Positions 1 through 64,000 of a stretch of 64,000 bases of DNA are shown here, piece by piece (the stretch's first letter is position 1; each line of letters opens with the position of its first letter). The notes below the pieces were generated by a model that was not told where the DNA came from, did no database searches, and saw only the letters and a list, made by a program, of their open reading frames with translations. The stretch covers positions 1 to 64,000 of the IMG/VR virus record IMGVR_UViG_3300044640_003674. The stretch is one strand, 5' to 3'. The position numbers and the translations under genes are program-made. The DNA is from a virus.

Positions 1-177
1 GCCATAGAGCGCCCAGTGGTCGGCCTCATCAACGCCGCAGGCTTCGGCGGCGAGCTTGTTCATGGCTCGCGCCGCGGCAAGGATTTGCTCGTCAGTCGGC
101 GCGGCTTTGTCTTGGGTGCTCATGCTTGCAATGCGCCACCGCTCGCTGCTGTAGTCGATCTTGTCTTGTTCAGTCAT
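1..177 (-). CDS. Hypothetical protein, 3' end beyond the window
   Basis: The reading frame starts at ATG 177 and runs off the left edge, giving 59 residues (MTEQDKIDYSSERW at the start, then an Ala-rich helical stretch ending ADHWALYG). A good ribosome binding site (AGGAAGG) lies upstream, inside the leader AGAAACCAGGAAGG that resembles leaders of other leftward genes here. It is the last visible member of the leftward cluster of small genes. No known domain is recognised. The start is well supported; the function is unknown. Confidence 0.7.
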   Translation of the reverse strand, partial: MTEQDKIDYSSERWRIASMSTQDKAAPTDEQILAAARAMNKLAAEACGVDEADHWALYG

Positions 178-203
178 GTTGTGCTTTTCCTTCCTGGTTT
201 CTG

Positions 204-404
204 CTAGTCAGAGCAATGAAGCTCTGCCAACTGGAGGATGTGGTGGTCTTCACAGATCTGCTTGATCACCGGTGGAGTGAGAAGCTGCTGAGCAGTTCTC
301 AAGGGCTGTCGTCTGTAGTCGAGCAGCTGAGGGTTGATGCTGGGTGCCTTGTCATCAACCTTGACCAGAAACCGCTGGCCACGGATCTGGATGGGGAAGA
401 TCAC
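204..404 (-). CDS. Small hypothetical protein, 66 aa, GTG start
   Basis: I chose the GTG at 404 because it overlaps the stop codon of the upstream gene (AAGTGA) and has a GGGGAG binding site nine bases before it. An ATG at 503 in the same frame lies deep inside the upstream gene and is less likely. The protein (MIFPIQIRGQRFLV...ELHCSD) has a short beta-rich start and a His/Cys-containing tail (CEDHHILQLAELHC). It is translationally coupled to the 52-residue gene upstream. Family and function are not recognised. Confidence 0.65.
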   Translation of the reverse strand: MIFPIQIRGQRFLVKVDDKAPSINPQLLDYRRQPLRTAQQLLTPPVIKQICEDHHILQLAELHCSD

Positions 405-559
405 TTCATCTCTCCCCAAGCAAAGAACTTGGTGTTGGGTGGCATGGACGACTCTGTAGCTCGATACATCGCTCGTGCGTGGTACTTGCTCAGGTTGGTC
501 CACCGCACAACAGTGGAGTCTTTGAACTGAATCTCGAAGTAATAGATGCTGGTGTTCAT
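401..559 (-). CDS. Small hypothetical protein, 52 aa
   Basis: The ATG at 559 opens a 52-codon frame (MNTSIYYFEIQFKDS...FFAWGEMK) rich in aromatic residues. It lies immediately after an intrinsic terminator, so a new transcript or read-through must supply it. Its stop overlaps the GTG of the next gene. The pattern of a short beta strand followed by a basic helix recalls small phage proteins, but no family is recognised. A longer upstream extension of the frame runs through the terminator and is rejected as the start. Confidence 0.6.
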   Translation of the reverse strand: MNTSIYYFEIQFKDSTVVRWTNLSKYHARAMYRATESSMPPNTKFFAWGEMK

Positions 560-565
560 GACATG

Positions 566-600
566 AAAAAAGCCCACCCTCATTGCTGAGTGGTGGGCTT
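566..600 (-). terminator. Intrinsic terminator, leftward
   Basis: On the minus strand a nine-base stem (AAGCCCACC paired with GGTGGGCTT) closes a 13-base loop and is followed directly by six T residues. It ends the leftward transcript after the gene at 621-965. Confidence 0.9.
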
Positions 601-620
601 GGTTTGGTTGTGTGGTCGGA

Positions 621-965
621 TCAGTAACAGAACCAGCCGGGACAGTGCACACACTTGATTCCACCCCCAGGGGCGTTGTACGTCTCGTGCTTGCAGCCTG
701 GTGTTCCGTTGAAGAGTGGCTCTTCACCTGCCCCAACTAGGGACAGTTGTTGAAGGTCTGAGCACCAGAAATACGGGTCACCACCAGACTCGGACAGTGA
801 CCAGTTTTCTGGCTTGTCCAGCTTGCAGCGGACACGGCTGGAACTACCTTCCACGTCCTCATAGACAAGGTAGGAGCTTCTGCCATCTGGACTGAAGCAC
901 TCGAAGCCAACCACAGTGGCAGGCCCGTACTTGGTGAAGCAGCGATCGCCTGGCTTGAGGATCAC
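621..965 (-). CDS. Hypothetical protein with C-terminal zinc-ribbon-like motif
   Basis: The GTG at 965 overlaps the stop of the upstream gene (CTGTGATC), giving a 114-residue protein beginning MILKPGDRCFTKYGP. The longer in-frame extension to 1181 is out of phase with the real upstream gene and is rejected. The first half looks like a small beta-barrel (KPGDRCFTKYGPATVVGFE), and the C-terminus has CKH...CVHC...WFC, which could bind zinc. It belongs to the block of overlapping small genes ending at the terminator at 566-600. The function is unknown. Confidence 0.7.
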   Translation of the reverse strand: MILKPGDRCFTKYGPATVVGFECFSPDGRSSYLVYEDVEGSSSRVRCKLDKPENWSLSESGGDPYFWCSDLQQLSLVGAGEEPLFNGTPGCKHETYNAPGGGIKCVHCPGWFCY

Positions 966-1336
966 AGTAGCTCCTCGGGCACATCCACCTCGTCGCCCAA
1001 CTTCGAGGCTACGTAGCAGCGCATGGCTGCGATCAGTGGTGTGGGGCCGCTCTCGTCGGCGTACTGCACACCCTCCCAGCTCAGGCACACGCAGCGCCAG
1101 TCCCCGTACCAGTCGCCACCCTTCAGCTCTGGGCCGACTGACAGCTTCTCCTGCTCGATGAGCGGCCCGCCCCACAACCATTCACTGCTGTACGGATCAG
1201 CGTGATGCGACTCCAGTACCTGCGTCTTCCACCACGGCTTGATGTACTCGCCGGTGTCTTCTATGACTTTGATCCAGAGATAGGTGACTACCCAGTCCAG
1301 CGCTTTGCCGGTCAGCTCGGATGTCTTGACTTTCAT
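962..1336 (-). CDS. DUF2591-like phage protein
   Basis: The start at 1336 uses ATGA overlap with the upstream stop and gives 124 residues. The opening MKVKTSELTGKALDWVV is the signature of the DUF2591 family, short proteins common in tailed phages and prophages of proteobacteria. In them an N-terminal KTSEL.G.ALDW motif precedes a variable middle and a C-terminal segment ending in an Arg/Cys helix (here AAMRCYVASKLGDEVDVP). Their biochemical role is not established. It is coupled to the tandem paralogues upstream. Confidence 0.8.
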   Translation of the reverse strand: MKVKTSELTGKALDWVVTYLWIKVIEDTGEYIKPWWKTQVLESHHADPYSSEWLWGGPLIEQEKLSVGPELKGGDWYGDWRCVCLSWEGVQYADESGPTPLIAAMRCYVASKLGDEVDVPEELL

Positions 1337-1659
1337 TTGGAGAACTCCTCGATCATCAGATTGACCCAAGCCAGACGGTGAGCTTGGAGTGCTGGTGAGG
1401 CGATGTCTGCTCGTGAGATGCCCTGGCTTAGCAACCAGGTGGCCATGGAGGGATGGTTACCTAGACGGTGTTCAATCTCTTCGCAGAGCGTGTTCACGTC
1501 CTTTTCAGTAGCAACCCCATCAATCCGCGCTTGCTTTACAGCCAGACAGATGTAGTTGTTCCATTTACCTTTGAGGCCATAGCCGTCCCAGAGATGCTCT
1601 TTGCTACCTTCGAGCAACTTGACGAAGGCTTGTCGCTGTTCTTTGGTGTACTCGCTCAT
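1333..1659 (-). CDS. Hypothetical protein, tandem paralogue copy B
   Basis: This 108-residue protein begins MSEYTKEQRQAFVKLLEG and ends LQAHRLAWVNLMIEEFSK. It is clearly homologous along its whole length to the protein of the neighbouring gene at 1656-1982, with the same length, the same SQGI block and nearly the same C-terminus. The two genes overlap by an ATGA junction, so this is a recent tandem duplication. Proteins of this type look all-helical. No enzyme motif is visible and the function is unknown. Confidence 0.8.
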   Translation of the reverse strand: MSEYTKEQRQAFVKLLEGSKEHLWDGYGLKGKWNNYICLAVKQARIDGVATEKDVNTLCEEIEHRLGNHPSMATWLLSQGISRADIASPALQAHRLAWVNLMIEEFSK

Positions 1660-1982
1660 GCGGAGAACTCCTTGATGAGCAAGTTAATCCAAGCCAAGCG
1701 ATGTGCTTGGAGAGGAATGAAGTCCAATTCTTCAGTAGGAATCCCTTGGCTCTTCAACCACTGCCGCAGGGTGATGTGCGGGGCCATACGACGATCGATC
1801 TCGTCGCAAAGAGCTTTTGAATCTTTCAAGAGACACACCCCATCTAGCTGCGCCTCTCGCACAGACAAACAGATGTAGGTGTGTTTCCCGTAGATGCCGG
1901 GGGTACCGTCCCATAAACTCCCCTTGGCTGCCTTGAGCAGCCTAACGAAGGCTTTCCGCTGCTTCTTGGTGTAGTCACTCAT
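1656..1982 (-). CDS. Hypothetical protein, tandem paralogue copy A
   Basis: This 108-residue protein (start MSDYTKKQRKAFVRLLKA) is the upstream member of the duplicated pair. Conserved blocks shared with its twin are YTK.QR.AFV.LL near the start, YICL in the middle, SQGI and LQAHRLAW near the end. The start ATG overlaps the stop of a 55-residue gene upstream, so all genes from 2499 to 621 form one coupled leftward run. The function is unknown. Confidence 0.8.
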   Translation of the reverse strand: MSDYTKKQRKAFVRLLKAAKGSLWDGTPGIYGKHTYICLSVREAQLDGVCLLKDSKALCDEIDRRMAPHITLRQWLKSQGIPTEELDFIPLQAHRLAWINLLIKEFSA

Positions 1983-2146
1983 GCTGCAACGACTTCGTTT
2001 CCGAAAGCCAGGTAGAACAGGTAGTTCACCTGTGCCAGATACATGGCATCAGGGCTCTCGGTCTTGTTGTATTGCTTGGCGTAGTAGCTATACCAGCCAA
2101 GTGCGGATGCGGGGAATGAGCGGATGGTGGTTCTGCTCTTACTCAT
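1979..2146 (-). CDS. Small hypothetical protein, 55 aa
   Basis: The short frame between two coupled genes opens at ATG 2146 (MSKSRTTIRSFPASALGWYSY) and closes at 1979 (FGNEVVAA). Both ends use the same ATGA overlap as the neighbours, which is strong support for a real gene despite the small size. It is Tyr-rich with a possible amphipathic helix (MYLAQVNYLFYLAFGNEV). The function is unknown. Confidence 0.75.
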   Translation of the reverse strand: MSKSRTTIRSFPASALGWYSYYAKQYNKTESPDAMYLAQVNYLFYLAFGNEVVAA

Positions 2147-2499
2147 TGCAAATTGCCCCAGAGAAACTGGGCTCCATTGAATTCGTCTTTGGGGATGAAG
2201 CCACGCTCAGACAGCCACAGGATGTTCAGTGCAGCCAGGATGGCTTGCTGCATCGTGGCTTTGCCTTGCCTTGCGGCAGTGGCGATAGCTTCGAGCTGGG
2301 TCAGGTAGCCCTGGACCACGAAGGTGCCCATGGCCATATCGCTGTCGATGAAGTACTGCTTCACCATGTGTTCAGCGAACATTGCTTCCAGCTCAGCGGG
2401 GGAGAATTCCGGCTCTCCGAGAGTGAACCCGAGGCCTTCAGGCTTGTCGTTCTTCCAGAAGAACGATGCCTGGACAAGTCGTTTATTGGTCATGGGCAT
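2143..2499 (-). CDS. Hypothetical protein, 118 aa
   Basis: The frame opens at ATG 2499 (MPMTNKRLVQASFFWKN); an alternative ATG lies six bases further in. It has an acidic first half (LGEPEFSPAELEAMFAEH) and an Ala/Gln-rich helical second half (AIATAARQGKATMQQAILAAL). Its stop overlaps the ATG of the 55-residue gene downstream. It is the first gene of the coupled run after a pair of tandem repeats. No clear ribosome binding site is seen. The function is unknown. Confidence 0.7.
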   Translation of the reverse strand: MPMTNKRLVQASFFWKNDKPEGLGFTLGEPEFSPAELEAMFAEHMVKQYFIDSDMAMGTFVVQGYLTQLEAIATAARQGKATMQQAILAALNILWLSERGFIPKDEFNGAQFLWGNLQ

Positions 2500-2549
2500 G
2501 AATTGGGAAGGCCCGCCTCCATTGCTGGAGATTGGCCTATTGGTTTAAA

Positions 2550-2599
2550 CCAGGAGCTACGTAGCCCTGTTATGCCAGGAGCTACGCAGCTCTGTTAGG
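2550..2599. repeat. Two tandem 25-bp repeats with internal hairpins
   Basis: Two adjacent 25-base units (2550-2574 and 2575-2599) match at 22 positions; each begins CCAGGAGCTACG. Each contains an inverted repeat (AGCTACGTAGC in the first, GAGCTACGCAGCTC in the second). They start at the stop codon of the VWA gene and precede the next leftward gene, so they may act as tandem processing, termination or promoter hairpins. Confidence 0.8.
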
Positions 2600-3911
2600 C
2601 AGTGACTGCCTTCTTCGGCTTATTCGCCTGCTTGACCAGTTCCGTGGGCACCGACCACTTGCGGCCCTTGACTGCCGTGGGGTTCTTCAAGATTTCCGAC
2701 TGCACGATGCTGTGGATACCGCAGAAGCGACGTGCCTCTTCACGAGTCTCGAAGTACTCGAAGCGCGGAGTCACCGGGATCGGGCTCTTGGTCGGTGCAG
2801 TGCTGACCGGAACTGCGGGCAACTGCACCACAGGGGGAGCAGCAACAGCCGTAGCCGGCGTCTTGGGCTGCAGGTAGGCCAGATCAGCGTCCGTGAACGG
2901 GACACCGATTTCCTTCCAGTAGGCAACACCAGTGCCGCCGACCAGCTTGCGGTTGACCGACTCGCTCTGGATGAACAGATCGAAGTTCTTGTGGTCACCG
3001 GGGTGCAGGCGAGCGTTGCGATCAGTCGGCAGGCCGATCATCTGGCGAGCTTCCTTGCCGGCGAAGAACTTGCCGGTCTGACGATCACGCACCAAGATCT
3101 GCTTGGTGTACGAGACACGACCTTCGGTCTTGGTCAGCTGGTAGAAGGCAGCACCCTTCAGGTACTCCATGCGATGACGCAGCATGAACGGACGGATCTC
3201 GATGCCATTGTCAGCATCAGGAACCACGTACAGGCTGATCTTCTTGGACACGTCTTCCAGAGCTGCCACGTTCACCTGCGATGCATCAGCAAAGAAGGCA
3301 GACGAAGAGCGAGCACCAGTGGTGCGGCCACGGAAGTAGCTGTTCACCGCTTGGGTGGTGGCCACAGTCGACTTCTCCATGCCTTCCTTCGTGGTGTCCC
3401 AACGCTGGATGTTTTCAGCAGGAACGCCCAGGGCCAGGATCGGATAACCGTTCCCATGCGCTGGCAGACGGAATGCGAAGGTCCAGTTGCCGGCAGTGTT
3501 GACTTCCTGCATCAGCACCTTCAGGGTGTGGGCGTCGTAGTTGCGGCTGTGCAACTCGTCGCCGTCAGTCGTCACCAGCACCAGGAACGAGACATCCGGC
3601 TTGTTGGCATCCGGCAGATCCTTCAGCAGGTGGATCATGTCAGCGATACCGTCATACAGCGGAGTACCGCCAGGGCAAGGCCAGTCCGTCACCGGCTTCA
3701 AGACGTGCGGATTGGAGATGATCACCTGACGAGTGGTGTGGTGGTGTGAAGGCAAGCCGACACCAACGACCGAAACCACGGTGTCCAGCATCTCACGCGA
3801 GGATGCGTCTTTGATCGCGGTGATGGTGGTGTTGTAGTCCTTGATAGCAGCCTCTGCGAGGTGGAGCATCGAACCAGAGTGATCATTGACGAAACCGATG
3901 TAATTCTTCAT
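2595..3911 (-). CDS. VWA-domain protein (second VWA protein of the phage)
   Basis: The 438-residue protein opens with MKNYIGFVNDHSGSM, in which DHSGS is a MIDAS metal-binding loop of the von Willebrand factor A fold. A second acidic loop (VTTDGDE) follows about 100 residues later, and the VWA domain spans about residues 1-190. The middle carries a basic region with CxxxR-poor beta segments and the linker is Ala/Pro-rich (PATAVAAPPVVQLP). The C-terminal 60 residues look like a small helical DNA-binding tail. It forms its own unit between the DNA polymerase terminator and the tandem repeats. VWA proteins act as protein-interaction modules, often with MoxR ATPases such as the one at 11406; the exact role is unknown. 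Confidence 0.85.
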   Translation of the reverse strand: MKNYIGFVNDHSGSMLHLAEAAIKDYNTTITAIKDASSREMLDTVVSVVGVGLPSHHHTTRQVIISNPHVLKPVTDWPCPGGTPLYDGIADMIHLLKDLPDANKPDVSFLVLVTTDGDELHSRNYDAHTLKVLMQEVNTAGNWTFAFRLPAHGNGYPILALGVPAENIQRWDTTKEGMEKSTVATTQAVNSYFRGRTTGARSSSAFFADASQVNVAALEDVSKKISLYVVPDADNGIEIRPFMLRHRMEYLKGAAFYQLTKTEGRVSYTKQILVRDRQTGKFFAGKEARQMIGLPTDRNARLHPGDHKNFDLFIQSESVNRKLVGGTGVAYWKEIGVPFTDADLAYLQPKTPATAVAAPPVVQLPAVPVSTAPTKSPIPVTPRFEYFETREEARRFCGIHSIVQSEILKNPTAVKGRKWSVPTELVKQANKPKKAVTA

Positions 3912-3929
3912 GTGTGTACTTTGAAAGGG

Positions 3930-3959
3930 AAAAAGAAAACGGCCTCACTAGGAGGCCGC
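3930..3959 (-). terminator. Intrinsic terminator after the DNA polymerase gene
   Basis: On the minus strand a seven-base stem (CGGCCTC with GAGGCCG), loop CTAGT, is followed by GTTTTCTTTTT. It sits between the polymerase stop and the VWA gene and should end the replication-gene transcript. Confidence 0.9.
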
Positions 3960-3981
3960 TGAAGGGGTTGATGTTGTTGGC

Positions 3982-4920
3982 TTAGCTACGTTCGAGAACA
4001 CTCCTCCTTGTTGCTTGGCACATTTCTACGATGGTCTTCTGGCTGGCTTCGTTGGGCAACGTAGTGGCGTTGGCCCAGCTAGGCCAGAACAGATCCAGTG
4101 CAGCACCGAGCTTCACAGTTGGGTGCTGAATCTCAGGCAGGTTCTGCCAGCGCATCTCTCCGATGAGATGGTTGTTGGCCCACTCCACGATCTCCACGTT
4201 GTCTCGGATGAGGATGTAGATCGCGTCATGGATCAGTGCGATGGGCAGGATGTCGTATCGGTACTTGGAGGCCCAGACCTTCTTGAAGAAGGCCACTGCA
4301 GCACGGTTGTTGAGCAAGCCATAGGACTGCCCCAGTGCATTGCCTGCAGTACGTCCCTCAGCTGCAGCTTCGTAGGGCATCTTGTGTCCACCGAATACCA
4401 CTTGCTTGAGCAACGGTGTCCGCACACGCAAACCAAAGGCCACCTCGACGAAGCCGTCCTTGGATGCCTGCTTGAGGCGGTCCTGGACGTACTGGTCCGA
4501 CACCTTGTAGAGCTCGTGGTAGTTCTCTTCAATGGCTTTGGACTTGTCCTCTGGCCAACCCAGGTTGTTCATCATCCCGTGGTAGGTCCCGCCATAGGTA
4601 AGCAGGAACGTGGGGCCTTTTGAATCCTGTCGCAGCTCAGGGTGAGTCTTCTTGATGGTGTTCACCGACTTGGGATCATTCAGGTCGATGTGCGGCAGCT
4701 GATCACGGAAGTAATAAGCTGCACGCAGACAGTGACCATCGAAGCCCATCAGGTAGACGTTGAGCTTGTTCGGGTCCTTGGTGGTCAGTGCACTGATGTA
4801 GTCCTCAAGTGAATTGAAGTCCGCACCACCGAAGACCCACCCGGAGGGTGCCTCGAAGCACTCCTTGATCAGCTTCCCGTACTCAGAACCTGCAGGCAGA
4901 TTCTGGAGATTCCATGTGTT
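3982..4920 (-). CDS. DNA polymerase (family A), C-terminal exon
   Basis: This exon encodes the last 312 residues of the replicative DNA polymerase, the N4 gp39 counterpart, and joins in frame to the exon ending at 5733 once the intron is removed. It begins NTWNLQNLP, completing the family A motif (SGRLSSSDP in exon 1). It then carries motif A (GADFNSLED), motif B (RQDSKGPTFLLTYGG) and motif C (LIHDAIY) with the catalytic aspartates. Read alone the frame has an ATG only at 4749, but translation from there would lack motif A, so it must be read as the spliced product. The joined protein is about 882 residues, close to the N4 enzyme. Confidence 0.93.
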   Translation of the reverse strand, partial: NTWNLQNLPAGSEYGKLIKECFEAPSGWVFGGADFNSLEDYISALTTKDPNKLNVYLMGFDGHCLRAAYYFRDQLPHIDLNDPKSVNTIKKTHPELRQDSKGPTFLLTYGGTYHGMMNNLGWPEDKSKAIEENYHELYKVSDQYVQDRLKQASKDGFVEVAFGLRVRTPLLKQVVFGGHKMPYEAAAEGRTAGNALGQSYGLLNNRAAVAFFKKVWASKYRYDILPIALIHDAIYILIRDNVEIVEWANNHLIGEMRWQNLPEIQHPTVKLGAALDLFWPSWANATTLPNEASQKTIVEMCQATRRSVLERS

Positions 4921-5732
4921 CAGGGAGGATCGCTAATCCTCCCCCGTCTTTCGACAGCTTGTAGTTACCTACAAGAGCAGACCATATCAACGCCCCATAA
5001 GGGCGATTACCGTTTCCAGCCGCTTGGCTGTACTCCCTTTCGGGATGGTCGTTAGGCATTTACTCAGACAGTATTCCTGGGGCGATCATGCAGCCCCAGA
5101 GTATCCAAAATCATATTCACATGCCTTGCCGCTTCCACTTCAGAATCAAACCGCTTTTGCATGTGGTTTTTGCTTTCGTGGCGCACTACCCCGACCCATT
5201 TTTGACGGGCCTTATCCCACAGCACGTTGTGGAACTTTGAGGTGTTTCCTAGTTTGATTCCTTTAGATGGCTCGTTATACCGAGTCCACCCATTGGAATA
5301 GGAATGTGCTTTGTTTTCCGATGAGGTTACCCATTCCAGGTTATCCACTGAGTTATCAGTCTTCTCCTGGCTTTTGTGGTTTACCTCTGGCTTATTTAGC
5401 GGGTTACTTAGAAAGTGTTCCGCCACCAGTCTGTGAATCAGTACTGATGTGCGAACACCCTCTTTCACCAATTTTGCTGCAAGGTATCCAGAGTTAATCT
5501 GGTAGGTCTTCATGATCTTGCGGGCATTCCTGAGCCGTCCAAAATTGGAGATCTCGTATAGGCCCTCGAAGCCTTTAATAGGCACGAATACTTCTTGTCT
5601 GGGATTTAGCACGGGATTGTCCTTGGTAAGTTCTGTTAAGGTATTGTAAGCCCTTAACTAATTTACCAGTGGGAGTTTCCCCGTTTAGGCAATTTTCGAT
5701 GAGGCATTACTACCTCAAAGCCCAATATGTTT
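4921..5732 (-). other. Group I self-splicing intron in the DNA polymerase gene
   Basis: The 812-base insertion divides the polymerase between residues DP and NTWNLQNLP. The upstream exon ends in CCT and pairs as CCUAA with UUGGG, placing a U.G wobble exactly at the 5' splice site (P1). The last intron base is G. A P9-like hairpin (GGGAGGAT/ATCCTCCC) lies just before it. Strands CGACCAT and ATGGTCT, in TAACGACCATCC and GATATGGTCTGC, form a perfect P7 as in the conserved R and S elements. A P-like element (AATTGCCTAAACGGGGAA) lies near the 5' end at about 5675-5695. Removing the insert restores the reading frame exactly. Confidence 0.92.
5064..5612 (-). CDS. HNH homing endonuclease (NUMOD4 plus HNH) inside the intron
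   Basis: The 182-residue protein has a NUMOD4 motif at the N-terminus (FEGLYEISNFGRLRN, about residues 15-30). An HNH nuclease core follows (LIHRLVAEHF, then EVNHKSQEKTDNSVDNLEWV, about residues 58-100). The C-terminus is AP2-like (FHNVLWDKARQKWVGVVRH), used for DNA binding. Such enzymes cut intron-less alleles of the host gene and spread the intron by repair. The start is GTG 5612 with AAGGA eleven bases upstream. The frame lies between the P element and the P7 strands, so it occupies a peripheral loop and does not interrupt the ribozyme core. Confidence 0.92.
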   Translation of the reverse strand: MLNPRQEVFVPIKGFEGLYEISNFGRLRNARKIMKTYQINSGYLAAKLVKEGVRTSVLIHRLVAEHFLSNPLNKPEVNHKSQEKTDNSVDNLEWVTSSENKAHSYSNGWTRYNEPSKGIKLGNTSKFHNVLWDKARQKWVGVVRHESKNHMQKRFDSEVEAARHVNMILDTLGLHDRPRNTV

Positions 5733-7442
5733 AGGATCGCTACTAGAGAGTCGGCCAGAGACAGTGCCACCGAGGTTGAAGCTCCCATGAAGCCAGACCA
5801 TCCCATCAGCCTTGGCAATGGATGCCTCGAATGCTGGGATGAAGGTGGTCAGGATCTTGTTGGCTCCTGCATAGCCGATGAGCGCACTCATCAGCACCTT
5901 CTGCTCAGGCACCTGGGTGTGGTTGATCAGCTTCTCGATCGTGTCCGCACCGGTGGCTGGTTGCTTGGTGTCTGTCAGGTCGATGACAGGCAAGCCCATC
6001 ACCTCGTAGAACAGACGCTGCAGCTGCGGATTGGAGTTCGGATTGAACGTCACCGAGTCGAAGGCTGAGATGTCCTTCGGCAGGATCTTGTGAGGGTTCT
6101 TGGCTTTGGAGCGTCGACCCTCGAAGTCCTTCTCCCATTCACTGATGCGCAGCAGTCCGTTGAGCTTCTGGACCAGACTGCTCTTGGCGATCGTGTCGAG
6201 ATGCTTCTCGCAGATCGCAGTTAGCTTTACCCTGGCTTGCTGTACCTTGACTGGATTCAGCGGCATGCCAGTCATCTCCAGCTGAATGATCAGCTTGAGC
6301 GAAGGCAGCATCATGTCCTGATAGATCGGGAGCTGGCAGTCCCGAACCATGATCGGGTAGTACTTCTCCTTGACGTACCAGGTCGAGAGGCTGTCCACCA
6401 GGTTGTACTGCAGTAGCTTGTCCAGTGGCTGGCGGCTGATGTCTTCGACTTCCACCGACCAGTTACCAGCGAACTCTTGTGCCCTTGGCTTCAAGCCAAG
6501 CACATTGCCTGCTGCTGTGTTGGTGGCCAGGTAGATGATGATCTTGGTGTCATCCAGATCACGGCACATGATGTCCAGGCCGGTGAGCAGTCCCCGTTGA
6601 TCCAGCAGGTGCTGCATCCACAGGGTGAAGATGATCACGCCAACATCGTAGTCAGCCTTGTGGAATACGAGCTTGCCCTTGTAGTTGGTGAAGAAGTCGA
6701 GCAGCAGTGCTCGTACCTCTGGGTTGGGTACGTAGCGACCGTACCGTCCGTCTTCCTGCTTCTCAGGGAACGGCTTGTAGTCACAGGGGAATGCCAAGCC
6801 ATGATGCTTGTCCCAGGCAAAGGCAATGGTGCCGATGCCAGCCTCCCAGAATCGAAGGCTGAAGGCCTCGATGTCGCAGGTGAGCTCTGGGTATTGGTGC
6901 AGCTGTTCCAGAGCCTCCTTGATGCCTTCCAGGCTCTCCGGGAAGGATGCGCTCTGGATGATGCCGCTACCTGGTGCGCTGTACGTGTCCTGCACCCGGT
7001 CTACGACCGTCTGCAGGGAGTGAGTCATCTGGCTTTGGATCTCCGGGTTGTAGATCAGCGCCTGGTGGTTGACTCCCAGGACCACTTCCATATCTTCGTA
7101 GCCCTTGATCTTGCAGGGCAGCACGTAGCCGCGGTTCACATCAGCCTTGCTGACGCCGGCGATGACCTTGAAGAAGTTCGCATCGGCCACGTAGAGGAGC
7201 TTGGAGCCGATTTCCTTGAGGGCAGGCATCAGCTCCTCAAGGTAGGCCTTGATGTGCGCCACAGGGGCCTTTCCGGCCTCGTTGTAGGGCAGATCGAAAG
7301 CGATGATGTCGCCGAGTGGGATGCCCTTGCTACGCAGGGGCTCCACGTAGTTGACCAGCAGATCGGTCTTGTTGAATGCCGTGCCCTTGATCAGGATGGC
7401 AATGGGGTACTTGTCGGAGTGTTCGAAGATGTGGTGTCGCAT
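5733..7442 (-). CDS. DNA polymerase (family A), N-terminal exon
   Basis: This exon encodes 570 residues: an N-terminal region and a 3'-5' proofreading exonuclease. Exo I is CDIEAF near residue 190, Exo II is FHKADYD near residue 265, and Exo III is YNLVDSLSTWY further on. The beginning of the polymerase domain follows and ends SGRLSSSDP. I chose ATG 7442 because AAGGCGG lies seven bases upstream; a TTG six bases earlier is less likely. Translation of unspliced RNA would add only KHIGL and stop, which would give an exonuclease without a polymerase. It follows the 172-residue gene closely and replicates the phage genome. Confidence 0.93.
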
Positions 7443-7454
7443 GCGCAAACCGCC

Positions 7455-7973
7455 TTAGATCAGGAGGTTGGTGACCATCCGTTGCTTCATGAGCTCGATG
7501 GGGTTCTGGTTCTTCTTCTGGAGGATGTCCACGGCTTCATCCGGCAGCTTCCTGCCCCGGCAGGGACAGGTTGCAATCAAGGCTTCCACCGGGCCGTGCA
7601 CTGCTTGTGGGAGCAGTCGGAGGTAATCGTGCAGGTCGTTGCTGGAGTTCAGCACCTGGTTGATGTACCCCAGCACGAAGGGCATCTCTTTCTCGTTGAT
7701 GTCCTTCTGCTCCTTGAGCAGATCAGCCATCTCGCCATGGAACTGGGCGTCCAAGCGATTCATCTTCCGTGGCAGAGGATTCGTGTCGCAGTTGTAGAGC
7801 ACGTTCTTGAACATGAAGCTCTTGTGGCTGTAGCCACAGAACACTGCGTTGCGAATGATCAGTCCATCGAGTCGATGCTTGAATTGCTTCTCGATGGGTG
7901 CATACAAGAAGGCGTAGATCGCCTCCTTGATCTGCTGCTTGGTTCGTGGATCGTGTTGGAGTTGTTCAGTCAT
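7455..7973 (-). CDS. Hypothetical protein between helicase and DNA polymerase
   Basis: The 172-residue protein (start MTEQLQHDPRTKQQIKEAIYAF) contains a CPCRGRKLPDEAVDIL segment near the C-terminus with two close cysteines. It otherwise looks helical and mixed-charge. ATG 7973 is preceded by GGAAACC. Its place between the SF1 helicase and the polymerase, with only short spacers, matches the unnamed gene that sits between helicase and polymerase in N4, so a role in replication is inferred. No catalytic motif is recognised. Confidence 0.75.
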   Translation of the reverse strand: MTEQLQHDPRTKQQIKEAIYAFLYAPIEKQFKHRLDGLIIRNAVFCGYSHKSFMFKNVLYNCDTNPLPRKMNRLDAQFHGEMADLLKEQKDINEKEMPFVLGYINQVLNSSNDLHDYLRLLPQAVHGPVEALIATCPCRGRKLPDEAVDILQKKNQNPIELMKQRMVTNLLI

Positions 7974-7997
7974 GGTTTCCTGACTAGATGGATTGGG

Positions 7998-9278
7998 TTA
8001 AGCCAGGTCCCCCGTGAGGAAGACTCGGTTACGTGCACGACTGACACCGACATAGAGCAACCGAGCGATCTGATCGCCAGAGTTGCATTTGCTGATGTCA
8101 TCCAGGTCGATGTAGACCTGATCGCAGGTGGAGCCCTGAGCCTTGTCGATCGTGGATGCATAGGACGCCCGGAGGTCGATCCATTCATCCGTGATCTCAC
8201 GAGCAACGCTGTACTCGTCTTCTTCACGGGCCTGCTTCAGCCGTGTGTTCTTGGCTGCGAGGAACAAGGGCATGAAGTGGGTACTTGTGCCGTTGACAGT
8301 GACCATGTGCCCCTGCACACCGTGTACCGTTATCTCACCGCCAATGGCAGTGATCTGGACTCGTTGGTCCGTCTTAAGCATGCCCTTGCTGCTCATGATT
8401 GCGCTGTTAACCAGGGCATAGTCACCGACCTGCAACTGGGGATCGCCCTTGGCATGCTGACGCACGAACTGGTTGTAGGCGATGACCTGCTTGTTGGTCC
8501 AAGCCAGAACCTTCGAGTCACGGAAGTGCCAGTCCGGACGAGTGAACTCGTTCAGCACAGCATCGTTGAAGTCATCACGATGCAGGTGCACAACGTGGTG
8601 ACCATCCGGCTTGAAGTTGAAGAACTCGCCGGAGATGACGGTTTCACGGAACTTGGTGGCCAGGGCAACGATGGGGTGCACCTCTGCCAGCTCGCCTGGT
8701 TTGCCTTCCTTCTTGGGTTGGCGAACGACTTCCTTCAGGGTTGCTCCCTTGAAGCCAGCATCGAACACAGGAGATCCTGTGGCCTTCACCGGACGCAGCT
8801 GTGCAGGGTCGCCGATGAAGACGATCTTGCAGTTCTCGGTGAGCTCGAAGATGTACTGCAGCAAGGTCTTGTCGACGAAGCTGGACTCGTCGATGAAGAT
8901 TAGTGCACCGTTCTTCTTCTCGTACTTGCGAGGGATCAGCTTCGAGTCGCCGGTCTTGTAGTCGGTGACCACACGCAGACCGAGATACGAGTGAATGGTT
9001 CGCACAGTTTGTCCGGTGATCTGACCCAGGTTTTCTGCAGCCGTATTAGTGGTGGCTGTGAGCTCCAGGTCATAGGGGGTGTAGTTGGGATCGATCAGCC
9101 GGATTGTGCGGAGGAATTCCGGCAGTTTATCGAGGAATGTCTGCACCAGAGTACTCTTGCCGCAGCCAGAGTATCCGGACAGGACGAATACCTTTTCAAC
9201 CGGGTCAGTGATGAATTCGAACAGAGCATCCAGGGCATTTTGCTGGTCCTGGGTCAGAGTAATTGCTGGGGCGGCCAT
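7998..9278 (-). CDS. SF1B DNA helicase, Dda/RecD-like
   Basis: The 426-residue protein shows the ordered motifs of a superfamily 1B 5'-3' helicase. Walker A is GYSGCGKST (about residues 35-43), motif II is ALIFIDESS, and motif III is FIGDPAQLRP. The late motifs are DKAQGSTCDQVYID and RLLYVGVSRAR (UvrD_C_2 type). It resembles T4 Dda and the N4 helicase that precedes DNA polymerase. It would unwind DNA or clear proteins ahead of the fork. It has the same order as N4: helicase, unknown gene, polymerase. Confidence 0.92.
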   Translation of the reverse strand: MAAPAITLTQDQQNALDALFEFITDPVEKVFVLSGYSGCGKSTLVQTFLDKLPEFLRTIRLIDPNYTPYDLELTATTNTAAENLGQITGQTVRTIHSYLGLRVVTDYKTGDSKLIPRKYEKKNGALIFIDESSFVDKTLLQYIFELTENCKIVFIGDPAQLRPVKATGSPVFDAGFKGATLKEVVRQPKKEGKPGELAEVHPIVALATKFRETVISGEFFNFKPDGHHVVHLHRDDFNDAVLNEFTRPDWHFRDSKVLAWTNKQVIAYNQFVRQHAKGDPQLQVGDYALVNSAIMSSKGMLKTDQRVQITAIGGEITVHGVQGHMVTVNGTSTHFMPLFLAAKNTRLKQAREEDEYSVAREITDEWIDLRASYASTIDKAQGSTCDQVYIDLDDISKCNSGDQIARLLYVGVSRARNRVFLTGDLA

Positions 9279-9284
9279 GAATAT

Positions 9285-10430
9285 TTAAACGGTGTAGTGA
9301 ATCACTTTTCCAAATGGGGCAGTGAAACCTGGGTTGTTGTGGATCAGCCAGATAACATCTGTGGCTGGTGGCTGGGTAAGTCCTGACTTGTGAAAATACC
9401 CGTCAGTAAATACCAGCATGGCTTGGGGCTTGTTTTCTACAGCCCACTGCATAATCGGTTCAACGATAGTACCCCCCCGGCCAGTGAAACTCACTGCCAT
9501 GAGGTCCTGGAGGTTTTTAACCACGTCGACCGATTTGATGCAGGTATCGAATTGGATGAAAGAAACCTTTTCGGGCTGCATCATTTTCAGGATACCGGCA
9601 ATCTCGCTGACGATAGCCGTGAAGTCAGCATCAGATACTGATCCCGATGTATCTGCAGCGACTGCAATATCCATCAGGGATTGGCCCCACAAACTCGGCA
9701 AGTGATGCTTCGGGAAGAATCTCCGATTGGGTTTCTTCCAGGAGTAATCGGTCTTGTTGTATTTGTGGAGGAACTTCTGGAGGATCGTCTGCCAGGGCAA
9801 TTGGGGATTCAGCAGGGTATTGAGGAATATCTCAATTTCCCCAGGAATACTCCCTGCCTTGTCGTTGGCCATGCGAGATTGAATCTGTGCAGTGATGAGT
9901 ATGTCCTCCATTTCCTTGGAGCATTCCTCTGGATCATCTGCTTCCTCGAAATCACAGTCGAGGGGGTTTTGTGGCAGAGGCATATCATCCGCGATGATTT
10001 TCTTGTATACCTCTTCGGAACTCATGCCGGCATATTTGCTGTCCAGCAGCCAGCCGTCACCGATCTTGAAACCACGCTCAGCCAACTGCCAGTTGATGAC
10101 GTAATCGGTTGCGTAATTCCAATGGGGCATTTTGAATTCGCCCATGCGAGCCATATGCATATAGGCACAGTGCATGGTTTCATGGATCAACAGAGATACT
10201 CGCAAATCTACTGAGAGATTCATGAAGTAACTCGGGTTGATTCGAATCCACCGGCCATTAGTGCAGGCGGTGGGAACCCTCGGATCAAAGATACAACGAA
10301 GGCTGAAAAGCAGAGTAGTGAAAAATACGCTGTCGGGTTTGGCCATCAAGTGAATCTTGGCCTTCGACAGTGCAGTTTTCTCTTCTTCACTAGGCACGTA
10401 TGCCTGAGTATTGATATTGGGGAGGCTCAT
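9285..10430 (-). CDS. VWA-like metallopeptidase-fold protein (N4 gp25 type, DUF2201)
   Basis: I chose ATG 10430 (MSLPNINTQAY) because AAGGAAA precedes it; the longer frame begins inside a terminator. The 381-residue protein has an N-terminal zincin-like segment with HETMH at residues 83-87. Its C-terminal VWA-like domain has a complete MIDAS loop (AADTSGSVS) and a VFTDG strand. This is the DUF2201 architecture, usually encoded with a MoxR-type AAA ATPase, and the partner is nearby at 11406-12425. N4 has the same pair (gp24 and gp25), both conserved in the family. The pair is thought to act as a chaperone or remodelling machine; its target here is unknown. Confidence 0.88.
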   Translation of the reverse strand: MSLPNINTQAYVPSEEEKTALSKAKIHLMAKPDSVFFTTLLFSLRCIFDPRVPTACTNGRWIRINPSYFMNLSVDLRVSLLIHETMHCAYMHMARMGEFKMPHWNYATDYVINWQLAERGFKIGDGWLLDSKYAGMSSEEVYKKIIADDMPLPQNPLDCDFEEADDPEECSKEMEDILITAQIQSRMANDKAGSIPGEIEIFLNTLLNPQLPWQTILQKFLHKYNKTDYSWKKPNRRFFPKHHLPSLWGQSLMDIAVAADTSGSVSDADFTAIVSEIAGILKMMQPEKVSFIQFDTCIKSVDVVKNLQDLMAVSFTGRGGTIVEPIMQWAVENKPQAMLVFTDGYFHKSGLTQPPATDVIWLIHNNPGFTAPFGKVIHYTV

Positions 10431-10450
10431 GGGTTTCCTTCTTCGGAAAT

Positions 10451-10474
10451 GAAAAAGGAGGCTCATGGCCTCCT
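10451..10474 (-). terminator. Intrinsic terminator, leftward
   Basis: On the minus strand AGGAGGC pairs with GCCTCCT around a CATGA loop and is followed by TTTTTC. It separates the 60-residue gene from the VWA-like gene. Confidence 0.88.
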
Positions 10475-10502
10475 GTCTTGGTTGGTTTGCTGATTTATTA
10501 AG

Positions 10503-10685
10503 TCAGCGGCGATTTCGTTCAGCTTTCCACTGGGCCTTGCGTTTGCCGGTGGTGGGGTGGCTGTAGACCTTGGCGATCAAGGGATCACGTCCTCGATGCC
10601 TGGGCTGGTCGATGGCTGGACTGACCACAGCCAGTGCAGCGATCTGAAGCACCCCCACTGAAGCCAGAAAGGTGGTCTTCTTCAT
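10503..10685 (-). CDS. Small protein with N-terminal hydrophobic segment, 60 aa
   Basis: ATG 10685 overlaps the stop of the upstream gene (ATGA). The product opens MKKTTFLASVGVLQIAALAVV, a basic start followed by a hydrophobic stretch that could be a signal peptide or single membrane helix. A strongly basic tail follows (GRDPLIAKVYSHPTTGKRK). It is translationally coupled to the 153-residue gene upstream and ends just before a terminator. It might be a membrane-targeted early protein; the function is unknown. Confidence 0.7.
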   Translation of the reverse strand: MKKTTFLASVGVLQIAALAVVSPAIDQPRHRGRDPLIAKVYSHPTTGKRKAQWKAERNRR

Positions 10686-11143
10686 GGGGGGTTGTTTCCC
10701 GTGATGAGCATGAGAGTGCGGTAGAGCTTTCCATACGTCACCTGGTTGTCCCATGAGAGGGGTGTTGTCTTCTGATGGTGAGTCAAGATGATCTCTTTGA
10801 GCCGGGGGTGATCGTCTATAGCATCCAGGAGCAGTTCCCGGTTGACTCCTAGATCGGAGTCATAGATCTCAAGACACTGCACCTTTCCTTCAGGAGTGAA
10901 GCGAAGATACTCGGTCCCCGATCCATAAGAGCTTCCTGCATCCCATACTTTGTCGAATGGGATGCCATGGGCAATCAAGGAATCTTCACAGGCTAGGACA
11001 GCGTAGTTGACTTCACAGAAGGCGTAATTAACAAAGTCGTCCTCATGGTATACCTCGTCCGGGCCGCTCTTGTTAATCAGCTCTTTTGCCAAATCATCCA
11101 ACTCAGAAGGAATACTTAGGGTTACGTATGTGCGGTCACCCAT
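10682..11143 (-). CDS. Hypothetical protein, 153 aa
   Basis: The protein begins MGDRTYVTLSIPSELDDLAKEL and is acidic. It has a central aromatic region (DDFVNYAFCEVNYAVLACED) and a glycine-rich turn (GSSYGSGTEYLRF). The C-terminus ends in LMLITGNNPP and its stop overlaps the next start. The beginning resembles a short beta-alpha nucleic-acid-binding unit, but I do not recognise a family. It lies in the middle-gene run between the MoxR and VWA genes. Confidence 0.75.
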   Translation of the reverse strand: MGDRTYVTLSIPSELDDLAKELINKSGPDEVYHEDDFVNYAFCEVNYAVLACEDSLIAHGIPFDKVWDAGSSYGSGTEYLRFTPEGKVQCLEIYDSDLGVNRELLLDAIDDHPRLKEIILTHHQKTTPLSWDNQVTYGKLYRTLMLITGNNPP

Positions 11144-11145
11144 GA

Positions 11146-11364
11146 TTACTTCGCCATTTTGGTGAGGCGCCCAATGCCCTCGCTGTAGAACTCCACCATC
11201 TTGGCGTGGTAGGAGGCATCAGCCTGGGCTTTGAGCAGGAGACGTTGGTACTCTGCCAGTTCCTTCTTGGCGATGTCAGTTGCAGTAGGGGTACGGAAGG
11301 AATTGAGGATGCTTTGGATCATGGGAATGAAGCGCCACCTGGTGGTGGCAAGTGGTTTGGTCAC
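11146..11364 (-). CDS. Small hypothetical protein, 72 aa
   Basis: The GTG at 11364 is chosen because GGAGG stands five bases before it; an internal ATG at 11322 has a weaker site and would give 58 residues. The protein ends with a helical stretch likely to form a coiled coil (AKKELAEYQRLLLKAQADAS), followed by GIGRLTKMAK. It is placed directly after the AAA ATPase gene and two bases before the 153-residue gene. The function is unknown. Confidence 0.7.
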   Translation of the reverse strand: MTKPLATTRWRFIPMIQSILNSFRTPTATDIAKKELAEYQRLLLKAQADASYHAKMVEFYSEGIGRLTKMAK

Positions 11365-11405
11365 TGAAACCTCCAGGTGGCTGGTTTGATTGCGGGAAAG
11401 GTTGG

Positions 11406-12425
11406 TTAGAAGAGACTCATCGAGGACTCAGCAATCCAGGTACGGGTTGCAGGATGAGCCAACATGGCCTTGTTGCGACGAACGGTGTCCTTCAGTGTCA
11501 CAACCTGGAACTCCACCGGCATACGCTTGACGAAGCGCATCAGCTTGCTGAAGTTCTCCGTTGTAGCGTTGTGGCTGATCGTGCCGCTCAGTGCGAACAG
11601 GATGCTGGGCTCACTGGGCATACGAACACTGTCCGGATTTGCCTCGATCTCTTGGGGCTTGGGCAGCTCCTTGTAGATCTTCGTGAAGCCCAGGAACTCA
11701 CGAGCAACACCTTCGCTCAGGACACCTGCAAGCATGGGAAGCAGGTCCGGAGAGTCGATGTCGACGACTTTCAGCAGATGACTGGCGAATTCCCAGGTAC
11801 GAGGACAGGCGTAGGTCTTGTCCGTGTGGTTCGGCCTGAAGGTGTAGAGGTTGCCTGGCTTCCAGTTGATGTAGTCAGTGATCTTGTGATCAACACCAGA
11901 CTCACTAGCCCATTGAATCCAGCTCTTGGAATCAATAGCCAGCTCAAGGTGAGCCAGACGGGACTGCATTGCAGTAGACATCGGGTTGACGATGGCTCCG
12001 TCATCTTCCTTGTTACCAGCACAGACGATGGCCACCTTAGAGTGCAGGTTGAACTGACCAATCTGTCGGTCGAGGATGACTCGATAGCCTGCAGCCTGCA
12101 CTGCAGGTGATGCGGAGTTGAATTCATCCAGGAACAGCAGCCAGCCGCTGTATCCATCCGGGATAGGGTCACCTTCAATAGGGAACGTATCCATTGGAAT
12201 GTAGGAAGACTTGTTCCCATTGACTGTCGGGAAGCCCAACAGGTCACACGGATCACATTGAGACAGCCTCATGTCGACCAACTTGAGGTTGTACTTGTTT
12301 GCGATCTGTTGAACGACAGAGCTCTTGCCCAAGCCAGGGGAACCCATAAGCATTGGGACGATCTTGGCCTGGATGAAGGCTGTGATCATGCTGGCTGCTT
12401 GAGTAATGTTGACAACAATGCTCAT
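11406..12425 (-). CDS. MoxR-type AAA+ ATPase (N4 gp24 type)
   Basis: This 339-residue AAA+ protein has Walker A at MGSPGLGKSS (about residues 27-36), Walker B at LLFLDEFN (about residues 96-103), a sensor 1 region (VAIVCAGN) and an Arg-containing segment (STAMQSRLAHLEL). This is the MoxR subfamily, which works with VWA-domain partners to remodel protein complexes. The VWA partner follows three genes downstream, as in N4. It ends with SSMSLF. The start is ATG 12425 after an AATAAACC leader, with no strong ribosome binding site. Confidence 0.92.
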   Translation of the reverse strand: MSIVVNITQAASMITAFIQAKIVPMLMGSPGLGKSSVVQQIANKYNLKLVDMRLSQCDPCDLLGFPTVNGNKSSYIPMDTFPIEGDPIPDGYSGWLLFLDEFNSASPAVQAAGYRVILDRQIGQFNLHSKVAIVCAGNKEDDGAIVNPMSTAMQSRLAHLELAIDSKSWIQWASESGVDHKITDYINWKPGNLYTFRPNHTDKTYACPRTWEFASHLLKVVDIDSPDLLPMLAGVLSEGVAREFLGFTKIYKELPKPQEIEANPDSVRMPSEPSILFALSGTISHNATTENFSKLMRFVKRMPVEFQVVTLKDTVRRNKAMLAHPATRTWIAESSMSLF

Positions 12426-12437
12426 GGTTTATTGCTT

Positions 12438-12605
12438 TCAGCTGAGATGTGCTTGAACCAACTGGTTCAGCAGGGTGTTGTGGTAGGTCGCCAGCAGGGC
12501 TGTGATGGCGTTCTCGTTGGTGATGGGGAGTTGAGACTTGGCCAGGTCGTGAACGTCCTGCAAGCTCCCCATGGTGGGGAATAGGGGTTTGGGTGCGATG
12601 GACAT
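12438..12605 (-). CDS. Small hypothetical protein, 55 aa
   Basis: The frame from ATG 12605 (MSIAPKPLFPTMGSLQDVHDL) encodes a short helical protein ending LNQLVQAHLS. It lies between two supported genes and ends 12 bases before the AAA ATPase start, which argues for translation. The ribosome binding site is weak, so the start is uncertain; the frame stays open further upstream but overlaps the preceding gene. The function is unknown. Confidence 0.5.
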   Translation of the reverse strand: MSIAPKPLFPTMGSLQDVHDLAKSQLPITNENAITALLATYHNTLLNQLVQAHLS

Positions 12606-12618
12606 ACTGCAGGGAGGG

Positions 12619-12858
12619 TCAGTCGATGTACTGCACCTTGATGGCCGGACGGTGGTGCTGGTAGACCTGCGGATAGTCCTTCGCATTGCGGAGGTGGCTG
12701 GCATCCAGAACCACCTCTTCCGGGCCTTCAGCGCCTCGCCACCACACCTTGTCGCCTGGGTAGGCGATACCGGTGCGGATGGTGATGGCCCCTTCTTGAG
12801 CCTTGATGCCGAAGATGCGTTCCAGTTCGGTGATCTGTTCTTCAGTGAAGAGGGGCAT
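12619..12858 (-). CDS. Small hypothetical protein, 79 aa
   Basis: The product (MPLFTEEQITELERIFGIKAQ...IKVQYID) starts with an amphipathic helix. A beta-rich part follows (GDKVWWRGAEGPEEVVL) that could be a small SH3-like barrel. ATG 12858 is preferred to an in-frame ATG at 12924, because the longer start would reach into the repeat-rich spacer. It is the first gene after the terminator at 13011-13049 and the iterated repeats, so it may head the transcript carrying the MoxR and VWA genes. Confidence 0.65.
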   Translation of the reverse strand: MPLFTEEQITELERIFGIKAQEGAITIRTGIAYPGDKVWWRGAEGPEEVVLDASHLRNAKDYPQVYQHHRPAIKVQYID

Positions 12859-12950
12859 GACTGTCTTTCTTGGGTAATTTGGGTTGGGGTTGAGATACCG
12901 GCTCCCTACAGTCGAAAAGTTCAAAACTGAGGGAGTTGGTATATCGTTTT

Positions 12951-13000
12951 AGAACTTCTGAGAAGTTCTATAGAAGTTCTCAGGACTTCTCAGAAGTTCT
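12951..13000. repeat. Iterated AGAACTTCT inverted repeats
   Basis: Fifty bases contain five copies of the element AGAACTTCT or its complement, one of them with a substitution, arranged as interlocking inverted repeats. The clearest is a stem of AGAACTTC with GAAGTTCT around the three-base loop TGA. The array lies between a terminator and the 79-residue gene. It resembles a multi-site operator, a promoter hairpin or a set of iterons; the sequence alone does not decide. Confidence 0.8.
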
Positions 13001-13010
13001 GTTTGGAATG

Positions 13011-13049
13011 AAAAAAGAGAGTGGAAGACCTGTCGGTCTATCCACTCTC
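13011..13049 (-). terminator. Intrinsic terminator after the RNAP2 transcript
   Basis: On the minus strand a nine-base stem (GAGAGTGGA with TCCACTCTC) encloses a second small stem (AGACC/GGTCT) and is followed by TTTTTT. Confidence 0.9.
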
Positions 13050-13062
13050 CTCGTCCGTGAAA

Positions 13063-13077
13063 GCGCACGGAGTGCGC
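13063..13077 (-). promoter_or_regulatory. GGA-loop hairpin, candidate vRNAP signal or extra terminator
   Basis: On the plus (template) strand the six-base stem GCGCAC/GTGCGC closes a three-base GGA loop with an A-rich 5' flank (GTGAAA). The loop and size match the N4 P2 hairpin promoter as I remember it. It lies just after a stop codon and about 14 bases before an intrinsic terminator, so it may instead be part of a double terminator. Confidence 0.4.
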
Positions 13078-13081
13078 CTGT

Positions 13082-13288
13082 TTAGCTGGTCTGTTGGATT
13101 CCCAACTGCCTTTCCAAGTTCTGGTTCAGTTCGAAGATGGCCTCATCTGAGTAGGTATCCAGCATGTAATACATGAACCTCTTGATCTCGTCATAGGACA
13201 CTTTCTGTTTGCTGTACTCCTCTCGCAAGCGTAGGACAGTTGCCCTGTCCTCCTCAGTGACCTGATCCGGTTTCTTAGCAGAGGGCAT
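13082..13288 (-). CDS. Small hypothetical protein, 68 aa
   Basis: ATG 13288 lies inside the last codons of the RNAP2 gene and has AGGAAGAG upstream. The product (MPSAKKPDQVTEEDRATVLRL) is mostly helical and acidic (YMLDTYSDEAIFELNQNLE). Overlap with RNAP2 suggests co-translation. The longer frame reaching upstream on the same strand is a shadow of RNAP2. It could be a small partner of the polymerase, but that is inference from position alone. Confidence 0.7.
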   Translation of the reverse strand: MPSAKKPDQVTEEDRATVLRLREEYSKQKVSYDEIKRFMYYMLDTYSDEAIFELNQNLERQLGIQQTS

Positions 13289-14537
13289 AGTTGCTCTTCC
13301 TGATCTGATCGCCCAGGTTGAAGCTGAGCTTGTTGAAGTTGCCAGGTACACCATGGATCTGGCTGAGCAGATCATCGAGGACATTGCTGTCAGCGATCTC
13401 TGCCAGGATCTCCTTGTAGTGCCAACGCACCCAGTTGACGTTGTTCGGATGAGCTTTGAACTCATCGTGAACAGTCACCAACGGGAAGCTCTTGTGCTTC
13501 AGCATCTCCTTACAGATCGTCAGCAGAGCTTCCAGGTGCTCGAGGTCCAGGAACTTGGTGGTGGCCAAGCTCAGCCAGGGCAGGAACACTGCCGAGGCCA
13601 GGGTCGAGCGACGGTACTGGTCGACGTAGTACTCGATCTTGGTCGGGATGTCTGCATAGGCCTGGTCGTAACCGTCAGCGCGTGCACCCAATTCGATCTC
13701 AATCGCTCGCATGGCCTGAGTCACCGCATCGGTGTCGTAGTTGCAGCGACGGTGCATCTCACGCAGGACATAGGCGTCCATGCTGTGGGTCACATTCGCT
13801 GCATTGGCTACGCCCTTGGCAGTGCCCTCGTTGATCTTGTACTCGTAGCTGAAGGTGGCGTGATCCAGCTCATCAACTTCGATGCGCGTCTCTTCCTTCT
13901 TCATCACCTTGACCAGAGCGTCATAGCCATCAGGCAGCTTCCAGGCATGCTGGAGTGCATAGGGCTGCCAGCTCGCCTTGAGGTCTTGCAGCAGTTCCCA
14001 TGCACCAGGTGCCACCTGCATCGCTGCCTGGTAGAAGGCAGACAGTTGCTGGGTACCTTCACCGAACAGAGCTTCGGGCACGGCCTTGGAGCCGTAGAAG
14101 GAGGTCATGAGCGCTTGCTTGGCATCACTACGAGAGACATCCACGCTGATGCCTTCATCCTTCAGCACCTGGTTCATCACGTAGGTGGTGCGGGTGTAGG
14201 CATCTGCTCGCACATCAGGATCGATCAGACCAGTCTCTCGTGCACCGGAGACACAGCCAGCCATTGCAGACATGATCTGAATACCAGAGCAGGACGCATC
14301 GACACCGACCATGTGACCAATAGGTTCACCACGTTGTGCACGCCGGATGGCCTGCACAGCCTTCAGGTACAGGGGCTTGGTGTCTGCCAGGGCAGCCTTG
14401 GCTTCCAAGTAGCCTGGGCCTTGGGCGAGCATTGTTTCGGCCCACTTGATTCGCTCTTCGAAGAGCAGCTTGTCATGGCCATAGGCATTAGCAGCATCGA
14501 TGAGCAGCCACTGCCAGCCGGTATAGAAAGTCATCAT
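13275..14537 (-). CDS. Phage RNA polymerase subunit 2 (N4 gp16, T7-like palm)
   Basis: This 420-residue protein is the catalytic part of the split T7-family RNA polymerase. Motif A is VDASCSGIQ with Asp80. Motif B has Arg136, Lys140 and Tyr148 in SRSDAKQALMTSFYGS. Motif C is TVHDEF with Asp358. A conserved HSMDA segment (about residue 251) matches the T7 HSLDA region. The TxxGR-type motif is missing here and is supplied by RNAP1. In N4 the RNAP1/RNAP2 heterodimer transcribes middle genes with an accessory protein. The start is ATG 14537 after AGGAGATCC in the leader CAAACCAAGGAGA. Confidence 0.95.
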   Translation of the reverse strand: MMTFYTGWQWLLIDAANAYGHDKLLFEERIKWAETMLAQGPGYLEAKAALADTKPLYLKAVQAIRRAQRGEPIGHMVGVDASCSGIQIMSAMAGCVSGARETGLIDPDVRADAYTRTTYVMNQVLKDEGISVDVSRSDAKQALMTSFYGSKAVPEALFGEGTQQLSAFYQAAMQVAPGAWELLQDLKASWQPYALQHAWKLPDGYDALVKVMKKEETRIEVDELDHATFSYEYKINEGTAKGVANAANVTHSMDAYVLREMHRRCNYDTDAVTQAMRAIEIELGARADGYDQAYADIPTKIEYYVDQYRRSTLASAVFLPWLSLATTKFLDLEHLEALLTICKEMLKHKSFPLVTVHDEFKAHPNNVNWVRWHYKEILAEIADSNVLDDLLSQIHGVPGNFNKLSFNLGDQIRKSNYALC

Positions 14538-14557
14538 GAGGATCTCCTTGGTTTGAT

Positions 14558-14590
14558 TGAATGGTGGGCACTGGTTGCCCTGACCATTCA
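14558..14590 (-). other. Long hairpin before the RNAP2 gene
   Basis: TGAATGGT and GGGCA pair with TGCCC and ACCATTCA across a 5-base loop, with a two-base internal asymmetry. The stem begins inside the stop codon of the 82-residue gene and ends 20 bases before the RNAP2 start. There is no T-run, so it may be an RNA processing or stability hairpin rather than a terminator. Confidence 0.7.
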
Positions 14591-14836
14591 GGTCATGAGC
14601 AACACAAGGGCTTTCAGGGTGGGCGGAACGTCAGCGTCGAGCACTGGGGTGCCGTCCATACGAAACCACCCGTGGGTTTCGAGTGAGCTTGGTAGGCCGG
14701 GTCTTTCCGAATCAATCCGGACATACGCCCCGTTGTAGATCTCTTGGTCGCAGCTGGTTCGCATGAGCTTGTACCCAGAGGTGTCGAACTGCCCATAGAG
14801 CTGATCTGCGTAGAAGACCGTGGCTTTTGCAGCCAT
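14588..14836 (-). CDS. Small protein, member of a three-gene paralogous set (a)
   Basis: This 82-residue protein (MAAKATVFYADQLYGQFDTS) ends ADVPPTLKALVLLMT. The last 30 residues have a Trp-Phe (GWFRMDGTP) followed by a P..LKALVLL tail, which resembles the ends of the next two upstream genes. It lies between the two RNA polymerase subunit genes, which are adjacent in N4. It is likely an insertion peculiar to this lineage. The function is unknown. Confidence 0.75.
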   Translation of the reverse strand: MAAKATVFYADQLYGQFDTSGYKLMRTSCDQEIYNGAYVRIDSERPGLPSSLETHGWFRMDGTPVLDADVPPTLKALVLLMT

Positions 14837-14838
14837 GG

Positions 14839-15141
14839 CTACACCTTCACACCCAGCAGCAATGCGTCAGCACGCAGCTTCTTGGGGATGTGGTGAGGTG
14901 GGATGTGCTGCCAGCCGATCTTCTTGCCATTGGTGTGGCGAGTGAAGATCCGCCACACACCGTTGAGTCGGCTGTAGGTCCCACGCAGGGGTGCATCAGG
15001 CACCTTGGCGGTGTCTGTGGTCATGCCAGTCTTGGGATGCCAGACCAGCAGTGGAGGATTCCAGGGTCTGCTGGTGATTTGGTTGAGTGCTGCGGTTGAA
15101 TAGGCCATAGCTTCCATTAAGTCGTCGTGTTGAGTATTCAT
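14839..15141 (-). CDS. Small protein, member of a three-gene paralogous set (b)
   Basis: ATG 15141 (MNTQHDDLMEAMAYSTAALNQ) overlaps the stop of the upstream gene and gives 100 residues. The second half has NGVWRIFTRHTNGKKIGWQHIP followed by HIPKKLRADALLLGVKV; the final P..LR..ALL.GV block is shared with its neighbours. The body reads as a small beta sheet binding something polar, like other small phage proteins of this kind. The function is unknown. Confidence 0.75.
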   Translation of the reverse strand: MNTQHDDLMEAMAYSTAALNQITSRPWNPPLLVWHPKTGMTTDTAKVPDAPLRGTYSRLNGVWRIFTRHTNGKKIGWQHIPPHHIPKKLRADALLLGVKV

Positions 15142-15383
15142 AGTTGGAGGCCTTGTAGAAGGGCCAGGGTCCTGAGCTCCTTCGGAAGGTCTGCCAGGTT
15201 GATGGGGAACCAGCAAGCCGGTGCGATTTGGAACCGCTTGACCGGGGTTCCGATCGCATAGCGATACCAACACTCGCTGTCGCGCATGTAGGTGTTCAGT
15301 GGGAGTGATCGGTCAAGATTCGGTGACATGAATTCACGCTGCTGGATCTCACTGTCACCTGGCGACCAGAGCAAATAGCTCAT
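15138..15383 (-). CDS. Small protein, member of a three-gene paralogous set (c)
   Basis: The 81-residue product (MSYLLWSPGDSEIQQREFMSP) ends in ACWFPINLADLPKELRTLALL plus QGLQL, the same tail type as genes a and b. Its ATG overlaps the RNAP1 stop (ACATGAGC) and its stop overlaps the next ATG, so RNAP1 and the first two small genes are translated as one coupled unit. The function is unknown; association with the polymerase subunits is possible. Confidence 0.75.
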   Translation of the reverse strand: MSYLLWSPGDSEIQQREFMSPNLDRSLPLNTYMRDSECWYRYAIGTPVKRFQIAPACWFPINLADLPKELRTLALLQGLQL

Positions 15384-16309
15384 GTCGGCACGCCTTCAAC
15401 CAGCTCTTGTTCTGCGAACTCCAGCATGGCCTTCTTGAAGGGGGCACCTTGAGTGCTGATGTGATATCCGCATGCATAGATGCGACCACGCTTGTCCACC
15501 TTGTGGGTCAGGTGGAAGCGATTGCCTTGCTGTTGCATCAGGCTGTAGAAGCGATAGCTTTGCAGCTTGAATGCGTTCCACTGCTCGATCTTGTCAGGGC
15601 TATCCAGCTCGAAGGTGGGCTCTTCTTCGACAGTGCTCAGGAAGGCCAGATCAAGGCACAGAGGCACCTTGTTCATGGTGTTGAGTACGTCAAGGCACAG
15701 GTCACCATCATGGTGATTGCCACGTAGAACCAGGCTGTCGTTGTGAGTCAGGTAGCCTGAGCTGAAGTTGTGGGTCAACTCCAGTGGCTCACACACCATC
15801 GGTGGCAGGTATTCGCTGTCCTCGATGAAGGTGATCAGGTTGTCGCTCAGAGGGATGCATGACTGCACCATGAGGCTGGTCTGCTTGTTCTCCTTGAAGA
15901 TGTCGAAGGCATCTGTCTGGCATAGCACAGCCATGAGCTCAGCTACAGCAGTGATGGCCTCACGCTTGTCACTGAACTTCAGTCGTGCTGCCATCTGTGC
16001 ACTCACCGAGGTGAACAGCTCAGGCCTCAGCACATAGGCAATGCCTACGAAGATGTCCATCACCAGAGCTGGGATGTCCATTGCACGGAGCTGCATCACT
16101 CGATCGTTCTTGGCTTGGTATGCATAGGTCTGCATCAGCCAGTGACGTACCAGATCAACGCCTTGTTCCAGCTTGGCCATCATGTCCGGGTTGTCGGTGA
16201 TGGCCTTGCGGATCTTGGCGTCGATGTGTTTGCGATTGAAGCGTTCCTCGTTCATCTCTTGGAGAACGATGTGCTTCATGGTTTCGATGTGAGGTTCATT
16301 CATGTTCAT
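15380..16309 (-). CDS. Phage RNA polymerase subunit 1 (N4 gp15)
   Basis: This 309-residue protein is the N-terminal part of the split T7-type RNA polymerase. Near its end it carries DKRGRIYACGYHIS (residues 272-285), matching the DWRGRVY motif of T7 polymerase, which positions the template and RNA. The catalytic aspartates are on RNAP2. The rest is helical, as expected for the promoter and thumb-side part. ATG 16309 follows AGGAGAACGAC. As in N4, subunit 1 precedes subunit 2, but three small genes separate them here. Confidence 0.93.
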   Translation of the reverse strand: MNMNEPHIETMKHIVLQEMNEERFNRKHIDAKIRKAITDNPDMMAKLEQGVDLVRHWLMQTYAYQAKNDRVMQLRAMDIPALVMDIFVGIAYVLRPELFTSVSAQMAARLKFSDKREAITAVAELMAVLCQTDAFDIFKENKQTSLMVQSCIPLSDNLITFIEDSEYLPPMVCEPLELTHNFSSGYLTHNDSLVLRGNHHDGDLCLDVLNTMNKVPLCLDLAFLSTVEEEPTFELDSPDKIEQWNAFKLQSYRFYSLMQQQGNRFHLTHKVDKRGRIYACGYHISTQGAPFKKAMLEFAEQELVEGVPT

Positions 16310-16336
16310 GTCGTTCTCCTTTGATTGGTTTGGTGA

Positions 16337-16531
16337 TCAGTACTCGCGCTTGCGTGGCACGAAGCCCATATCCACCGGCTTGTAGTAGTCATCGCCTTCG
16401 GGTGCGATGGAGTTCAAGATGTCGCAGATCTCCTGTGCCTTGTGCGGTGGCATCGGTGGCACGTTGATCAACAGTTCGTCGTACTGGTCGCGGTCGTAGT
16501 TGGAAACACGACCAATGCGCTTGAGTGGCAT
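16337..16531 (-). CDS. Small hypothetical protein, 64 aa
   Basis: ATG 16531 follows AGGAGAACTC, a good binding site, and gives MPLKRIGRVSNYDRDQYDELL...FVPRKREY. The sequence is basic at both ends and has an acidic centre (NSIAPEGDDYY). The longer frame upstream has no binding site. It lies just ahead of RNAP1 in the same transcript. The function is unknown. Confidence 0.7.
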   Translation of the reverse strand: MPLKRIGRVSNYDRDQYDELLINVPPMPPHKAQEICDILNSIAPEGDDYYKPVDMGFVPRKREY

Positions 16532-16571
16532 GAGTTCTCCTGGTTTGATGAGGACAAACAAAGGGGGACAA

Positions 16572-16586
16572 GTGCACGGAGTGCAC
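16572..16586 (-). promoter_or_regulatory. GGA-loop hairpin between early genes
   Basis: On the plus strand GTGCAC pairs with GTGCAC around a GGA loop, almost the same sequence as the hairpin at 13063. The 5' flank is GGACAA. It lies between the SLOG gene and the 64-residue gene that precedes RNAP1. It could be a vRNAP promoter for RNAP1 or a transcript-end hairpin. Confidence 0.45.
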
Positions 16587-16616
16587 CTGCCCACTGAGGG
16601 TGATGAGGATTGAGGA

Positions 16617-16982
16617 TCAGTAGCGGATGAGATGGACAGGCTTCCCAGCCTTTCGCATCGTCTCGATCATGTGGGCTGTGCCTCGGCTCTTGCCGTCCCA
16701 GAAGGCCAGCAGACCATCAGAGAAGTCAGCCATCTGTTGGTTGCGGATAAAGCCAGCACGCTTGCCGTACTCTTCCCAGTCAGCAGGGAACTCATACAGC
16801 TTCACATCGTTCTCACGAGCGAACTTGCCACCGAGTGCATCAGCACCACGAGCCATACCACTGACGATGCTCACTGCCCTGTCGTGATAGACAGTGTTAG
16901 CGAGCTGCATCAGTGTGTCGTGCAGGGTCTGGTAGTCATCGAAGTCACGACCACCAGCCACGATGAGTTTGAACTCTTTCAT
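16617..16982 (-). CDS. SLOG-family nucleotide-binding protein (DUF2493)
   Basis: The 121-residue protein has the DUF2493 pattern. It opens with KLIVAGGRDFDDY, followed by VSIVSGMARGADALGGKFA and KRAGFIRNQQMADFSDGLLAF, and ends near KPVHLIRY. This is a Rossmann-like SLOG fold related to DprA and Lonely-Guy proteins, predicted to bind nucleotides or ADP-ribose-type ligands. Such proteins are widespread in phages and occur next to RNAP1 in N4-like genomes. The ATG at 16982 follows a 39-residue gene. The precise ligand is unknown. Confidence 0.88.
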   Translation of the reverse strand: MKEFKLIVAGGRDFDDYQTLHDTLMQLANTVYHDRAVSIVSGMARGADALGGKFARENDVKLYEFPADWEEYGKRAGFIRNQQMADFSDGLLAFWDGKSRGTAHMIETMRKAGKPVHLIRY

Positions 16983-16992
16983 GGGTGTGCCC

Positions 16993-17112
16993 TCAGACGC
17001 TGGTACGAATACCGGACGCGACTTCGAGCAAGACGGTCTTGATCTCGTTCTTGCCCCAGGAGTTCTTCGTCTCCAGGATTGCGTAGAAGAGCTTGAGTTG
17101 TTCTGCTGTCAT
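16993..17112 (-). CDS. Very small protein, 39 aa
   Basis: A short frame MTAEQLKLFYAILETKNSWG...IRTSV opens at ATG 17112 with AAGGAATCGCT upstream, a convincing binding site, and ends 10 bases before the SLOG gene. It fits exactly between two genes, which supports it despite the length. It looks like a single amphipathic helix with a basic patch (KNEIKTVLLEV). The function is unknown; early N4-like regions often carry such host-takeover peptides. Confidence 0.65.
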   Translation of the reverse strand: MTAEQLKLFYAILETKNSWGKNEIKTVLLEVASGIRTSV

Positions 17113-17135
17113 AGCGATTCCTTGGGTTGTTGATG

Positions 17136-17471
17136 TCAGGCCGGAGCCATGCCCACATAGAAGAGGACCTTGGCTTCACGTTGACGCACGAGGTCTTCCA
17201 CCTCATAGCGCAAGCCCAGGATCTTCAGCAGCATGTCGGGACCGTTGTTCTTGGTCACGTAGTCGCTGTACGCATCGAATGCACGCTGCAACAGAGGATG
17301 GCTATTGGCCACCTGCTTGAGCTGCGTCTCGTTGGCCTTGCCACTGCGATAGGCTTTCATGTCGTCAGCGTCTTCGAAGTGCCAGTCATGCTTGGCCAGG
17401 CGCTGGATGTATGCATCGAACAGGTCGATGTCCAAGCGCATGCCATTGATGACTTGAGGGATGTCTTTCAT
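17136..17471 (-). CDS. Early protein of unknown function, 111 aa
   Basis: ATG 17471 follows AGGAGATCCCA. The protein (MKDIPQVINGMRLDIDLFDAY) is helical, with a central QLKQVANSHPLLQRAFDAYSD stretch, and ends KVLFYVGMAPA. It is the fourth of the early units and the first followed closely by further genes (39-residue gene, SLOG, RNAP1). A candidate hairpin promoter lies about 70 bases upstream. Family and function are not recognised. Confidence 0.8.
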   Translation of the reverse strand: MKDIPQVINGMRLDIDLFDAYIQRLAKHDWHFEDADDMKAYRSGKANETQLKQVANSHPLLQRAFDAYSDYVTKNNGPDMLLKILGLRYEVEDLVRQREAKVLFYVGMAPA

Positions 17472-17541
17472 TGGGATCTCCTATGACCTATGTGAATGGG
17501 AGCAGTGCACAGCTAGTGCACGAAGCGGCTTGATGCCACCA

Positions 17542-17560
17542 CATGGCCGGTAGGCCCATG
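17542..17560 (-). promoter_or_regulatory. Candidate vRNAP hairpin promoter, GGTA loop
   Basis: CATGGCC and GGCC(C)ATG pair around GGTA on the plus strand, with one bulged C. It is the fourth of four GGCC-GGNA-GGCC hairpins, each placed after a terminator or spacer and 50-85 bases upstream of a leftward early gene. N4 vRNAP recognises template-strand hairpins of this kind; the loop here is one base longer than in N4. Confidence 0.55.
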
Positions 17561-17599
17561 ACTGTCTTGGCTGAGCTCCGCTGAGGTATGTAGCAGCAC

Positions 17600-17635
17600 A
17601 AAGAAAAGCACCCCTACCCCGAAGGGCAGAGGTGC
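17600..17635 (-). terminator. Intrinsic terminator after the third early gene
   Basis: On the minus strand GCACC...CCC pairs with GGG...GGTGC around a TTCG loop and is followed by TTTTCTTT. It separates the 98-residue gene from the next hairpin promoter. Confidence 0.88.
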
Positions 17636-17659
17636 AAGGGAACAGCTAGGAGCTAGTGC

Positions 17660-17956
17660 TTAGCTCGGGATCACATCGTCCAGCGCGAAGCCGGCGTCGT
17701 TCTTGTTGACAGCTTGGTACGTGATCTTCAGCTTGGACATGATGATGGCCACACGCTCAGGGTTCTCGTTGAGCCAAGCCAGCAGTGCCTTCTCGCTGGC
17801 CTTGCTTTCACGCAGAGGGATGGCACCGAGCTTGCGATCGTTGCCAGTCTTGGCATCAGGCAGGTACAGGTTCAGGAAGCCCTGAGCCTTCCAGGCCTCT
17901 TCACGAGAGTCGTCACGGGAAGAGTTGTTGCGGGAAGCGTTGGAATTGAAAGCCAT
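17660..17956 (-). CDS. Early protein of unknown function, 98 aa
   Basis: ATG 17956 follows GGAGATCCACC. The product opens with a Ser/Asn/Arg-rich disordered segment (MAFNSNASRNNSSRDDSREE). A folded part follows (AQGFLNLYLPDAKTGNDRKLG) with a lysine-rich helix. A start at 18004 would begin inside the hairpin and lacks a binding site. The body resembles small conserved early proteins of N4-like phages, but no function can be assigned. Confidence 0.8.
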   Translation of the reverse strand: MAFNSNASRNNSSRDDSREEAWKAQGFLNLYLPDAKTGNDRKLGAIPLRESKASEKALLAWLNENPERVAIIMSKLKITYQAVNKNDAGFALDDVIPS

Positions 17957-18006
17957 GGTGGATCTCCAGATGAAAGGTGAATAGATGACGGCAGGATTTG
18001 CCATTA

Positions 18007-18024
18007 CTTGGCCGGTAGGCCAAG
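18007..18024 (-). promoter_or_regulatory. Candidate vRNAP hairpin promoter, GGTA loop
   Basis: CTTGGCC pairs perfectly with GGCCAAG around GGTA on the plus strand. The hairpin is 50 bases upstream of the gene starting at 17956, and transcription would run leftward from the base of the stem. It is the most symmetrical of the four. Confidence 0.6.
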
Positions 18025-18106
18025 AAGGTGGCAGAACGTAGCTAGTAGAAGGGACACACCATAGGTAGAAGTATGCCTAGCGGTCTGATGTGTTTGGGAG
18101 TAGGAC

Positions 18107-18128
18107 ACACCCCCACGAATGAGGGTGT
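18107..18128 (-). terminator. Terminator-like hairpin after the second early gene
   Basis: ACACCC pairs with GGGTGT around a 10-base loop; the minus-strand 3' flank has no long T-run. Its place between the 103-residue gene and the next hairpin parallels the real terminators of the other early units. Confidence 0.5.
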
Positions 18129-18200
18129 ATCGGGTGAGTATCGGAATGAGTTGGGGATATGGGAGATGTAGGTTGGGTTATGAAGCACAGGGAAAGTACT

Positions 18201-18512
18201 TCAATCACCCTTATCTCCATCATCATCACCAAACCCTGCGAAGAGTTCGACGAATGAGTTGAACGAGGTGATGGCAAACAGGATGAACCCCAGTCCAAGT
18301 GCACCAGCCAGGACTGGATGAAGGCCATGACCTTCTTCAACGTAGCTCAGACCCAGGTGGATAGCAGTAGCACCACCGAACAGGAGGAAACCGCAGATGA
18401 CCAGCGCTGCCATGTATGCATTGGCCAGTCGCTTGCTGATTGCATTGCGCTTAGCTTGGGTATCGAGTTGGCCTTCAGTCAGGCCACGGATGATGTGATT
18501 GATGATAGTCAT
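18201..18512 (-). CDS. Early membrane protein, 103 aa
   Basis: ATG 18512 follows GGAGATCTCT and gives MTIINHIIRGLTEGQLDTQAK. Two membrane helices are evident (AALVICGFLLFGGATAIHLGL, then VLAGALGLGFILFAITSF), with an acidic C-terminus (FGDDDGDKGD). A short polar loop lies between the helices, so both ends may face the same side. As the second gene read after injection, it might alter the host envelope or block superinfection; this is inference. No family is recognised. Confidence 0.8.
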   Translation of the reverse strand: MTIINHIIRGLTEGQLDTQAKRNAISKRLANAYMAALVICGFLLFGGATAIHLGLSYVEEGHGLHPVLAGALGLGFILFAITSFNSFVELFAGFGDDDGDKGD

Positions 18513-18557
18513 AGAGATCTCCAGAGTTGAATAGATTGATTGGATGAATATCCAACT

Positions 18558-18575
18558 CATGGCCGGAAGGCCATG
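18558..18575 (-). promoter_or_regulatory. Candidate vRNAP hairpin promoter, GGAA loop
   Basis: CATGGCC pairs perfectly with GGCCATG around GGAA on the plus strand, 46 bases upstream of the gene starting at 18512 and downstream of a terminator. The stem and the GGNA loop are shared with the hairpins at 18007 and 17542. Confidence 0.6.
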
Positions 18576-18630
18576 GACATCTGTACTCCTCTGTCTCTCT
18601 ATAACTGTCTGTCTCCTCTGTGTAATGTGT

Positions 18631-18658
18631 AAAAGGGAAAGGTCCCCTTATGGGGACC
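18631..18658 (-). terminator. Intrinsic terminator after the first early gene
   Basis: On the minus strand GGTCCCC pairs with GGGGACC around ATAA and is followed by TTTCCCTTTT. Confidence 0.9.
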
Positions 18659-18672
18659 GATCGTGAGAGTGA

Positions 18673-18891
18673 TTAGGCTTTAGCGATGCGCTTCTGTTGG
18701 GTAGCCAGCTTCTCGTTGAGTTCGAGGAGCTTGGTCTGACGGTTGCTGCGTGCTTCGTCCACGTATGCACCGGAGCTTTCTTCTGCCACGGTAGCGATGT
18801 TGTCAATGGTCTTTCCGAACTTCTCGAATGCACTGAAGAACACAGCGAGGGTTGCGAAGAACTGGGTGAAGGCGAGGCTGAGTGCTTGCAT
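18673..18891 (-). CDS. First early gene, hypothetical protein of 72 aa
   Basis: ATG 18891 follows AGGAGTACATC. The product opens with a hydrophobic or amphipathic segment (MQALSLAFTQFFATLAVFFSA). A likely coiled coil follows (EARSNRQTKLLELNEKLATQ) with a basic end (KRIAKA). It could be a peripheral membrane or oligomeric early protein. It is the first gene expected to be transcribed by the injected polymerase. The function is unknown. Confidence 0.8.
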   Translation of the reverse strand: MQALSLAFTQFFATLAVFFSAFEKFGKTIDNIATVAEESSGAYVDEARSNRQTKLLELNEKLATQQKRIAKA

Positions 18892-19184
18892 GATGTACTC
18901 CTGATCAGGGATGGTTATGGCGATATGCCACTACGTAGCCGGCAGGCTTAGGGCCTTGGGAGTCCCAGAGCCCATAGGTGGGGGGGGGTGTTTCGGGTTT
19001 CGTGTGTAGACACGAGAGTCCTACCTCCGTACCCAGATTACAAATTTCCCCAAAATGCGAATCTGAATTTCGGCCCTCTATTCGCTTCATACTCCCTACT
19101 ATCCTGCTCAATATTGGGTAACTGAGGTTTAAGGTACTATATGTACCCGATACCTTGACCATTACTTAATACTGGACCGGATGA
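18892..19184. other. Divergent junction of early and late blocks, probable site of the genome ends
   Basis: No gene is supported here. The region separates leftward early genes from rightward packaging genes, where the two ends of a linear N4 genome would meet after circularisation. It contains the hairpin at 18937-18948, a run of nine G at about 18980-18988 and an inverted repeat AAGGTA...TACCTT near 19131-19156 with a nested GGTAC/GTACC. TTGGGT and TACTAT at 19114-19119 and 19135-19140 (spacer 15) form a weak sigma-70-like pair for the late block. A terminal repeat would be collapsed in such an assembly and cannot be seen. Confidence 0.5.
18937..18948 (-). promoter_or_regulatory. Candidate vRNAP hairpin promoter, GGCA loop (weakest copy)
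   Basis: AGCC pairs with GGCT around GGCA on the plus strand, 46 bases upstream of the gene starting at 18891. The stem is only four base pairs, shorter than the three other copies, but position and loop pattern (GGNA) agree. Confidence 0.45.
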
Positions 19185-19958
19185 ATGTCAGATACTGCTG
19201 CGTCTACCGAAATTGCTACTGTGCAGACGGAATCCTCCCTTTCCACGGGCTTGGGTTTGGGTCTGACCGTGGAACAGTTCCGTCAGGCTCTTCCCGACAA
19301 GGTGAAGAAGTCAATCAACCAGGAACTGATCGACCAGATCAACAAGACTCTCTCTGATCCAGAGATGTTTGAGTCGTACCGAGACAATCTGCTGTCCTAT
19401 ACCAAGGTCATGGCAGATGGTCGATTCAAGGTGCAGGAATATGTGAATGCAGTTCGGTATGTCAGCCACAAGCTCATGGGCTGTACCAACATCGATGCGT
19501 ACACCAAGACTTTCCCTGACAAGTTCACCAGGTTCACTGCTCAGGGTGTTGCTGCCAAGGACATCGCTTCGTATGTCACTGCGTACAACAAGTCCAAGCT
19601 GGTCAATCTGATCTTCGAGCAGACGCTCATCCCGAGCTATGTGCTGAACCAGGACCTGTATCAGAAGGCCTTGAATGTCCAGGCTGACCTGATGCTGACT
19701 GCCAAGAGCGAGAAGGTCCGGTGTGATGCGGCCAATTCCCTCTTGACTCAGCTCAAGATGCCCGAGGTCAAGAAGGTTGAGCTCGACATCGGGGTCAAGG
19801 AAGACAGCTCGATCAATGCGCTTCGCCAGGCAACCCTTGAGCTGGCCCGTGCTCAGCGTCTGGCTTTGCAGGCAGGCCAGGTCACTGCCGGTGAGGTGGC
19901 CAGTACTCGGGTGGTATCTGCCGAGGTGGTGGATGTCGAAGCCAGGGAGGTCCACTGA
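19185..19958 (+). CDS. First late gene, N4 gp69-position protein (possible small terminase)
   Basis: The 257-residue protein (MSDTAASTEIATVQTESS) is largely helical. After a polar N-terminus comes LTVEQFRQALPDKVKKSINQ and several helical repeats, ending in a Val/Glu-rich tail (RVVSAEVVDVEAREV). It lies two genes before the large terminase, where small terminase subunits usually sit, and occupies the place of N4 gp69. DNA recognition for packaging is therefore plausible but unproven, since no helix-turn-helix is obvious. The next start overlaps its stop. Confidence 0.75.
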   Translation: MSDTAASTEIATVQTESSLSTGLGLGLTVEQFRQALPDKVKKSINQELIDQINKTLSDPEMFESYRDNLLSYTKVMADGRFKVQEYVNAVRYVSHKLMGCTNIDAYTKTFPDKFTRFTAQGVAAKDIASYVTAYNKSKLVNLIFEQTLIPSYVLNQDLYQKALNVQADLMLTAKSEKVRCDAANSLLTQLKMPEVKKVELDIGVKEDSSINALRQATLELARAQRLALQAGQVTAGEVASTRVVSAEVVDVEAREVH

Positions 19959-20185
19959 TGCCTTGGTATGCCATCCCTCTGGCCTTCCTGTACCTGTGCT
20001 GCCGCGCAGCCATTCCCGCCACCCTCTTCGCTGGTGCTGTCTGGTTTCTTGAACCGGTGGCCGCCCCTTGGGTGTGGATGGCCTTGTTCGCCTTCGAGCT
20101 GGGTGACACGCTGATTCGCGTGCGTATCTCGGTGGTGAGGGTCGATGAGGATGAGGATGAGGACGATGCGGGCGGTCGTGGATGA
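19958..20185 (+). CDS. Small membrane protein with acidic tail
   Basis: The 75-residue protein has two hydrophobic segments (IPLAFLYLCCRAAIPATLFAG and PWVWMALFAFEL). A cytosolic-looking tail of alternating Asp and Glu follows (VDEDEDEDDAGG). It overlaps both neighbours (TGATG at the start, ATGA at the end), so it is co-translated with the terminase genes. Its role is unknown; a small membrane protein here could serve lysis or membrane association of packaging, but nothing shows it. Confidence 0.75.
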   Translation: MPWYAIPLAFLYLCCRAAIPATLFAGAVWFLEPVAAPWVWMALFAFELGDTLIRVRISVVRVDEDEDEDDAGGRG

Positions 20186-21795
20186 CGCACGACTCCGTTG
20201 CCGAGGTCCTGGCTCCGTGGAAGGTTGAGGACTACCTCAACGCCACGAGCTATGAGGACGATCCCAACTATGTGCCGAGCGAGTTCGCACTCGAGTTCGT
20301 CACCTTCATCAAGCTGGTGAACGGTGAGCAGGGGGAGGAGAACAAGACCCCTGTTGTCCACTACAAGATGCTGGACACGATCACCCTGGGTGGTAAGCGC
20401 ATCATCAACCTGTGCCACCGAGGTATTGCCAAGACCACGGTGATGGGTGAGTACCTGTTTCTCTACATCGCTACCTATGGTGAGATCCCTGGCTTCGGTC
20501 GGATCGACCTGGCGCTCTATGTCTCTGACTCCATCGAGAACGGTGTCAAGAACATGCGCAAGAACCTGGAGCACCGGTGGGAGAACAGCGACTTCCTGCG
20601 TGAGTACGTTCCTGAGATCCACTTCACGGACATCCGCTGGGAGTTCAAGAACGCGGACGGGAAGATCTTCATCGTCAAGGGCTACGGTGCCAAGACTGGT
20701 GTCCGGGGAGCCAAGGAGCTGGGCAAGCGACCGCAGCTGGCGGTGCTCGATGACCTGATCAGCGACGAGGATGCACGGTCGACTACGGTGATTGCTGCTG
20801 TGGAAGATACGGTCTACAAGGCAGTGGACTACGCCTTGCACCCGACCCGGAACATGATCATCTGGTCGGGTACGCCTTTCAATGCGAAGGACCCACTCTA
20901 CAAGGCTGTGGAGTCTGGTGCCTGGCAGGTGAATGTGTTCCCTGTGTGTGAGCAGTTCCCTTGCTCGCCTGAAGAGTTCCGTGGCTCCTGGCCCGATCGC
21001 TTCACCTATGAGTACGTGAAGAGGCAGTACGAGAACGCAGTGAAGCTGGGCAAGGTTGAGACGTTCAACCAGGAGCTGATGCTGCGAATCATGTCCGAAG
21101 AGGATCGCATGATCCAGGACTCGGACATCTCTTGGTACAAGGCCGAGACGGTCCTACGCAACAAGGGCCTGTTCAACTTCTACATCACCACTGACTTCGC
21201 TACTTCAGTGAAGCAGAAGTCCGACTTCTCGGTGATCAGTGTCTGGGCACACAACAGCAACGGTGATTGGCTGTGGGTGGACGGTATCTGTGCACGGCAG
21301 CTGATGAACAAGAACATTGATGACTTGTTCCGCCTGGCACAGATCTACAGGCCACAGGGTGTGGGCATTGAGGTGACTGGCCAGCAGGCTGGATTCATCC
21401 CCTGGATTCAGGAACAGATGATGATCCGGAATATCTACTTCCCATTGGCCAGTGAAGGGAATCAGAACGCACCGGGTATTCGACCCAATACGAACAAACT
21501 GGTTCGATTCAACGTGGTGGTGCCTTTGTTCAAAGCCAAGAAGGTATTCTTCCCGGCTGAGAAAAAGCAGAGTCCTATAATGGTCGAGGCCATCAATGAA
21601 CTCAGTCTTGCTTCTACTTCGGGATTCCGTAGTAAGCACGACGACTTCTTGGACACCATCTCAATGCTCGCAGTAATGCGTGCCTGGAGGCCATCCGAAT
21701 CAGCCCCGATGCATGCCAACAAATCTGATGGTGGTATGTGGGAGCTGGAGGTTGAAGACGAGCCAGATAGTCGTCTGGCTTCGTATGTGGTGTGA
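20182..21795 (+). CDS. terL: Terminase large subunit
   Basis: This 537-residue DNA-packaging motor (N4 gp68) has a terminase ATPase domain with the Walker A-like loop CHRGIAKTT (residues 79-86) and Walker B LAVLDD (about residues 186-191). The RNase H-like nuclease domain has the first aspartate in ITTDFAT (Asp338) and the last in KHDDFLDTIS (near residue 498). It cuts concatemers and pumps DNA into the prohead through the portal. The ATG overlaps the stop of the membrane protein gene. Confidence 0.95.
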   Translation: MTHDSVAEVLAPWKVEDYLNATSYEDDPNYVPSEFALEFVTFIKLVNGEQGEENKTPVVHYKMLDTITLGGKRIINLCHRGIAKTTVMGEYLFLYIATYGEIPGFGRIDLALYVSDSIENGVKNMRKNLEHRWENSDFLREYVPEIHFTDIRWEFKNADGKIFIVKGYGAKTGVRGAKELGKRPQLAVLDDLISDEDARSTTVIAAVEDTVYKAVDYALHPTRNMIIWSGTPFNAKDPLYKAVESGAWQVNVFPVCEQFPCSPEEFRGSWPDRFTYEYVKRQYENAVKLGKVETFNQELMLRIMSEEDRMIQDSDISWYKAETVLRNKGLFNFYITTDFATSVKQKSDFSVISVWAHNSNGDWLWVDGICARQLMNKNIDDLFRLAQIYRPQGVGIEVTGQQAGFIPWIQEQMMIRNIYFPLASEGNQNAPGIRPNTNKLVRFNVVVPLFKAKKVFFPAEKKQSPIMVEAINELSLASTSGFRSKHDDFLDTISMLAVMRAWRPSESAPMHANKSDGGMWELEVEDEPDSRLASYVV

Positions 21796-21804
21796 GGAGG
21801 TTTG

Positions 21805-22542
21805 ATGCTAATTCAAGAAGTATTCGATGCGCTGCGACATGGTGAGCTGAGCCAGTTGGCTATTGCCACCGGTGATGATGGCAATATCCCACGGGCCAAG
21901 TACCCTGCTCTGCTGAGTCATCTGCAGCTGGGCTTGACTGCCCTGTACCGACGCTTTCTTCTGCGTGAAGGACGCATGCGTCTGGTGATGATTCCTGGCA
22001 CTACGCTGTATCAGCTGAACCGGGAATACGCCCAGTCCAATACTCGGAGCCGCAAGCCAGTGAAATATCTGCACGACCAGGCAGAGCCTTTCATGGATGA
22101 GCTGATGAAGCTGGAGCGGGTGCTGACGGATGCCGAGTACGAGATCAATCTCAACGTCGAGCGAGATCCCTGGTCTGCATTCACACCGACCACGACCAGT
22201 CTGCGTCTGCCCAAGGCTCTGACTGAGCAGAAGTCTGATGTGCCTCTGCACTTGAAGACCGCGGACTTGACTCTGGTGTACCGAGCCAATCATCCGAAGA
22301 TCGATGTCGAGGACTTCGACATTGATTCGACCACGATCGATTTGCCCGAGACATATCTCGAGCCCTTGCTGTACTTCATCGCAGCCCGTGTGCACACACC
22401 GATTGGTACTCCCAATGAGGGCCAGGTCGGGATGAACTGGGTGGCTAGGTATGAGGCTGCTTGTCGAGAGCTTGAGAACCAAGGCCTGGACATTGAGCAG
22501 GGTGGTGCCAACGAGCGGCTGTATCGCAACGGCTGGGCCTGA
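21805..22542 (+). CDS. Conserved structural protein, N4 gp67 position
   Basis: ATG 21805 with GAGGAGG upstream gives 245 residues (MLIQEVFDALRHGELSQLA). The protein is acidic with mixed alpha-beta content; recognisable stretches are RFLLREGRMRLVMIPGTTLY and YFIAARVHTPIGTPNEGQVGM. The order TerL, this gene, portal agrees with the N4 cluster, where the neighbour of TerL is a virion protein of about 30 kDa; a head-to-tail adaptor role is likely. A bidirectional terminator follows. Confidence 0.8.
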   Translation: MLIQEVFDALRHGELSQLAIATGDDGNIPRAKYPALLSHLQLGLTALYRRFLLREGRMRLVMIPGTTLYQLNREYAQSNTRSRKPVKYLHDQAEPFMDELMKLERVLTDAEYEINLNVERDPWSAFTPTTTSLRLPKALTEQKSDVPLHLKTADLTLVYRANHPKIDVEDFDIDSTTIDLPETYLEPLLYFIAARVHTPIGTPNEGQVGMNWVARYEAACRELENQGLDIEQGGANERLYRNGWA

Positions 22543-22556
22543 TCAGGTGCCCCAAA

Positions 22557-22595
22557 GAAAAAGCCCCCGACCGAAAGGTACGGGGGCTTTCTTGT
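22557..22595. terminator. Bidirectional intrinsic terminator
   Basis: AAAGCCCCCG pairs with CGGGGGCTTT around an 11-base loop, with A-rich and T-rich flanks on both sides. It serves the rightward gp67-type gene and the leftward dUTPase gene that face each other. Confidence 0.93.
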
Positions 22596-22604
22596 TGGTG
22601 GGGG

Positions 22605-23024
22605 TTACTGGCCGGTGGAGCCGAAACCACCTTCACCACGCTCAGTCTCGTCCAGGTCATCGACCAGGGCCAGTTCGACAGACGACACCGGAACGATCAG
22701 GGCTTGCAGCAGGCGATCGCCGGCTTCCCAGCGGAACGAGGCTGCGTGCTTTGTCCGGAGTGCTGCCATCCATTCACCGCGGTAATCGGAGTCGATCACT
22801 CCGCAGGTATTCGTCAGTTCCAGGCCGAACTTGGCACCAGTACTCGACCGCGGCAGCAGAAGTGCAACGAATCCTTCAGGTACCGCGGCAGCGAAACCAA
22901 GGCCGAATACCTGGGAAACATGGCTGGCAATACCAGCTTCAGGCATATACAGATCGATAGCGCCAGCTTGGGCAGTGCCCTTTGTTGGCATAATGAAGTT
23001 AGGGTGAAGTGCTTTGATCTTCAT
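22605..23024 (-). CDS. dut: dUTPase (dUTP diphosphatase)
   Basis: All five motifs of a trimeric dUTPase are present in 139 residues. They are GAIDLYMP (motif 1), RSSTGAKFGLELTN (motif 2), CGVIDSDYRGEW (motif 3), GDRLLQALIVPV (motif 4) and ERGEGGFGSTG (motif 5, the flexible tail over the active site). It hydrolyses dUTP to dUMP, keeping uracil out of DNA and feeding ThyX. ATG 23024 is preferred to TTG 23030 by spacing from AAGAG. It lies alone on the minus strand within the late rightward block, so it is expressed separately. Confidence 0.96.
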   Translation of the reverse strand: MKIKALHPNFIMPTKGTAQAGAIDLYMPEAGIASHVSQVFGLGFAAAVPEGFVALLLPRSSTGAKFGLELTNTCGVIDSDYRGEWMAALRTKHAASFRWEAGDRLLQALIVPVSSVELALVDDLDETERGEGGFGSTGQ

Positions 23025-23081
23025 ATTCAATACTCTTTGTGGTTACTAGATAACTGCACTTGTCAGGAAAGATAGCAGTCT

Positions 23082-25247
23082 ATGGTTGGAGAAACTCAGA
23101 CAGCAGGCAGCTCGCTACCTCAGCTGGTTAACTGGAAAAACCCCCCTTCGGTGCGAGATCTTAAACAAGATCTCACCGATGCACTACCAACTCATCGAGC
23201 TCAGTGCAAACTGATCGAAGATTGGCTGGACAACCTCCATATTCGCAACAAAGCGAAGATGGCGCCGTCGAAGAGTAATTCCACTGTTCAGCCGAAGCTG
23301 ATTCGGAAACAAGCGGAGTGGCGGTATGCGGCACTGAGTGAGCCGTTTCTCAGCACGACTGACCTATTCAATGTCAGTCCTGTGAGTTGGGAAGATCGCC
23401 AGGCGGCGATGCAAAACGAATTGGTGTTGAACCATCAGTTCAATACCAAGATCAAGAAGCAGACATTCATCGACGAATACGTTCGTACTGCAGTCGATGA
23501 AGGTACTGTTGCTGTGAAGACTGGTTGGCTGTTCGAAGAGAAGGTCTTCGAGGTTGATGAGCCAGTGGTTGAGTACCGGGCCAATCCTGCACTGGCACCC
23601 ATGCATGAGCAGCTTGCTCAGATGCGGGCGGAGTCGCCAAGCGAGTGGCAGACCGATGTGCCTGAAGAGCTCAAGCAGGCACATGAGATGACCATGGCAA
23701 ATGGTGTGCCCATCGAGCCGGTGCTCCTCGGGACCCGCAAGGTCAAGAAGACCAAGACGGTCAAGAACCAGCCGACCGCTGAGATCATGAGCTTCAAGAA
23801 CGTGGTGCTCGACCCTACGGCTGAAGGCGATGTGAGCAAGGCCAGCTTCGCAGTGATCACCTTCGAAACCAGCCTGGCTGAGTTGAAGAAGGACAAGCGC
23901 TACAAGAACGTGGAGTACATCAACACGACCAGTGCATCACCACTGGCTCAGCCTGATCACGCTCCATCGACTGGTCTTTCTGGCTTCAACTTCTCCGATG
24001 AGCCTCGCAAGAAGTTCGTGGTGAACGAGTACTGGGGCTACTGGGACATCCATGGCAATGGAACGGTGGAACCGATCGTGGCAGCCTGGGTTGGTGACGT
24101 GCTCATCCGCATGGAGAAGAACCCGTTCCCGGATGAAGCCATCCCACTGGTGATCGTGCAGTACCTGCCGGTACGCAAGGAGAACTACGGTGAGCCTGAT
24201 GGTCATCTGCTGGAAGACAACCAGAAGATCATCGGTGCTGTCACCCGCGGTATGGTGGACATCATGGCGAAGTCGGCCAATGGTCAGACCGGCATGCGTC
24301 GAGACATGCTGGATGCCACCAACAAGCGTCGCTTCGAGCGTGGTCTGGACTACGAGTTCAATGCGAACGTGGACCCACGAGTGGGTGTGCACATGCATAC
24401 CTACCCGGAGATCCCGCAATCAGCCCAATTCATGCTGCAGCTGCAGAACATGGAGGCTGAATCCCTCACCGGTGTGAAGTCCTTCAGCCAGGGTATCTCT
24501 GGCCAGGCCTTGGGTGATGTGGCTGCTGGTGTCCGAGGTGCTCTGGACGCTGCTTCGAAGCGTGAACTGGGCATCCTTCGACGGCTGTCCAACGGTGTGA
24601 TCGAGGTGGGACGCAAGTTCATTGCGATGAACGCTGAGTTCCTGTCCGACGAGGAAGTCATCCGGGTCACCAACGATGAGTTCGTGGCTGTGAAGCGTGA
24701 TGACCTGCCTGGTGAGTTCGATCTGAAGCTGTCCATCTCGACGGCAGAAGAGGACAACGCCAAGGCTCAGGATCTTGGCTTCATGTTGCAGACGATGGGA
24801 CCCAGTATGGACCCTTCGATGGGTCAAATCATCCTGGCTGACATCGCTCGCTTGAAGAAGATGCCCGACCTGGCCAAGCGAATCGAGAACTATCAGCCGC
24901 AACCTGACCCGATGCAGCTGCGAATCAAGGAACTCGAGATCCTGAAACTCGAAGCCGAGATTCTCAACCTGCGTGCACAGGGTAATCAGCGCAATGCTGC
25001 AGCGAATCTGTCTGAAATCAAGGGTGGTACTGAGGTGGCCAAGATGGAAAACCTCCAGTCCAAGACTGATCAGCAGAATCTGGACTTTGTTGAGCAGGAA
25101 TCGGGGGTTACTCAGGAGCGGGAGCTCCAGAAACAGGCTCAGCAGGGTCAAACTCAGCGTGAACTGAAGGCCCTGGACGCAGGTATTCAACGCCAAAACA
25201 ATGAATTTGCGCTGGTGAAAGAGTATCTGAACAAAAAGGCAACCTAA
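23082..25247 (+). CDS. Portal protein (N4 gp59)
   Basis: At 721 residues its size and place match the N4 94-kDa portal. It has a long N-terminal part (VNWKNPPSVRDLKQDLTDAL). The helical core runs past PVSWEDRQAAMQNELVLNHQ, and a segment IGAVTRGMVDIMAKSANGQ probably lines the channel. The C-terminus is a long charged coiled coil (RIKELEILKLEAEILNLRAQ) rich in Gln, typical of portal crowns. It forms the dodecameric ring through which DNA enters and leaves. The small gene and scaffold follow directly. Confidence 0.9.
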   Translation: MVGETQTAGSSLPQLVNWKNPPSVRDLKQDLTDALPTHRAQCKLIEDWLDNLHIRNKAKMAPSKSNSTVQPKLIRKQAEWRYAALSEPFLSTTDLFNVSPVSWEDRQAAMQNELVLNHQFNTKIKKQTFIDEYVRTAVDEGTVAVKTGWLFEEKVFEVDEPVVEYRANPALAPMHEQLAQMRAESPSEWQTDVPEELKQAHEMTMANGVPIEPVLLGTRKVKKTKTVKNQPTAEIMSFKNVVLDPTAEGDVSKASFAVITFETSLAELKKDKRYKNVEYINTTSASPLAQPDHAPSTGLSGFNFSDEPRKKFVVNEYWGYWDIHGNGTVEPIVAAWVGDVLIRMEKNPFPDEAIPLVIVQYLPVRKENYGEPDGHLLEDNQKIIGAVTRGMVDIMAKSANGQTGMRRDMLDATNKRRFERGLDYEFNANVDPRVGVHMHTYPEIPQSAQFMLQLQNMEAESLTGVKSFSQGISGQALGDVAAGVRGALDAASKRELGILRRLSNGVIEVGRKFIAMNAEFLSDEEVIRVTNDEFVAVKRDDLPGEFDLKLSISTAEEDNAKAQDLGFMLQTMGPSMDPSMGQIILADIARLKKMPDLAKRIENYQPQPDPMQLRIKELEILKLEAEILNLRAQGNQRNAAANLSEIKGGTEVAKMENLQSKTDQQNLDFVEQESGVTQERELQKQAQQGQTQRELKALDAGIQRQNNEFALVKEYLNKKAT

Positions 25248-25328
25248 ATTGGTATATATTCCCGGCCAATTGGTCGGGAGTATCTGACCAATACCCTATC
25301 AACTCAACACAGCACTGGTAGATCCTCG

Positions 25329-25673
25329 ATGAGCACCCAAGCAATCCAGCAGATTGAACACAATATCAAGCAGGCCAAGCAAGCCTTGGCATTCAACTCT
25401 GCACTGGACCGTCTTTTCGCCAACCGTGACTTCAAGCAAGTCATCCTGGACGGGTATTTCCGTGAAGAGGCCATTCGTTTGGTCCATCTGAAGGCAGACC
25501 CCAACTTCCAGACGGCTGAGCGTCAGTCGGAAATCATGGTTTCGCTGGATGCCATCGGGAATCTCAGTCGTTTCTTCGTCACCACTCGTCAACTGGCTAC
25601 CCAGGCAGGGAATTCCATCACTGCCGACGAAGCCATGCTGGAAGAACTGCTGGCTGAGGAGGTCGAGCAATGA
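25329..25673 (+). CDS. Conserved small virion-assembly protein, 114 aa
   Basis: The protein (MSTQAIQQIEHNIKQAKQAL) is helical and acidic at the end (ADEAMLEELLAEEVEQ), and its stop overlaps the ATG of the scaffold gene. Its place between portal and scaffold corresponds to the small gene there in N4. Spacing from the portal gene is 81 bases with no clear signal. It may assist prohead assembly; no catalytic motif is seen. Confidence 0.8.
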   Translation: MSTQAIQQIEHNIKQAKQALAFNSALDRLFANRDFKQVILDGYFREEAIRLVHLKADPNFQTAERQSEIMVSLDAIGNLSRFFVTTRQLATQAGNSITADEAMLEELLAEEVEQ

Positions 25674-26860
25674 GCGGCTCTGTGGATACCTCGGTGAATA
25701 CACCGGAAGCTGGCGAAAACACCTCGGCTGTCGAGGCACCTTCGTACCTGAGCATGTCCGATGAAGAGCTGATGAACGCAGCTCCCCCGGAATTCAAGGC
25801 TCCGGCTGCACAGGTTTCCGAAGAAGCGTCGGAGACGACGCCTGCAGCCGAAACCACTGCTGAAACTGGTGAAGAGCCTGCAGAAGAAGCGGCTGACGCC
25901 GGTGAATCGAAGGAAAAGGACCCTGCCGCCGACGCCGGCGAAGCCGCGGAGAAGGCAGAGGGCGAAGAAGCCAAGAAACCCGAGGCTGAGAAGGAAGAGC
26001 CCAAGGTTGAGCCGGTGGCCACGGACTATGAGGCGGAATACAAGCGTCTCCTGGCTCCGTTCAAGGCCAATGGCCGCGAGATTCAAGTCAAGTCGGTGGA
26101 TGACGCCATCGCCTTGATGCAAATGGGCGCCAACTACAACAAGAAGATGGCTGCCCTGAAGCCGAATCTCCAGCTGATGAAGATGCTGGAGAACAACGGT
26201 CTTCTGAGCGAAGAGAAGCTGAGCTTTTTGATCGACCTGGACAAGAAAAATCCGGATGCGATCAACAAGCTGGTGAAGGACGCCGGTATCAATCCTCTGG
26301 ATTTGGACGGCGAGAAGGCGGGCGACTACAAACCGAAAACTCACGCTGTTGATGAGCGAGAAGTCGAGCTGGATACGATTCTGGAGGAACTCCAAGAGAC
26401 TCCTACGTACAACCAGCTGATTCAACTCGTCGCCAAGGAATGGGACGGTAATAGCAAGCAAGCAATTGCTCAAGAACCTCAACTGCTGAAGGTTTTGAAT
26501 GACCACATGGCTCGTGGCATTTACGACCGAATCCGTACCGAGGTCGAGAGTGAGCGCATGTTTGGCCGCTTGAGCGGCATGTCGGATCTCGAAGCCTATA
26601 AGTCTGTCGGCGATGCCATCCAGGCTCGCGGCGGGTTCAACGACCTGGTGGACAAGCCAACCTCCGAGTCGCAACCCAGCCCGAAAACCGTGGTGGAACC
26701 TCCGAAGAAAAAGGTCGAGGACCCCAAGCTGAATGAGAAAAGGCGAGCTGCCGGTCCCACAAAGACCGCTGCCCCTAGTACCCCTGGGCTGTCGGATCTG
26801 AATCCGCTGTCCATGTCGGATGCTGACTTTGCCAAGATGGCAACGCCGGTGTACCGATAA
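25670..26860 (+). CDS. Scaffolding-type protein (N4 gp57 position)
   Basis: The 396-residue protein has a long acidic, low-complexity first third rich in Ala, Glu and Lys (about residues 40-120), typical of scaffolds. A charged helical middle (LQLMKMLENNGLLSEEKLSF) follows, and a Lys/Pro-rich segment leads to the C-terminus ending SMSDADFAKMATPVYR. It lies directly before the major capsid gene, the usual position of scaffolds, and is probably lost from the mature particle. No protease domain is visible. Confidence 0.85.
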   Translation: MSGSVDTSVNTPEAGENTSAVEAPSYLSMSDEELMNAAPPEFKAPAAQVSEEASETTPAAETTAETGEEPAEEAADAGESKEKDPAADAGEAAEKAEGEEAKKPEAEKEEPKVEPVATDYEAEYKRLLAPFKANGREIQVKSVDDAIALMQMGANYNKKMAALKPNLQLMKMLENNGLLSEEKLSFLIDLDKKNPDAINKLVKDAGINPLDLDGEKAGDYKPKTHAVDEREVELDTILEELQETPTYNQLIQLVAKEWDGNSKQAIAQEPQLLKVLNDHMARGIYDRIRTEVESERMFGRLSGMSDLEAYKSVGDAIQARGGFNDLVDKPTSESQPSPKTVVEPPKKKVEDPKLNEKRRAAGPTKTAAPSTPGLSDLNPLSMSDADFAKMATPVYR

Positions 26861-26887
26861 CCCAACCCATTTGAAAGGAACTGAATC

Positions 26888-28051
26888 ATGACCCGTCAAT
26901 ACAACGACCCTGCAGGCGGTACCCCGGCCAATATCGGCCCGCAGATGAATACCTTCTACTACGAGAAGAAGGCACTCATCGAAGCAGCGAAAGAGCAGTA
27001 CTTCGGCCAGCTGGCTGATGTGACCTCGATGCCCAAGAACATGGGCAAGAAGATCAAGAAGTACCACTACCTGCCGCTGCTGGACGATCGCAACATCAAC
27101 GACCAGGGCATCGACGCTGCCGGTGCAGTCATCGCCAACGGCAACCTGTACGGTTCGTCGAAGGACATCGGCACCATCAGCGGCAAGCTGCCGGCACTGT
27201 CGGAAAACGGTGGCCGTGTGAACCGTGTGGGCTTCAAGCGCAAGGAAATCGAAGGCACGCTGGAGAAGTTCGGCTTCTTCGATGAGTACACCCAGGAATC
27301 CCTGGACTTCGACTCGGATGCCGACCTGGAGCAGCACGTCACCCGTGAAATGGTGATGGGCGCCAACGAGATCACGGAAGACGCCCTGCAGATCGACCTG
27401 ATCACGGCAGCTGGTGTGGTGAAGTTCGCTGGCAATGCCACGAGCAACGCTTCGATGGGCGCGGATGACCTGGTGAGCTACAGCGACCTGATGCGTCTGT
27501 CGATCGACCTGGACAACAACCGCACTCCGAAGCACACGAAGGTGATCACCGGCTCCCGCATGGTCGACACCCGCACCATCCCGAGCGCACGTATCGCGTA
27601 CATCGGCTCCGAGCTGCTGCCGACCTTCAAGGCCATGAAGGACCTGCACAACAACGAAGCCTTCATCGCGGTGCAGAAGTACGCCTCGGCTGGCAACACG
27701 GTCAACGGTGAAGTCGGTACGGTCGACCAGGTTCGTCTGGTGGTTGTGCCCGAGATGATGAAGTGGGCCGGCGCCGGTGGTGCTGAAGTGGCTGGCTTCT
27801 ACTCGACGGCTGCCAAGCTGGACATCTTCCCGATCCTGGTCGTGGGCGATGAGAGCTTCACCACCATTGGTTTCCAGACCGATGGCAAGACGGTGAAGTT
27901 CAAGATCACCCACAAGAAGCCTGGTCCGGATACGGCTGACCGCAACGATCCGTATGGCGAGACGGGCTTCATGTCCATCAAGTGGTACTACGGCTTCATG
28001 GCTCTGCGTCCTGAGCGTATCGGCCTGATCAAGACCGTCGCCAAGATGTAA
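26888..28051 (+). CDS. Major capsid protein (N4 gp56)
   Basis: This 387-residue protein is close to the N4 major capsid protein (about 400 residues). It starts [20 protein letters not shown] and carries an N-terminal arm, an E-loop-like basic stretch ([19 protein letters not shown]) and an acidic helix consistent with an HK97-type fold. It has an excellent binding site (AAAGGAACTGAATC) and highly biased codons, as expected for the most abundant virion protein. A strong hairpin follows the stop. Confidence 0.92.
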
Positions 28052-28058
28052 GTCGGTT

Positions 28059-28085
28059 GGGGGAGTGGGCTAGCGCCCCTCCCCC
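28059..28085 (+). terminator. GC-rich hairpin after the major capsid gene
   Basis: GGGGGAG pairs with CTCCCCC around a 13-base loop. There is no T-run, so it may be a partial terminator or an RNA-stabilising hairpin that keeps capsid mRNA abundant. Confidence 0.6.
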
Positions 28086-28130
28086 ACCGGTGAGCATTCA
28101 TCCATCAATTCACAGAAGAGAACCATCGCA

Positions 28131-28697
28131 ATGTCCGATCAAGACACCGACCTGACCCAAGACGAACTGACCACGCTGAAGGCTCGTGCCGATCTGCTGG
28201 GCATCACGTATCACCCCTCGATTGGCCTGGACAAGCTGCGTGCCAAGGTGCAAGCGGCAATGGACTCCAGTGCCCCCCCGGCAGACGAAGATGAAGCAGC
28301 TGCTGCCCCGGTGCCGGCCAGCGAGACTCCCCTGGAGAAACGCAAGCGCCTGATCGCTGAAGCCACGAAGCTGGTGCGTATTCGCCTGACTTGCATGAAT
28401 CCCCTCAAGAAGGAGTGGGACGGCGAGATCATCACGGTCGGCAACGCTGCGGTTGGTTCCCTGAAGAAGTTCATCCCCTTCAACGCTGAAGACGGCTGGC
28501 ATGTCCCGCACATGATGTACGAGCACCTGCGTGATCGTCAGTGCCAGACCTTCTACACGGTGACTGACAGCCGTGGCAACAAGTCTCGTCGCGGCAAGCT
28601 GATCCGTGAATTCGCCATCGAGGTCCTGCCTCCGCTGTCGCAGGAAGAGCTGACTGAACTGGCACGTCGCCAGGCCATGTCTCACGCTGTCGGCTGA
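28131..28697 (+). CDS. Virion protein with N-terminal HeH/LEM-like helices (N4 gp55 position)
   Basis: The 188-residue protein begins MSDQDTDLTQDELTTLKARAD and continues LGITYHPSIGLDKLRAKVQAA, a helix-extended-helix shape like HeH/LEM modules. A disordered acidic linker (residues 45-65) leads into a beta-rich domain (IRLTCMNPLKKEWDGEIITV) and a basic end. It immediately follows the capsid gene, the location of a head decoration or connector protein in this family. Its role is inferred only from position. Confidence 0.75.
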   Translation: MSDQDTDLTQDELTTLKARADLLGITYHPSIGLDKLRAKVQAAMDSSAPPADEDEAAAAPVPASETPLEKRKRLIAEATKLVRIRLTCMNPLKKEWDGEIITVGNAAVGSLKKFIPFNAEDGWHVPHMMYEHLRDRQCQTFYTVTDSRGNKSRRGKLIREFAIEVLPPLSQEELTELARRQAMSHAVG

Positions 28698-28737
28698 TCA
28701 GCACTGACCCACAGCACTTAGCGCACCCAGATATTCC

Positions 28738-29502
28738 ATGGCAACCCTTATCGTTCCCCAAATCAAACTCTCGGACCTGACAACCAAGGTTATCGGTGGC
28801 ACCGGCGTCTTCGATGTCCTGATGGATGCCAACAAGGCACATCTGGAATCGGAGTTCACCAAGGGTCGAATCAAGGGCACCGAGTACGCCACGGTCTATC
28901 TGGGTGCACTGCAGCAGGTGCTGCAGGCCTCGCTTGAGTTCCTGCTCCGCAAGGACAAGCAGAACCTGGAAGCCGAACTGCTGATGCAGCAGATCGAGGT
29001 GGCCAAGGCTGAAGTTGAGATCGCCAAGCAGAACGCACTCAAGATCCCGAAAGAGATCGAGATCCTGGTTGCGCAGAAGGCTCAGATCACGGCTCAGACT
29101 TCTTTGACTGAGCAGCAGCGTCTTAACGCTGTCACCGAGAACACGGTGCTGGTGGCTCAGGAGTGCAAGCTGAAGGCTGAGTTCGATGTGCTGAAGAGTA
29201 CCGACCTGAAGACCCAGCAGGAAACCAGTCTGCTGACTCAGAAGACTGCTACCGAGCGTGCACAGACTCAAGCCATCGGTGTCGATGACAACTCTGTGGT
29301 GGGTCGCCAGAAGGCCTTGTATGTGGCTCAGACCAATGGCTTCGCTCGTGACGCTGAGAACAAGGTCGCCAAGATCATGATCGACACCTGGAACGTCCGT
29401 CGCACGACTGACCAAGGCACGATCGCTGACACGGTGAACAAGCTCGATGACGCAACGGTGGGTCGTGCGGTGTCCAAGATGCTCGCCGGCGTCAATGCCT
29501 GA
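28738..29502 (+). CDS. Coiled-coil virion protein (N4 gp54 position)
   Basis: The 254-residue protein opens MATLIVPQIKLSDLTTKVIGG. A long helical core follows (about residues 70-180) with heptad-like repeats (LEAELLMQQIEVAKAEVEIA and EFDVLKSTDLKTQQETSLLT). The end is NKLDDATVGRAVSKMLAGV. The length and coiled-coil content match the roughly 30-kDa N4 virion protein gp54, thought to join head and tail parts. An intrinsic terminator follows the stop. Confidence 0.8.
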   Translation: MATLIVPQIKLSDLTTKVIGGTGVFDVLMDANKAHLESEFTKGRIKGTEYATVYLGALQQVLQASLEFLLRKDKQNLEAELLMQQIEVAKAEVEIAKQNALKIPKEIEILVAQKAQITAQTSLTEQQRLNAVTENTVLVAQECKLKAEFDVLKSTDLKTQQETSLLTQKTATERAQTQAIGVDDNSVVGRQKALYVAQTNGFARDAENKVAKIMIDTWNVRRTTDQGTIADTVNKLDDATVGRAVSKMLAGVNA

Positions 29503-29521
29503 TGTGAGCTGGCTTGGTCAG

Positions 29522-29543
29522 GAGGAGCTACGGCTCCTCTTTT
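29522..29543 (+). terminator. Intrinsic terminator between late genes
   Basis: GAGGAGC pairs with GCTCCTC around TACG and is followed by TTTTCG on the plus strand. It lies 20 bases after the stop of the coiled-coil protein gene, so it can lower transcription of the genes beyond. Confidence 0.88.
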
Positions 29544-29573
29544 CGTTTGGCTTCCTGGTTTGAGGTACTGATC

Positions 29574-31775
29574 GTGGGCTTGTTCAGCAGCAAGTATGTG
29601 ACCCAGGTGGGCACCACTGCTCAGCGTCTTGTTGAGGACAAACAGCTGCCCAATGCAGTGAAGACTGGTGTCTTCGCAGCCATCATGGGAGAAGCCAACG
29701 CCAAGGACAACGGTGTGGCTGACTTCGTGATGGAGGAGCTCTTCCGATCGATCGGCATTCGAGCAGACAACCTCTACACCTGGGCCAAGAAGAGCTACAT
29801 CTATGGCCTGCCCTCTGGCCAGTACCGAACCACCCGCACACTGCGAGCTACGGTAGAAGCCAGGCTGCCTGCACTTGTTGGCGGTGCACCTGTCATCGAC
29901 TACTGTGAGGTGGGTCCCCCGAATGACCTGCACAGTGGCTGGGTGCAGCTGGTTCGTGATCATGGGTATGACCCGACCACGAATCGCATTGCGTCTCTGG
30001 AAGCCACGAAAGGCAAGCCGGTCTACCTCGATGACATGGTGATGCACGTTGCTGACACCACGCTCAGCAACCGGACATCTGTGTCGCTCCAGCAATGGGG
30101 GAATCCTCCGCGAAGCGGGGTGACCCCATTGCGGACAGCATCTGCTGGGAAGCTCTATACCTTCAGTCCACCGGTGCTCGATCCGGTGGCCACAGCCGAT
30201 TACGTCCGTGTCTACTATGTCTGGGAGACTCAGGCTGCAGGTCAACCTGTGGTGCTGGCACGAGAGCACTTCGACATCAATCTGAGTGAGTGGCTCGACT
30301 CCGAGGACTACATCCAGGTTCGCTACCTCAAAGGTAGTGCGGTGTCTTACTGGACCTACCGAGTGGGTAGCGGTGACACCGAGCTGGACAAGGTGACGGG
30401 CACAACCCACGATGAAGAGCGTGGGAGCTTCTTCCCGTTCCTCTACTTCCGGTTCAACAAACAGTCCCAGTCCTCAGACCGGGCTGCTCGTGCCTACAAG
30501 GATTCCAAGAAGTTCGCCAGACAGCTTGGCTTGAACTTCGATGACATCACTGACGCGATCAACAACAACCCAGACATCGCAGACGTTGAGCAAGCTATGC
30601 TCATGTTTGCAGTGCCGTCCGTCTCCACAGATCGAGTGGAGTGTAGGTATCTCTTCGACTTCTTCAGTGGGCTCTACAACGGCAGTGGTACTGCTGAGCT
30701 GGCTGATCCAACAACTGAGGACATGCTGCGTCGACTTGCCAAAGGTCCTGGCAACCGTGAGTCAGCAATCGTCATTGAAGACAAGCGCTTCAAGATGGTT
30801 CTGTCCAACGAAGGTATCTATCGACGCCTGGTTGCTGGCTCTATTGGGCCAATGGGCACCTTCAAGTCTGAGTTCGATCAAGCCAACAATCTCCATCACT
30901 ACAGCAAGCAGCTGTCTGAGACGACATACGAGCAGATCAGTGTTCGCTTCCTGAAGTTCACCTACTTCATCTTCGGTGAGCACACCGCACTGACGGATGG
31001 TGTGGATGATGTGTTGCTGATCCCAGTCGATCGGACCATCAGCAACAAGATGTCCTTGGCTGATCGTGAGCGTCTGTACGTCAAGTCGCTGCACCTGGTG
31101 TTCAACAGTCGAGTGGTGACCAAGGTGAAGTGGTATCAGCGAGGCTGGTTCCGAGACTTCCTGTTGGTCCTGGCTATCGTGATCACCATCTCCTCCGGTG
31201 GTGCAGATGGCGGCTCACTCATTGCTGCAGTACTGGCAGGCAATACAGCGCTGATCATTCAGTTGGGTTGGGTACTGCTACAGAGAATCCTGATACGAAT
31301 GCTCGTGGCTCAGGTGATCAAGTTCTTCGTCAAAGAGTTTGGTCTTGATGCTGCGTTCTTGCTGGCTGTGGTCAACATGGTTGCCTTCCAGTCATTCGAT
31401 GAGGGAGCTCTGGTACTGCCTGACATCACAGACATGCTGGCTGCTACCCAGGCAGTACTGACAGCGGCCACTGAACTCACTCAAGAAAAGCTACTGAAGC
31501 TATACGAGGAAGCTGCGGAATTTAGTAAGTGGGTTGAGGCACAAACCAAGTTGGTTGAAGATGCACAATCCCTGCTCGATACCACAAGCTCGATCAATCC
31601 ACATACCCTATTCGGGGAATCTCCGGACGACTTCTATAATCGAACCGTCCACGCCGGTAACATCGGTGCACTCGGATTTGGCGCAATTTCCTCCTATGTG
31701 GATACCGCTCTGAAGCTACCTACTCTGGACGACACTTTAGGAGAATTGCAATATGAAGACGAAGTACCTCAATAG
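29574..31775 (+). CDS. Large internal virion protein with membrane segments (N4 gp53 position)
   Basis: I take the GTG at 29574 as start, since TGAGGT precedes it; the upstream in-frame ATG at 29514 lies before the terminator. This gives 733 residues (VGLFSSKYVTQVGTTAQRLV). A hydrophobic region near residues 535-590 (FLLVLAIVITISSGGADGG, then LIIQLGWVLLQRILI) suggests membrane insertion. A charged coiled coil lies near the end (EKLLKLYEEAAEFSKWVEAQ). Internal proteins of podoviruses form the channel for DNA and vRNAP entry, and this is a good candidate. Its end overlaps the next gene by 23 bases. Confidence 0.82.
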   Translation: MGLFSSKYVTQVGTTAQRLVEDKQLPNAVKTGVFAAIMGEANAKDNGVADFVMEELFRSIGIRADNLYTWAKKSYIYGLPSGQYRTTRTLRATVEARLPALVGGAPVIDYCEVGPPNDLHSGWVQLVRDHGYDPTTNRIASLEATKGKPVYLDDMVMHVADTTLSNRTSVSLQQWGNPPRSGVTPLRTASAGKLYTFSPPVLDPVATADYVRVYYVWETQAAGQPVVLAREHFDINLSEWLDSEDYIQVRYLKGSAVSYWTYRVGSGDTELDKVTGTTHDEERGSFFPFLYFRFNKQSQSSDRAARAYKDSKKFARQLGLNFDDITDAINNNPDIADVEQAMLMFAVPSVSTDRVECRYLFDFFSGLYNGSGTAELADPTTEDMLRRLAKGPGNRESAIVIEDKRFKMVLSNEGIYRRLVAGSIGPMGTFKSEFDQANNLHHYSKQLSETTYEQISVRFLKFTYFIFGEHTALTDGVDDVLLIPVDRTISNKMSLADRERLYVKSLHLVFNSRVVTKVKWYQRGWFRDFLLVLAIVITISSGGADGGSLIAAVLAGNTALIIQLGWVLLQRILIRMLVAQVIKFFVKEFGLDAAFLLAVVNMVAFQSFDEGALVLPDITDMLAATQAVLTAATELTQEKLLKLYEEAAEFSKWVEAQTKLVEDAQSLLDTTSSINPHTLFGESPDDFYNRTVHAGNIGALGFGAISSYVDTALKLPTLDDTLGELQYEDEVPQ

Positions 31776-32196
31776 TCTCGCAAACTATGGGCAGCCTGTT
31801 ATGCCCATGAACAGTACTGCACTCACTGGAGTCGATCCGATCGACTTCTCTGCACTCACCGCACCGGGTATGTTTGCCAAGGTCCCTGGTTTGACTGAGC
31901 CTAAGCCCAAGGGCTTCCTGGCTAGCATGATCGGAAACAAGGACGATCCTGGCTGGGGTGGTATGGCCTTGGGTGGCTTGTCTGCCCTGTCCAATGCCTA
32001 CTTCGGCATGAAGCAATACGGCCTGGCCAAGCAGCAGCTGGCGGAGGGTAAGCGACAGTTCAACCTGAACTTCGATGCCCAGCGAAACATGACGAACTCG
32101 CAGCTGGCTGATCGTCAGAATGCTCGTGTTGCTGCCAATCCTGGTGCCTACCAGTCGACCGCTGACTACATGAGCCAGTACGGCATCAAGGGGTAA
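31753..32196 (+). CDS. Internal virion protein, 147 aa (N4 gp52 position)
   Basis: The protein begins MKTKYLNSLANYGQPVMPMN. It has a glycine-rich hydrophobic hinge (DDPGWGGMALGGLSALSNAY), then an amphipathic Gln/Arg helix (AKQQLAEGKRQFNLNFDAQR). The start lies within the previous gene, so the two are coupled. It matches in size the 15-kDa N4 virion protein gp52. It may be ejected with vRNAP. Confidence 0.78.
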   Translation: MKTKYLNSLANYGQPVMPMNSTALTGVDPIDFSALTAPGMFAKVPGLTEPKPKGFLASMIGNKDDPGWGGMALGGLSALSNAYFGMKQYGLAKQQLAEGKRQFNLNFDAQRNMTNSQLADRQNARVAANPGAYQSTADYMSQYGIKG

Positions 32197-32199
32197 TCC

Positions 32200-33342
32200 A
32201 TGGCAAACCCTATCACCTGGCGTAACGTGGATGCCCCCTCGATTGGGGAAGCATCCCGAGCCATGCAGGTGGCTCAGCAGTCTTTCAATGCTGGCTTCGG
32301 TACCCTGGATCGTGTCTTGCAACAGCAGCAAGCTGCCAACCAGGGTGTGCTGGATCGCCAAGCTGCAGACAACACGCTGCGTTTCAAGGAGCTCGTGGCT
32401 GGTGCAACTCCTCAGCAGCTGGCTGCAATGCAGGCTTCGGGTCAGCTGGATCAGCTCCGTGCTGGCATGGACATCCGCGGTCGTGAATCGGTTGTCGGAG
32501 CTGAGGAAGCCCGAGCAGAGCTGCTCAAGGCTCGTGGTCGTAGCGACATCGTGTTCGACCAGACCCAGCAACGCTTCGTCAATGAGAAGGATGGCTGGCG
32601 GCACACCGCGGCATTGCGTCCTTTGGAACTGCGCAGCAAGCAGCTCGATGTCACCGGCAAGGAGACTGATCTGAAGCGTGGTGATGAGCGCTTCGGGTGG
32701 GAGCGGGTCAACCAGGATCAGCGTGTTGCCATGTTCCCCCTGGAGCAGAAGAAGGCAGAGGCATCGATCCGGTCGAGCAACGCATCTGCAGCTGCTTCCT
32801 TTGCCCAGGCCGGTGAGTCTGGTGCTCGTGTGAAATACATGGCCGAAGATCGTGAATCTGCCAAGGCCGCGGCCAAAGCAGCAGCACGTACTCAGCTGCT
32901 CCGAGACGCAGGGAACATCTACGCAGAAGGTGTTCTGACTCCTGGTTCGGCCCAGGAACTCCGCAAGCTGCTGACCGAGAACAAGATCGGCGACAGCGAT
33001 GCGCAGAACGCGATGATCGATGCGATCGGCAAACTGCAAGAAGTTGAGTTGGATTACGTCGATTCGAACAATCGCCTGGTCAAGAAGAAGGTGCCGGTGC
33101 CTTTGAGCGTAGCAAAGCTGGCACTCAGCTCTGCGAGCGGTGGTTTCTTGTGGAACACGGACAACGACTGGGCACAGTCTGTGACCGAGAGCATCAAGGA
33201 CCAGATGACCAAGATCATCGATCAACAGACTGCTGATGGTCGGCCATACAAGCAAAACAAGGCGGTGTTCGACTTTGCGCAGTACATGGATACGAAGGCT
33301 GCTGCTGCAGAGAACCCGCCTGTTGCTAAGCGGGGCCGGTGA
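32200..33342 (+). CDS. Internal virion protein, 380 aa (N4 gp51 position)
   Basis: The 380-residue protein (MANPITWRNVDAPSIGEASR) is Gln- and Ala-rich with long helical regions (QQQQAANQGVLDRQAADNTL), many Arg/Glu pairs and no membrane segment. It directly precedes the small membrane gene and vRNAP. In N4, the genes between capsid and vRNAP encode low-copy virion proteins ejected with the genome, which fits here. No enzyme motif is recognised. Confidence 0.8.
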   Translation: MANPITWRNVDAPSIGEASRAMQVAQQSFNAGFGTLDRVLQQQQAANQGVLDRQAADNTLRFKELVAGATPQQLAAMQASGQLDQLRAGMDIRGRESVVGAEEARAELLKARGRSDIVFDQTQQRFVNEKDGWRHTAALRPLELRSKQLDVTGKETDLKRGDERFGWERVNQDQRVAMFPLEQKKAEASIRSSNASAAASFAQAGESGARVKYMAEDRESAKAAAKAAARTQLLRDAGNIYAEGVLTPGSAQELRKLLTENKIGDSDAQNAMIDAIGKLQEVELDYVDSNNRLVKKKVPVPLSVAKLALSSASGGFLWNTDNDWAQSVTESIKDQMTKIIDQQTADGRPYKQNKAVFDFAQYMDTKAAAAENPPVAKRGR

Positions 33343-33361
33343 GTCTGCTACATTGGCTTGC

Positions 33362-33571
33362 ATGAAGATCACACAAGCCAATCTTGAGCAGGGGCTCTAC
33401 CGTCTGTACGTACTCGCCCAGACAATCTTGGTGGGTATTGCTGGGGTGGAGCTGATTCACAGACCATCACTGCATCGCTTCACGATACTGGTGCTGTGTA
33501 TTGGTATCCCGATGATCCTCGGGTATTTCATCAAGTGGATCTACCGAGGATTCTTTCCAAAATCGGATTAG
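33362..33571 (+). CDS. Small membrane protein, 69 aa
   Basis: The frame from ATG 33362 (MKITQANLEQGLYRLYVLAQ) encodes two hydrophobic helices (LYVLAQTILVGIAGVELI and ILVLCIGIPMILGYFIKWIY) with a basic C-terminus (RGFFPKSD). It could be a holin-like or spanin-like lysis protein, but the topology is not specific and its place before vRNAP is unusual for one. The binding site is weak. A longer upstream reading is a shadow of the preceding gene. Confidence 0.6.
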   Translation: MKITQANLEQGLYRLYVLAQTILVGIAGVELIHRPSLHRFTILVLCIGIPMILGYFIKWIYRGFFPKSD

Positions 33572-33597
33572 TAACTCTCCAGAGGGTTGAAATACAT

Positions 33598-33622
33598 AAA
33601 GGGGCTTAGGCCCCTTTATTCT
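33598..33622 (+). terminator. Intrinsic terminator before the vRNAP gene
   Basis: AAAGGGGC pairs with GCCCCTTT around TTAG and runs into TTTATTCTTTT. Being 12 bases from the vRNAP start, it should attenuate read-through and keep vRNAP at low copy. Confidence 0.85.
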
Positions 33623-33633
33623 TTTGAGAGAGA

Positions 33634-36600
33634 ATGCGGGCAGTCAATTTACTGGCGCCCAATATGTCCGACTTCGATTCGTCCTCGTACTTCAAGAAAA
33701 AGATTGATTCGCTGAATCTCCCGAAGGGATTTGCGATTCAAGAAGCCATGCAACGAAAGGTTGCTGATCTTCAGGAGTATCAGGTAGCAGTTGCAGCTGG
33801 ACGGGCACTTACTTCCCCTGACAGGACTGTCGGGGATATTGCTGGTGATGTGGCCATTACCGCAGCCAAGAGCGCTATTGGTTTGCCGGAATCCATTGTC
33901 GGTATTGCCGACATTCCCACCGGTGGTCGTGTCGGTAAGTTCATCGAAGAGAACACTCCGATCCAGTTCAAGAAGACCAAGGAGATCTTGGACTCTGGCT
34001 TGTCTGATGCTCAGAAGGAAGCCAACCTGCGAGTGCAGCTGGCTGAGGGTTTCGGTGGCACCATCGAAGCTGCCCTGGATAACCCGAGCGTCATCGCCAC
34101 CACGGTGGGCGAATCGCTTGGTTCCATGATCGGTGGTGCCGCGGCTGCTCGAAAGATTCTTGGTGTCGGTGCCAAGGCAGTCAGTGCCGGTGCAGGAGCT
34201 ACTGGCCCTGTCCTGCCTGGCGTGCTTGCCCGTAAGGTGGGTACGGACCTGGCACCTGTCATTGCAGGTGCTGTGGGTGAAGGCATCCTGGGCGCAGGTT
34301 CTGCTGCTTCCCAGATCCGAGGTGAGACTGAAGACGGTCTGCTGACCCCCAAGCAAGCCTTGTCGGCTGTGGGCTCTGGTGCTGGTACTGCTGTCCTTGG
34401 CTTCGCCGGTGGCAAGCTGGCTCAGAAGCTGGGTGTGCCTGACCTGGATACGGCCTTGGCAGCTGGCACGGTGAAGAGTCCTGCTGGTTTCCTGAAGGCA
34501 GTTGTTGGTGCAGGCATCTCTGAAGGCGTCTTCGAAGAGATGCCTCAGTCTGCCCAGGAACAGGTATGGCAGAACTACGCACTGGACAAGCCCCTGCTGG
34601 AAGGCGTGGACAAGGCCTCTGCCATGGGTTTGCTGGCTGGTGTGGCCATGGGTAGCGGTACCGGTGTTGCAGGCGCTCTGGCGCCTTCTGATGCCGCCAA
34701 GCGCAAGCGCAACGACCGGGACGAGGACCCTGCCCGTGAAGCAGTCCTGGAGACGGCCTCCAAGACCGGCAACGTGGATGCGTTGCTGAACATCAAGAGC
34801 AAGGACTACTCGCCGGAGAACGCTGTCCTGGCTCTGCTGGCACATGCCAAGAATCCGGAAACCAGTGGAGAGCAACGTGCCACCAACCTGAGCAAGGCCC
34901 AGGAAGTGATGGCAGGTCTTGAGCGTCAGCGTGATGCTGCTCGTAGCGAGCTCGAACTGGAGTCTCCTGAAGGTCTTGCCGCCAAGCTGGGCCAGGTACA
35001 GGAAGTCATTGCCTCTGCTCCTGAAGAAGACCGTGCCCTCTACGAAGAGATGCTGGCTGAGCTGCAGGCTCGTCAGGTCGAGATGGATACCAATCCTGAT
35101 CGCACCCAGGCGATCAAGGCACTGACGGATCAGATCTCCGGCTTGGATGGTCAGATCTCCAAGGCCCGACAGTCTGTTGATCAGATTGCTGGCTTGGTGT
35201 CTGCTCCTGAGCAGGTGTCTGCCGACATGGCCCTATTGAGCCAAGCAGTGAACACCCAGGACAGCGATGCGGTGGCTGCGCAGCAGCAAGCCGCAGAGCG
35301 GATCATCAATCTCTCGATGGCCAGTCCCGATCGTGTGGATCGTGCACAAGCGCTTGCCCTGGTGAAGACCGCGGGCAACGCCTTGACCAACCAGCAGCGT
35401 GCTTACCTGCGTGCCTTCTCGGATGCCCGAGTGGCCGACAACCTGGCCAAGGATGCTGACGTGGTGAGCAGCGACATCTGGCGTGGTTCCTCCAAGGGCG
35501 CAGAGGTCAAGTACTGGGGCATCAAGCAGTACCGCCGTGAGATCGCTGCTGCCATCGCTGCCGGTGATCAGGCCAAGGCAACTCGTCTGCTGGCTCAGAT
35601 GCAGAGCTTCAACACCGACCACAGCCAGAAGGCTCGCCTGCTGAGCAAGGTCAAGGACGGCCAACAGATCATGCGTACCGACGCTGGCTGGGTGGTCAAC
35701 ACCGGCAAGCGCCTCACGAACGCAGAGCGTGACGCCAATGGCGCCTTCACCAAGAACTCCGATGAAGTCGTGGGGAAGATTGGTCGTGAAGCCAGTGTCC
35801 TCCGCGCCGCCACTGCCGAGCTGGCAGCTGCAGTGACTCTCAAGTTCCCAACCACCGCAGGAGACATCAATGTCCCGAACTCTGCGCAATCCACGAACCC
35901 GAGCACCGGCCAAAGTCGAAGCACGCAAAGTGCATCGGGCCAAGCTGCAACAAGCGAGGGTCAAAGCGAGTCTGCAGGAGCTGCTGCTCCCGTCGCCGCT
36001 GGTAATGGAGTCGATTCACAGTCGACTGGAGTTGGAGTCTCCGACTCTACTCCGGTAGCTCAGAAAGCTGAGAAGACTCAGGAGACTGCAACTGAAGTTC
36101 AGTCGACTACCACTCAAGATCCAGTTGAGGTCATTGAGGAGTCTAATCAGAATGATACAGCCATCAGTGAAGCGCCGGCAGCGCCTACTCAAGATCAGTT
36201 GGCTGAGTCTGTGGAAGATGCACCGCTGGATGAGCTGAGCGCTGAGTCTGCTGAAGCCAGTTCTACCGAGACTCAGCCGGGTACTCTGGCTGCTGTCTTG
36301 GAGAAAGGTCCTGAAGGAGCTACGTTCTTTGACAAGCGACTGGGTGACTTCGTTGCTCAGGTGGGCAAGTCTCGTCCTCTGGTTGCAGTCAAAGACTTCA
36401 TGGATGAGGTCCGTGCAGGTAAGAAGAAGATCACAGACTTCCTGCCGGATACTGAGTTGTCTGATGATCAGAAGAATGTGATTCGTCTGCTGTCTGGCAA
36501 GCTCCGTCAGTGGTCTGATCCGATCAAGAAGAATCTGCGTCCTCGTGACAAGTTCCAGCACGAAGATCCCATTCGTTTCTTGACTGGTTCCGGTGACCTG

Positions 36601-39600
36601 GAGCAGAACGTGAAGACAGCCATGGTTGCGGCTGCATTCACCTGGCTCAATGATGAGATCCGTCGCAAGTCGAATACGGACGAGGCGATCAACGCTCTGT
36701 TGGGTCGTGACTCGGATCACCAGGTGAGCCTGGCTGAGCGCAATCTCTTCAACGAAGGCTCGTATCAGTCCACCGTGGCTGAGGCTCTGGGCCAGCGGAT
36801 CATTGCTGCCCTTGGCTTCAAGGCCTTCAAGGATGCCCCGCAAGACATCCTGCCGAAGCTGAAGATGTCCTTGGGCTCACATGCCCTGGCCCTGTTGGAG
36901 CAGCAAGGCATGGTGGAGAGCTTCACCGTCCCTGACTCTGTGATTCGTCGGATGCGTGGTGAAGATCTCGAGGTCGCTGAGCAGGGTGGAAAGCCAGACC
37001 TGGATCACACCTTCTACAAGCTGGTGCAGGATTCCAAGGAAGTCCTGGACATCACTGACACGATGGCTGGTACGAAGGGCATCCTGGACAAGCTGTTCGG
37101 TATTGAGTCTTCACAGATTCGTCCGAGCCTGGCACCGGTGAAGGGTGTCCAGAAGACCACAGACACCGGCATGGGCGTGCCCAATGCCTTGCAGAAGGTG
37201 GTTCGTCAGAACCAGACCAAGAACGAGCGGCACCTGAACACAGGTCCGATGGATGTCCTGGCCAAGCTGGATGAAGAGCTGGCTCTGGCGATCGCTGGTG
37301 TGGTGCGTCCTGATGAGCACACCCATGGCGCCAAGCGCCGCAGCATCGAAGCCAAGAACGATGGACTCGCCCGTGAGTACAAGAACTTCATGGAGTTCGT
37401 CCTCGAAGACTTGGTGCAGGGTGAAGGCAAGGACAAGGGCTTCTTCTACCGCTATGACGTGTGGAAGCAGCAGCGCGTCGGTATCAAGACCAACGTGGGC
37501 AATCCGCAGACCAGCAAGATCGCACGCTGGTTGACCTACTCCAAGGCCTGGAACACGGAGATCCGCTTCGACGATACGAATCTGATGACTGGTTTCATGC
37601 TCCGAGTGGCTGAAGGCCTGGGGGTCAAGACGGAACGTGGTGCAAGCGAGCTGTCGGTGGCCAAGGCAGAAGCTGCATTGAAGCAGCCTGAGATGGTGGC
37701 CGGTGTTGCAGCTATCCGTGCAGCACTGGATGGTGCTGACCTGAGTGCTGAACAGCAGGCCGCGGTGGTTGCTGCTGTGAAGGCGGCAGGAGAAAAGATG
37801 CACAGCCTGGCCGCTCTGGTGGCCTGGGCGCAGCACCAGGCAGCCAAGGAGGCCGGGCAAGAAGCATTCACTACCAACCTCATGGGTGAAGTCGATGGTG
37901 TGGCCAACGGCACGATGCTGAACCATGTGCTGTACGGAGCTGGCACTGATGGTCTGCTGGAGCGTGGTGGCTTCTTCACCTTGGACAGCAAGTTCCGTCA
38001 GTTCAATCTGTGGCGCGGTACTCCAGGGAACCTGGACATCTACGAAGCCACAGCCAAGAAGATCTCTCAGTACATCGCCAGCATGAGTGACCTGGGCCAG
38101 CTGACTGGGGCAATCTGGTCGGTGATCGGCAATCCGGTGGACACGGAAGGCAATGCCACCAAGGACGGTCGCACGCTGGTGAAGAGTGCTCTGAATCCGC
38201 TGAACTATGGTTCTGGCTTCAACAGTGTGAAGCGCAACCTGGCCGGTGAGTTCATCGAGTCGATCTACAGCGCCTTCGAGGACTTCTCTTCGGGCAAGCG
38301 CCCGAGCGTGACCAAGCCCGAGAGCCTGAATGACTTTGTGCAGCAGCTGAATGTGCTGCTGGCCCAGACCAAGAACACTCGCCTGCTCCCGATCAATGAG
38401 CCGGCCAGCTTCTACCTGGAAGCCAATGTCCTGAGCTACAAGCAGATCGATGCACTGGAGAGCGTCTACACCGGCATCGTTGGTCAGGCTGTGGAGGATG
38501 TGGTTGGTGTTGAGTTTGGTGGCTTCATGGCTTCGACCAAGCAGCTCATCAAGACCACGCAGCTGACCTATGACCTGTTCAATGCGGTCTACCAGGCTGA
38601 GCGTGAGAAGCTGATCGCTGACCTGGGCATTCCCACTCGCAAGAAGCGTGATGCTGAAGGTGTGCCCGTTCACGATCTGACAGCAGAGCAGGAAGGTGAG
38701 CTCCGTAGTCGTCTGGCTTCGATCATGCCGCTGATGCACACGGCTATGTCGCAGCGTGATGACAACTACCGCAATGGCATCCTGTTGGCCAAGCGTGAGC
38801 TGCAGCGTGCACCGAACAACAGCTACGAAGTTGAGGTGACCTTCGGCCAGAAGATCAAGAATGGTCAGCACACGATGACTGTTCGCCCTCAAGTGATGGG
38901 GCAGGCTGGTCCTGGTGTGTTGGCTGTGTCTGCTGGTACTCACTCGACTGACAGTGCGATCTCTCACGACACTCAAGATGGTCGACCAATCCTGAACATC
39001 CACGACGCATTGGGTGGTGGTGTCGGTGGTCTGGCTGAGATGACCACGGCTTTCAACAAGGCAACCTTCGAGAACCTGCTGGCCTACTCTCCCCTGCGTG
39101 CTGGACACAATGCGCTGGCTCGTGTGGTGACTGGTTTGGCCAAGATGCATTCCGATGGTCAGTTGTCTGATCAGGCCCTGGCCAACATCAAGAAGGTGCT
39201 GAAGTCTGGCAAGTCCCTGGACAAGGCACTGCAGGATTCTTTCGAGGCAGCACTGCTGGCCGATCGATCCAAGCTGGACATCATGAGCCGGTGGGCAGTG
39301 GTCGACCAGTACCCGATGGACAACAACGGGTACCAGGTGACGGATGCTGATCGCAAGCGAGTCAACACCCTGGCAGCCAACCTGGCTCCTGATGTTGCTC
39401 CTCTGACCCAGGCAGCAAGCGAAGTCCTGAATCAGGCTCTTGGCTTCAAGGCGGAGAAGAAGGCACCGGCACAGAAGCCTGCTGCCAAGCAATCGAACTG
39501 GGGCACTGTCGGTACGCCTACTGCTGCACCGAACCCGCTGCTGTTGAGCCTGCTCCAGGGTAAGGGCAAGGTTTCTGCCAAGTCTGTGGTCGAGACTCTG

Positions 39601-42600
39601 CAGGGCGTGCAGTGGCGCAATCCTGGCTACAAGCTCCTGCTGGATCTGGTTGCCAAGGCTCTGCCCGACAACCTGACGGTGCAGATGGTTGATACGAGCA
39701 CTCCGGTGGATCAGGTGATCGAGATGCCCAAGATGCCTTCCAAGGCCTGGATGGTGTCTGGCTCTGGTCGGAACGAGATCTACTTCCTGGGTCCTGAGTT
39801 TGCAGCCTCTGCAATGACTCCTGAGACTCTGCTGCACGAGCTCCTGCATGGTGCGCTGGCTCGCTACCTGGTGGATCTCAGCTCCGGCAAGGTGAAAGAC
39901 CCTGACGCTCAGGCCTTGGTGGCTGAGTTGGAGAAGCTGCTGGAGCGTGCTCGCAAGCATGAGCTGGCTGACAAGTACCAGGCTGCACTGAGCAACCTGG
40001 ATGAGTTCATCTCCTGGGGCATGACCAATGCTGCCTTCCAGGCAGATGTGCTGACCAAGCTGCGAGTGACTCATAAGTCGAGTCAGAACAAGTGGCTGAG
40101 CGGCATGCAGGACTTCATGCGCAACCTGACCCAGCTGATGGGCAAGGCCCTGGGCCGCAAGCTCAACGGTGAAGCTGTCAACGGTCTTGGCCTGCTGGTT
40201 GCTAATGTGACTGGTTTGGTCAAGGCAGCGGAGCAGCAAAAGGCAGGTGACCCTGCTGAAGCAACGCTGAACCTGTCGATGGCTGCGGTGGATGACTACA
40301 CCACCAGCCAGATCTTCCAGGCGCTGAATGAGCCCAGCAAGCCCCTGGAGCCTGCATTCGAGTCTCAGCTGAGCCGTATGCTGGGTGGCATCGTCAACAC
40401 GCTCCATGGCCCGTTTGGTGCCTTTGCCGCGGCAGTCCGGGGCTACGCCCCTGCCTCGCCGCTGGATGCTTGGTTGGTGGCTCAGCAGAATGGCCTGGTG
40501 CCCTTCTCCAGCGAGGTGGCTGCAAACCTGCCGGCATCACAGCAAGAGCTGTTCGTGATCGAGCAGATCGAGGCTACGGTCAAGGCAGCGCTGCAGGACA
40601 ACGCAGCTCTGACCAAGGTGGCCTACAAGGAGCTGACGGAAGTGTTCTCCGAAGCACAACAGACGCTGAAGCCTTCGGACTTCAAGGACCCTGCTCACTA
40701 CGACTTCATCTTCGGTGTGAAGGCTGCGGGATCTGACGGCAAGAGCGACTATCTGGCCCGGTTCGCTGCGCTGGCGCTCGCTCACCAGGGCCTGAACAAG
40801 TTGCTGCAAGTTCCGAGCAAGAAGACCCGGAACATCAGCGACGGCAAGACGCTGGCCGACAAAGTTGAGATCGCTTTCGAGAAGATCCTTGGGTTCTTCT
40901 CTCGGATGGCTACGAAGACCTTCGACGGTCAGCGACTGGACAGCAAGGTGCAGACCTTGGTGGAGCAGCTGGTCAGTATCGAAGCCAAGCAGCGTGAAGC
41001 GATCAAGGATCAGCAGGCACGCAAGGACTTCCTGGCTCCGGTCGAGGAGATGGTCAAGACTGGTCGTGATGCGGTCATGAGCAAGCTCGAAGCCGCGGCA
41101 GGTTCTGAGTTCTTCCGCAATGCCAAGAGCGGTGCGGTGCGTGGTGGTGCTGCCCTGGTTCGGACGGTGGCAATGAACCGCCAGGAAGAGTTCCTGAAGC
41201 AGTTCCAGGACTACCGCGACAACACGCTCAATGAGCGTGGTGGTTTCCTGTCTTCCATCTTGAATGAGGTGGTGGGCCAGAAGGAATTCGCAGAGAAGGC
41301 ACTCCGTGTTGTGAAGCACTTCGAGAACCGTCGAAAGGGTGTCATCGACGGTACCAGCAAGATGGCTCTGGAGTCCTTCATCAACGAAGGCAAGGACCTG
41401 ACGGAAGAAGCCAAGGCAGCACTGACCCGAGTGTTCATGCGGACAGGTGCACACACCCTGATGGGTCGCTATGACTTCACCCAGCTGCAGAGCATGCTGA
41501 CTGATCGTGCTGCGATCTTGAAGGAAGTGGCTGCTATCGAGGCGGCATTCCCTGCCAAGCTGCGTCGGCTGTATGTTGGCCAGGCTCAGGCCCTTGGCCT
41601 ACATAAGGCTACTGGTTTGGTCGAAGGCCTGGTGATGCCCAATGCTCATGTGATCGCTCGCATGCTGGGCACTCCGTATCAGCAGCAGATCGATGCTGAT
41701 CAGGCCGCGGCACATGAGGATGGCGTCAAGGCACTGATCACTCTGTATGCCCTGCTGCACACGGACAAAGCCAGCAAGACCGAAGCAGCCCAGGTCCTGG
41801 CCAAGGAGCTCGCTCGTGATGATGGCGGCAACGGTGTGGACTTCCTGCTGAAGGCTACTCGCCAGTTCGAGCAGGATTCCCTTGAGCGCCTCTTCGCCGG
41901 TAACCCGGTGCTGATGCAGCATGGCTACACCCCGGAGATCTACAACCCGCACACCGACATCAAGGTGGTGACGGCAGAGGAAGGCCAGAAGCTGGCAGCC
42001 CAGGGCTACACGGCACACTCGAAGCTGAGCGAAGACCCTGCTGATCCGGACAGCGAGAGCAAGCAGATCTTCGTTCGAAGCGGTGCTGCACTGGCTCGCT
42101 GGGAATCGGGTGTGATGTCGCTGACGGATGTGGGTACCAAGGGCACCACGATCCACAACGGATTCACGAACCCCAAGCATCCGGACGGTGCACAGAATGC
42201 AAGTCGTCAGGCCGCGGTGACGCAAGCCAAGATGAACCTGCTGCGTCAGCCGTTGGGCCCGCATCGAGACATGAGCAAGACAGCCAAGAGCGGTCTGGTT
42301 CCTGTCTACAACGAGCAGGGAAAAATTGTGAACTGGCGCTATCTGATGCGTGAGCAGACCAAGGATGTGGTGCTGCAGCGGAACAATCGTTTCGAGGATG
42401 TTCTGGGTACTTACGCTGGTTCGATCTTTGACAAGACCGGTACCCCCAAGAACAACCTGGCAGCGATCCAGGCCTTGAAGACGCAGTACGACGCAGATGG
42501 TAGCGTTCGTCGACTGAAGGGCTACCACCTGGTGGGTCCGGATAGTCCTGATGCTGAGCTGCGGACCATCTGGGGTCTGCTGCCTGAGCAAGCCAAGGCT

Positions 42601-43746
42601 GATGTGAAGCGTATCTGGGGTCTGGACGGTATGTGGGTTCACACCGACAGCTTGGACATCATGTTCGGCTATCGGGCAGCATCTGCTGCTGAGTTCCTGC
42701 GCAAGGACAAGGAAGCCCTCAACGGTATCCAGGCTGCGATGCGTGAGTGGTTCCACGGCATGGCAAAGACCATGGGCAAGAGCGACGAAGAGGCAAACAA
42801 CCTGGCCAAGAAGTGGGGCTGGCAGTTGGCCAAGGGCGAGGAAGCCTGGAAGGAGATCGTCAAGGAGATGAAGGACATCATCGTGGTGAAGTCTGGCATC
42901 GTGATGCTGAACAACATCCGATCGAACTTCACCCAGCTGGTGCTGTCAGGTGTCCCGGTGAAAGACATGGTTCGTCATCACCTCGTTGGTATGCGTGGTG
43001 CCATGGCCTATGAGCGGGACTTCAATGAACTGCAGCGTCTGGAGACACTGCTGGCAGTGGACTACACCATTGAAGGTCAGGCCAACATCGAACGACAGAT
43101 TGCCAAGCTCAAAGACTCTCTCGCACGTAACCCTGTGCGTGAGTTGATCGAGGCTGGCTTGATGCCGACTATTGTTGAAGACGTTGCTGCAGATGATGAC
43201 CTGTACTCGTACAAGTCTGTGCTGGCTTCGAAGGTTGCTCCGCTCACTCAGCGAGTTCCTGTGCCCTTGCGAGATGCGGCCAAGACGGTCTATATGGCAC
43301 ATGACACCAAGCTGTATGGTGCTCTGAACCGTGTTGCTCGACTGTCTGACTTCGTGGCTCGCTATGCCTTGTATCAACACCTGACCACGCGAGCAGTTGA
43401 TCAGATGACTTCGGAACAAGCTATCCAGCGTGCTTCTGAGACATTCATCAACTACGACATTCCAATGCACCGCGGCATGCAGTACCTGGACAGCATGGGT
43501 CTGTTCATGTTCACCAAGTACTTCCTGCGTGTGCAGCGTGTTCTGGCTCGTACATTCAAGGAGAGCCCTGGTCGAGTGTTGGGAATGATTGCCGCAGACT
43601 ACTTTGCGGACGTTGGCCCCAACGTGCTGGAAGGTTCTGCAGTGAACCACTTTGGTGATAACCCATGGAGGTGGGGTGCGTTCCAGTTCCCTGGAACTCT
43701 GGACAAGCTGGCTACTGTTGCAGTGCCTATGTCGATCATCAAATGA
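33634..43746 (+). CDS. Virion-encapsidated RNA polymerase (N4 gp50)
   Basis: This 3370-residue protein is injected with the DNA and transcribes early genes from hairpin promoters. The central T7-like polymerase domain lies at roughly residues 950-1850. It has an RVG element near 1281-1283 (TxxGR-like), motif A GEVDGVANG with Asp1421, motif B with Arg1513, Lys1517 and Tyr1525, and motif C NIHDAL with Asp1791. The R-K-Y spacing is identical to T7-family enzymes. A Ser/Thr/Pro/Glu-rich linker lies around residues 745-890. Beyond the polymerase, HELLH (2068-2072) and an EF segment with Glu2124 suggest a zincin fold. Long helical C-terminal regions follow. ATG 33634 has GAGAG nearby; an in-frame ATG at 33664 has no site. 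Confidence 0.96.
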   Translation: MRAVNLLAPNMSDFDSSSYFKKKIDSLNLPKGFAIQEAMQRKVADLQEYQVAVAAGRALTSPDRTVGDIAGDVAITAAKSAIGLPESIVGIADIPTGGRVGKFIEENTPIQFKKTKEILDSGLSDAQKEANLRVQLAEGFGGTIEAALDNPSVIATTVGESLGSMIGGAAAARKILGVGAKAVSAGAGATGPVLPGVLARKVGTDLAPVIAGAVGEGILGAGSAASQIRGETEDGLLTPKQALSAVGSGAGTAVLGFAGGKLAQKLGVPDLDTALAAGTVKSPAGFLKAVVGAGISEGVFEEMPQSAQEQVWQNYALDKPLLEGVDKASAMGLLAGVAMGSGTGVAGALAPSDAAKRKRNDRDEDPAREAVLETASKTGNVDALLNIKSKDYSPENAVLALLAHAKNPETSGEQRATNLSKAQEVMAGLERQRDAARSELELESPEGLAAKLGQVQEVIASAPEEDRALYEEMLAELQARQVEMDTNPDRTQAIKALTDQISGLDGQISKARQSVDQIAGLVSAPEQVSADMALLSQAVNTQDSDAVAAQQQAAERIINLSMASPDRVDRAQALALVKTAGNALTNQQRAYLRAFSDARVADNLAKDADVVSSDIWRGSSKGAEVKYWGIKQYRREIAAAIAAGDQAKATRLLAQMQSFNTDHSQKARLLSKVKDGQQIMRTDAGWVVNTGKRLTNAERDANGAFTKNSDEVVGKIGREASVLRAATAELAAAVTLKFPTTAGDINVPNSAQSTNPSTGQSRSTQSASGQAATSEGQSESAGAAAPVAAGNGVDSQSTGVGVSDSTPVAQKAEKTQETATEVQSTTTQDPVEVIEESNQNDTAISEAPAAPTQDQLAESVEDAPLDELSAESAEASSTETQPGTLAAVLEKGPEGATFFDKRLGDFVAQVGKSRPLVAVKDFMDEVRAGKKKITDFLPDTELSDDQKNVIRLLSGKLRQWSDPIKKNLRPRDKFQHEDPIRFLTGSGDLEQNVKTAMVAAAFTWLNDEIRRKSNTDEAINALLGRDSDHQVSLAERNLFNEGSYQSTVAEALGQRIIAALGFKAFKDAPQDILPKLKMSLGSHALALLEQQGMVESFTVPDSVIRRMRGEDLEVAEQGGKPDLDHTFYKLVQDSKEVLDITDTMAGTKGILDKLFGIESSQIRPSLAPVKGVQKTTDTGMGVPNALQKVVRQNQTKNERHLNTGPMDVLAKLDEELALAIAGVVRPDEHTHGAKRRSIEAKNDGLAREYKNFMEFVLEDLVQGEGKDKGFFYRYDVWKQQRVGIKTNVGNPQTSKIARWLTYSKAWNTEIRFDDTNLMTGFMLRVAEGLGVKTERGASELSVAKAEAALKQPEMVAGVAAIRAALDGADLSAEQQAAVVAAVKAAGEKMHSLAALVAWAQHQAAKEAGQEAFTTNLMGEVDGVANGTMLNHVLYGAGTDGLLERGGFFTLDSKFRQFNLWRGTPGNLDIYEATAKKISQYIASMSDLGQLTGAIWSVIGNPVDTEGNATKDGRTLVKSALNPLNYGSGFNSVKRNLAGEFIESIYSAFEDFSSGKRPSVTKPESLNDFVQQLNVLLAQTKNTRLLPINEPASFYLEANVLSYKQIDALESVYTGIVGQAVEDVVGVEFGGFMASTKQLIKTTQLTYDLFNAVYQAEREKLIADLGIPTRKKRDAEGVPVHDLTAEQEGELRSRLASIMPLMHTAMSQRDDNYRNGILLAKRELQRAPNNSYEVEVTFGQKIKNGQHTMTVRPQVMGQAGPGVLAVSAGTHSTDSAISHDTQDGRPILNIHDALGGGVGGLAEMTTAFNKATFENLLAYSPLRAGHNALARVVTGLAKMHSDGQLSDQALANIKKVLKSGKSLDKALQDSFEAALLADRSKLDIMSRWAVVDQYPMDNNGYQVTDADRKRVNTLAANLAPDVAPLTQAASEVLNQALGFKAEKKAPAQKPAAKQSNWGTVGTPTAAPNPLLLSLLQGKGKVSAKSVVETLQGVQWRNPGYKLLLDLVAKALPDNLTVQMVDTSTPVDQVIEMPKMPSKAWMVSGSGRNEIYFLGPEFAASAMTPETLLHELLHGALARYLVDLSSGKVKDPDAQALVAELEKLLERARKHELADKYQAALSNLDEFISWGMTNAAFQADVLTKLRVTHKSSQNKWLSGMQDFMRNLTQLMGKALGRKLNGEAVNGLGLLVANVTGLVKAAEQQKAGDPAEATLNLSMAAVDDYTTSQIFQALNEPSKPLEPAFESQLSRMLGGIVNTLHGPFGAFAAAVRGYAPASPLDAWLVAQQNGLVPFSSEVAANLPASQQELFVIEQIEATVKAALQDNAALTKVAYKELTEVFSEAQQTLKPSDFKDPAHYDFIFGVKAAGSDGKSDYLARFAALALAHQGLNKLLQVPSKKTRNISDGKTLADKVEIAFEKILGFFSRMATKTFDGQRLDSKVQTLVEQLVSIEAKQREAIKDQQARKDFLAPVEEMVKTGRDAVMSKLEAAAGSEFFRNAKSGAVRGGAALVRTVAMNRQEEFLKQFQDYRDNTLNERGGFLSSILNEVVGQKEFAEKALRVVKHFENRRKGVIDGTSKMALESFINEGKDLTEEAKAALTRVFMRTGAHTLMGRYDFTQLQSMLTDRAAILKEVAAIEAAFPAKLRRLYVGQAQALGLHKATGLVEGLVMPNAHVIARMLGTPYQQQIDADQAAAHEDGVKALITLYALLHTDKASKTEAAQVLAKELARDDGGNGVDFLLKATRQFEQDSLERLFAGNPVLMQHGYTPEIYNPHTDIKVVTAEEGQKLAAQGYTAHSKLSEDPADPDSESKQIFVRSGAALARWESGVMSLTDVGTKGTTIHNGFTNPKHPDGAQNASRQAAVTQAKMNLLRQPLGPHRDMSKTAKSGLVPVYNEQGKIVNWRYLMREQTKDVVLQRNNRFEDVLGTYAGSIFDKTGTPKNNLAAIQALKTQYDADGSVRRLKGYHLVGPDSPDAELRTIWGLLPEQAKADVKRIWGLDGMWVHTDSLDIMFGYRAASAAEFLRKDKEALNGIQAAMREWFHGMAKTMGKSDEEANNLAKKWGWQLAKGEEAWKEIVKEMKDIIVVKSGIVMLNNIRSNFTQLVLSGVPVKDMVRHHLVGMRGAMAYERDFNELQRLETLLAVDYTIEGQANIERQIAKLKDSLARNPVRELIEAGLMPTIVEDVAADDDLYSYKSVLASKVAPLTQRVPVPLRDAAKTVYMAHDTKLYGALNRVARLSDFVARYALYQHLTTRAVDQMTSEQAIQRASETFINYDIPMHRGMQYLDSMGLFMFTKYFLRVQRVLARTFKESPGRVLGMIAADYFADVGPNVLEGSAVNHFGDNPWRWGAFQFPGTLDKLATVAVPMSIIK

Positions 43747-43750
43747 GTTT

Positions 43751-43842
43751 GGGCATTGAAGGTGGGGGTCGAACCCACAAGAGGTGCTTATTTCCTCCGG
43801 CCCGCTGAAGGGCCTACGGTTACCAATTTCGTCACTTCGCCC
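43751..43842 (-). tRNA. Aberrant class II tRNA-like element (Leu-CAG-like)
   Basis: Read on the minus strand, the element has a canonical T arm (GTGGG, loop TTCGACC, CCCAC). It has a D arm (ACG/CGT around a loop containing TTGG), a long variable arm (GAGG/CCTC) and an anticodon-like stem GGCCC/GGGCC with CAG in the loop. Two features are abnormal. The anticodon loop has six (or eight) bases instead of seven. The acceptor pairs GGGCGAAG with CTTC and GCCC across an inserted AAT, and CCA is not encoded as such. It could be a decaying tRNA-Leu or a tRNA mimic belonging to the adjacent structured RNA. Confidence 0.45.
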
Positions 43843-43843
43843 A

Positions 43844-44630
43844 GGGGAGTAGCGATCCCCCCTATCCAACCTCAGTGTGCCCACTGGGGTTGAAGTCTTG
43901 TTTGTTGCCAGCTGCCGCAGTTTCATCCCGGCTGGCGCGTGATCTCATGACCGATCAGCGGCTTTCATTTGATGGTGGCCGGTACTGATCTCCGGCTTGC
44001 TCCGTCTCGCAAGGCTTATTTCATCCAGGCTCGGCAGCAGGTAATCACGCGCATCAGCCTGCGCATTCACCATCATTGAATCACCCTCGCCACATCCCCA
44101 TATCCGGGGAGCTGTCTCGAACAGGGATGGTTACCTGCCGTCTAGTGTTGCTGAGCGCTCAGCACGAAGGCGATTCGATGATGGTCCCAGTCTTTCCTGG
44201 GTGTCAGCACTCTCTACAGACCTTGTGGCTATGCTTGCCTACCGTCACGTCCTGTAGTCGACGCCCGAGCTTTAGACGACTCATCTCGGGAAAGCTGTGT
44301 TTATGGCAGTACGTTGCCAGCCCGTCAGCGGGATAGTTGAAGGGTTCCCAGATTCGCATGCGGCAGCGTTACAGGGAGGTTGATCTGGAGATCACTACGA
44401 GGCCAAATCCGTAGTTCTAGGTCCCCTTCGAGGGTGTGGACCAATAGGGCGCCTCATTTATTCGCCCCCATTTCACCGGCTAGCACGGATAGAGGTAAGT
44501 CACTTGGCAGCTACTTGGCACAGGCCCACCTGCTCGAATGGCCTTTGTCACTCCATGCCTGGAGCGCATTTCACTGTTGCTGGCTTGATCCACACTCTCG
44601 AAGAGCCCCGTCTTTCCGGGGTGTCATGAG
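43844..44630 (-). ncRNA. Candidate large structured non-coding RNA
   Basis: Nearly 800 bases without a credible gene lie between the convergent vRNAP and leftward operon. They are packed with stems: GGGGA/TCCCC (43844-43860), CCTCAGTG/CACTGGGG (43870-43889), GCGCA/TGCGC (44049-44064), a 14-base palindrome (44150-44163), CCCAG/CTGGG (44186-44201), CCCG/CGGG (44321-44332), CTCCA/TGGAG (44551-44564) and CCCCG/CGGGG (44606-44621). CCCGAG, CTTT, CTCGGG and AAAG at about 44263-44294 fit an H-type pseudoknot. The region lies next to a tRNA-like element, as large phage RNAs of the GOLLD and ROOL classes do. Strand is inferred from the tRNA and the leftward operon. The assignment to a known class is unproven. 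Confidence 0.55.
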
Positions 44631-44635
44631 ACTTG

Positions 44636-44827
44636 TCACCCTCTCTTGCGAGAGGATCTGTCGAAGTAGTTTCTCAGGGTGATGCCGACATAGATGACAG
44701 CAACCACCCCAGAGAAGATCAGGCCTCCGACGAAGGCCACTGCCGAGAAGGCAATGGCCACCCCTACAACTCCTGCCACGATAGCGATACCGAGCAGGAT
44801 GAAGAGGATGGTCTTGAGCCAGTGCAT
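44636..44827 (-). CDS. Small membrane protein, 63 aa
   Basis: ATG 44827 follows closely on the upstream stop; a TTG three bases earlier is less likely. The product MHWLKTILFILLGIAIVAGV has two glycine-rich hydrophobic segments (ILFILLGIAIVAGVVGVAIA and FVGGLIFSGVVAVIYVGIT) and a basic tail (RNYFDRSSRKRG). It is the last gene of the leftward operon before the structured RNA. It is holin-like in topology, but nothing else supports that role. Confidence 0.65.
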   Translation of the reverse strand: MHWLKTILFILLGIAIVAGVVGVAIAFSAVAFVGGLIFSGVVAVIYVGITLRNYFDRSSRKRG

Positions 44828-44832
44828 CAAGA

Positions 44833-45177
44833 TCAGTTGAAGAGGCTTGCGACAGCCTTCGGCTGAACTTCAGCAGCTGCTTCTTCGACCTTCGACTCAG
44901 CTGCAGCAGGAGCCTCTTCTGCTTGAGGAGCAGCTTCCGGTGCAGCCGTGGCCACCACCGTCAGGGCAGGTGCCGAAGCAACTGCCGGTGCCGCGGTGTC
45001 GTCATCGCCGAACGGGATTGCCGAGTCTTCGATGCTGATGTCCGCGGTCAGGCCACCTTCCTTGCGGCCAGCAGTGAAGGTGATCTCCACTTCCTTGCCG
45101 GCCAGGTTGATGCCCTGGGTCGTGATGTACTGCTTCAGTGCAGCTTGGATTTCGACCTGCTTGAGGTTGATTTGCAT
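44833..45177 (-). CDS. Hypothetical protein with Ala/Glu-rich tail, 114 aa
   Basis: The first 55 residues form a small beta-alpha domain (MQINLKQVEIQAALKQYITT, then VEITFTAGRKEGGLTADISI). A low-complexity Ala/Pro/Glu segment follows, and the protein ends KAVASLFN. The tail resembles those of SSB-like proteins that present a short C-terminal peptide, and the nearby SSB ends similarly (QSLFA). It lies in the replication operon; the function is unknown. Confidence 0.72.
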   Translation of the reverse strand: MQINLKQVEIQAALKQYITTQGINLAGKEVEITFTAGRKEGGLTADISIEDSAIPFGDDDTAAPAVASAPALTVVATAAPEAAPQAEEAPAAAESKVEEAAAEVQPKAVASLFN

Positions 45178-45201
45178 GGTGCTTTCTTCGGTTGGGATTG
45201 C

Positions 45202-45786
45202 TTATGCCGCCATAGGCTGTATGAACGGCAGGACTTGTTGGAACGGATTGCTGGCAATGCCGGCATAGATTGCCGCCACTGCATCGGCCATGTGCTCTGC
45301 CTTGGCTTCACTGACCTCCTTGACACCGTTGCGGGTGTAGGTGGGCCAGTTGGCTTCAGGATGCTTGGCCACAGCCCAGCTGATCATCTGTTCCTTGGTG
45401 GCTGTCTTCTTGCCGAAGCCGGCAAGTTTCACCTCCGTTGGGGTGACCTCGAAGAACGGGACACCTGCCGCTCTCAGAGAACCGAGGACGCCCACACAGA
45501 TGCCATAGGACGCCATAGCGCGGGCAGATTGACTGCCCACCGGCACTTCCACAAACACTGCGTGAGCGTCCCGCACGGTTTCGATGGTCCCTGCATAGAG
45601 CTGCAGGGCAGACTCCAGATCCAAGCTGTTCTGCCTCACCTGCTTCCCGGTTGGGAGAACAGGATGAATGCTCGACAGCTTGACGATCTGAAGCTGCCTG
45701 GTTGCGGTGTCGTAGACACCAGCAGCCAGGCCCCAGTTACGGAGACTTGGGTCGCAGCCAATGACCTTAATTCGCCGGGGCGACAT
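45202..45786 (-). CDS. RuvC-like Holliday junction resolvase
   Basis: The protein has the RuvC/RNase H-fold signature. The N-terminal IGCDPSLRNWG carries the first catalytic aspartate, VFVEVPVGSQSARA the glutamate, and EAKAEHMADAVAA the terminal acidic pair. Such enzymes resolve branched DNA before packaging. ATG 45786 (MSPRRIKVIG) is chosen; a GTG nine bases upstream is possible. It overlaps the end of the 116-residue gene upstream. The total length (194 residues) is usual for the family. Confidence 0.85.
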   Translation of the reverse strand: MSPRRIKVIGCDPSLRNWGLAAGVYDTATRQLQIVKLSSIHPVLPTGKQVRQNSLDLESALQLYAGTIETVRDAHAVFVEVPVGSQSARAMASYGICVGVLGSLRAAGVPFFEVTPTEVKLAGFGKKTATKEQMISWAVAKHPEANWPTYTRNGVKEVSEAKAEHMADAVAAIYAGIASNPFQQVLPFIQPMAA

Positions 45787-46117
45787 CAGGTGCACTGGCT
45801 TCGGGAGCCGGATCAGCTGCTTCTTCCAGCTCGGCCTTGAAAGGCAAGGTGCCCAGGTTGGTCAGGGCCAGGTTGACACCTGCCTTGAAGGCCACCAAGG
45901 CGTCACCAGTCAGTGTGATCTCGGGATCATCACCGAGCTGCATGACCATGCCATCAGGGACCGTGAGGAAGTGCTCGACAGTCTTGACCTGCTGGTTGTG
46001 CCAGCCGACCAGGAGCTTGACGAACTGATCCAGGTCCGAAACCATGAGAGTTTCAGGAGCAGGTTGAGTCTCGGGAGCTTCGGGAGTCTCAGGGGTTTTC
46101 AGGTCTTCAGGAGTCAA
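45767..46117 (-). CDS. Hypothetical protein, 116 aa
   Basis: The protein has acidic Pro/Thr/Glu-rich ends (MTPEDLKTPETPEAPETQPA at the start). The core is folded (LDQFVKLLVGWHNQQVKTVEHF, then GMVMQLGDDPEITLTGDALV). It lies between SSB and RuvC in the replication operon and overlaps the resolvase gene. The core does not resemble a known enzyme. The function is unknown. Confidence 0.72.
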   Translation of the reverse strand: MTPEDLKTPETPEAPETQPAPETLMVSDLDQFVKLLVGWHNQQVKTVEHFLTVPDGMVMQLGDDPEITLTGDALVAFKAGVNLALTNLGTLPFKAELEEAADPAPEASAPDVAPAN

Positions 46118-46193
46118 GGAAGTTCCTTGTGGAGTTGCGAACGGAGTTCAAGTCGGGGCAAGCATGTAGCCTGCCCCAACAGCTTGCCTGTGA

Positions 46194-46931
46194 TCAGGCG
46201 AACAGCGACTGAGCCGGCTTCTTGGTGCCAGCAGGTGCTGCTGCACGCGGAGCACCTGCAGTGCCGGTGTTGCCAGCCTTGCCGCTCTTGTCACGCACCT
46301 GGCCAGACCACTTCTTGATCCAGGTGTCGATGAAGCTGGCTTCTTCAGCCTGAGCACGGATCTCGGCCACGGTCATGCGATCGCGGGCACGGAAGAGCTT
46401 GTCGATGACGTTCTGCTCACGGGTTTCACCGGTGGGCACGTACTCGCCAGTCGATTCGTTCTTCTGGGTCTTGTCGACCTTTTCCTTGATCACACCGACC
46501 ATGATGTCCTGGCCGATCAGGTCCATGACCATCTCGACCTTGGTGGGCACTTCAGCCTTAGCCTCGTAGCTGTAGACGTTGATCACCTTGGTTTCGGTGT
46601 CCAGCTCGGAGATTTCCTTGCCGACCGTCAGCAGGGCCAGCGAGTTGGCGATCAGGTAGCCCGGCAGGTAGTGCTTCTCGCCGTCCTTCTCGTAGTAGTT
46701 CTTGCAGCCCTTGGCCTTGCCGCTGGTCATCCACAGCGTTTCGCGGACTTCCTTGCCGTCGCTGGTCTTGGCGTTCAGCACCAAGCCAATGGCGCCGCTG
46801 GCTGCGCTGTTGATGTAGGCGTGCTGCACCTTGGCGGGGTAGACGTTCGATTCCAGGGGACCACCGCCACCAACGCTGTCGCGTTCATTGGCAATGGTGT
46901 CGTCGCTCTTCAGGGATTTCAGGAGACTCAT
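46194..46931 (-). CDS. Single-stranded DNA-binding protein (N4 gp45 type)
   Basis: At 245 residues, with an N-terminal basic start (MSLLKSLKSDDTIANERDSV) and a central beta-rich domain (YPAKVQHAYINSAASGAIGL), the protein matches the N4 SSB in size, order and composition. A disordered Gly/Ala/Lys-rich tail ends in KKPAQSLFA. In N4 this protein coats single strands and activates late transcription by host RNA polymerase. Identification rests on position after the Sak4-like ATPase and general architecture. The ATG follows AAAGGAATC. Confidence 0.8.
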   Translation of the reverse strand: MSLLKSLKSDDTIANERDSVGGGGPLESNVYPAKVQHAYINSAASGAIGLVLNAKTSDGKEVRETLWMTSGKAKGCKNYYEKDGEKHYLPGYLIANSLALLTVGKEISELDTETKVINVYSYEAKAEVPTKVEMVMDLIGQDIMVGVIKEKVDKTQKNESTGEYVPTGETREQNVIDKLFRARDRMTVAEIRAQAEEASFIDTWIKKWSGQVRDKSGKAGNTGTAGAPRAAAPAGTKKPAQSLFA

Positions 46932-47005
46932 ATTGATTCCTTTGGGGTTAGGTTTGGGAAAGGGTTGGGTTCTGTCTGGGATGGGAACGAGTGGGCGCCG
47001 TTCAG

Positions 47006-47734
47006 TTAGGCGTAGTACTCGTGCAGCCGGTCCAGGACCAACTGAATGTCGTTGTCGATGAAGGTTTCCTTGGTGTCGAACATGCCCAAGGGTCCACGGA
47101 TACGCTCGCCAACCGTTTCCTTGGTCAGCTTGGTTTGGTAGACGTACTTGAAGCCAAGGGCTTCTTCTTCCTGAGTGATCTTCAGCAGATCGCTGCCGTA
47201 GTCCTTCAGTGCCTTGAGGGGCACCTTCTTGGTGGAGATGACCAGGCTGAAGTAGGACTCGATGCCGTTGTTCTTCAGTGAGCCCTTGACGGGCACCGAA
47301 GTCTCGATAGCCATCTCGGCCTCGTTCACGCGATCCGCGGTGTGAGCCAGGAAGATCACGTTCTTCGTGCTCTTGGCCACCTTGTCTTGCATCAGCGTCT
47401 TGAAGTACTGGGAGAAGTCACCCCAGGCCTTCATGGTGTTGGCGCTGTTGATCACGTACAGAGACTCGTACATCTCCAGCAGGTAGGTCACCGTGTCGAT
47501 CACGATCGTGTGCACATCCGGCAGCGTCTCGGCAGCATCGAAGGCTTCGAAGATCTGCAGAGGGTCGGTGATGGTGTACTGCTTGAACTTGGCTCGGAAC
47601 GGCAACTTCTTGCCGGCCTCACAGTTCAGGTACATCACACCTTCGGGCTTCTTGATTCCCATGAGGGAAGCCGACTTGCCCGTTGCCGACTTGCCGGCGA
47701 TGAGCACCAGGTTGTCGTTGACTTGTTGTGTCAT
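47006..47734 (-). CDS. Sak4-like RecA-fold ATPase (N4 gp44 type)
   Basis: The 242-residue protein has Walker A at IAGKSATGKSAS (about residues 12-23) and Walker B at TIVIDTVTY (about residues 76-84), typical of the phage Sak4 branch of the RecA superfamily. The rest (NVIFLAHTADRV, SYFSLVISTKKV) fits the core strands. Sak4 proteins promote single-strand annealing with a partner SSB, and SSB is the next gene. The ATG follows GAGAAACC, with no strong binding site. Confidence 0.88.
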   Translation of the reverse strand: MTQQVNDNLVLIAGKSATGKSASLMGIKKPEGVMYLNCEAGKKLPFRAKFKQYTITDPLQIFEAFDAAETLPDVHTIVIDTVTYLLEMYESLYVINSANTMKAWGDFSQYFKTLMQDKVAKSTKNVIFLAHTADRVNEAEMAIETSVPVKGSLKNNGIESYFSLVISTKKVPLKALKDYGSDLLKITQEEEALGFKYVYQTKLTKETVGERIRGPLGMFDTKETFIDNDIQLVLDRLHEYYA

Positions 47735-47806
47735 GGTTTCTCGGTTGGTTTCGGTTCAGGCAGTGCCTGTAAGTTTTCGAAGAAGCGCCAGGATGGCGCC
47801 TGCTGT

Positions 47807-48049
47807 TTACTGAACGCTCCGGCTCTCCAGCTCGATCAAGAGCTCGATGTAGTGCTTGGCCTTCTGCAGATCGGCGATGCCGTTCTTCTCTTTCCAGCGA
47901 GTCACGTACTTGATGACGTTGCCTTCCATGAAGCCAATCTTGTTGGCATGGATGTACTCGACGGGCTGGATGGCCTTGCCCTTGTAGTGCTGGCCACCGA
48001 TCTGGATGTCCAGAGCGTTCTTCTCAGGGTTGAGGAGTTTCTCGTTCAT
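47807..48049 (-). CDS. DUF3310 protein
   Basis: The 80-residue protein contains IQIGGQHYKGKAIQPVEYIH followed by EGNVIKYVTRWKEKNGIADL and QKAKHYIELLI. This is the DUF3310 signature, found in many phages, including T7 gp1.7, a nucleotide kinase. A role in nucleotide metabolism is plausible here beside the ribonucleotide reductase and dUTPase genes. It is followed by a weak hairpin at about 47785-47799. Confidence 0.88.
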   Translation of the reverse strand: MNEKLLNPEKNALDIQIGGQHYKGKAIQPVEYIHANKIGFMEGNVIKYVTRWKEKNGIADLQKAKHYIELLIELESRSVQ

Positions 48050-48051
48050 GA

Positions 48052-48080
48052 AATGAAAACGGGGACCCGAAGGTCCCCGT
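48052..48080 (-). terminator. Intrinsic terminator after the helicase-primase gene
   Basis: ACGGGGACC pairs with GGTCCCCGT around TTCG (minus strand) and is followed by TTTTC. Confidence 0.88.
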
Positions 48081-48097
48081 GAGGTTGGTGGATCAGA

Positions 48098-50239
48098 TCA
48101 AGGCGCTCGTTTGGACAAGGCCTTGCCGACAGAGATCATGATGGTGCTCATGATCTCGACTTCATCGAGCTTGTCAGCGATCTTGTCGTTGAGCGACACG
48201 ACACGCTGACGGATGCCTTCGAAGTCGAAACCAGCATCAACAAGGATCATGGCGTAGCGCATCAGCATGTTGTTGCGATTGCCATCACCGATGTTGTTGA
48301 TCACCCAGCGCTCCAGGTTGTCCATGGATTGCTGGGAATCAAGCAGCTGCTTCCGCTCTTCGTTCTTGCTGGTCTTCGGGATGAAGGGCAAGGCATCGAG
48401 CAGCATCCCGTCGTTGTACTCATGGTGACCTGGGTGGGTCATCCACTTGCGAGCACGCTGAAGGGTTGCTTTGTCGATCGGGAACGGAAGCCAGTCGGCG
48501 ATGTTGCCCATGAACTCCTTGTAGTCCTTGGCGTCCATCTTCAGCTCATGACTCAGCGGCAGGATCACACGGAAGCGGTGCTCCTCTTCCGTATGGCGCT
48601 TCGTGGTGTAGATCAAGAACTTGTAGTCCTTGAGGAGCATCTTGGCTGTGTTGATGCTCACACCGCCGTCCACGTCGAACACTGCGAGGTTGAAGCCAGG
48701 AATGGCGTTGTCCTCGTTGCGGTAGCCACCGGTGAGATGGTGGGCAACCCAGTGATGGTCGGCAAGCTGCGTCAGGCGATGCAGCTGATCGAAAGGTGCA
48801 CGGACGTTCTGGTAGTCGGTGGTGATGTCAGCCGAGTAGCTGAGCACCATCTTCGACAAGTCAGTCTCCTTGAGCGTCTCACCACGCAAGAACTCGATGC
48901 CATCGCTGAAGGTCTTCTTGATGACGATGTTGTTCTTGTAGCCATAAGCCATGGCCATAGTGAGCAGCTCTTGGCGAGCACCTGCACCACCCTTGTAGAA
49001 GGGCAGATCTTCAGCCAGGTCAGCATGGGTCACATCCTGACCAACTGCAGCGATGTACTTCGCCAGCTTCACCCAGTTCTTGTCCCGTGTGAGCATCAGG
49101 GTGAAGGCCTCTCCCGAGTCTTCAGCCAGCTTGATGGCGTTGAACACATGCGCAGATGTGACTTCAGGTGCGTCGTCGATGAAGGCATAGCCTCCAGCCA
49201 ACTTCAGCACCTTGAAGGCACGCTCTGCCAGCTCTCGCTTCTGGATCTCCTGGTGCTCAGGGAGCTTCTCAGCACGGTCTTCACAGTGCAGTTGATACTC
49301 ATTGAGCAAGATGCAAGTTTCCTCGCTGATCACCAGCTGCTTGTTGGCATTGATGATGTCGGCCAGGTTCTCCAGTCGGTCGGCCAGCTGTTCGATGATC
49401 TTGGAGTTGGATTGACTCACACGATCGTCGTACATCTGCTTGGCTGTAGTGCGCTTGCGGTCAGCTCGACGCACATAGCCGAAGAAGCAGCGACGTGCAT
49501 AGCCAGTACTGAGCATGTCCATCAGACCTTCTTCAGCACGAGCACCGTCGAACAGCTTCTGAGGCACACCGAACATCAACAGGTTCGTCGGTGTCTTGCC
49601 CAGGATCTCTTCACTGCGAGTGTTCTCCGCAGTGTTCTTGATCAGCTTCTGTTTGATCTGGCCTTTGTCGTACAGCTCAATGAAGGTGTCGAAGACTTCC
49701 TGGTTGGCCACCAGGTTGTTGCCGACTTCATCCATGATCAGGTTGAGTGAGCCTGCATTGGCCATCAGGAGTTGATGACGCAGCTGCTTGACTGCTGGGC
49801 CGGTGCCAGAGTCGAAGCTGAACAGCGGAGGTCCGAGACGTTCGAATTCCTTGTTCAGCTTGGCGAGCTCATCGTCAGGGTCAGTGCCTTTACGAACGGC
49901 TCGCTTGTTGGCCAGCTTGGGCAGGTTCTGCTCAGCCAGCAACGGGAAGGTTTCATCGATGAAGCGGTTGCGGAACTGCTGGAGGATTTCGCCTTCCAGG
50001 ACGTTCATCGATTGCGTCTTGCCGTAGCCAGACGGTGCCAGGTTCAGCACGTACATATTGACCGGCACCTCACCCTTGTCAGGGGTAGCGATGGTGCACC
50101 GCATCTGTGCTGCTGCCAGGCAGAAGTAGTAGCCGGTCAGCAGGCGGAAGAACAGCGCGTCCTCGCGCTGGCTCTTCGCCTGCAAGATCCCCACGACCTG
50201 TTCGGACATGGGGTGGTAGGTCATCTCAGAGAAGTTCAT
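48098..50239 (-). CDS. Helicase-primase fusion: DUF3987-like ATPase plus AEP-type primase
   Basis: The first about 450 of 713 residues form a DUF3987-like helicase domain with Walker A at LAPSGYGKTQ (residues 68-77) and Walker B at LNLIMDEVGN (near 165). The C-terminal part looks like an archaeo-eukaryotic-type primase: FDVDG (Asp522, Asp524) carries two metal ligands, EHRFRVILPL (about 555-564) resembles the conserved strand, and RARKWM (near 597) carries basic residues. A PriCT-like tail (GDGNRNNMLMRYAMILVDAG) follows. The order, helicase first, is the reverse of T7 gp4. It is the N4 gp42-position replicative helicase and probably also makes primers. ATG 50239 follows CAAACC. Confidence 0.82.
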   Translation of the reverse strand: MNFSEMTYHPMSEQVVGILQAKSQREDALFFRLLTGYYFCLAAAQMRCTIATPDKGEVPVNMYVLNLAPSGYGKTQSMNVLEGEILQQFRNRFIDETFPLLAEQNLPKLANKRAVRKGTDPDDELAKLNKEFERLGPPLFSFDSGTGPAVKQLRHQLLMANAGSLNLIMDEVGNNLVANQEVFDTFIELYDKGQIKQKLIKNTAENTRSEEILGKTPTNLLMFGVPQKLFDGARAEEGLMDMLSTGYARRCFFGYVRRADRKRTTAKQMYDDRVSQSNSKIIEQLADRLENLADIINANKQLVISEETCILLNEYQLHCEDRAEKLPEHQEIQKRELAERAFKVLKLAGGYAFIDDAPEVTSAHVFNAIKLAEDSGEAFTLMLTRDKNWVKLAKYIAAVGQDVTHADLAEDLPFYKGGAGARQELLTMAMAYGYKNNIVIKKTFSDGIEFLRGETLKETDLSKMVLSYSADITTDYQNVRAPFDQLHRLTQLADHHWVAHHLTGGYRNEDNAIPGFNLAVFDVDGGVSINTAKMLLKDYKFLIYTTKRHTEEEHRFRVILPLSHELKMDAKDYKEFMGNIADWLPFPIDKATLQRARKWMTHPGHHEYNDGMLLDALPFIPKTSKNEERKQLLDSQQSMDNLERWVINNIGDGNRNNMLMRYAMILVDAGFDFEGIRQRVVSLNDKIADKLDEVEIMSTIMISVGKALSKRAP

Positions 50240-50263
50240 GGTTTGACGGGAGTTGAAAGTTGA

Positions 50264-51265
50264 TCAGGCGCCCATGAGCAGCTCACCATTGCGGATGAGC
50301 TCATCTTTCTGGGTGCATGCCAGGAATGCAGGGCAGTACTTGCAGGCAGTGACTTGTCCGGGCACTTCCTTGATAGCGCCCAGGCCTTTGCCTTCGGTGG
50401 TCATGTAGATCACTGCGTCTTGGCGGCTGTCGAAGTTCTTCGTGGAGCGCTTCGCAGTGACATCACCGTTCTTGTAGTACTTGAACTGAGGTTCAGAGCG
50501 CCACAGGTCTTCATCAGTGCAGGGAGGGATCTCTTCCTCCGGCGCATCGATGTAGGTTTCGATGGCGGCGATCTTGTTCTTGATGAAACGCTCGGTGTCT
50601 CCAAGGCTAAGCAAGGGGAACACCTGACGAACGAACGGCTTGGGTGGGTAGCCTGGCTCGATGCGGACCATTCCAGCCTTCCAGTCCGTGAACAGGTAGT
50701 GGATCTCCATCTCGTTCGCTGTGATCTTCTTGGGATCGAGCCAGCGATAGATGGAGCCCTGCTGGGTGTACTTGTCTGCGTTGACCTGGTTCTTGTAGGT
50801 GAAGGTACTGGTGCTCTTGAAGTCCTGCACCTTGCCTTCACCGATGAAGTCGAACTTACCGGTGATCGTCCACTTGCCGAGCTTGCGTTGGAGACGCTGC
50901 TCCAAGTAGACAGGGATCAGGTCCGGGTTCTTGGTCAGGAGATCTGCAGGAGGGTTGATTGCGATGCGATCGATGACACGCCTGGGATAGCCCAGGGATG
51001 TCATTGCCCTCACATAGTTGTCCTTCCAGGCACGCTCGATGGCGTCATGGATTGCGGCACCCAAGCGGTTCTTGAACTGAGCAGCCAACTCGGGCAGCCC
51101 TTCACCGGCAGGGATGCGTCCTGGCAGGATGACCTGACGCAGAGGCTTCAGCAGTGTGGTTGCACTGATGGTGAACGGATCATCGTTGTAGTCGTAGGAA
51201 TCACTGGCGAGAAACACTGCCAGCGCCAGTGGGACATCAGAGACATTGGCATATGTAGCCGCCAT
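50264..51265 (-). CDS. PD-(D/E)XK nuclease, Cas4/RecB-like (N4 gp43 type)
   Basis: The 333-residue protein carries a PD-(D/E)XK core: WTITGKFDFIGEGKVQDFKS, with Asp and Lys separated as required. Near the C-terminus it has CKYCPAFLACTQ, a Cys cluster like that of Cas4/AddB-type exonucleases that hold an iron-sulphur cluster. Such enzymes process double-strand ends and could generate strands for Sak4. It lies next to the helicase-primase. The leader CAAACCAAGGATTCCC precedes ATG 51265. Confidence 0.85.
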   Translation of the reverse strand: MAATYANVSDVPLALAVFLASDSYDYNDDPFTISATTLLKPLRQVILPGRIPAGEGLPELAAQFKNRLGAAIHDAIERAWKDNYVRAMTSLGYPRRVIDRIAINPPADLLTKNPDLIPVYLEQRLQRKLGKWTITGKFDFIGEGKVQDFKSTSTFTYKNQVNADKYTQQGSIYRWLDPKKITANEMEIHYLFTDWKAGMVRIEPGYPPKPFVRQVFPLLSLGDTERFIKNKIAAIETYIDAPEEEIPPCTDEDLWRSEPQFKYYKNGDVTAKRSTKNFDSRQDAVIYMTTEGKGLGAIKEVPGQVTACKYCPAFLACTQKDELIRNGELLMGA

Positions 51266-51289
51266 GGGAATCCTTGGTTTGGTGTTGAG

Positions 51290-51607
51290 TTACTTGAGGT
51301 GCTGGTTCAGTTGAAGCCAGCGGTTCAGGCTGTTCCTGGCTTCCTCGATGTCCTGGTAATCAGGGATTCCAGTTGAGGTTGAGCTAGACAGCAGGAGATT
51401 TCGGCTTGCGTGGTGGATGCAGCCGGATGGGTCATTGATGGCAAAGCGCTGATGTACTGAGAAGACATCGAACTGATTTGCATCAGGACGGGTTTCATCG
51501 GAGTCCTCTGTTGGGAACAGAGTGTTCTGCCTGCACATAGTGCAGAAGTCAGGACCTCCATCCGGTAGTAGTTCTGAACAACCGATTGACTTGCACTTGT
51601 GGACCAT
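51290..51607 (-). CDS. Small zinc-ribbon protein, 105 aa
   Basis: The N-terminus MVHKCKSIGCSELLPDGGPDF continues CTMCRQNTLF, giving C..C...C..C spacing suited to one zinc ion. A later HHASR element adds two histidines. The C-terminal part (EEARNSLNRWLQLNQHLK) is helical. It follows the ribonucleotide reductase gene across a hairpin. It is perhaps a DNA-binding accessory protein of the replication operon; the function is unknown. Confidence 0.72.
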   Translation of the reverse strand: MVHKCKSIGCSELLPDGGPDFCTMCRQNTLFPTEDSDETRPDANQFDVFSVHQRFAINDPSGCIHHASRNLLLSSSTSTGIPDYQDIEEARNSLNRWLQLNQHLK

Positions 51608-51646
51608 TTTTCTGAGAGAGAGAGTGGGACTGTGGGATTCGAAGAA

Positions 51647-51662
51647 GTGCCCCGGAGGGCAC
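51647..51662 (-). terminator. Hairpin after the ribonucleotide reductase gene
   Basis: GTGCCC pairs with GGGCAC around CGGA on the plus strand (TCCG in the leftward RNA). It starts 15 bases after the stop at 51677 and has a short T/C-rich flank (TTCTTCG). It could be a weak terminator; the loop is close to the GGA hairpin family. Confidence 0.5.
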
Positions 51663-51676
51663 CTCTTCAGGCTGGC

Positions 51677-53617
51677 TTAAAGCGCCAGTTCACAGGCTCC
51701 AGCCGTACAGGCCAGTTCCTTCGTGTTGACCGTGGCATCAGTCGTCTCGAAGTTGGCCAGGGCATCCCAGTCGAAGCTGGGCATGCGGGCCAGGAGCGCT
51801 TCGTACTCTTCCTTGCTGCACTCGGTGTAGGGTGCTTGCTTGTAGGAGTGATCGCTGTGAGGCAGGAAGCTCACACCGGCCAGTTCATCGAAGTGCTCGA
51901 AGACCCAGGCACCAACAGCCAGCCACTCGTGATCACGCACGTAGATCGTGTTGCTCACGTTGTGCTCGCTCCAGTGACGCTGGAACATCAGGTAATGCTC
52001 CAGCTGCTGGATGGCCGTGCGGTCATTACGGAAGACTGCATGCGCAGGTGCATTGACCGGGAAGCTGAACACCGTAGTGGTTGCTTCCTTGCCGAAGGCA
52101 GGCTCATGCGGGAAGCCCTGGCTGATCATCAGCTGGGTGAGCGGGTCCTTGTTGTCGCCACGCACCGTGCGGATGTAGTACTCCGCATAGCGCTCGTGCT
52201 TACCAGAGGCAGCGTCCACCAGTTGGCTGACCGTGCCAGAAGGCTTCACCGTGGTGATTGCCGCGGCAGGGTTGATGCCCAGCTTGGCAGCCCATTCAGC
52301 GTTGACTGCGATGGCATAGGCCTTCAGCTCTTCGAGCCACTGTGAGGCTTCAGCTGTCACTTGGCTCAGAACCTCGTGGTCCATGATGCCAGTCATCGAC
52401 ACACCGAGCAGACGCTCTTCTTCCTGGTTTCGCTTCCAGTCATCGCGCACGTAGCGGAACTGGGTGAGCATGGACTGGTAGGTGCCCATGATCGTGGCGA
52501 TTCGGACCTTCTCCTTCAGAGTGGCCAGGCTGTCACCAGCACGGACCACCACTTCAGTCAGGTTGCACAGGCCCTTGCTTCGCAGTGCGATCTCAGCGCA
52601 AGGATTGGTACCTGCGATCAGCGAAGCAATGCGACGACCGTTCTCAGCTGCCTTCTTCTGAGCTGCCTTGCGGTTGTAGATACCACGCTCACCGGACTTG
52701 CTCTCGATCAGAGCCAGCCATTCCTTCATGAAGATCTCGGCCTGGGGACGCTCGGTGTAGACAGCCGAGTTGTTGGCCAGAGCACGTTGCGGATCAGTGT
52801 TCCACCACTGACCTGACTTGGCCACACGCATGCGGTCATCAGACAGATTGCTCAGGCTGATCAGCGCACTGCGACGGACACCACCAACAACCACGATGTC
52901 AGCGATCTTGCACACCAGGTCATGGCATTCGATCGATGTCAGGCGGCGTCCCACCGCTGCCTTGAAGGTTTCGACAGCGAAGTTGAACAGGTCCACCAGA
53001 GGTTGAGGACCAGATGCACGACCACCGAAGGTCTTCAGCTTCTCACCGGCCTTGCGAACATTGCTGACATCCCACTTCGGGATCTTGCCGGCATACAGGT
53101 ACTGCAGCAGCTCACGCAGTGCATGTGCCCAGCCACCCTTGGAGTCACGGACCACGATGGTGTGATCCGCCTGAACCAGGTGCTCAGCCATCTCGACTTG
53201 GACCTTGCCGTCGATCAGCTTCACACCAGCACCCACGACTGGGAGCTTGGCAATGGACTGGCGTTCGACACTGAAGCCGACACCGGTGCCGCACATCAGG
53301 ATGTAGAGGATCTCATCGAAGGCACGCACATCGTCGACTGCGACGAAGCTGCAGTTGAAGCCAGCGATCGGATCACGTTCCAGTGCAGGTCCTGCGGTCA
53401 TCAAGGCACGCATGCTGGGCATGGCCTTGAGATTCAGGATGGAGTCGTAGATATCAGCCTTCGGGAAGTGAGGGAACTTGTTGTCGAAGTAGTCGACGTA
53501 GCGCTGAACAGTTTCAGGCCAGGTTTCACGACGACCATCTGCTTCACGCCAGCGCGCATAGCGGCTCTTGTGAATGTATTCCTGCATCTGGGTTGGGAGG
53601 TGGGGGGTATTGCTCAT
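51677..53617 (-). CDS. nrdJ: Class II ribonucleoside-triphosphate reductase, cobalamin-dependent
   Basis: This 646-residue reductase makes deoxyribonucleotides from ribonucleotides using adenosylcobalamin and needs no oxygen or separate radical subunit. The active-site cysteine pattern is visible: FNCSF near the start, GTNPCAEIALRSKGLCNLTE in the barrel (finger-loop Cys and Asn/Glu) and a C-terminal redox pair in ELACTAGACELAL. VGGVRRSALISLS is also typical. It is close to the monomeric Lactobacillus type, somewhat shorter. It depends on host vitamin B12. Leader: AGGAGC, then TTTTCAAACCA. Confidence 0.93.
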   Translation of the reverse strand: MSNTPHLPTQMQEYIHKSRYARWREADGRRETWPETVQRYVDYFDNKFPHFPKADIYDSILNLKAMPSMRALMTAGPALERDPIAGFNCSFVAVDDVRAFDEILYILMCGTGVGFSVERQSIAKLPVVGAGVKLIDGKVQVEMAEHLVQADHTIVVRDSKGGWAHALRELLQYLYAGKIPKWDVSNVRKAGEKLKTFGGRASGPQPLVDLFNFAVETFKAAVGRRLTSIECHDLVCKIADIVVVGGVRRSALISLSNLSDDRMRVAKSGQWWNTDPQRALANNSAVYTERPQAEIFMKEWLALIESKSGERGIYNRKAAQKKAAENGRRIASLIAGTNPCAEIALRSKGLCNLTEVVVRAGDSLATLKEKVRIATIMGTYQSMLTQFRYVRDDWKRNQEEERLLGVSMTGIMDHEVLSQVTAEASQWLEELKAYAIAVNAEWAAKLGINPAAAITTVKPSGTVSQLVDAASGKHERYAEYYIRTVRGDNKDPLTQLMISQGFPHEPAFGKEATTTVFSFPVNAPAHAVFRNDRTAIQQLEHYLMFQRHWSEHNVSNTIYVRDHEWLAVGAWVFEHFDELAGVSFLPHSDHSYKQAPYTECSKEEYEALLARMPSFDWDALANFETTDATVNTKELACTAGACELAL

Positions 53618-53639
53618 TGGTTTGAAAAGCTCCTGGTGA

Positions 53640-53673
53640 CAAAAAAAGCCAGTACCTCTGTAGAAGTACTGGC
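53640..53673 (-). terminator. Intrinsic terminator between thyX and reductase genes
   Basis: On the minus strand GCCAGTAC pairs with GTACTGGC around a 10-base loop and is followed by seven T. Expression of the reductase must come from read-through or an additional start downstream. Confidence 0.9.
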
Positions 53674-53697
53674 CCGATCCTTATGGATTCCATGAAG

Positions 53698-53712
53698 CAA
53701 CCCGGAGGGTTG
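53698..53712 (-). promoter_or_regulatory. GGA-loop hairpin after thyX
   Basis: CAACCC pairs with GGGTTG around GGA on the plus strand, with TGAAG as 5' flank. Like the hairpin at 13063 it precedes an intrinsic terminator, so it may be a paired terminator or a vRNAP-type signal. Confidence 0.4.
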
Positions 53713-53755
53713 TTGGAATCTATTCGGGGAACTGAGTTTACTGAATATCAGTTAC

Positions 53756-54514
53756 TCAGTATTCCCCGCGAGTCAAAGCTGCCCAGGAAACTGGGAACAA
53801 AGGAGCAATGATTTCATCGACCTGGCGAGCCAGCTCTTGAATCTCCTTCTGAGCGTGAGAGTCAGCCCGTTGGTTGTAGAAATTGGCGATGGCATACAGA
53901 GAGCCAGTCCAAACCCAGTTGACTTCACAGCCCTGGGGTAGGACGAAACGTGCCTGCTCAGGACAGATACCATCAGCCAGCATGTCCTCGTACATCTGGA
54001 TTGCCTTCTCGCAGCGGACCATGTAGGCATCCCTCCAGTGATTGCTGGAATGGTGAATATCACCAGAACCCTGCTTCACGTTCGCTGCCTTGGCTCGGAA
54101 GTACTCGGGCAGGTAGTAATCCGGCCTGGTCGAGATATAGCGACGGGATTCCTCGCTCTCAGTGAATCCGATCTTGTGTTTAAAAGCCTGGACCCGAATT
54201 GGGATTGGTGCCTGCATCCGCAAGGTGATGTGCGGGTGTGAAAACGGGACCCAGTGCTCGGGGATCTTGCGCAGGTAGGTGGCCAGTTCTTTGGCTTTCT
54301 CCCGTTCGTTAGGCTCACCGGGTGTCGCTCCCAGGTCTAGGAGTCGATTGATTAGGTATTCCCAATCCCCGCTCTGCATACCGCGAGCCAGGAACTGGAT
54401 CAGCTTGTTGTTCTGGTCTTCAGTGAAGTTCTCTGCCAGCTTGGCAAAACTCTGTCGAGCAAAGTTGGCAACATCACGGTCAGACAGGTAGTGATTCTCG
54501 TAAAGAGCTTTCAT
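53756..54514 (-). CDS. thyX: Flavin-dependent thymidylate synthase
   Basis: The 252-residue protein is a ThyX, which makes dTMP from dUMP with FAD, NADPH and methylene-tetrahydrofolate. The region KHKIGFTESEESRRY (residues 112-126) corresponds to the signature RHRxxSxxxxSxR; the two arginines are replaced by lysine but the SRRY part is kept. FSHPHITLRMQAPIPIRVQ precedes it, as in the family. It receives dUMP from dUTPase. N4 also encodes a ThyX. The ATG at 54514 is the first gene of the leftward operon, with a candidate hairpin promoter about 95 bases upstream. Confidence 0.9.
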   Translation of the reverse strand: MKALYENHYLSDRDVANFARQSFAKLAENFTEDQNNKLIQFLARGMQSGDWEYLINRLLDLGATPGEPNEREKAKELATYLRKIPEHWVPFSHPHITLRMQAPIPIRVQAFKHKIGFTESEESRRYISTRPDYYLPEYFRAKAANVKQGSGDIHHSSNHWRDAYMVRCEKAIQMYEDMLADGICPEQARFVLPQGCEVNWVWTGSLYAIANFYNQRADSHAQKEIQELARQVDEIIAPLFPVSWAALTRGEY

Positions 54515-54606
54515 GTACTGGTTTCAATTGGGTTGGTTTAAGGGATACAGGTATTCAACTCCTGTATAGTGATAACCAAGACTGAATAGTCAAGGTATTC
54601 GAGAAA

Positions 54607-54619
54607 ACGGCGGAGCCGT
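54607..54619 (-). promoter_or_regulatory. Best candidate N4-type vRNAP hairpin promoter, upstream of thyX
   Basis: ACGGC pairs with GCCGT around GGA on the plus strand, which would be the template for the leftward thyX operon, with GAAAA before the stem. From memory the N4 P2 promoter has a five-pair stem, a GGA loop and AAAA before the stem, all reproduced here. The hairpin lies about 95 bases upstream of the thyX start in the right orientation. Confidence 0.6.
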
Positions 54620-54648
54620 ATTAAGTCTCAATATTCATCTGAGGACGA

Positions 54649-55056
54649 ATGAAAACTTATAGCGTCACCCGCAAGTCGGACGGCCAGAAGGTCTACGAGT
54701 ACAGCCACACCGAGCCGCTTGACATGACGGGCTTCGAGTTCGCCACCCATGAGCATCTGGAGAAAGCCGACTCACCTGCGCCAGTTGCGCCACGCGGCCC
54801 GCGTCGTCTGACCAAGCAGCAGTTCATTGACCGCATGGGCGGACCAGCTCACAAAGCCATTCTGCAAATGGCTGATGTGAATCTGGATGTCCGGGCGTTC
54901 GTTCATCGGTTTGAGAATTTGACGCCCGATCCGGATGGCACCAGCGTCGACTTGGATGACCCGCGCACTATTGCCGGTGTGATCGCTATTGGCCCGGCTC
55001 TGGTCGCTGCAGGTGTGGTTTCTTCGGACTGGGCCGAGGGGGTGCTGAATGGCTGA
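54649..55056 (+). CDS. Hypothetical protein, first gene of the tail module
   Basis: The 135-residue protein (MKTYSVTRKSDGQKVYEYSH) has a small N-terminal beta unit. A basic, Pro-rich middle (PVAPRGPRRLTKQQFIDRMG) follows, and a hydrophobic, Gly/Ala-rich end (IAIGPALVAAGVVSSDWAEG). TGAGGACGA precedes the ATG. Such a protein next to tail-fibre genes could be a small connector or chaperone. Codon choice is unlike that of the head genes, sharing the look of the next gene. Confidence 0.7.
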   Translation: MKTYSVTRKSDGQKVYEYSHTEPLDMTGFEFATHEHLEKADSPAPVAPRGPRRLTKQQFIDRMGGPAHKAILQMADVNLDVRAFVHRFENLTPDPDGTSVDLDDPRTIAGVIAIGPALVAAGVVSSDWAEGVLNG

Positions 55057-57220
55057 GCGCTGGTGCGATCACGGCGCCTACACCGGAGGCGCTTTTACTG
55101 GCTCGATCAGCGGCGCGACGCTGACCGTCACTGCGGTGACTTCGGGGCTTGTGTGTGTTGGCTCATGTCTTGTCGGCGCGGGAATCCTTGAAGACACGCT
55201 AATCACCGGGGCAGGAACCGGGACAGGCGGGGTGGGAACCTACACGCTCAATCGCTCATATACGCTGGCAAGCCGCGCCATGACGGCGGAAAACGGGGTG
55301 CCGTGGAGCACGCCTACTTGGGGCGTTGCGCAAGACGGTGATGGTCAGGCCAAGGGCTTGGCGACCAGTGCCACTGTAAGCATTAACCTGAGCGCCGCTA
55401 CAGCGGCAGCGGGGGCAACGTTCATCGTCATGGGAGCCGTGCTGACATGTGTGGCTTCTGGTGCTGGCGCCAATCAGTTCAACGCGGGTTCGGGTGCCAC
55501 GTTGGTTGCGAACTTGGTGGCGGCTATCAACCGGACCAACAACACAGTCACTTGTGCGGCACAAGCTACTGACTGGAATACCAACAATCCTGTACAGAAC
55601 GTGGTTTTTGCGCGTGTTGGTACGCCGACAACTACGCTGCAGATCATGACCCGTGCAGGCTCTGCGCAGTACAACACGAGCCAGATCACCACGACCGGAT
55701 TCACCGGGGGCACCTACGGTCCGTACACCTTCGCGGGCGGCGCAAGCGGCTGCTGGGGCCAGGTTATGAACCTTGCGGCGACGATCTGGCCGAGCGGGGC
55801 AGCGCGTGCCACTTACGGACTGTTCCCAGGGCGCCTGCTTGCTGGAACCCCAGGGGGGCCGAGCGGGGGGCACTTCACGCATACGCGATCTGGCAAACGC
55901 CTTTTTGTGCATGGGACATCTGGCATCCCAGGGGTGCAAGAACTTTCTGGCACGCCAAACAGCTACGCGGTTGTCAGGATTGACGATGGGACTCAATGGC
56001 CGGATGGCAGTGAGCCCGTGCTGACCATTTCAATAGCCAGCTCAGTCAACTCTTTTATCTTTGGTTTTGGAATGGCCTACGCCAGCATCCAGGGTCAAAA
56101 GTACCTGTCAGGCAAGCACAGCATCCGAGTCATTCCTTCTACGGCTTGGGGAGATTTCCCAGCGGGCTCTGCGACTCTCGGGGTTAACACCCGCACGGTT
56201 GTCGCGGGACTGGACTTCGATATGTCCGGACTTGTGACAAACACGAACACGAACATCCGGTTCAACTGGGGCAGCTCAGGGCACCCCGGCGTCCTGCGTG
56301 ACGTGACTTTCAGGTGCCGATCCACAAACCCATTTGTGACAGCTGACGGTAGTGCAGGGACGGTCTATTTCGACGGTCTGACTCTTGACTCAACGGGAGC
56401 AGTGGCGCCGAACCCCCGCGTGATGGACATGCGAAGTGCTACCAATGGCGCAACGTACATCCTTCGCGGGGCGAGGATGGTTGGCTTCCTCCCAACTTCC
56501 TCGGCATTCGGTGCAGGTGACACTGTGGCGAATGAAAGCATAGTGATGATTTTCGAGGATACGCAGTGGGGCAACGTCAGTGGCCGATCAGTGCTGGTTC
56601 GCAGCATGCAAGATGGGCGCCCCTTCGGAACGTTCCTAAGCACCTTTTCCAATGGGCCGCTCAAAGAGTTTTCTCTGAATTTGGGCCACGGCTACTGCGA
56701 CTGGGACGCCTCCCTGAGCTTCCCCACCTGCAATGCCCGACTTCTTGATGGCGTTACGCCCTGGTCGATCAGGGTGGCAATGTCAGTGTCAGCGCTTGCG
56801 TCAACAACCCGACCTTATGAGTTGCCGCGCTTCGCCAAGGTGAACAGCCTGCCAGACGGGGTGCGAACCCTCTCTGTCGAGATGGCGATTGAGGACTCAA
56901 TTCTGGCTACTGCTGACCGCACCGACCGCGTGTCGATGACGGTGACGTACACACAGACTGACGGCTCGACGCGGACCATTTCATCATTCAATTGGGCTGG
57001 TGCACCGCTGACGCCATCGACCGCAACGTGGTCCGCTGAGAGCGGGGGCAAAGTCGTTTTCAACCCAGGCAACATCCAGCACACAAAACGCAAGCTGTCG
57101 GTCACGACCCCGACTGCAATCAAGTCCGGCACAGAAATCGGCATTGTTGTCGGCTTCCACTTCAACAGCAGCACGACGATGCAGACCATCTTCGTGGACC
57201 CAGAAATCACGGTGGCGTGA
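55049..57220 (+). CDS. Large tail or appendage protein, 723 aa, possible transfer
   Basis: The 723-residue protein begins MAERWCDHGAYTGGAFTGSI. It is rich in Gly, Thr and Ser with repeated short beta strands (ATLTVTAVTSGLVCVGSCLV), like fibre or tailspike proteins. No catalytic motif is recognised. Codon use differs from the neighbouring phage genes: more GCG, GGG and CGC codons and fewer GGT and GCT. This suggests recent acquisition. It overlaps the gene before and touches the gene after, so it joins the tail operon. A receptor-binding or depolymerase role is possible but not shown. Confidence 0.75.
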   Translation: MAERWCDHGAYTGGAFTGSISGATLTVTAVTSGLVCVGSCLVGAGILEDTLITGAGTGTGGVGTYTLNRSYTLASRAMTAENGVPWSTPTWGVAQDGDGQAKGLATSATVSINLSAATAAAGATFIVMGAVLTCVASGAGANQFNAGSGATLVANLVAAINRTNNTVTCAAQATDWNTNNPVQNVVFARVGTPTTTLQIMTRAGSAQYNTSQITTTGFTGGTYGPYTFAGGASGCWGQVMNLAATIWPSGAARATYGLFPGRLLAGTPGGPSGGHFTHTRSGKRLFVHGTSGIPGVQELSGTPNSYAVVRIDDGTQWPDGSEPVLTISIASSVNSFIFGFGMAYASIQGQKYLSGKHSIRVIPSTAWGDFPAGSATLGVNTRTVVAGLDFDMSGLVTNTNTNIRFNWGSSGHPGVLRDVTFRCRSTNPFVTADGSAGTVYFDGLTLDSTGAVAPNPRVMDMRSATNGATYILRGARMVGFLPTSSAFGAGDTVANESIVMIFEDTQWGNVSGRSVLVRSMQDGRPFGTFLSTFSNGPLKEFSLNLGHGYCDWDASLSFPTCNARLLDGVTPWSIRVAMSVSALASTTRPYELPRFAKVNSLPDGVRTLSVEMAIEDSILATADRTDRVSMTVTYTQTDGSTRTISSFNWAGAPLTPSTATWSAESGGKVVFNPGNIQHTKRKLSVTTPTAIKSGTEIGIVVGFHFNSSTTMQTIFVDPEITVA

Positions 57221-57624
57221 TGGGGGCAGTCTTTCGTACTCTGCTTGGGGCTGGGCTCGCTGTCGCCGACTATCCGGCAGATAGAGGGCGCATAGCGCCG
57301 GGTGTTAACGCGATCATCTCCCGTCAGTCACTACCTACGGACCCATCAGGTGTCGCAACCGTGACATTCGCAGGCGTTCAGGCCGGCAGTGAGATCCGCG
57401 TCTACCTACCTGACTCGACAGAGGTTGCGGGTGTTGAAGGCTGCCCAGCCAACCCAACGCTTGTTTGGCCCGCCTACGTGGCCGGCTCGCCGAACAACAA
57501 CGTCTACATCACGATCATCAAGCGGGGCCAGCGCTGGCTGCGCTTCAACTACACGACCACGCCAGGTGCCAAGGAGATCCCGATCTTCCAGCAGCCTGAT
57601 CTGGGCTACAGCAACCCGACATAA
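57220..57624 (+). CDS. Small tail-associated beta protein, 134 aa
   Basis: ATG 57220 (MGAVFRTLLGAGLAVADYPA) is preferred over GTG 57217. After a hydrophobic start it has a beta-sandwich-like repeat (GVATVTFAGVQAGSEIRVYL). The end is EIPIFQQPDLGYSNPT. The DLGYSNP ending is echoed by DRGYVNP in the next protein. It may be a domain for attachment of fibres. Codon use still partly resembles the preceding gene. Confidence 0.7.
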   Translation: MGAVFRTLLGAGLAVADYPADRGRIAPGVNAIISRQSLPTDPSGVATVTFAGVQAGSEIRVYLPDSTEVAGVEGCPANPTLVWPAYVAGSPNNNVYITIIKRGQRWLRFNYTTTPGAKEIPIFQQPDLGYSNPT

Positions 57625-57633
57625 GGAAATGAC

Positions 57634-58992
57634 ATGCCACTGATCACTGATCCCGATAAGCTCGTAGTCGGTACTGAGCTGACGATTGATACCGCGGCCA
57701 AGACCTTTGCTCTGAATGCTGGCGGCAACCTCGTGGCCAAGGATGGTGTCACGGGTCAGGCTCTCTACTCAAAGTTCATCGAGCTCTGGGAAACCGCGGC
57801 CTACAACAAGTTCGACTTCCCCGGCTACGTGATCGGGGATCCTCGTGCTGGCATGTTCGTATGGGGCTATGACGGTGCTAACTACAACGGCTGGAAGCCA
57901 GCCAATGACGCTACCCGTCAGATGATTCGCAACGTTGGCTGGTCGGAGTTCTCCGCAGCTGGTGTGCTGAATCGCCAGTACGTTGGTATCGTGGTGGGTG
58001 CCTCCGGTGCACCTGCTGGTGCTCAGTTCTACTACCAGCGAGTGGCTGGTGGTCCTGCGGTCAACTTCACCTTCACGGATGCGCCCAATGAGGCGATCCA
58101 AGTGTTCGGTGATGCGACAAACGGCAACTTCGACACACGGAGTTTCTTCCGTGTCTTCTGCCGTCAGTACAACTTCAGCTATGACGACACCTCGCTGGCT
58201 GATGTGTTCGAGACTGAGACTGGTGCCTACAAGATCCCGGTGCCTATCACGGTGCTGGCAGAAACCAAGATCACTGCGAACGACGCAGCGATGGCTGCAG
58301 GTATCTACACCGGCATCACGGTGGGCTACTTTGCTGCAGGGCAGGCTCGATCGATCGGTGGGACGAATCGCACCTTCAGTCGGATCATCCAAGGCAACAA
58401 CGCTACGGCTGAGCAGATCTACACCAAGGCCCAGTTCCTGCTGCGTCAGGATGCCAACATCAACACCGGTGGTACTGCTGGTGCTGTGAACGGCAAGACT
58501 GCTGCTCCTCTGATGTGGTTCGTCGGTGACACGCTCTATGTGAACGGCTTCATCGACAACTTCAACGCTAACGACATCAACCGCATCGTGTTCGTTGACG
58601 ATGGTGGTGTGAACCGGACCTTCCCTTTCACTGCAGCTGGTTCGCTGGTGTTCGATCCGTCCTTCGTTGGTGGTGTGTTCCGCTTGTTCTTTGCTTCGGG
58701 CGCTGCTGCTGGCAACAACTTCGGTGAAGCCAATGCACTGACGGTGAAGCGTGCTGATGGTGTGGCTGATCTGGCTGGTTCGATCACGAGTGCCTCGATG
58801 TCCTTCGACTACGCCTACGACAGCAACGTGCAGCGTGGTGCAGGTACTGCCGGTACGGATGTGGTGCTCAAGGGCTTCGCTCTGAAGAAGGGCTCTACCA
58901 AGCCTCGATTCGTGACCTACACGCTGACCCGCTCTGTGGGCCAGAACATCAGCTTTGCTGCTGAAGCGGATCGCGGCTACGTCAATCCTTGA
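57634..58992 (+). CDS. Tail protein, 452 aa
   Basis: The protein (MPLITDPDKLVVGTELTIDT) is beta-rich, with many Gly/Ala/Asn segments (FFRVFCRQYNFSYDDTSLAD, FTAAGSLVFDPSFVGGVFRL). It ends AEADRGYVNP. Codon use is again that of the head genes. The length is close to N4 tail sheath and appendage proteins (about 45 kDa), but no motif confirms that. It lies between the foreign-looking module and two fibre genes, in the same direction. Confidence 0.72.
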   Translation: MPLITDPDKLVVGTELTIDTAAKTFALNAGGNLVAKDGVTGQALYSKFIELWETAAYNKFDFPGYVIGDPRAGMFVWGYDGANYNGWKPANDATRQMIRNVGWSEFSAAGVLNRQYVGIVVGASGAPAGAQFYYQRVAGGPAVNFTFTDAPNEAIQVFGDATNGNFDTRSFFRVFCRQYNFSYDDTSLADVFETETGAYKIPVPITVLAETKITANDAAMAAGIYTGITVGYFAAGQARSIGGTNRTFSRIIQGNNATAEQIYTKAQFLLRQDANINTGGTAGAVNGKTAAPLMWFVGDTLYVNGFIDNFNANDINRIVFVDDGGVNRTFPFTAAGSLVFDPSFVGGVFRLFFASGAAAGNNFGEANALTVKRADGVADLAGSITSASMSFDYAYDSNVQRGAGTAGTDVVLKGFALKKGSTKPRFVTYTLTRSVGQNISFAAEADRGYVNP

Positions 58993-59001
58993 GGTCCATA
59001 G

Positions 59002-59667
59002 ATGCCCTACGCATTTGACGGTGCAGCGAAGACGATCACCTTCTCGGGGTCGTCAACGCTGTCTGTCCGCGAGATGTGGACAGCCCACATTGACTGGCTT
59101 GCTGCAGGTGACAACAGCAAGTGGGGTGACATGCTGTTCACGGTTGGTCGTGACACTGCAGACATCCCGCTGTACGTCTTCCTAGCCAACGGCGTCACCC
59201 TGGTCATTGCTGGGGTGACTTCGCCTGTCTCGGTGGTGGATGGGGTACTGAAGACCTATGACAACCGAGATCCATTCGGTGGCGCTGTTGTGAACGTTCG
59301 CTACCAGGCCCCTGGGATTGCGATCGGATACAGCGCCACCGGTGGAACCGGTGGTGCGGGTGCATCTGGTTCTGAGGTTGCTGCTGCTGTGCGGTCTGAG
59401 CTCAGTCCTGAGTTGGCCGCAGTACTGTTGCTGGCTACTCGACCAGCTGCACCTGGTACCAATGCTATTGCTGAAGCTGTGTGGGCTCATGTGGCCCGCA
59501 CACTGACTTCCACTGGTGGTACGGGTGGAGGAAGCAACACGACTGTCGAAGATCTGCTGGCAGCTTTGCGAGCCACCACGATTCCTGTGGATGTTCAGAA
59601 GATGAACGGCTTCGATGTGATCGGTAATGGCTCGACCACAGACAAGTGGAGGGGCACAGGTGTTTGA
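59002..59667 (+). CDS. Tail-associated protein, 221 aa
   Basis: The first half (MPYAFDGAAKTITFSGSSTL) forms a beta domain with SVREMWTAHIDWLAAGDNSK. A long Gly/Ser/Ala-rich linker with ATGGTGGAGASG follows, then helices (EVAAAVRSELSPELAAVLLL). It ends GNGSTTDKWRGTGV. Its stop codon overlaps the GTG of the next gene. Linkers of this kind connect fibre domains, and a role as a fibre adaptor is likely. No enzyme motif is visible. Confidence 0.7.
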   Translation: MPYAFDGAAKTITFSGSSTLSVREMWTAHIDWLAAGDNSKWGDMLFTVGRDTADIPLYVFLANGVTLVIAGVTSPVSVVDGVLKTYDNRDPFGGAVVNVRYQAPGIAIGYSATGGTGGAGASGSEVAAAVRSELSPELAAVLLLATRPAAPGTNAIAEAVWAHVARTLTSTGGTGGGSNTTVEDLLAALRATTIPVDVQKMNGFDVIGNGSTTDKWRGTGV

Positions 59668-61654
59668 AACCAAGAGCTTTGAGACGGGTACGTCTGGCAC
59701 CGGTGGTTCCTGCAACACCGGTTCTGGCTACTGCGGTACTGGTGGTTGGACGGGTCCCAAGCCAGGAGATCCGAGCAACAACTCGCTGCTGACTGCTACG
59801 CCGGCGTTCGGTGGTATCGATGTGACGTGGACGATGCCCACGACATATCCACATGCCATTGCGTTCACCAAGCTCTACCGCGGCATCGCTGAGAACTTCG
59901 ATTCGGCCCTGGTGCTGAGTGAGGTTGGCGGCAACTTCCATTACGACAAGGTGGCAGTGGGTACGACCTACTACTACTGGATTCGTCATGTGTCGGTGAA
60001 CGGCACTGAGCTGGATCTGATTGGCCCTGCTTCTGCTACGGCCAAGCCGATGATCGAGGACATCCTCGAGATGCTCCGAAACCAGATCAATGAGAGTGAT
60101 CTGGCTATTGCTCTGCGGGAGAAGATCCAGAGCATCACCACGCTGGACAACAGCCTGGCTCTGGAGATCAATCGTCGACTGGAAGCAAACACTTTGCTTC
60201 AGCAGTTGCTGACGAATGTTCGTGGTGAGGTTGATCAGTACAAGGCTCTGCTGCTGCAGGAAGTACGGGTTCGTGAAGAGGCTGACATGGCCTCCATCAC
60301 TGCTGTGGATGCCATCGCTGTTGGTGTGAACAACAACGCTGCTGTGATCTCCTCGGAGCGTCAGGCTCGCATTGACGGTGACGCTGCTCTCGCAACGCAG
60401 AAGGACATCCTGTTCACCAAGTTCGCAGAGAACAAGGCAGCGATCCTCACTGAAGCGGCAGCACGAGCAGATGCAGACTCTGCTCAAGTGCAGCGGTATG
60501 ACGCACTGCTGGCTCAGACTCAAGCCAATGCCGCAGCCATTGCAACTGAGCAGACTGTACGTAGTCAGGCTGATGGTGCGCTCGCTCAGCGAGTTGACTC
60601 TGTTCAAGCCACGTCCAATGCAGCCTACGGAGAAGCCATGGCTGTGGCTGCTGCTATTCAGACCGAGCAGACTGCACGGATCGATGGTGACAGCGCCAAT
60701 GCCCTGGCAACCCAGCAGGTTGAGTCTCGGGTGAATGCTTCACTGGCTCAAGTCCGGACGGACATGGGTGCGGTGGTGAATGACATGGGCGTTGCCAAGT
60801 CGTTCTACTACGTGCGGCTGAATGCCAACGGCTTGGCCGGTGGCTTCGGTATCTGGAACAACGGTGCCCAGGTGGATGCTGGCTTCGATGTCGATCGCTT
60901 CTGGGTCGGTAGCGGTGCCACCAACAAGATCAAGCCGTTCATCGTCGACCAAGATACGGTCTACATCAACCAGGCGGTGATCAAGGACGGCACGATCAGC
61001 AATGCCAAGATCGCTGACGAGATCCGATCGCTGGACTACAGCTCGGGCAATACCGGCTGGCGAATCACCAAGAGTGGCAACGCAGAGTTCAACAACGCTG
61101 TGTTCCGGGGCACCTTGGCGGGTGCCAGCGGTACGTTCTCCGGATCTCTGAATGCTGCAACTGGTTCCTTCGCCGGAGCCTTGAGTGCTGCATCGGGCAC
61201 CTTCACCGGTGATCTGGTTGGTGCTCGTGGTACGTTCTCTGGCTCGCTGACTGCCAGTGCGATCAACGCAGTGAACACCTTGAACATCGCTGGAAATGCG
61301 GTGACTGTGGTGGCAGCGGGTTACTCACCTGGGTATTCGGGTACCGCGGTAACGGTGAGCGTCAGTGCGAATGACCTGGCAGGTGGTCCGATCCCTATTC
61401 TGGTCATGGCAACCATGACCATGGAATTCGGTACGGTCTTCGATATTGGTGTGAACCAGGCCTGGAATGAGGCAGGTAATCTGCGTCGAGAAACTCTTGC
61501 TGCAGGTTGCTGGGCTATTTCGTTGGTGCACACGGTGAGTTCGGTTGGTTCCTATACCTTCGCCTGCTACAACGGTAATGCCTCCGGGGCGTCCTCGTTT
61601 ACTGCAAACTCTGGTCTGCGCCCCTCAATTGCTGTGACTATTGCCAAGCGATGA
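59660..61654 (+). CDS. Central tail fibre with lambda gpJ-like C-terminal domain
   Basis: I chose GTG 59660 because GGAGG precedes it and it overlaps the stop upstream; the ATG at 59627 lies within the upstream gene. This gives 664 residues. An FN3-like domain near the start (TPAFGGIDVTWTMPTTYPHA) is followed by a long coiled-coil shaft (residues about 150-370) with RIDGDAALATQ-type repeats. Next comes a gpJ C-terminal-like block with AGGFGIWNNGAQVDAGFDVD and FIVDQDTVYINQAVIKDGTI. GTFSGSL repeats and a beta tip follow. It likely recognises the host surface. Confidence 0.85.
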   Translation: MFETKSFETGTSGTGGSCNTGSGYCGTGGWTGPKPGDPSNNSLLTATPAFGGIDVTWTMPTTYPHAIAFTKLYRGIAENFDSALVLSEVGGNFHYDKVAVGTTYYYWIRHVSVNGTELDLIGPASATAKPMIEDILEMLRNQINESDLAIALREKIQSITTLDNSLALEINRRLEANTLLQQLLTNVRGEVDQYKALLLQEVRVREEADMASITAVDAIAVGVNNNAAVISSERQARIDGDAALATQKDILFTKFAENKAAILTEAAARADADSAQVQRYDALLAQTQANAAAIATEQTVRSQADGALAQRVDSVQATSNAAYGEAMAVAAAIQTEQTARIDGDSANALATQQVESRVNASLAQVRTDMGAVVNDMGVAKSFYYVRLNANGLAGGFGIWNNGAQVDAGFDVDRFWVGSGATNKIKPFIVDQDTVYINQAVIKDGTISNAKIADEIRSLDYSSGNTGWRITKSGNAEFNNAVFRGTLAGASGTFSGSLNAATGSFAGALSAASGTFTGDLVGARGTFSGSLTASAINAVNTLNIAGNAVTVVAAGYSPGYSGTAVTVSVSANDLAGGPIPILVMATMTMEFGTVFDIGVNQAWNEAGNLRRETLAAGCWAISLVHTVSSVGSYTFACYNGNASGASSFTANSGLRPSIAVTIAKR

Positions 61655-62265
61655 TTTCGAACTACGTCCTCTATAACCCCAGTACCGGTGAGATTCAGCA
61701 GTCTGGGTATTCCCCTGTGGGTATGGAGACTCAGCTCCAGGGCTTGAGTCTTCTTCGTCTGGCTTCAGAGAGTGAAGTCAGTATGCTGACTCACCATGTG
61801 GTGGATGGGGCTCTGGTGGCCTATTCACCGGCTCAGCAAGCCGAGAAGGCTCGACAACCCAGGGGTGCTTGGGCATGGTCGAACCAAGAGATGGCCTGGC
61901 AGGATCTGCGCTCTCTCGATGAGAAGCGGGCTGCTAAGTGGGCAGAGATCAAGGCTGCACGAGACGCTGCAGAGTTCGGCGGCTTCTCTGTGAATGGCTG
62001 GGTCTACGACAGTGACGCGATCAGTCAAAGTCGTATCCAGGGTGCTGTTCAATTGGCTGGCTTGGCCAAGGCAGCAAATGGTCCTTTCTTCATCAACTGG
62101 ACCCTTGCCAACAACAGTGTGACCAGTCTTGATACTGATGGCATGTTGGCTGTGGGTACTGCTCTGGCCCAGCATGTGAGTTCTGTGCACAACAAAGCAC
62201 GGAACCTTCGGATGAGGATAAATGGGGCCAGCACTCCGGCTGAACTGGATTCAGTGAGCTGGTAG
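61651..62265 (+). CDS. DUF4376-domain tail fibre-associated protein
   Basis: The 204-residue protein (MISNYVLYNPSTGEIQQSGY) has a DUF4376 domain in its second half: KRAAKWAEIKAARDAAEFGG, then FSVNGWVYDSDAISQSRIQG and hydrophobic helices. This domain is common at the ends of fibre or spike proteins and in fibre-assembly proteins. It follows the gpJ-like fibre directly (ATGA overlap), suggesting a chaperone or a partner of that fibre. Confidence 0.85.
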   Translation: MISNYVLYNPSTGEIQQSGYSPVGMETQLQGLSLLRLASESEVSMLTHHVVDGALVAYSPAQQAEKARQPRGAWAWSNQEMAWQDLRSLDEKRAAKWAEIKAARDAAEFGGFSVNGWVYDSDAISQSRIQGAVQLAGLAKAANGPFFINWTLANNSVTSLDTDGMLAVGTALAQHVSSVHNKARNLRMRINGASTPAELDSVSW

Positions 62266-62345
62266 GGATACTCGGCAAATATTGTGTGAGACAATAATTC
62301 TCAACGGATGGCTGAGTACTCCAGGAACTTCCGAAACCTGATACG

Positions 62346-62367
62346 TGAATCCTCCCATGAGGATTCA
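62346..62367 (+). other. Perfect nine-base hairpin in the tail operon
   Basis: TGAATCCTC pairs with GAGGATTCA around CCAT. It lies between the DUF4376 gene and the next start, 28 bases upstream of ATG 62396. No T-run follows; it may be a transcript-processing or attenuation signal. Confidence 0.7.
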
Positions 62368-62395
62368 TACGGGAATCAATTTCGGAGCTCCTGTA

Positions 62396-62722
62396 ATGAA
62401 CGAGAAAATCAAACTCGTAGCCAACGATACCCGGCCTCAGCTGCGGCTGACTCTCTCTGATGAAACCACCAATCAGCCTATTGATCTGACTGGTTCGGCT
62501 GTTCGTCTGTACTTCCGCCAGGTTGGTACTGAAACCATCCTGGATACCCTCAGCGGTGTGGTGACCAATCCCCTCGGTGGGGAGGTCATCTTCATGTGGA
62601 AGTCTGGGACGCTGGCTGTTCCTGCCGGTGACTATGAGGGTGAGGTCGAGATCACTGATCCTCTGGGCGGTACCCAGACGATGTATGAGCTCCTGAAGTT
62701 CAAGGTCCGCGAGGACTTCTAA
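62396..62722 (+). CDS. BppU-like baseplate domain protein
   Basis: ATG 62396 is preceded by GGAG. The 108-residue protein (MNEKIKLVANDTRPQLRLTL) matches the BppU N-terminal domain in outline. It has a polar opening (LSDETTNQPIDLTGSAVRLY), then a beta sandwich (FRQVGTETILDTL, then SGTLAVPAGDYEGEVEITDP) and ends KFKVREDF. Such domains attach fibre or receptor-binding proteins to the tail. An alternative start at 62345 would begin at the hairpin and has no site. Confidence 0.78.
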   Translation: MNEKIKLVANDTRPQLRLTLSDETTNQPIDLTGSAVRLYFRQVGTETILDTLSGVVTNPLGGEVIFMWKSGTLAVPAGDYEGEVEITDPLGGTQTMYELLKFKVREDF

Positions 62723-62730
62723 GGACTTCA

Positions 62731-63723
62731 GTGAAGATCAACCTGCGCACTGTGCGGCTCCAGGCCGCTACGACATACACCAAGTTGAAGGCAGCATCTG
62801 CTGCCCAACAGGTGTCTGCGCAGGTGTCTGCAACCTATCTGGCTGCACAGGTTGCCCTGGGTATGTTCTTGGAGATGCTCCAGGCAGACGATGATCTGGT
62901 GAGCACTTCTGATCAGCACGTCCTCTCGCTGCACAAGCAGCTGCTGGACATCAGCCTGGCCACCGATGAGTTGATCAGGGAGATGGGCAAGAGTCTGAGT
63001 GATCAGGCTTCTGCTGGTGACGACACCCCTCGCCTCTCGTTGCTCCGCAACATCGGCGAGCTGGTGTCTACCTCGGATGTGCTGGCAAGGCAGATGAGCA
63101 AGGCTGGCTTGGCGGATACATCTCTTGCTCTCGATGAGGTCCGCAAGCTGATCTCCAAGGGCTTTGATGACGGTGTACGTACTGCAGACGGCTTGGGTCC
63201 CAAGACCATCGGCAAAGGCCTTGTGGAGCAGCCACGGGCTCTGGATACCTTCACTCGCACCGTGTCTTACCAGCGCACGTATGCCGATGGCTTCGTGGCT
63301 GGTGACTCGATTGGCAAGACGCTTCAGCGCTCTGTGAGCGATTCGATCCGTGCTGCGGATTCGGTAGCCACGCAGTACATGCCTGGTCGTGTGATGACAC
63401 CGGACTTCTCTCGACTCGGTGATCAGATCAATACCAAGGGTGTGGGCAAGGCACTGGCTGACACAGCTCGTGTCACATATGGCTTCACCGGCAGCTTGTC
63501 CAAGCCTGTCTCTGACACCGCTCGTGCCACCTACCTTAGATCGAACACGCTGACCAAGCCGCGGTCTTCTACGGCTAGGGCACTGGATCAGTGGCAACGG
63601 TCGGTCAACAAAGCTATTCCCGATCAAGCCAGGGCTACTGACTCTGGAACCGTGTTTCTCCACAACTACTCAAGCCAGGACTACTTCGCTGAGGACTACG
63701 TGGGAAGCATCACCAACTTCTAA
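62731..63723 (+). CDS. Repetitive tail protein, 330 aa
   Basis: The GTG at 62731 gives MKINLRTVRLQAATTYTKLK. The sequence is built of loose repeats of about 20-25 residues with D.A.A.D and K.L.D patterns (KSLSDQASAGDD, RSVSDSIRAADS, KPVSDTARATY). It ends FLHNYSSQDYFAEDYVGSIT. Repeats of this kind form extended shafts on phage tails. The next gene starts 17 bases later. No homologous domain can be named with certainty. Confidence 0.75.
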   Translation: MKINLRTVRLQAATTYTKLKAASAAQQVSAQVSATYLAAQVALGMFLEMLQADDDLVSTSDQHVLSLHKQLLDISLATDELIREMGKSLSDQASAGDDTPRLSLLRNIGELVSTSDVLARQMSKAGLADTSLALDEVRKLISKGFDDGVRTADGLGPKTIGKGLVEQPRALDTFTRTVSYQRTYADGFVAGDSIGKTLQRSVSDSIRAADSVATQYMPGRVMTPDFSRLGDQINTKGVGKALADTARVTYGFTGSLSKPVSDTARATYLRSNTLTKPRSSTARALDQWQRSVNKAIPDQARATDSGTVFLHNYSSQDYFAEDYVGSITNF

Positions 63724-63740
63724 CCAAGACGAGGAAAACT

Positions 63741-64000
63741 ATGAACTACTCTGAAACACTCCAAGCCCGTGGCGATGTCTCTATCGTCCTGACTGGTCCT
63801 GACGGCAAGGTCAAGGATCAGCGTGAGATCAAGAACCTGGTGGTCACTGCCGGTCTGGCACACATTGCCAGCCGGATCGTTGGCACTGCCCAGGGTGTGA
63901 TGTCTCACATGGCTCTGGGCTCCAACAACGTGGCTGCGGCTGCAGGCAATACGGCGCTTGGTAATGAACTGGGTCGTGTTGCACTGACTGGTGCAGTCCC
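63741..64000 (+). CDS. Tail protein, cut by the right edge
   Basis: The frame opens at ATG 63741 with GAGG upstream and runs to the end (86 codons visible): MNYSETLQARGDVSIVLTGP, then a beta-rich part with VVTAGLAHIASRIVGTAQGV and SHMALGSNNVAAAAGN. Proteins starting in this way are frequent in tail modules. It belongs to the same operon as the repetitive protein. The rest is beyond the window. Confidence 0.75.
   Translation, partial: MNYSETLQARGDVSIVLTGPDGKVKDQREIKNLVVTAGLAHIASRIVGTAQGVMSHMALGSNNVAAAAGNTALGNELGRVALTGAV

Follow-up and report, generated by a model that had tools for sequence, protein, structure and literature searches.

The gap between two convergent operons of an N4-like phage encodes a structured RNA on its minus strand, a conclusion that is confirmed, as far as sequence comparison can do so, by compensatory base changes at two places, a first domain (unit 1) and the core of a second unit (unit 2). 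The window, by which we mean the whole 64,000-nt stretch of DNA analysed here, derives from a 68-kb virus record. The plus strand ends in the gene for a 3370-aa virion RNA polymerase (vRNAP; PHROG E 5e-255) with its stop at 43746, and the minus strand carries a gene for a RuvC-like resolvase, a 114-aa gene and a 64-aa gene (44636-44830). Since the vRNAP and 64-aa genes flank it on opposite strands, the gap at 43842-44635 is convergent, in keeping with the original prediction of an approximately 0.8-kb space between two such operons that is devoid of credible genes; a handful of ORFs of 37-100 aa is present, none of them credible. The reality of the RNA is established for its fold, while its transcription is inferred only from strand bias and from terminators in relatives. 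Read leftwards, the region is composed of the following parts:

43842-44635, minus strand: whole structured non-coding region, 794 nt, with two units each headed by a P2 hairpin
44606-44626, minus strand: first P2, UGACA-CCCCG-GAAAGA-CGGGG, then CUC instead of ACC; the stem covaries across phages and genomes
44425-44607, minus strand: unit-1 domain, a long closing helix with inner hairpins, aligned with relatives L045 and L021
44584-44603 with 44425-44442, minus strand: unit-1 closing helix
44551-44564, minus strand: unit-1 inner hairpin with a conserved AGGCAU loop
44255-44331, minus strand: part of the middle stretch, about 75 nt of which resemble other phage loci, L392 and L405, in sequence
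44183-44206, minus strand: second P2, UGACA-CCCAG-GAAAGA-CUGGG-ACC
44171-44185, minus strand: strand a, ACCAUCAUCGAAUCG, the 5' side of arm P3; pairs with b
44081-44170, minus strand: variable arm P3 (predicted fold), holding the palindrome GCTGAGCGCTCAGC (44150-44163)
44066-44080, minus strand: strand b, UUCAAUGAUGGUGAA, complementary to a and to c
44049-44064, minus strand: P4 hairpin, GCGC[AGGCUGAU]GCGC, whose loop GCUGAU kisses P5
43997-44048, minus strand: variable arm V between P4 and P5, 12-165 nt long across cores
43978-43996, minus strand: P5 hairpin, GCCGG[AGAUCAGUA]CCGGC, whose loop pairs with the P4 loop
43966-43977, minus strand: strand c, CACCAUCAAAUG, the alternative partner of b
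43867-43892, minus strand: 11-bp hairpin CAACCCCAGUGGGCACACUGAGGUUG near the 3' end (predicted fold)
43750-43842, minus strand: tRNA-like 3' element with an acceptor helix bearing an AAU bulge, an anticodon-like hairpin and a T arm, the D arm being absent

A search of IMG/VR with the RuvC-like protein found 80 relatives, in nearly all of which the gene order is kept where the contig reaches, with a non-coding interval of 0-1250 nt at the same site. Terminator-like hairpins with U-tracts close this interval in L022, L029 and L046, and a scan for sigma-70 promoters gave matches no better than chance. The interval also houses a gene for an H-NS-like DNA-binding protein in L029 (7077-7514; Pfam Histone_HNS, E 1e-8) as well as in L009, L010, L011, L020, L022, L039 and L046.

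For the 794 nt of the gap, the predicted folding energy of the minus strand is -316 kcal/mol, with a z of -4.5 compared with -3.7 for the plus strand. Sub-windows of 200 nt are mostly ordinary, the single outlier from the phage's own range being the second unit (z -4.55); fold energy alone is therefore weak, suggestive evidence, and covariation has to decide. Homologues without covariation would have refuted the predicted RNA, and covariation was found instead, so that the proposal of a large ornate phage non-coding RNA beside a tRNA-like element is supported by compensatory changes in unit 1 and in the unit-2 core. The long palindrome on which the proposal partly rested is indeed present in arm P3, and its likely pseudoknot proved to be a conserved kissing loop between 44049-44064 and 43978-43996.

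The alignment of unit 1 comprises three sequences only, namely 44425-44607 of the window and the same-site relatives L045 and L021. Within it, 32 of the 52 consensus pairs have both bases replaced in one or more of the sequences, compared with a mean of 12 in shuffles and 3-6 in slid controls, and none of 500 shuffles reaches 32. This alignment also served to predict the structure, which is thereby favoured over its slid versions, yet no shuffle attains its score. Judged by these double changes, the evidence that unit 1 folds as RNA is strong even with three sequences.

When the second unit was compared with all loci, a series of ordered parts emerged that is common to distant phages: P2, strand a, a variable arm, strand b, P4, a second variable arm, P5 and strand c. 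This complete order was found again in L145, L313, L357, L466, L485 and L504. Pattern scans of IMG/VR located P4 in at least 120 stretches and P5 in at least 86. Across 59 distinct cores, 98.7% of cells pair and 14 of 23 pairs are changed on both sides, compared with 6.6 in shuffles (0 of 500), and slides abolish the signal; the helix formed by b and c (b.c) has double-sided changes in seven of its eight pairs, and G-U pairs occur as intermediates in the core helices. Because pairing in P4, in P5 and in a portion of b.c was a criterion for choosing the cores, and some were retrieved with patterns in which P4 or P5 is fixed, the paired percentage is in part built in and the real variation is larger than observed; the double changes, which establish the fold of the core, are not a product of this selection. 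The core model R1 scores 86.6 bits at 43970-44075 of the window, which was in the seed, and it is matched by loci found by P2 alone (L091, L111, L145, L181). A generic structure descriptor without sequence had no more matches in the loci found with RuvC than in shuffles.

The loops of P4 (GCUGAU) and P5 (AUCAGC) are able to pair in all 59 cores, in the window through five Watson-Crick pairs and one G-U pair. Joint changes of both loops give ACUGAU/AUCAGU (eight distinct cores) and GGUGAU/AUCACC (L313). Covariation of the kissing loop rests on two pairs, as the other four of the six are invariant. Strand b has a second potential partner in strand a: 16% of cores have a.b helices of 13 or more bp, whereas shuffled upstream DNA yields 0.6%, and in the predicted fold of the window both a.b and b.c form locally. 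These alternative pairings are established as sequence complementarity. Because they are mutually exclusive, we infer that one of three things applies: partner switching, processing of the RNA, or intermolecular pairing.

The P2 hairpin (consensus UGACA-NNNN-GGARAGAC-NNNN-ACC) has two copies in the window and none in 100 shuffles, and is present at the same site in many relatives. Scanning of IMG/VR revealed at least 120 stretches with P2, and among the matches listed nearly all stems are fully complementary. In bacterial genomes, where the stem was left unconstrained, all four pairs form in 42% of distinct matches, compared with 6.9% (maximum 13.6%) when the partners were shuffled. P2 was also found in unannotated gaps of named phages, and it follows the direction of transcription, lying on the same strand as the upstream gene in 74 cases against 36 and as the downstream gene in 84 against 32. 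The PHROG families of its neighbours disclosed no constant partner gene. A P2 hairpin likewise lies in the 3.5 kb of unannotated DNA before the terminase genes of Cronobacter phage ESP2949-1 (L205:241-3806). Perfect-stem copies outside Proteobacteria, in a Clostridia MAG (L228), a Pedobacter (L266) and a Spirochaetaceae bacterium (L240), make P2 seem to cross phyla. The supposition that every P2 opens an a.b arm was rejected, since only about a tenth do; isolated P2 hairpins are followed by an a.b arm of 9 or more bp in about 8% of cases, compared with 1% in shuffled sequence.

The tRNA-like element next to the region had been pointed out in the original prediction and is real, albeit degenerate. 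ARAGORN calls it tRNA-??? (no readable anticodon) at 43752-43841, and the Rfam tRNA-Sec model reaches 18.8 bits where its gathering score is 47; without a D arm and a readable anticodon, it was rejected as a canonical cloverleaf tRNA. Homologue searches found none for this element and none for the 11-bp hairpin at 43867-43892, while the middle stretch has only weak ones (nhmmer E 1e-4 and 1e-3 for L392 and L405). Linkage to tRNA is also seen elsewhere: phage ZC03 has an annotated tRNA-Arg flanked by strands a and b, its strand b being complementary to c along ten pairs, the variable arm of L145 is occupied by a tRNA-like body, and the core or P2 is also linked to tRNA in P1-like plasmids, MD18 and Pokken. 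The enrichment of T-arm-like hairpins directly upstream of P4 is no more than mild, which makes tRNA cargo a minority case. The core is flanked by tRNA-Thr and tRNA-Ile in L531 (2418-3350) and in the P1-like Escherichia phage RCS47; the RCS47 record includes it in the putative lipoprotein gene plp, an annotation that may be spurious. Besides, modules with two T-arm-like hairpins (GGUUCGAUUCC) linked by CGNUUGNCGAG..GGUA were noted in L012, L044, L058 and L102; they are reminiscent of half-tRNA mimics and reappear in phages unrelated to one another.

Core and P2 are shared by many phages and prophages that are otherwise unrelated, including P1-like phage-plasmids, HK629 and Schitoviridae tRNA arrays, a breadth that is observed directly in their sequences. 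One core variant is carried by 840 of 5,426 complete E. coli genomes (15%), on chromosomes and on P1-type plasmids of about 97 kb, and a similar stretch occurs in 132 phage records, among them HK629, HK633, mEp460 and ZC03. The exact core pattern was found in only 2 of 296 genomes of one order, so the core is apparently a trait of phages and prophages and not of their hosts. Identity is 90-99% in 21 pairs of blocks, 91-210 nt long, from the N4-like relatives, whereas the ruvC genes of the same phages are 75-84% identical, and these near-identical blocks occupy different positions. On the basis of these identities, modules are exchanged between N4-like phages; the exchanged modules are bounded by short inverted repeats. 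One block of about 100 nt, CAAGCUGGAUUG...AGAACGCCUGGAG...CCAGCAGAACGGCGUGACA with P2 at its end, is found in L007 (7489-7588), L022, L003, L011 and others at up to 99% identity between relatives. Another module, GGCGTATGGCACATGCGTCG...GTAGCCGGAATGTGCAAGTC, recurs in enterobacterial prophages (L335, L343, L115), and GCGAAAGCGGATGCTG...CAGACGCAGCGAGTAGC recurs near the core in L346, L361, L364 and L377.

Membership in the GOLLD or ROOL class, which had been inferred from general traits, could not be upheld. No Rfam 15 family reaches its gathering score anywhere in the window; at E values up to 10, the interval 43700-44900 gives only the weak tRNA-Sec match, with no GOLLD and no ROOL. The search with GOLLD and other covariance models thus returned no match, and no Rfam family lies on the motif at gathering score in the relatives or the other P2 and core loci. 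Gathering-score matches across the loci are tRNA, C4, isrK, DUF805b and an IS frameshift element, none of them on the motif (in 18 core loci only tRNA, C4, isrK and an IS element), and sub-threshold matches look like chance.

Nevertheless, likenesses to both classes exist. GOLLD and ROOL RNAs are characterized by their location in phages, vicinity to tRNA islands, kissing loops and a linker with tRNA as cargo (PMC12286853). The present RNA shares with GOLLD large size in phages and prophages, a frequent vicinity to tRNA islands, an occasional tRNA in a variable linker, kissing loops and an unknown function, and shares with ROOL the phage origin, tRNA islands, conserved kissing loops and a variable linker (PMC12286853). 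It differs from GOLLD in that its conserved core consists of P2 and the P4-P5 kissing loop and in that its units are far smaller and are repeated and shuffled as modules. Proximity to tRNA islands with a tRNA in the linker is met by the core's relatives, whereas the window has only the tRNA-like element. The GOLLD pattern of a universal 3' region and a variable 5' region is not met, as the units are repeated and shuffled and the 3' end has no homologue. From ROOL it is set apart by module exchange and by the lack of an Rfam match or a common core sequence; the P4-P5 loop does covary as a ROOL kissing loop should (double changes in two of six pairs, four invariant), but its sequence is not that of ROOL. 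The stable T4 species 1 and 2 RNAs (rnaC and rnaD), likewise of unknown function and beside a tRNA cluster, are comparable, rnaC also containing a T-arm-like stretch; identity was rejected, as the T4 region has neither P2 nor a match to the R1 core. The Pas sRNAs of E. coli, compared from the literature only, are not the same RNA. A literature search, with most subscription papers outside its scope, did not find the motif sequence or a described family. The best reading is of a new, modular, tRNA-linked phage RNA resembling GOLLD and ROOL, with its function inferred.

We surmise that a trans-acting, stable, structured RNA is built of P2-headed units with exchangeable arms, a view on which we are evenly divided. 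Leftward transcription, itself inferred, would yield a non-translated RNA of at least two such units and the tRNA-like 3' element. Each unit may serve as a scaffold with a shape fixed by P2 and the P4-P5 kissing loop, and the cargo of its two variable arms would be exchangeable, being a tRNA or a tRNA-like body in some phages. By pairing with a, strand b would close the P3 arm, and by pairing with c the kissing-loop domain; it might switch partner during transcription or after arm processing, or pair between molecules, which would let units multimerise. By analogy with GOLLD and ROOL, the RNA would most likely act in trans, holding or presenting tRNA-like cargo and contacting a host component conserved in many bacteria, for which the translation machinery is our first guess. 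Transcription, switching, multimerisation, trans action and the partner are all inferences. The trans scaffold is favoured because of its size, tRNA linkage, variable-arm cargo, kissing loops and the absence of a fixed gene partner. Further points in its favour are the covariation of unit 1, core, kissing loop and P2, the a.b helix, the recurring full order, co-directionality, terminators and module shuffling. Against it count the absence of transcript or partner data, the minority status of tRNA cargo, isolated P2 hairpins mostly without an a.b arm, the missing or weak homologues of the middle stretch, the 3' hairpins and the tRNA-like element, and the pattern-fetched cores.

The strongest rival, though an unlikely one, is control in cis, in which nascent leader or intergenic hairpins act on transcription elongation or termination in the manner of HK022 put, or process or stabilise the mRNA at operon junctions. 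P2 is frequently located in gaps, whether ahead of a start codon or behind cI and other regulator genes, Q-like antiterminators and major head protein genes, as well as in the late leader of IME1369_02, and several isolated copies directly precede a ribosome-binding site, copies for which a cis role fits better. Adjacent P1 and P2 hairpins recall put, itself a pair of adjacent hairpins in the operon leaders of a phage, and helices ending at the U or UG of UGACA are enriched. However, the window's RNA is much larger, branched, and placed where an operon ends and a convergent gene follows, with a terminator right after it in relatives; the PL and PR leaders of HK022 contain no P2 even with three mismatches allowed, which excludes identity with put; and a simple leader can hardly explain multi-unit arrays with exchangeable arms.

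Still less probable is a decoy, in which tRNA-like or other arms titrate host defence nucleases or RNA-binding defence proteins and are swapped as hosts differ. The degenerate element of the window, the tRNA gene or tRNA-like arm of ZC03 and L145 and the fast exchange of modules among relatives would suit such a role, but the scaffold is conserved far more than the arms, most arms lack a T arm, and the PHROGs of neighbouring genes indicate no link to defence. The N4 vRNAP uses hairpin promoters, and together with the inverted repeats bounding the exchanged modules this raises the idea of a DNA-level element, such as a hairpin promoter or recombination site; we hold it very improbable, given that P2 follows transcription, G-U intermediates occur in the helices, and the motif is also present in phages that are not N4-like, e.g., P1-like and lambdoid ones. 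Unannotated small genes with structure as a by-product of composition, to which the few ORFs and the unremarkable fold energy of most sub-windows might point, are scarcely tenable in view of the dozens of pairs with compensating changes on both sides, the shuffling of modules and the variable length of the interval, and are refuted for the covarying parts.

Returning to the trans scaffold, a broader version of it can be put forward only tentatively: a cross-phylum RNA construction kit of P2-closed or kissing-loop modules that are few in kind, arrayed and shuffled between phages, carry tRNAs among other cargo, and are assembled or switched by strand exchange between a.b and b.c. If true, this would amount to a modular RNA superfamily, beyond one more ornate RNA. 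A kissing-loop RNA scaffold with strong covariation has remained unannotated in P1-like phage-plasmids, HK629, HK633, mEp460, Schitoviridae and, as one variant, in 15% of complete E. coli genomes. As these carriers include laboratory model systems, its expression, structure and function are testable at once. Should the RNA act like GOLLD and ROOL, the function of large phage RNAs would become approachable in E. coli, and such RNAs would prove able to evolve by module exchange.
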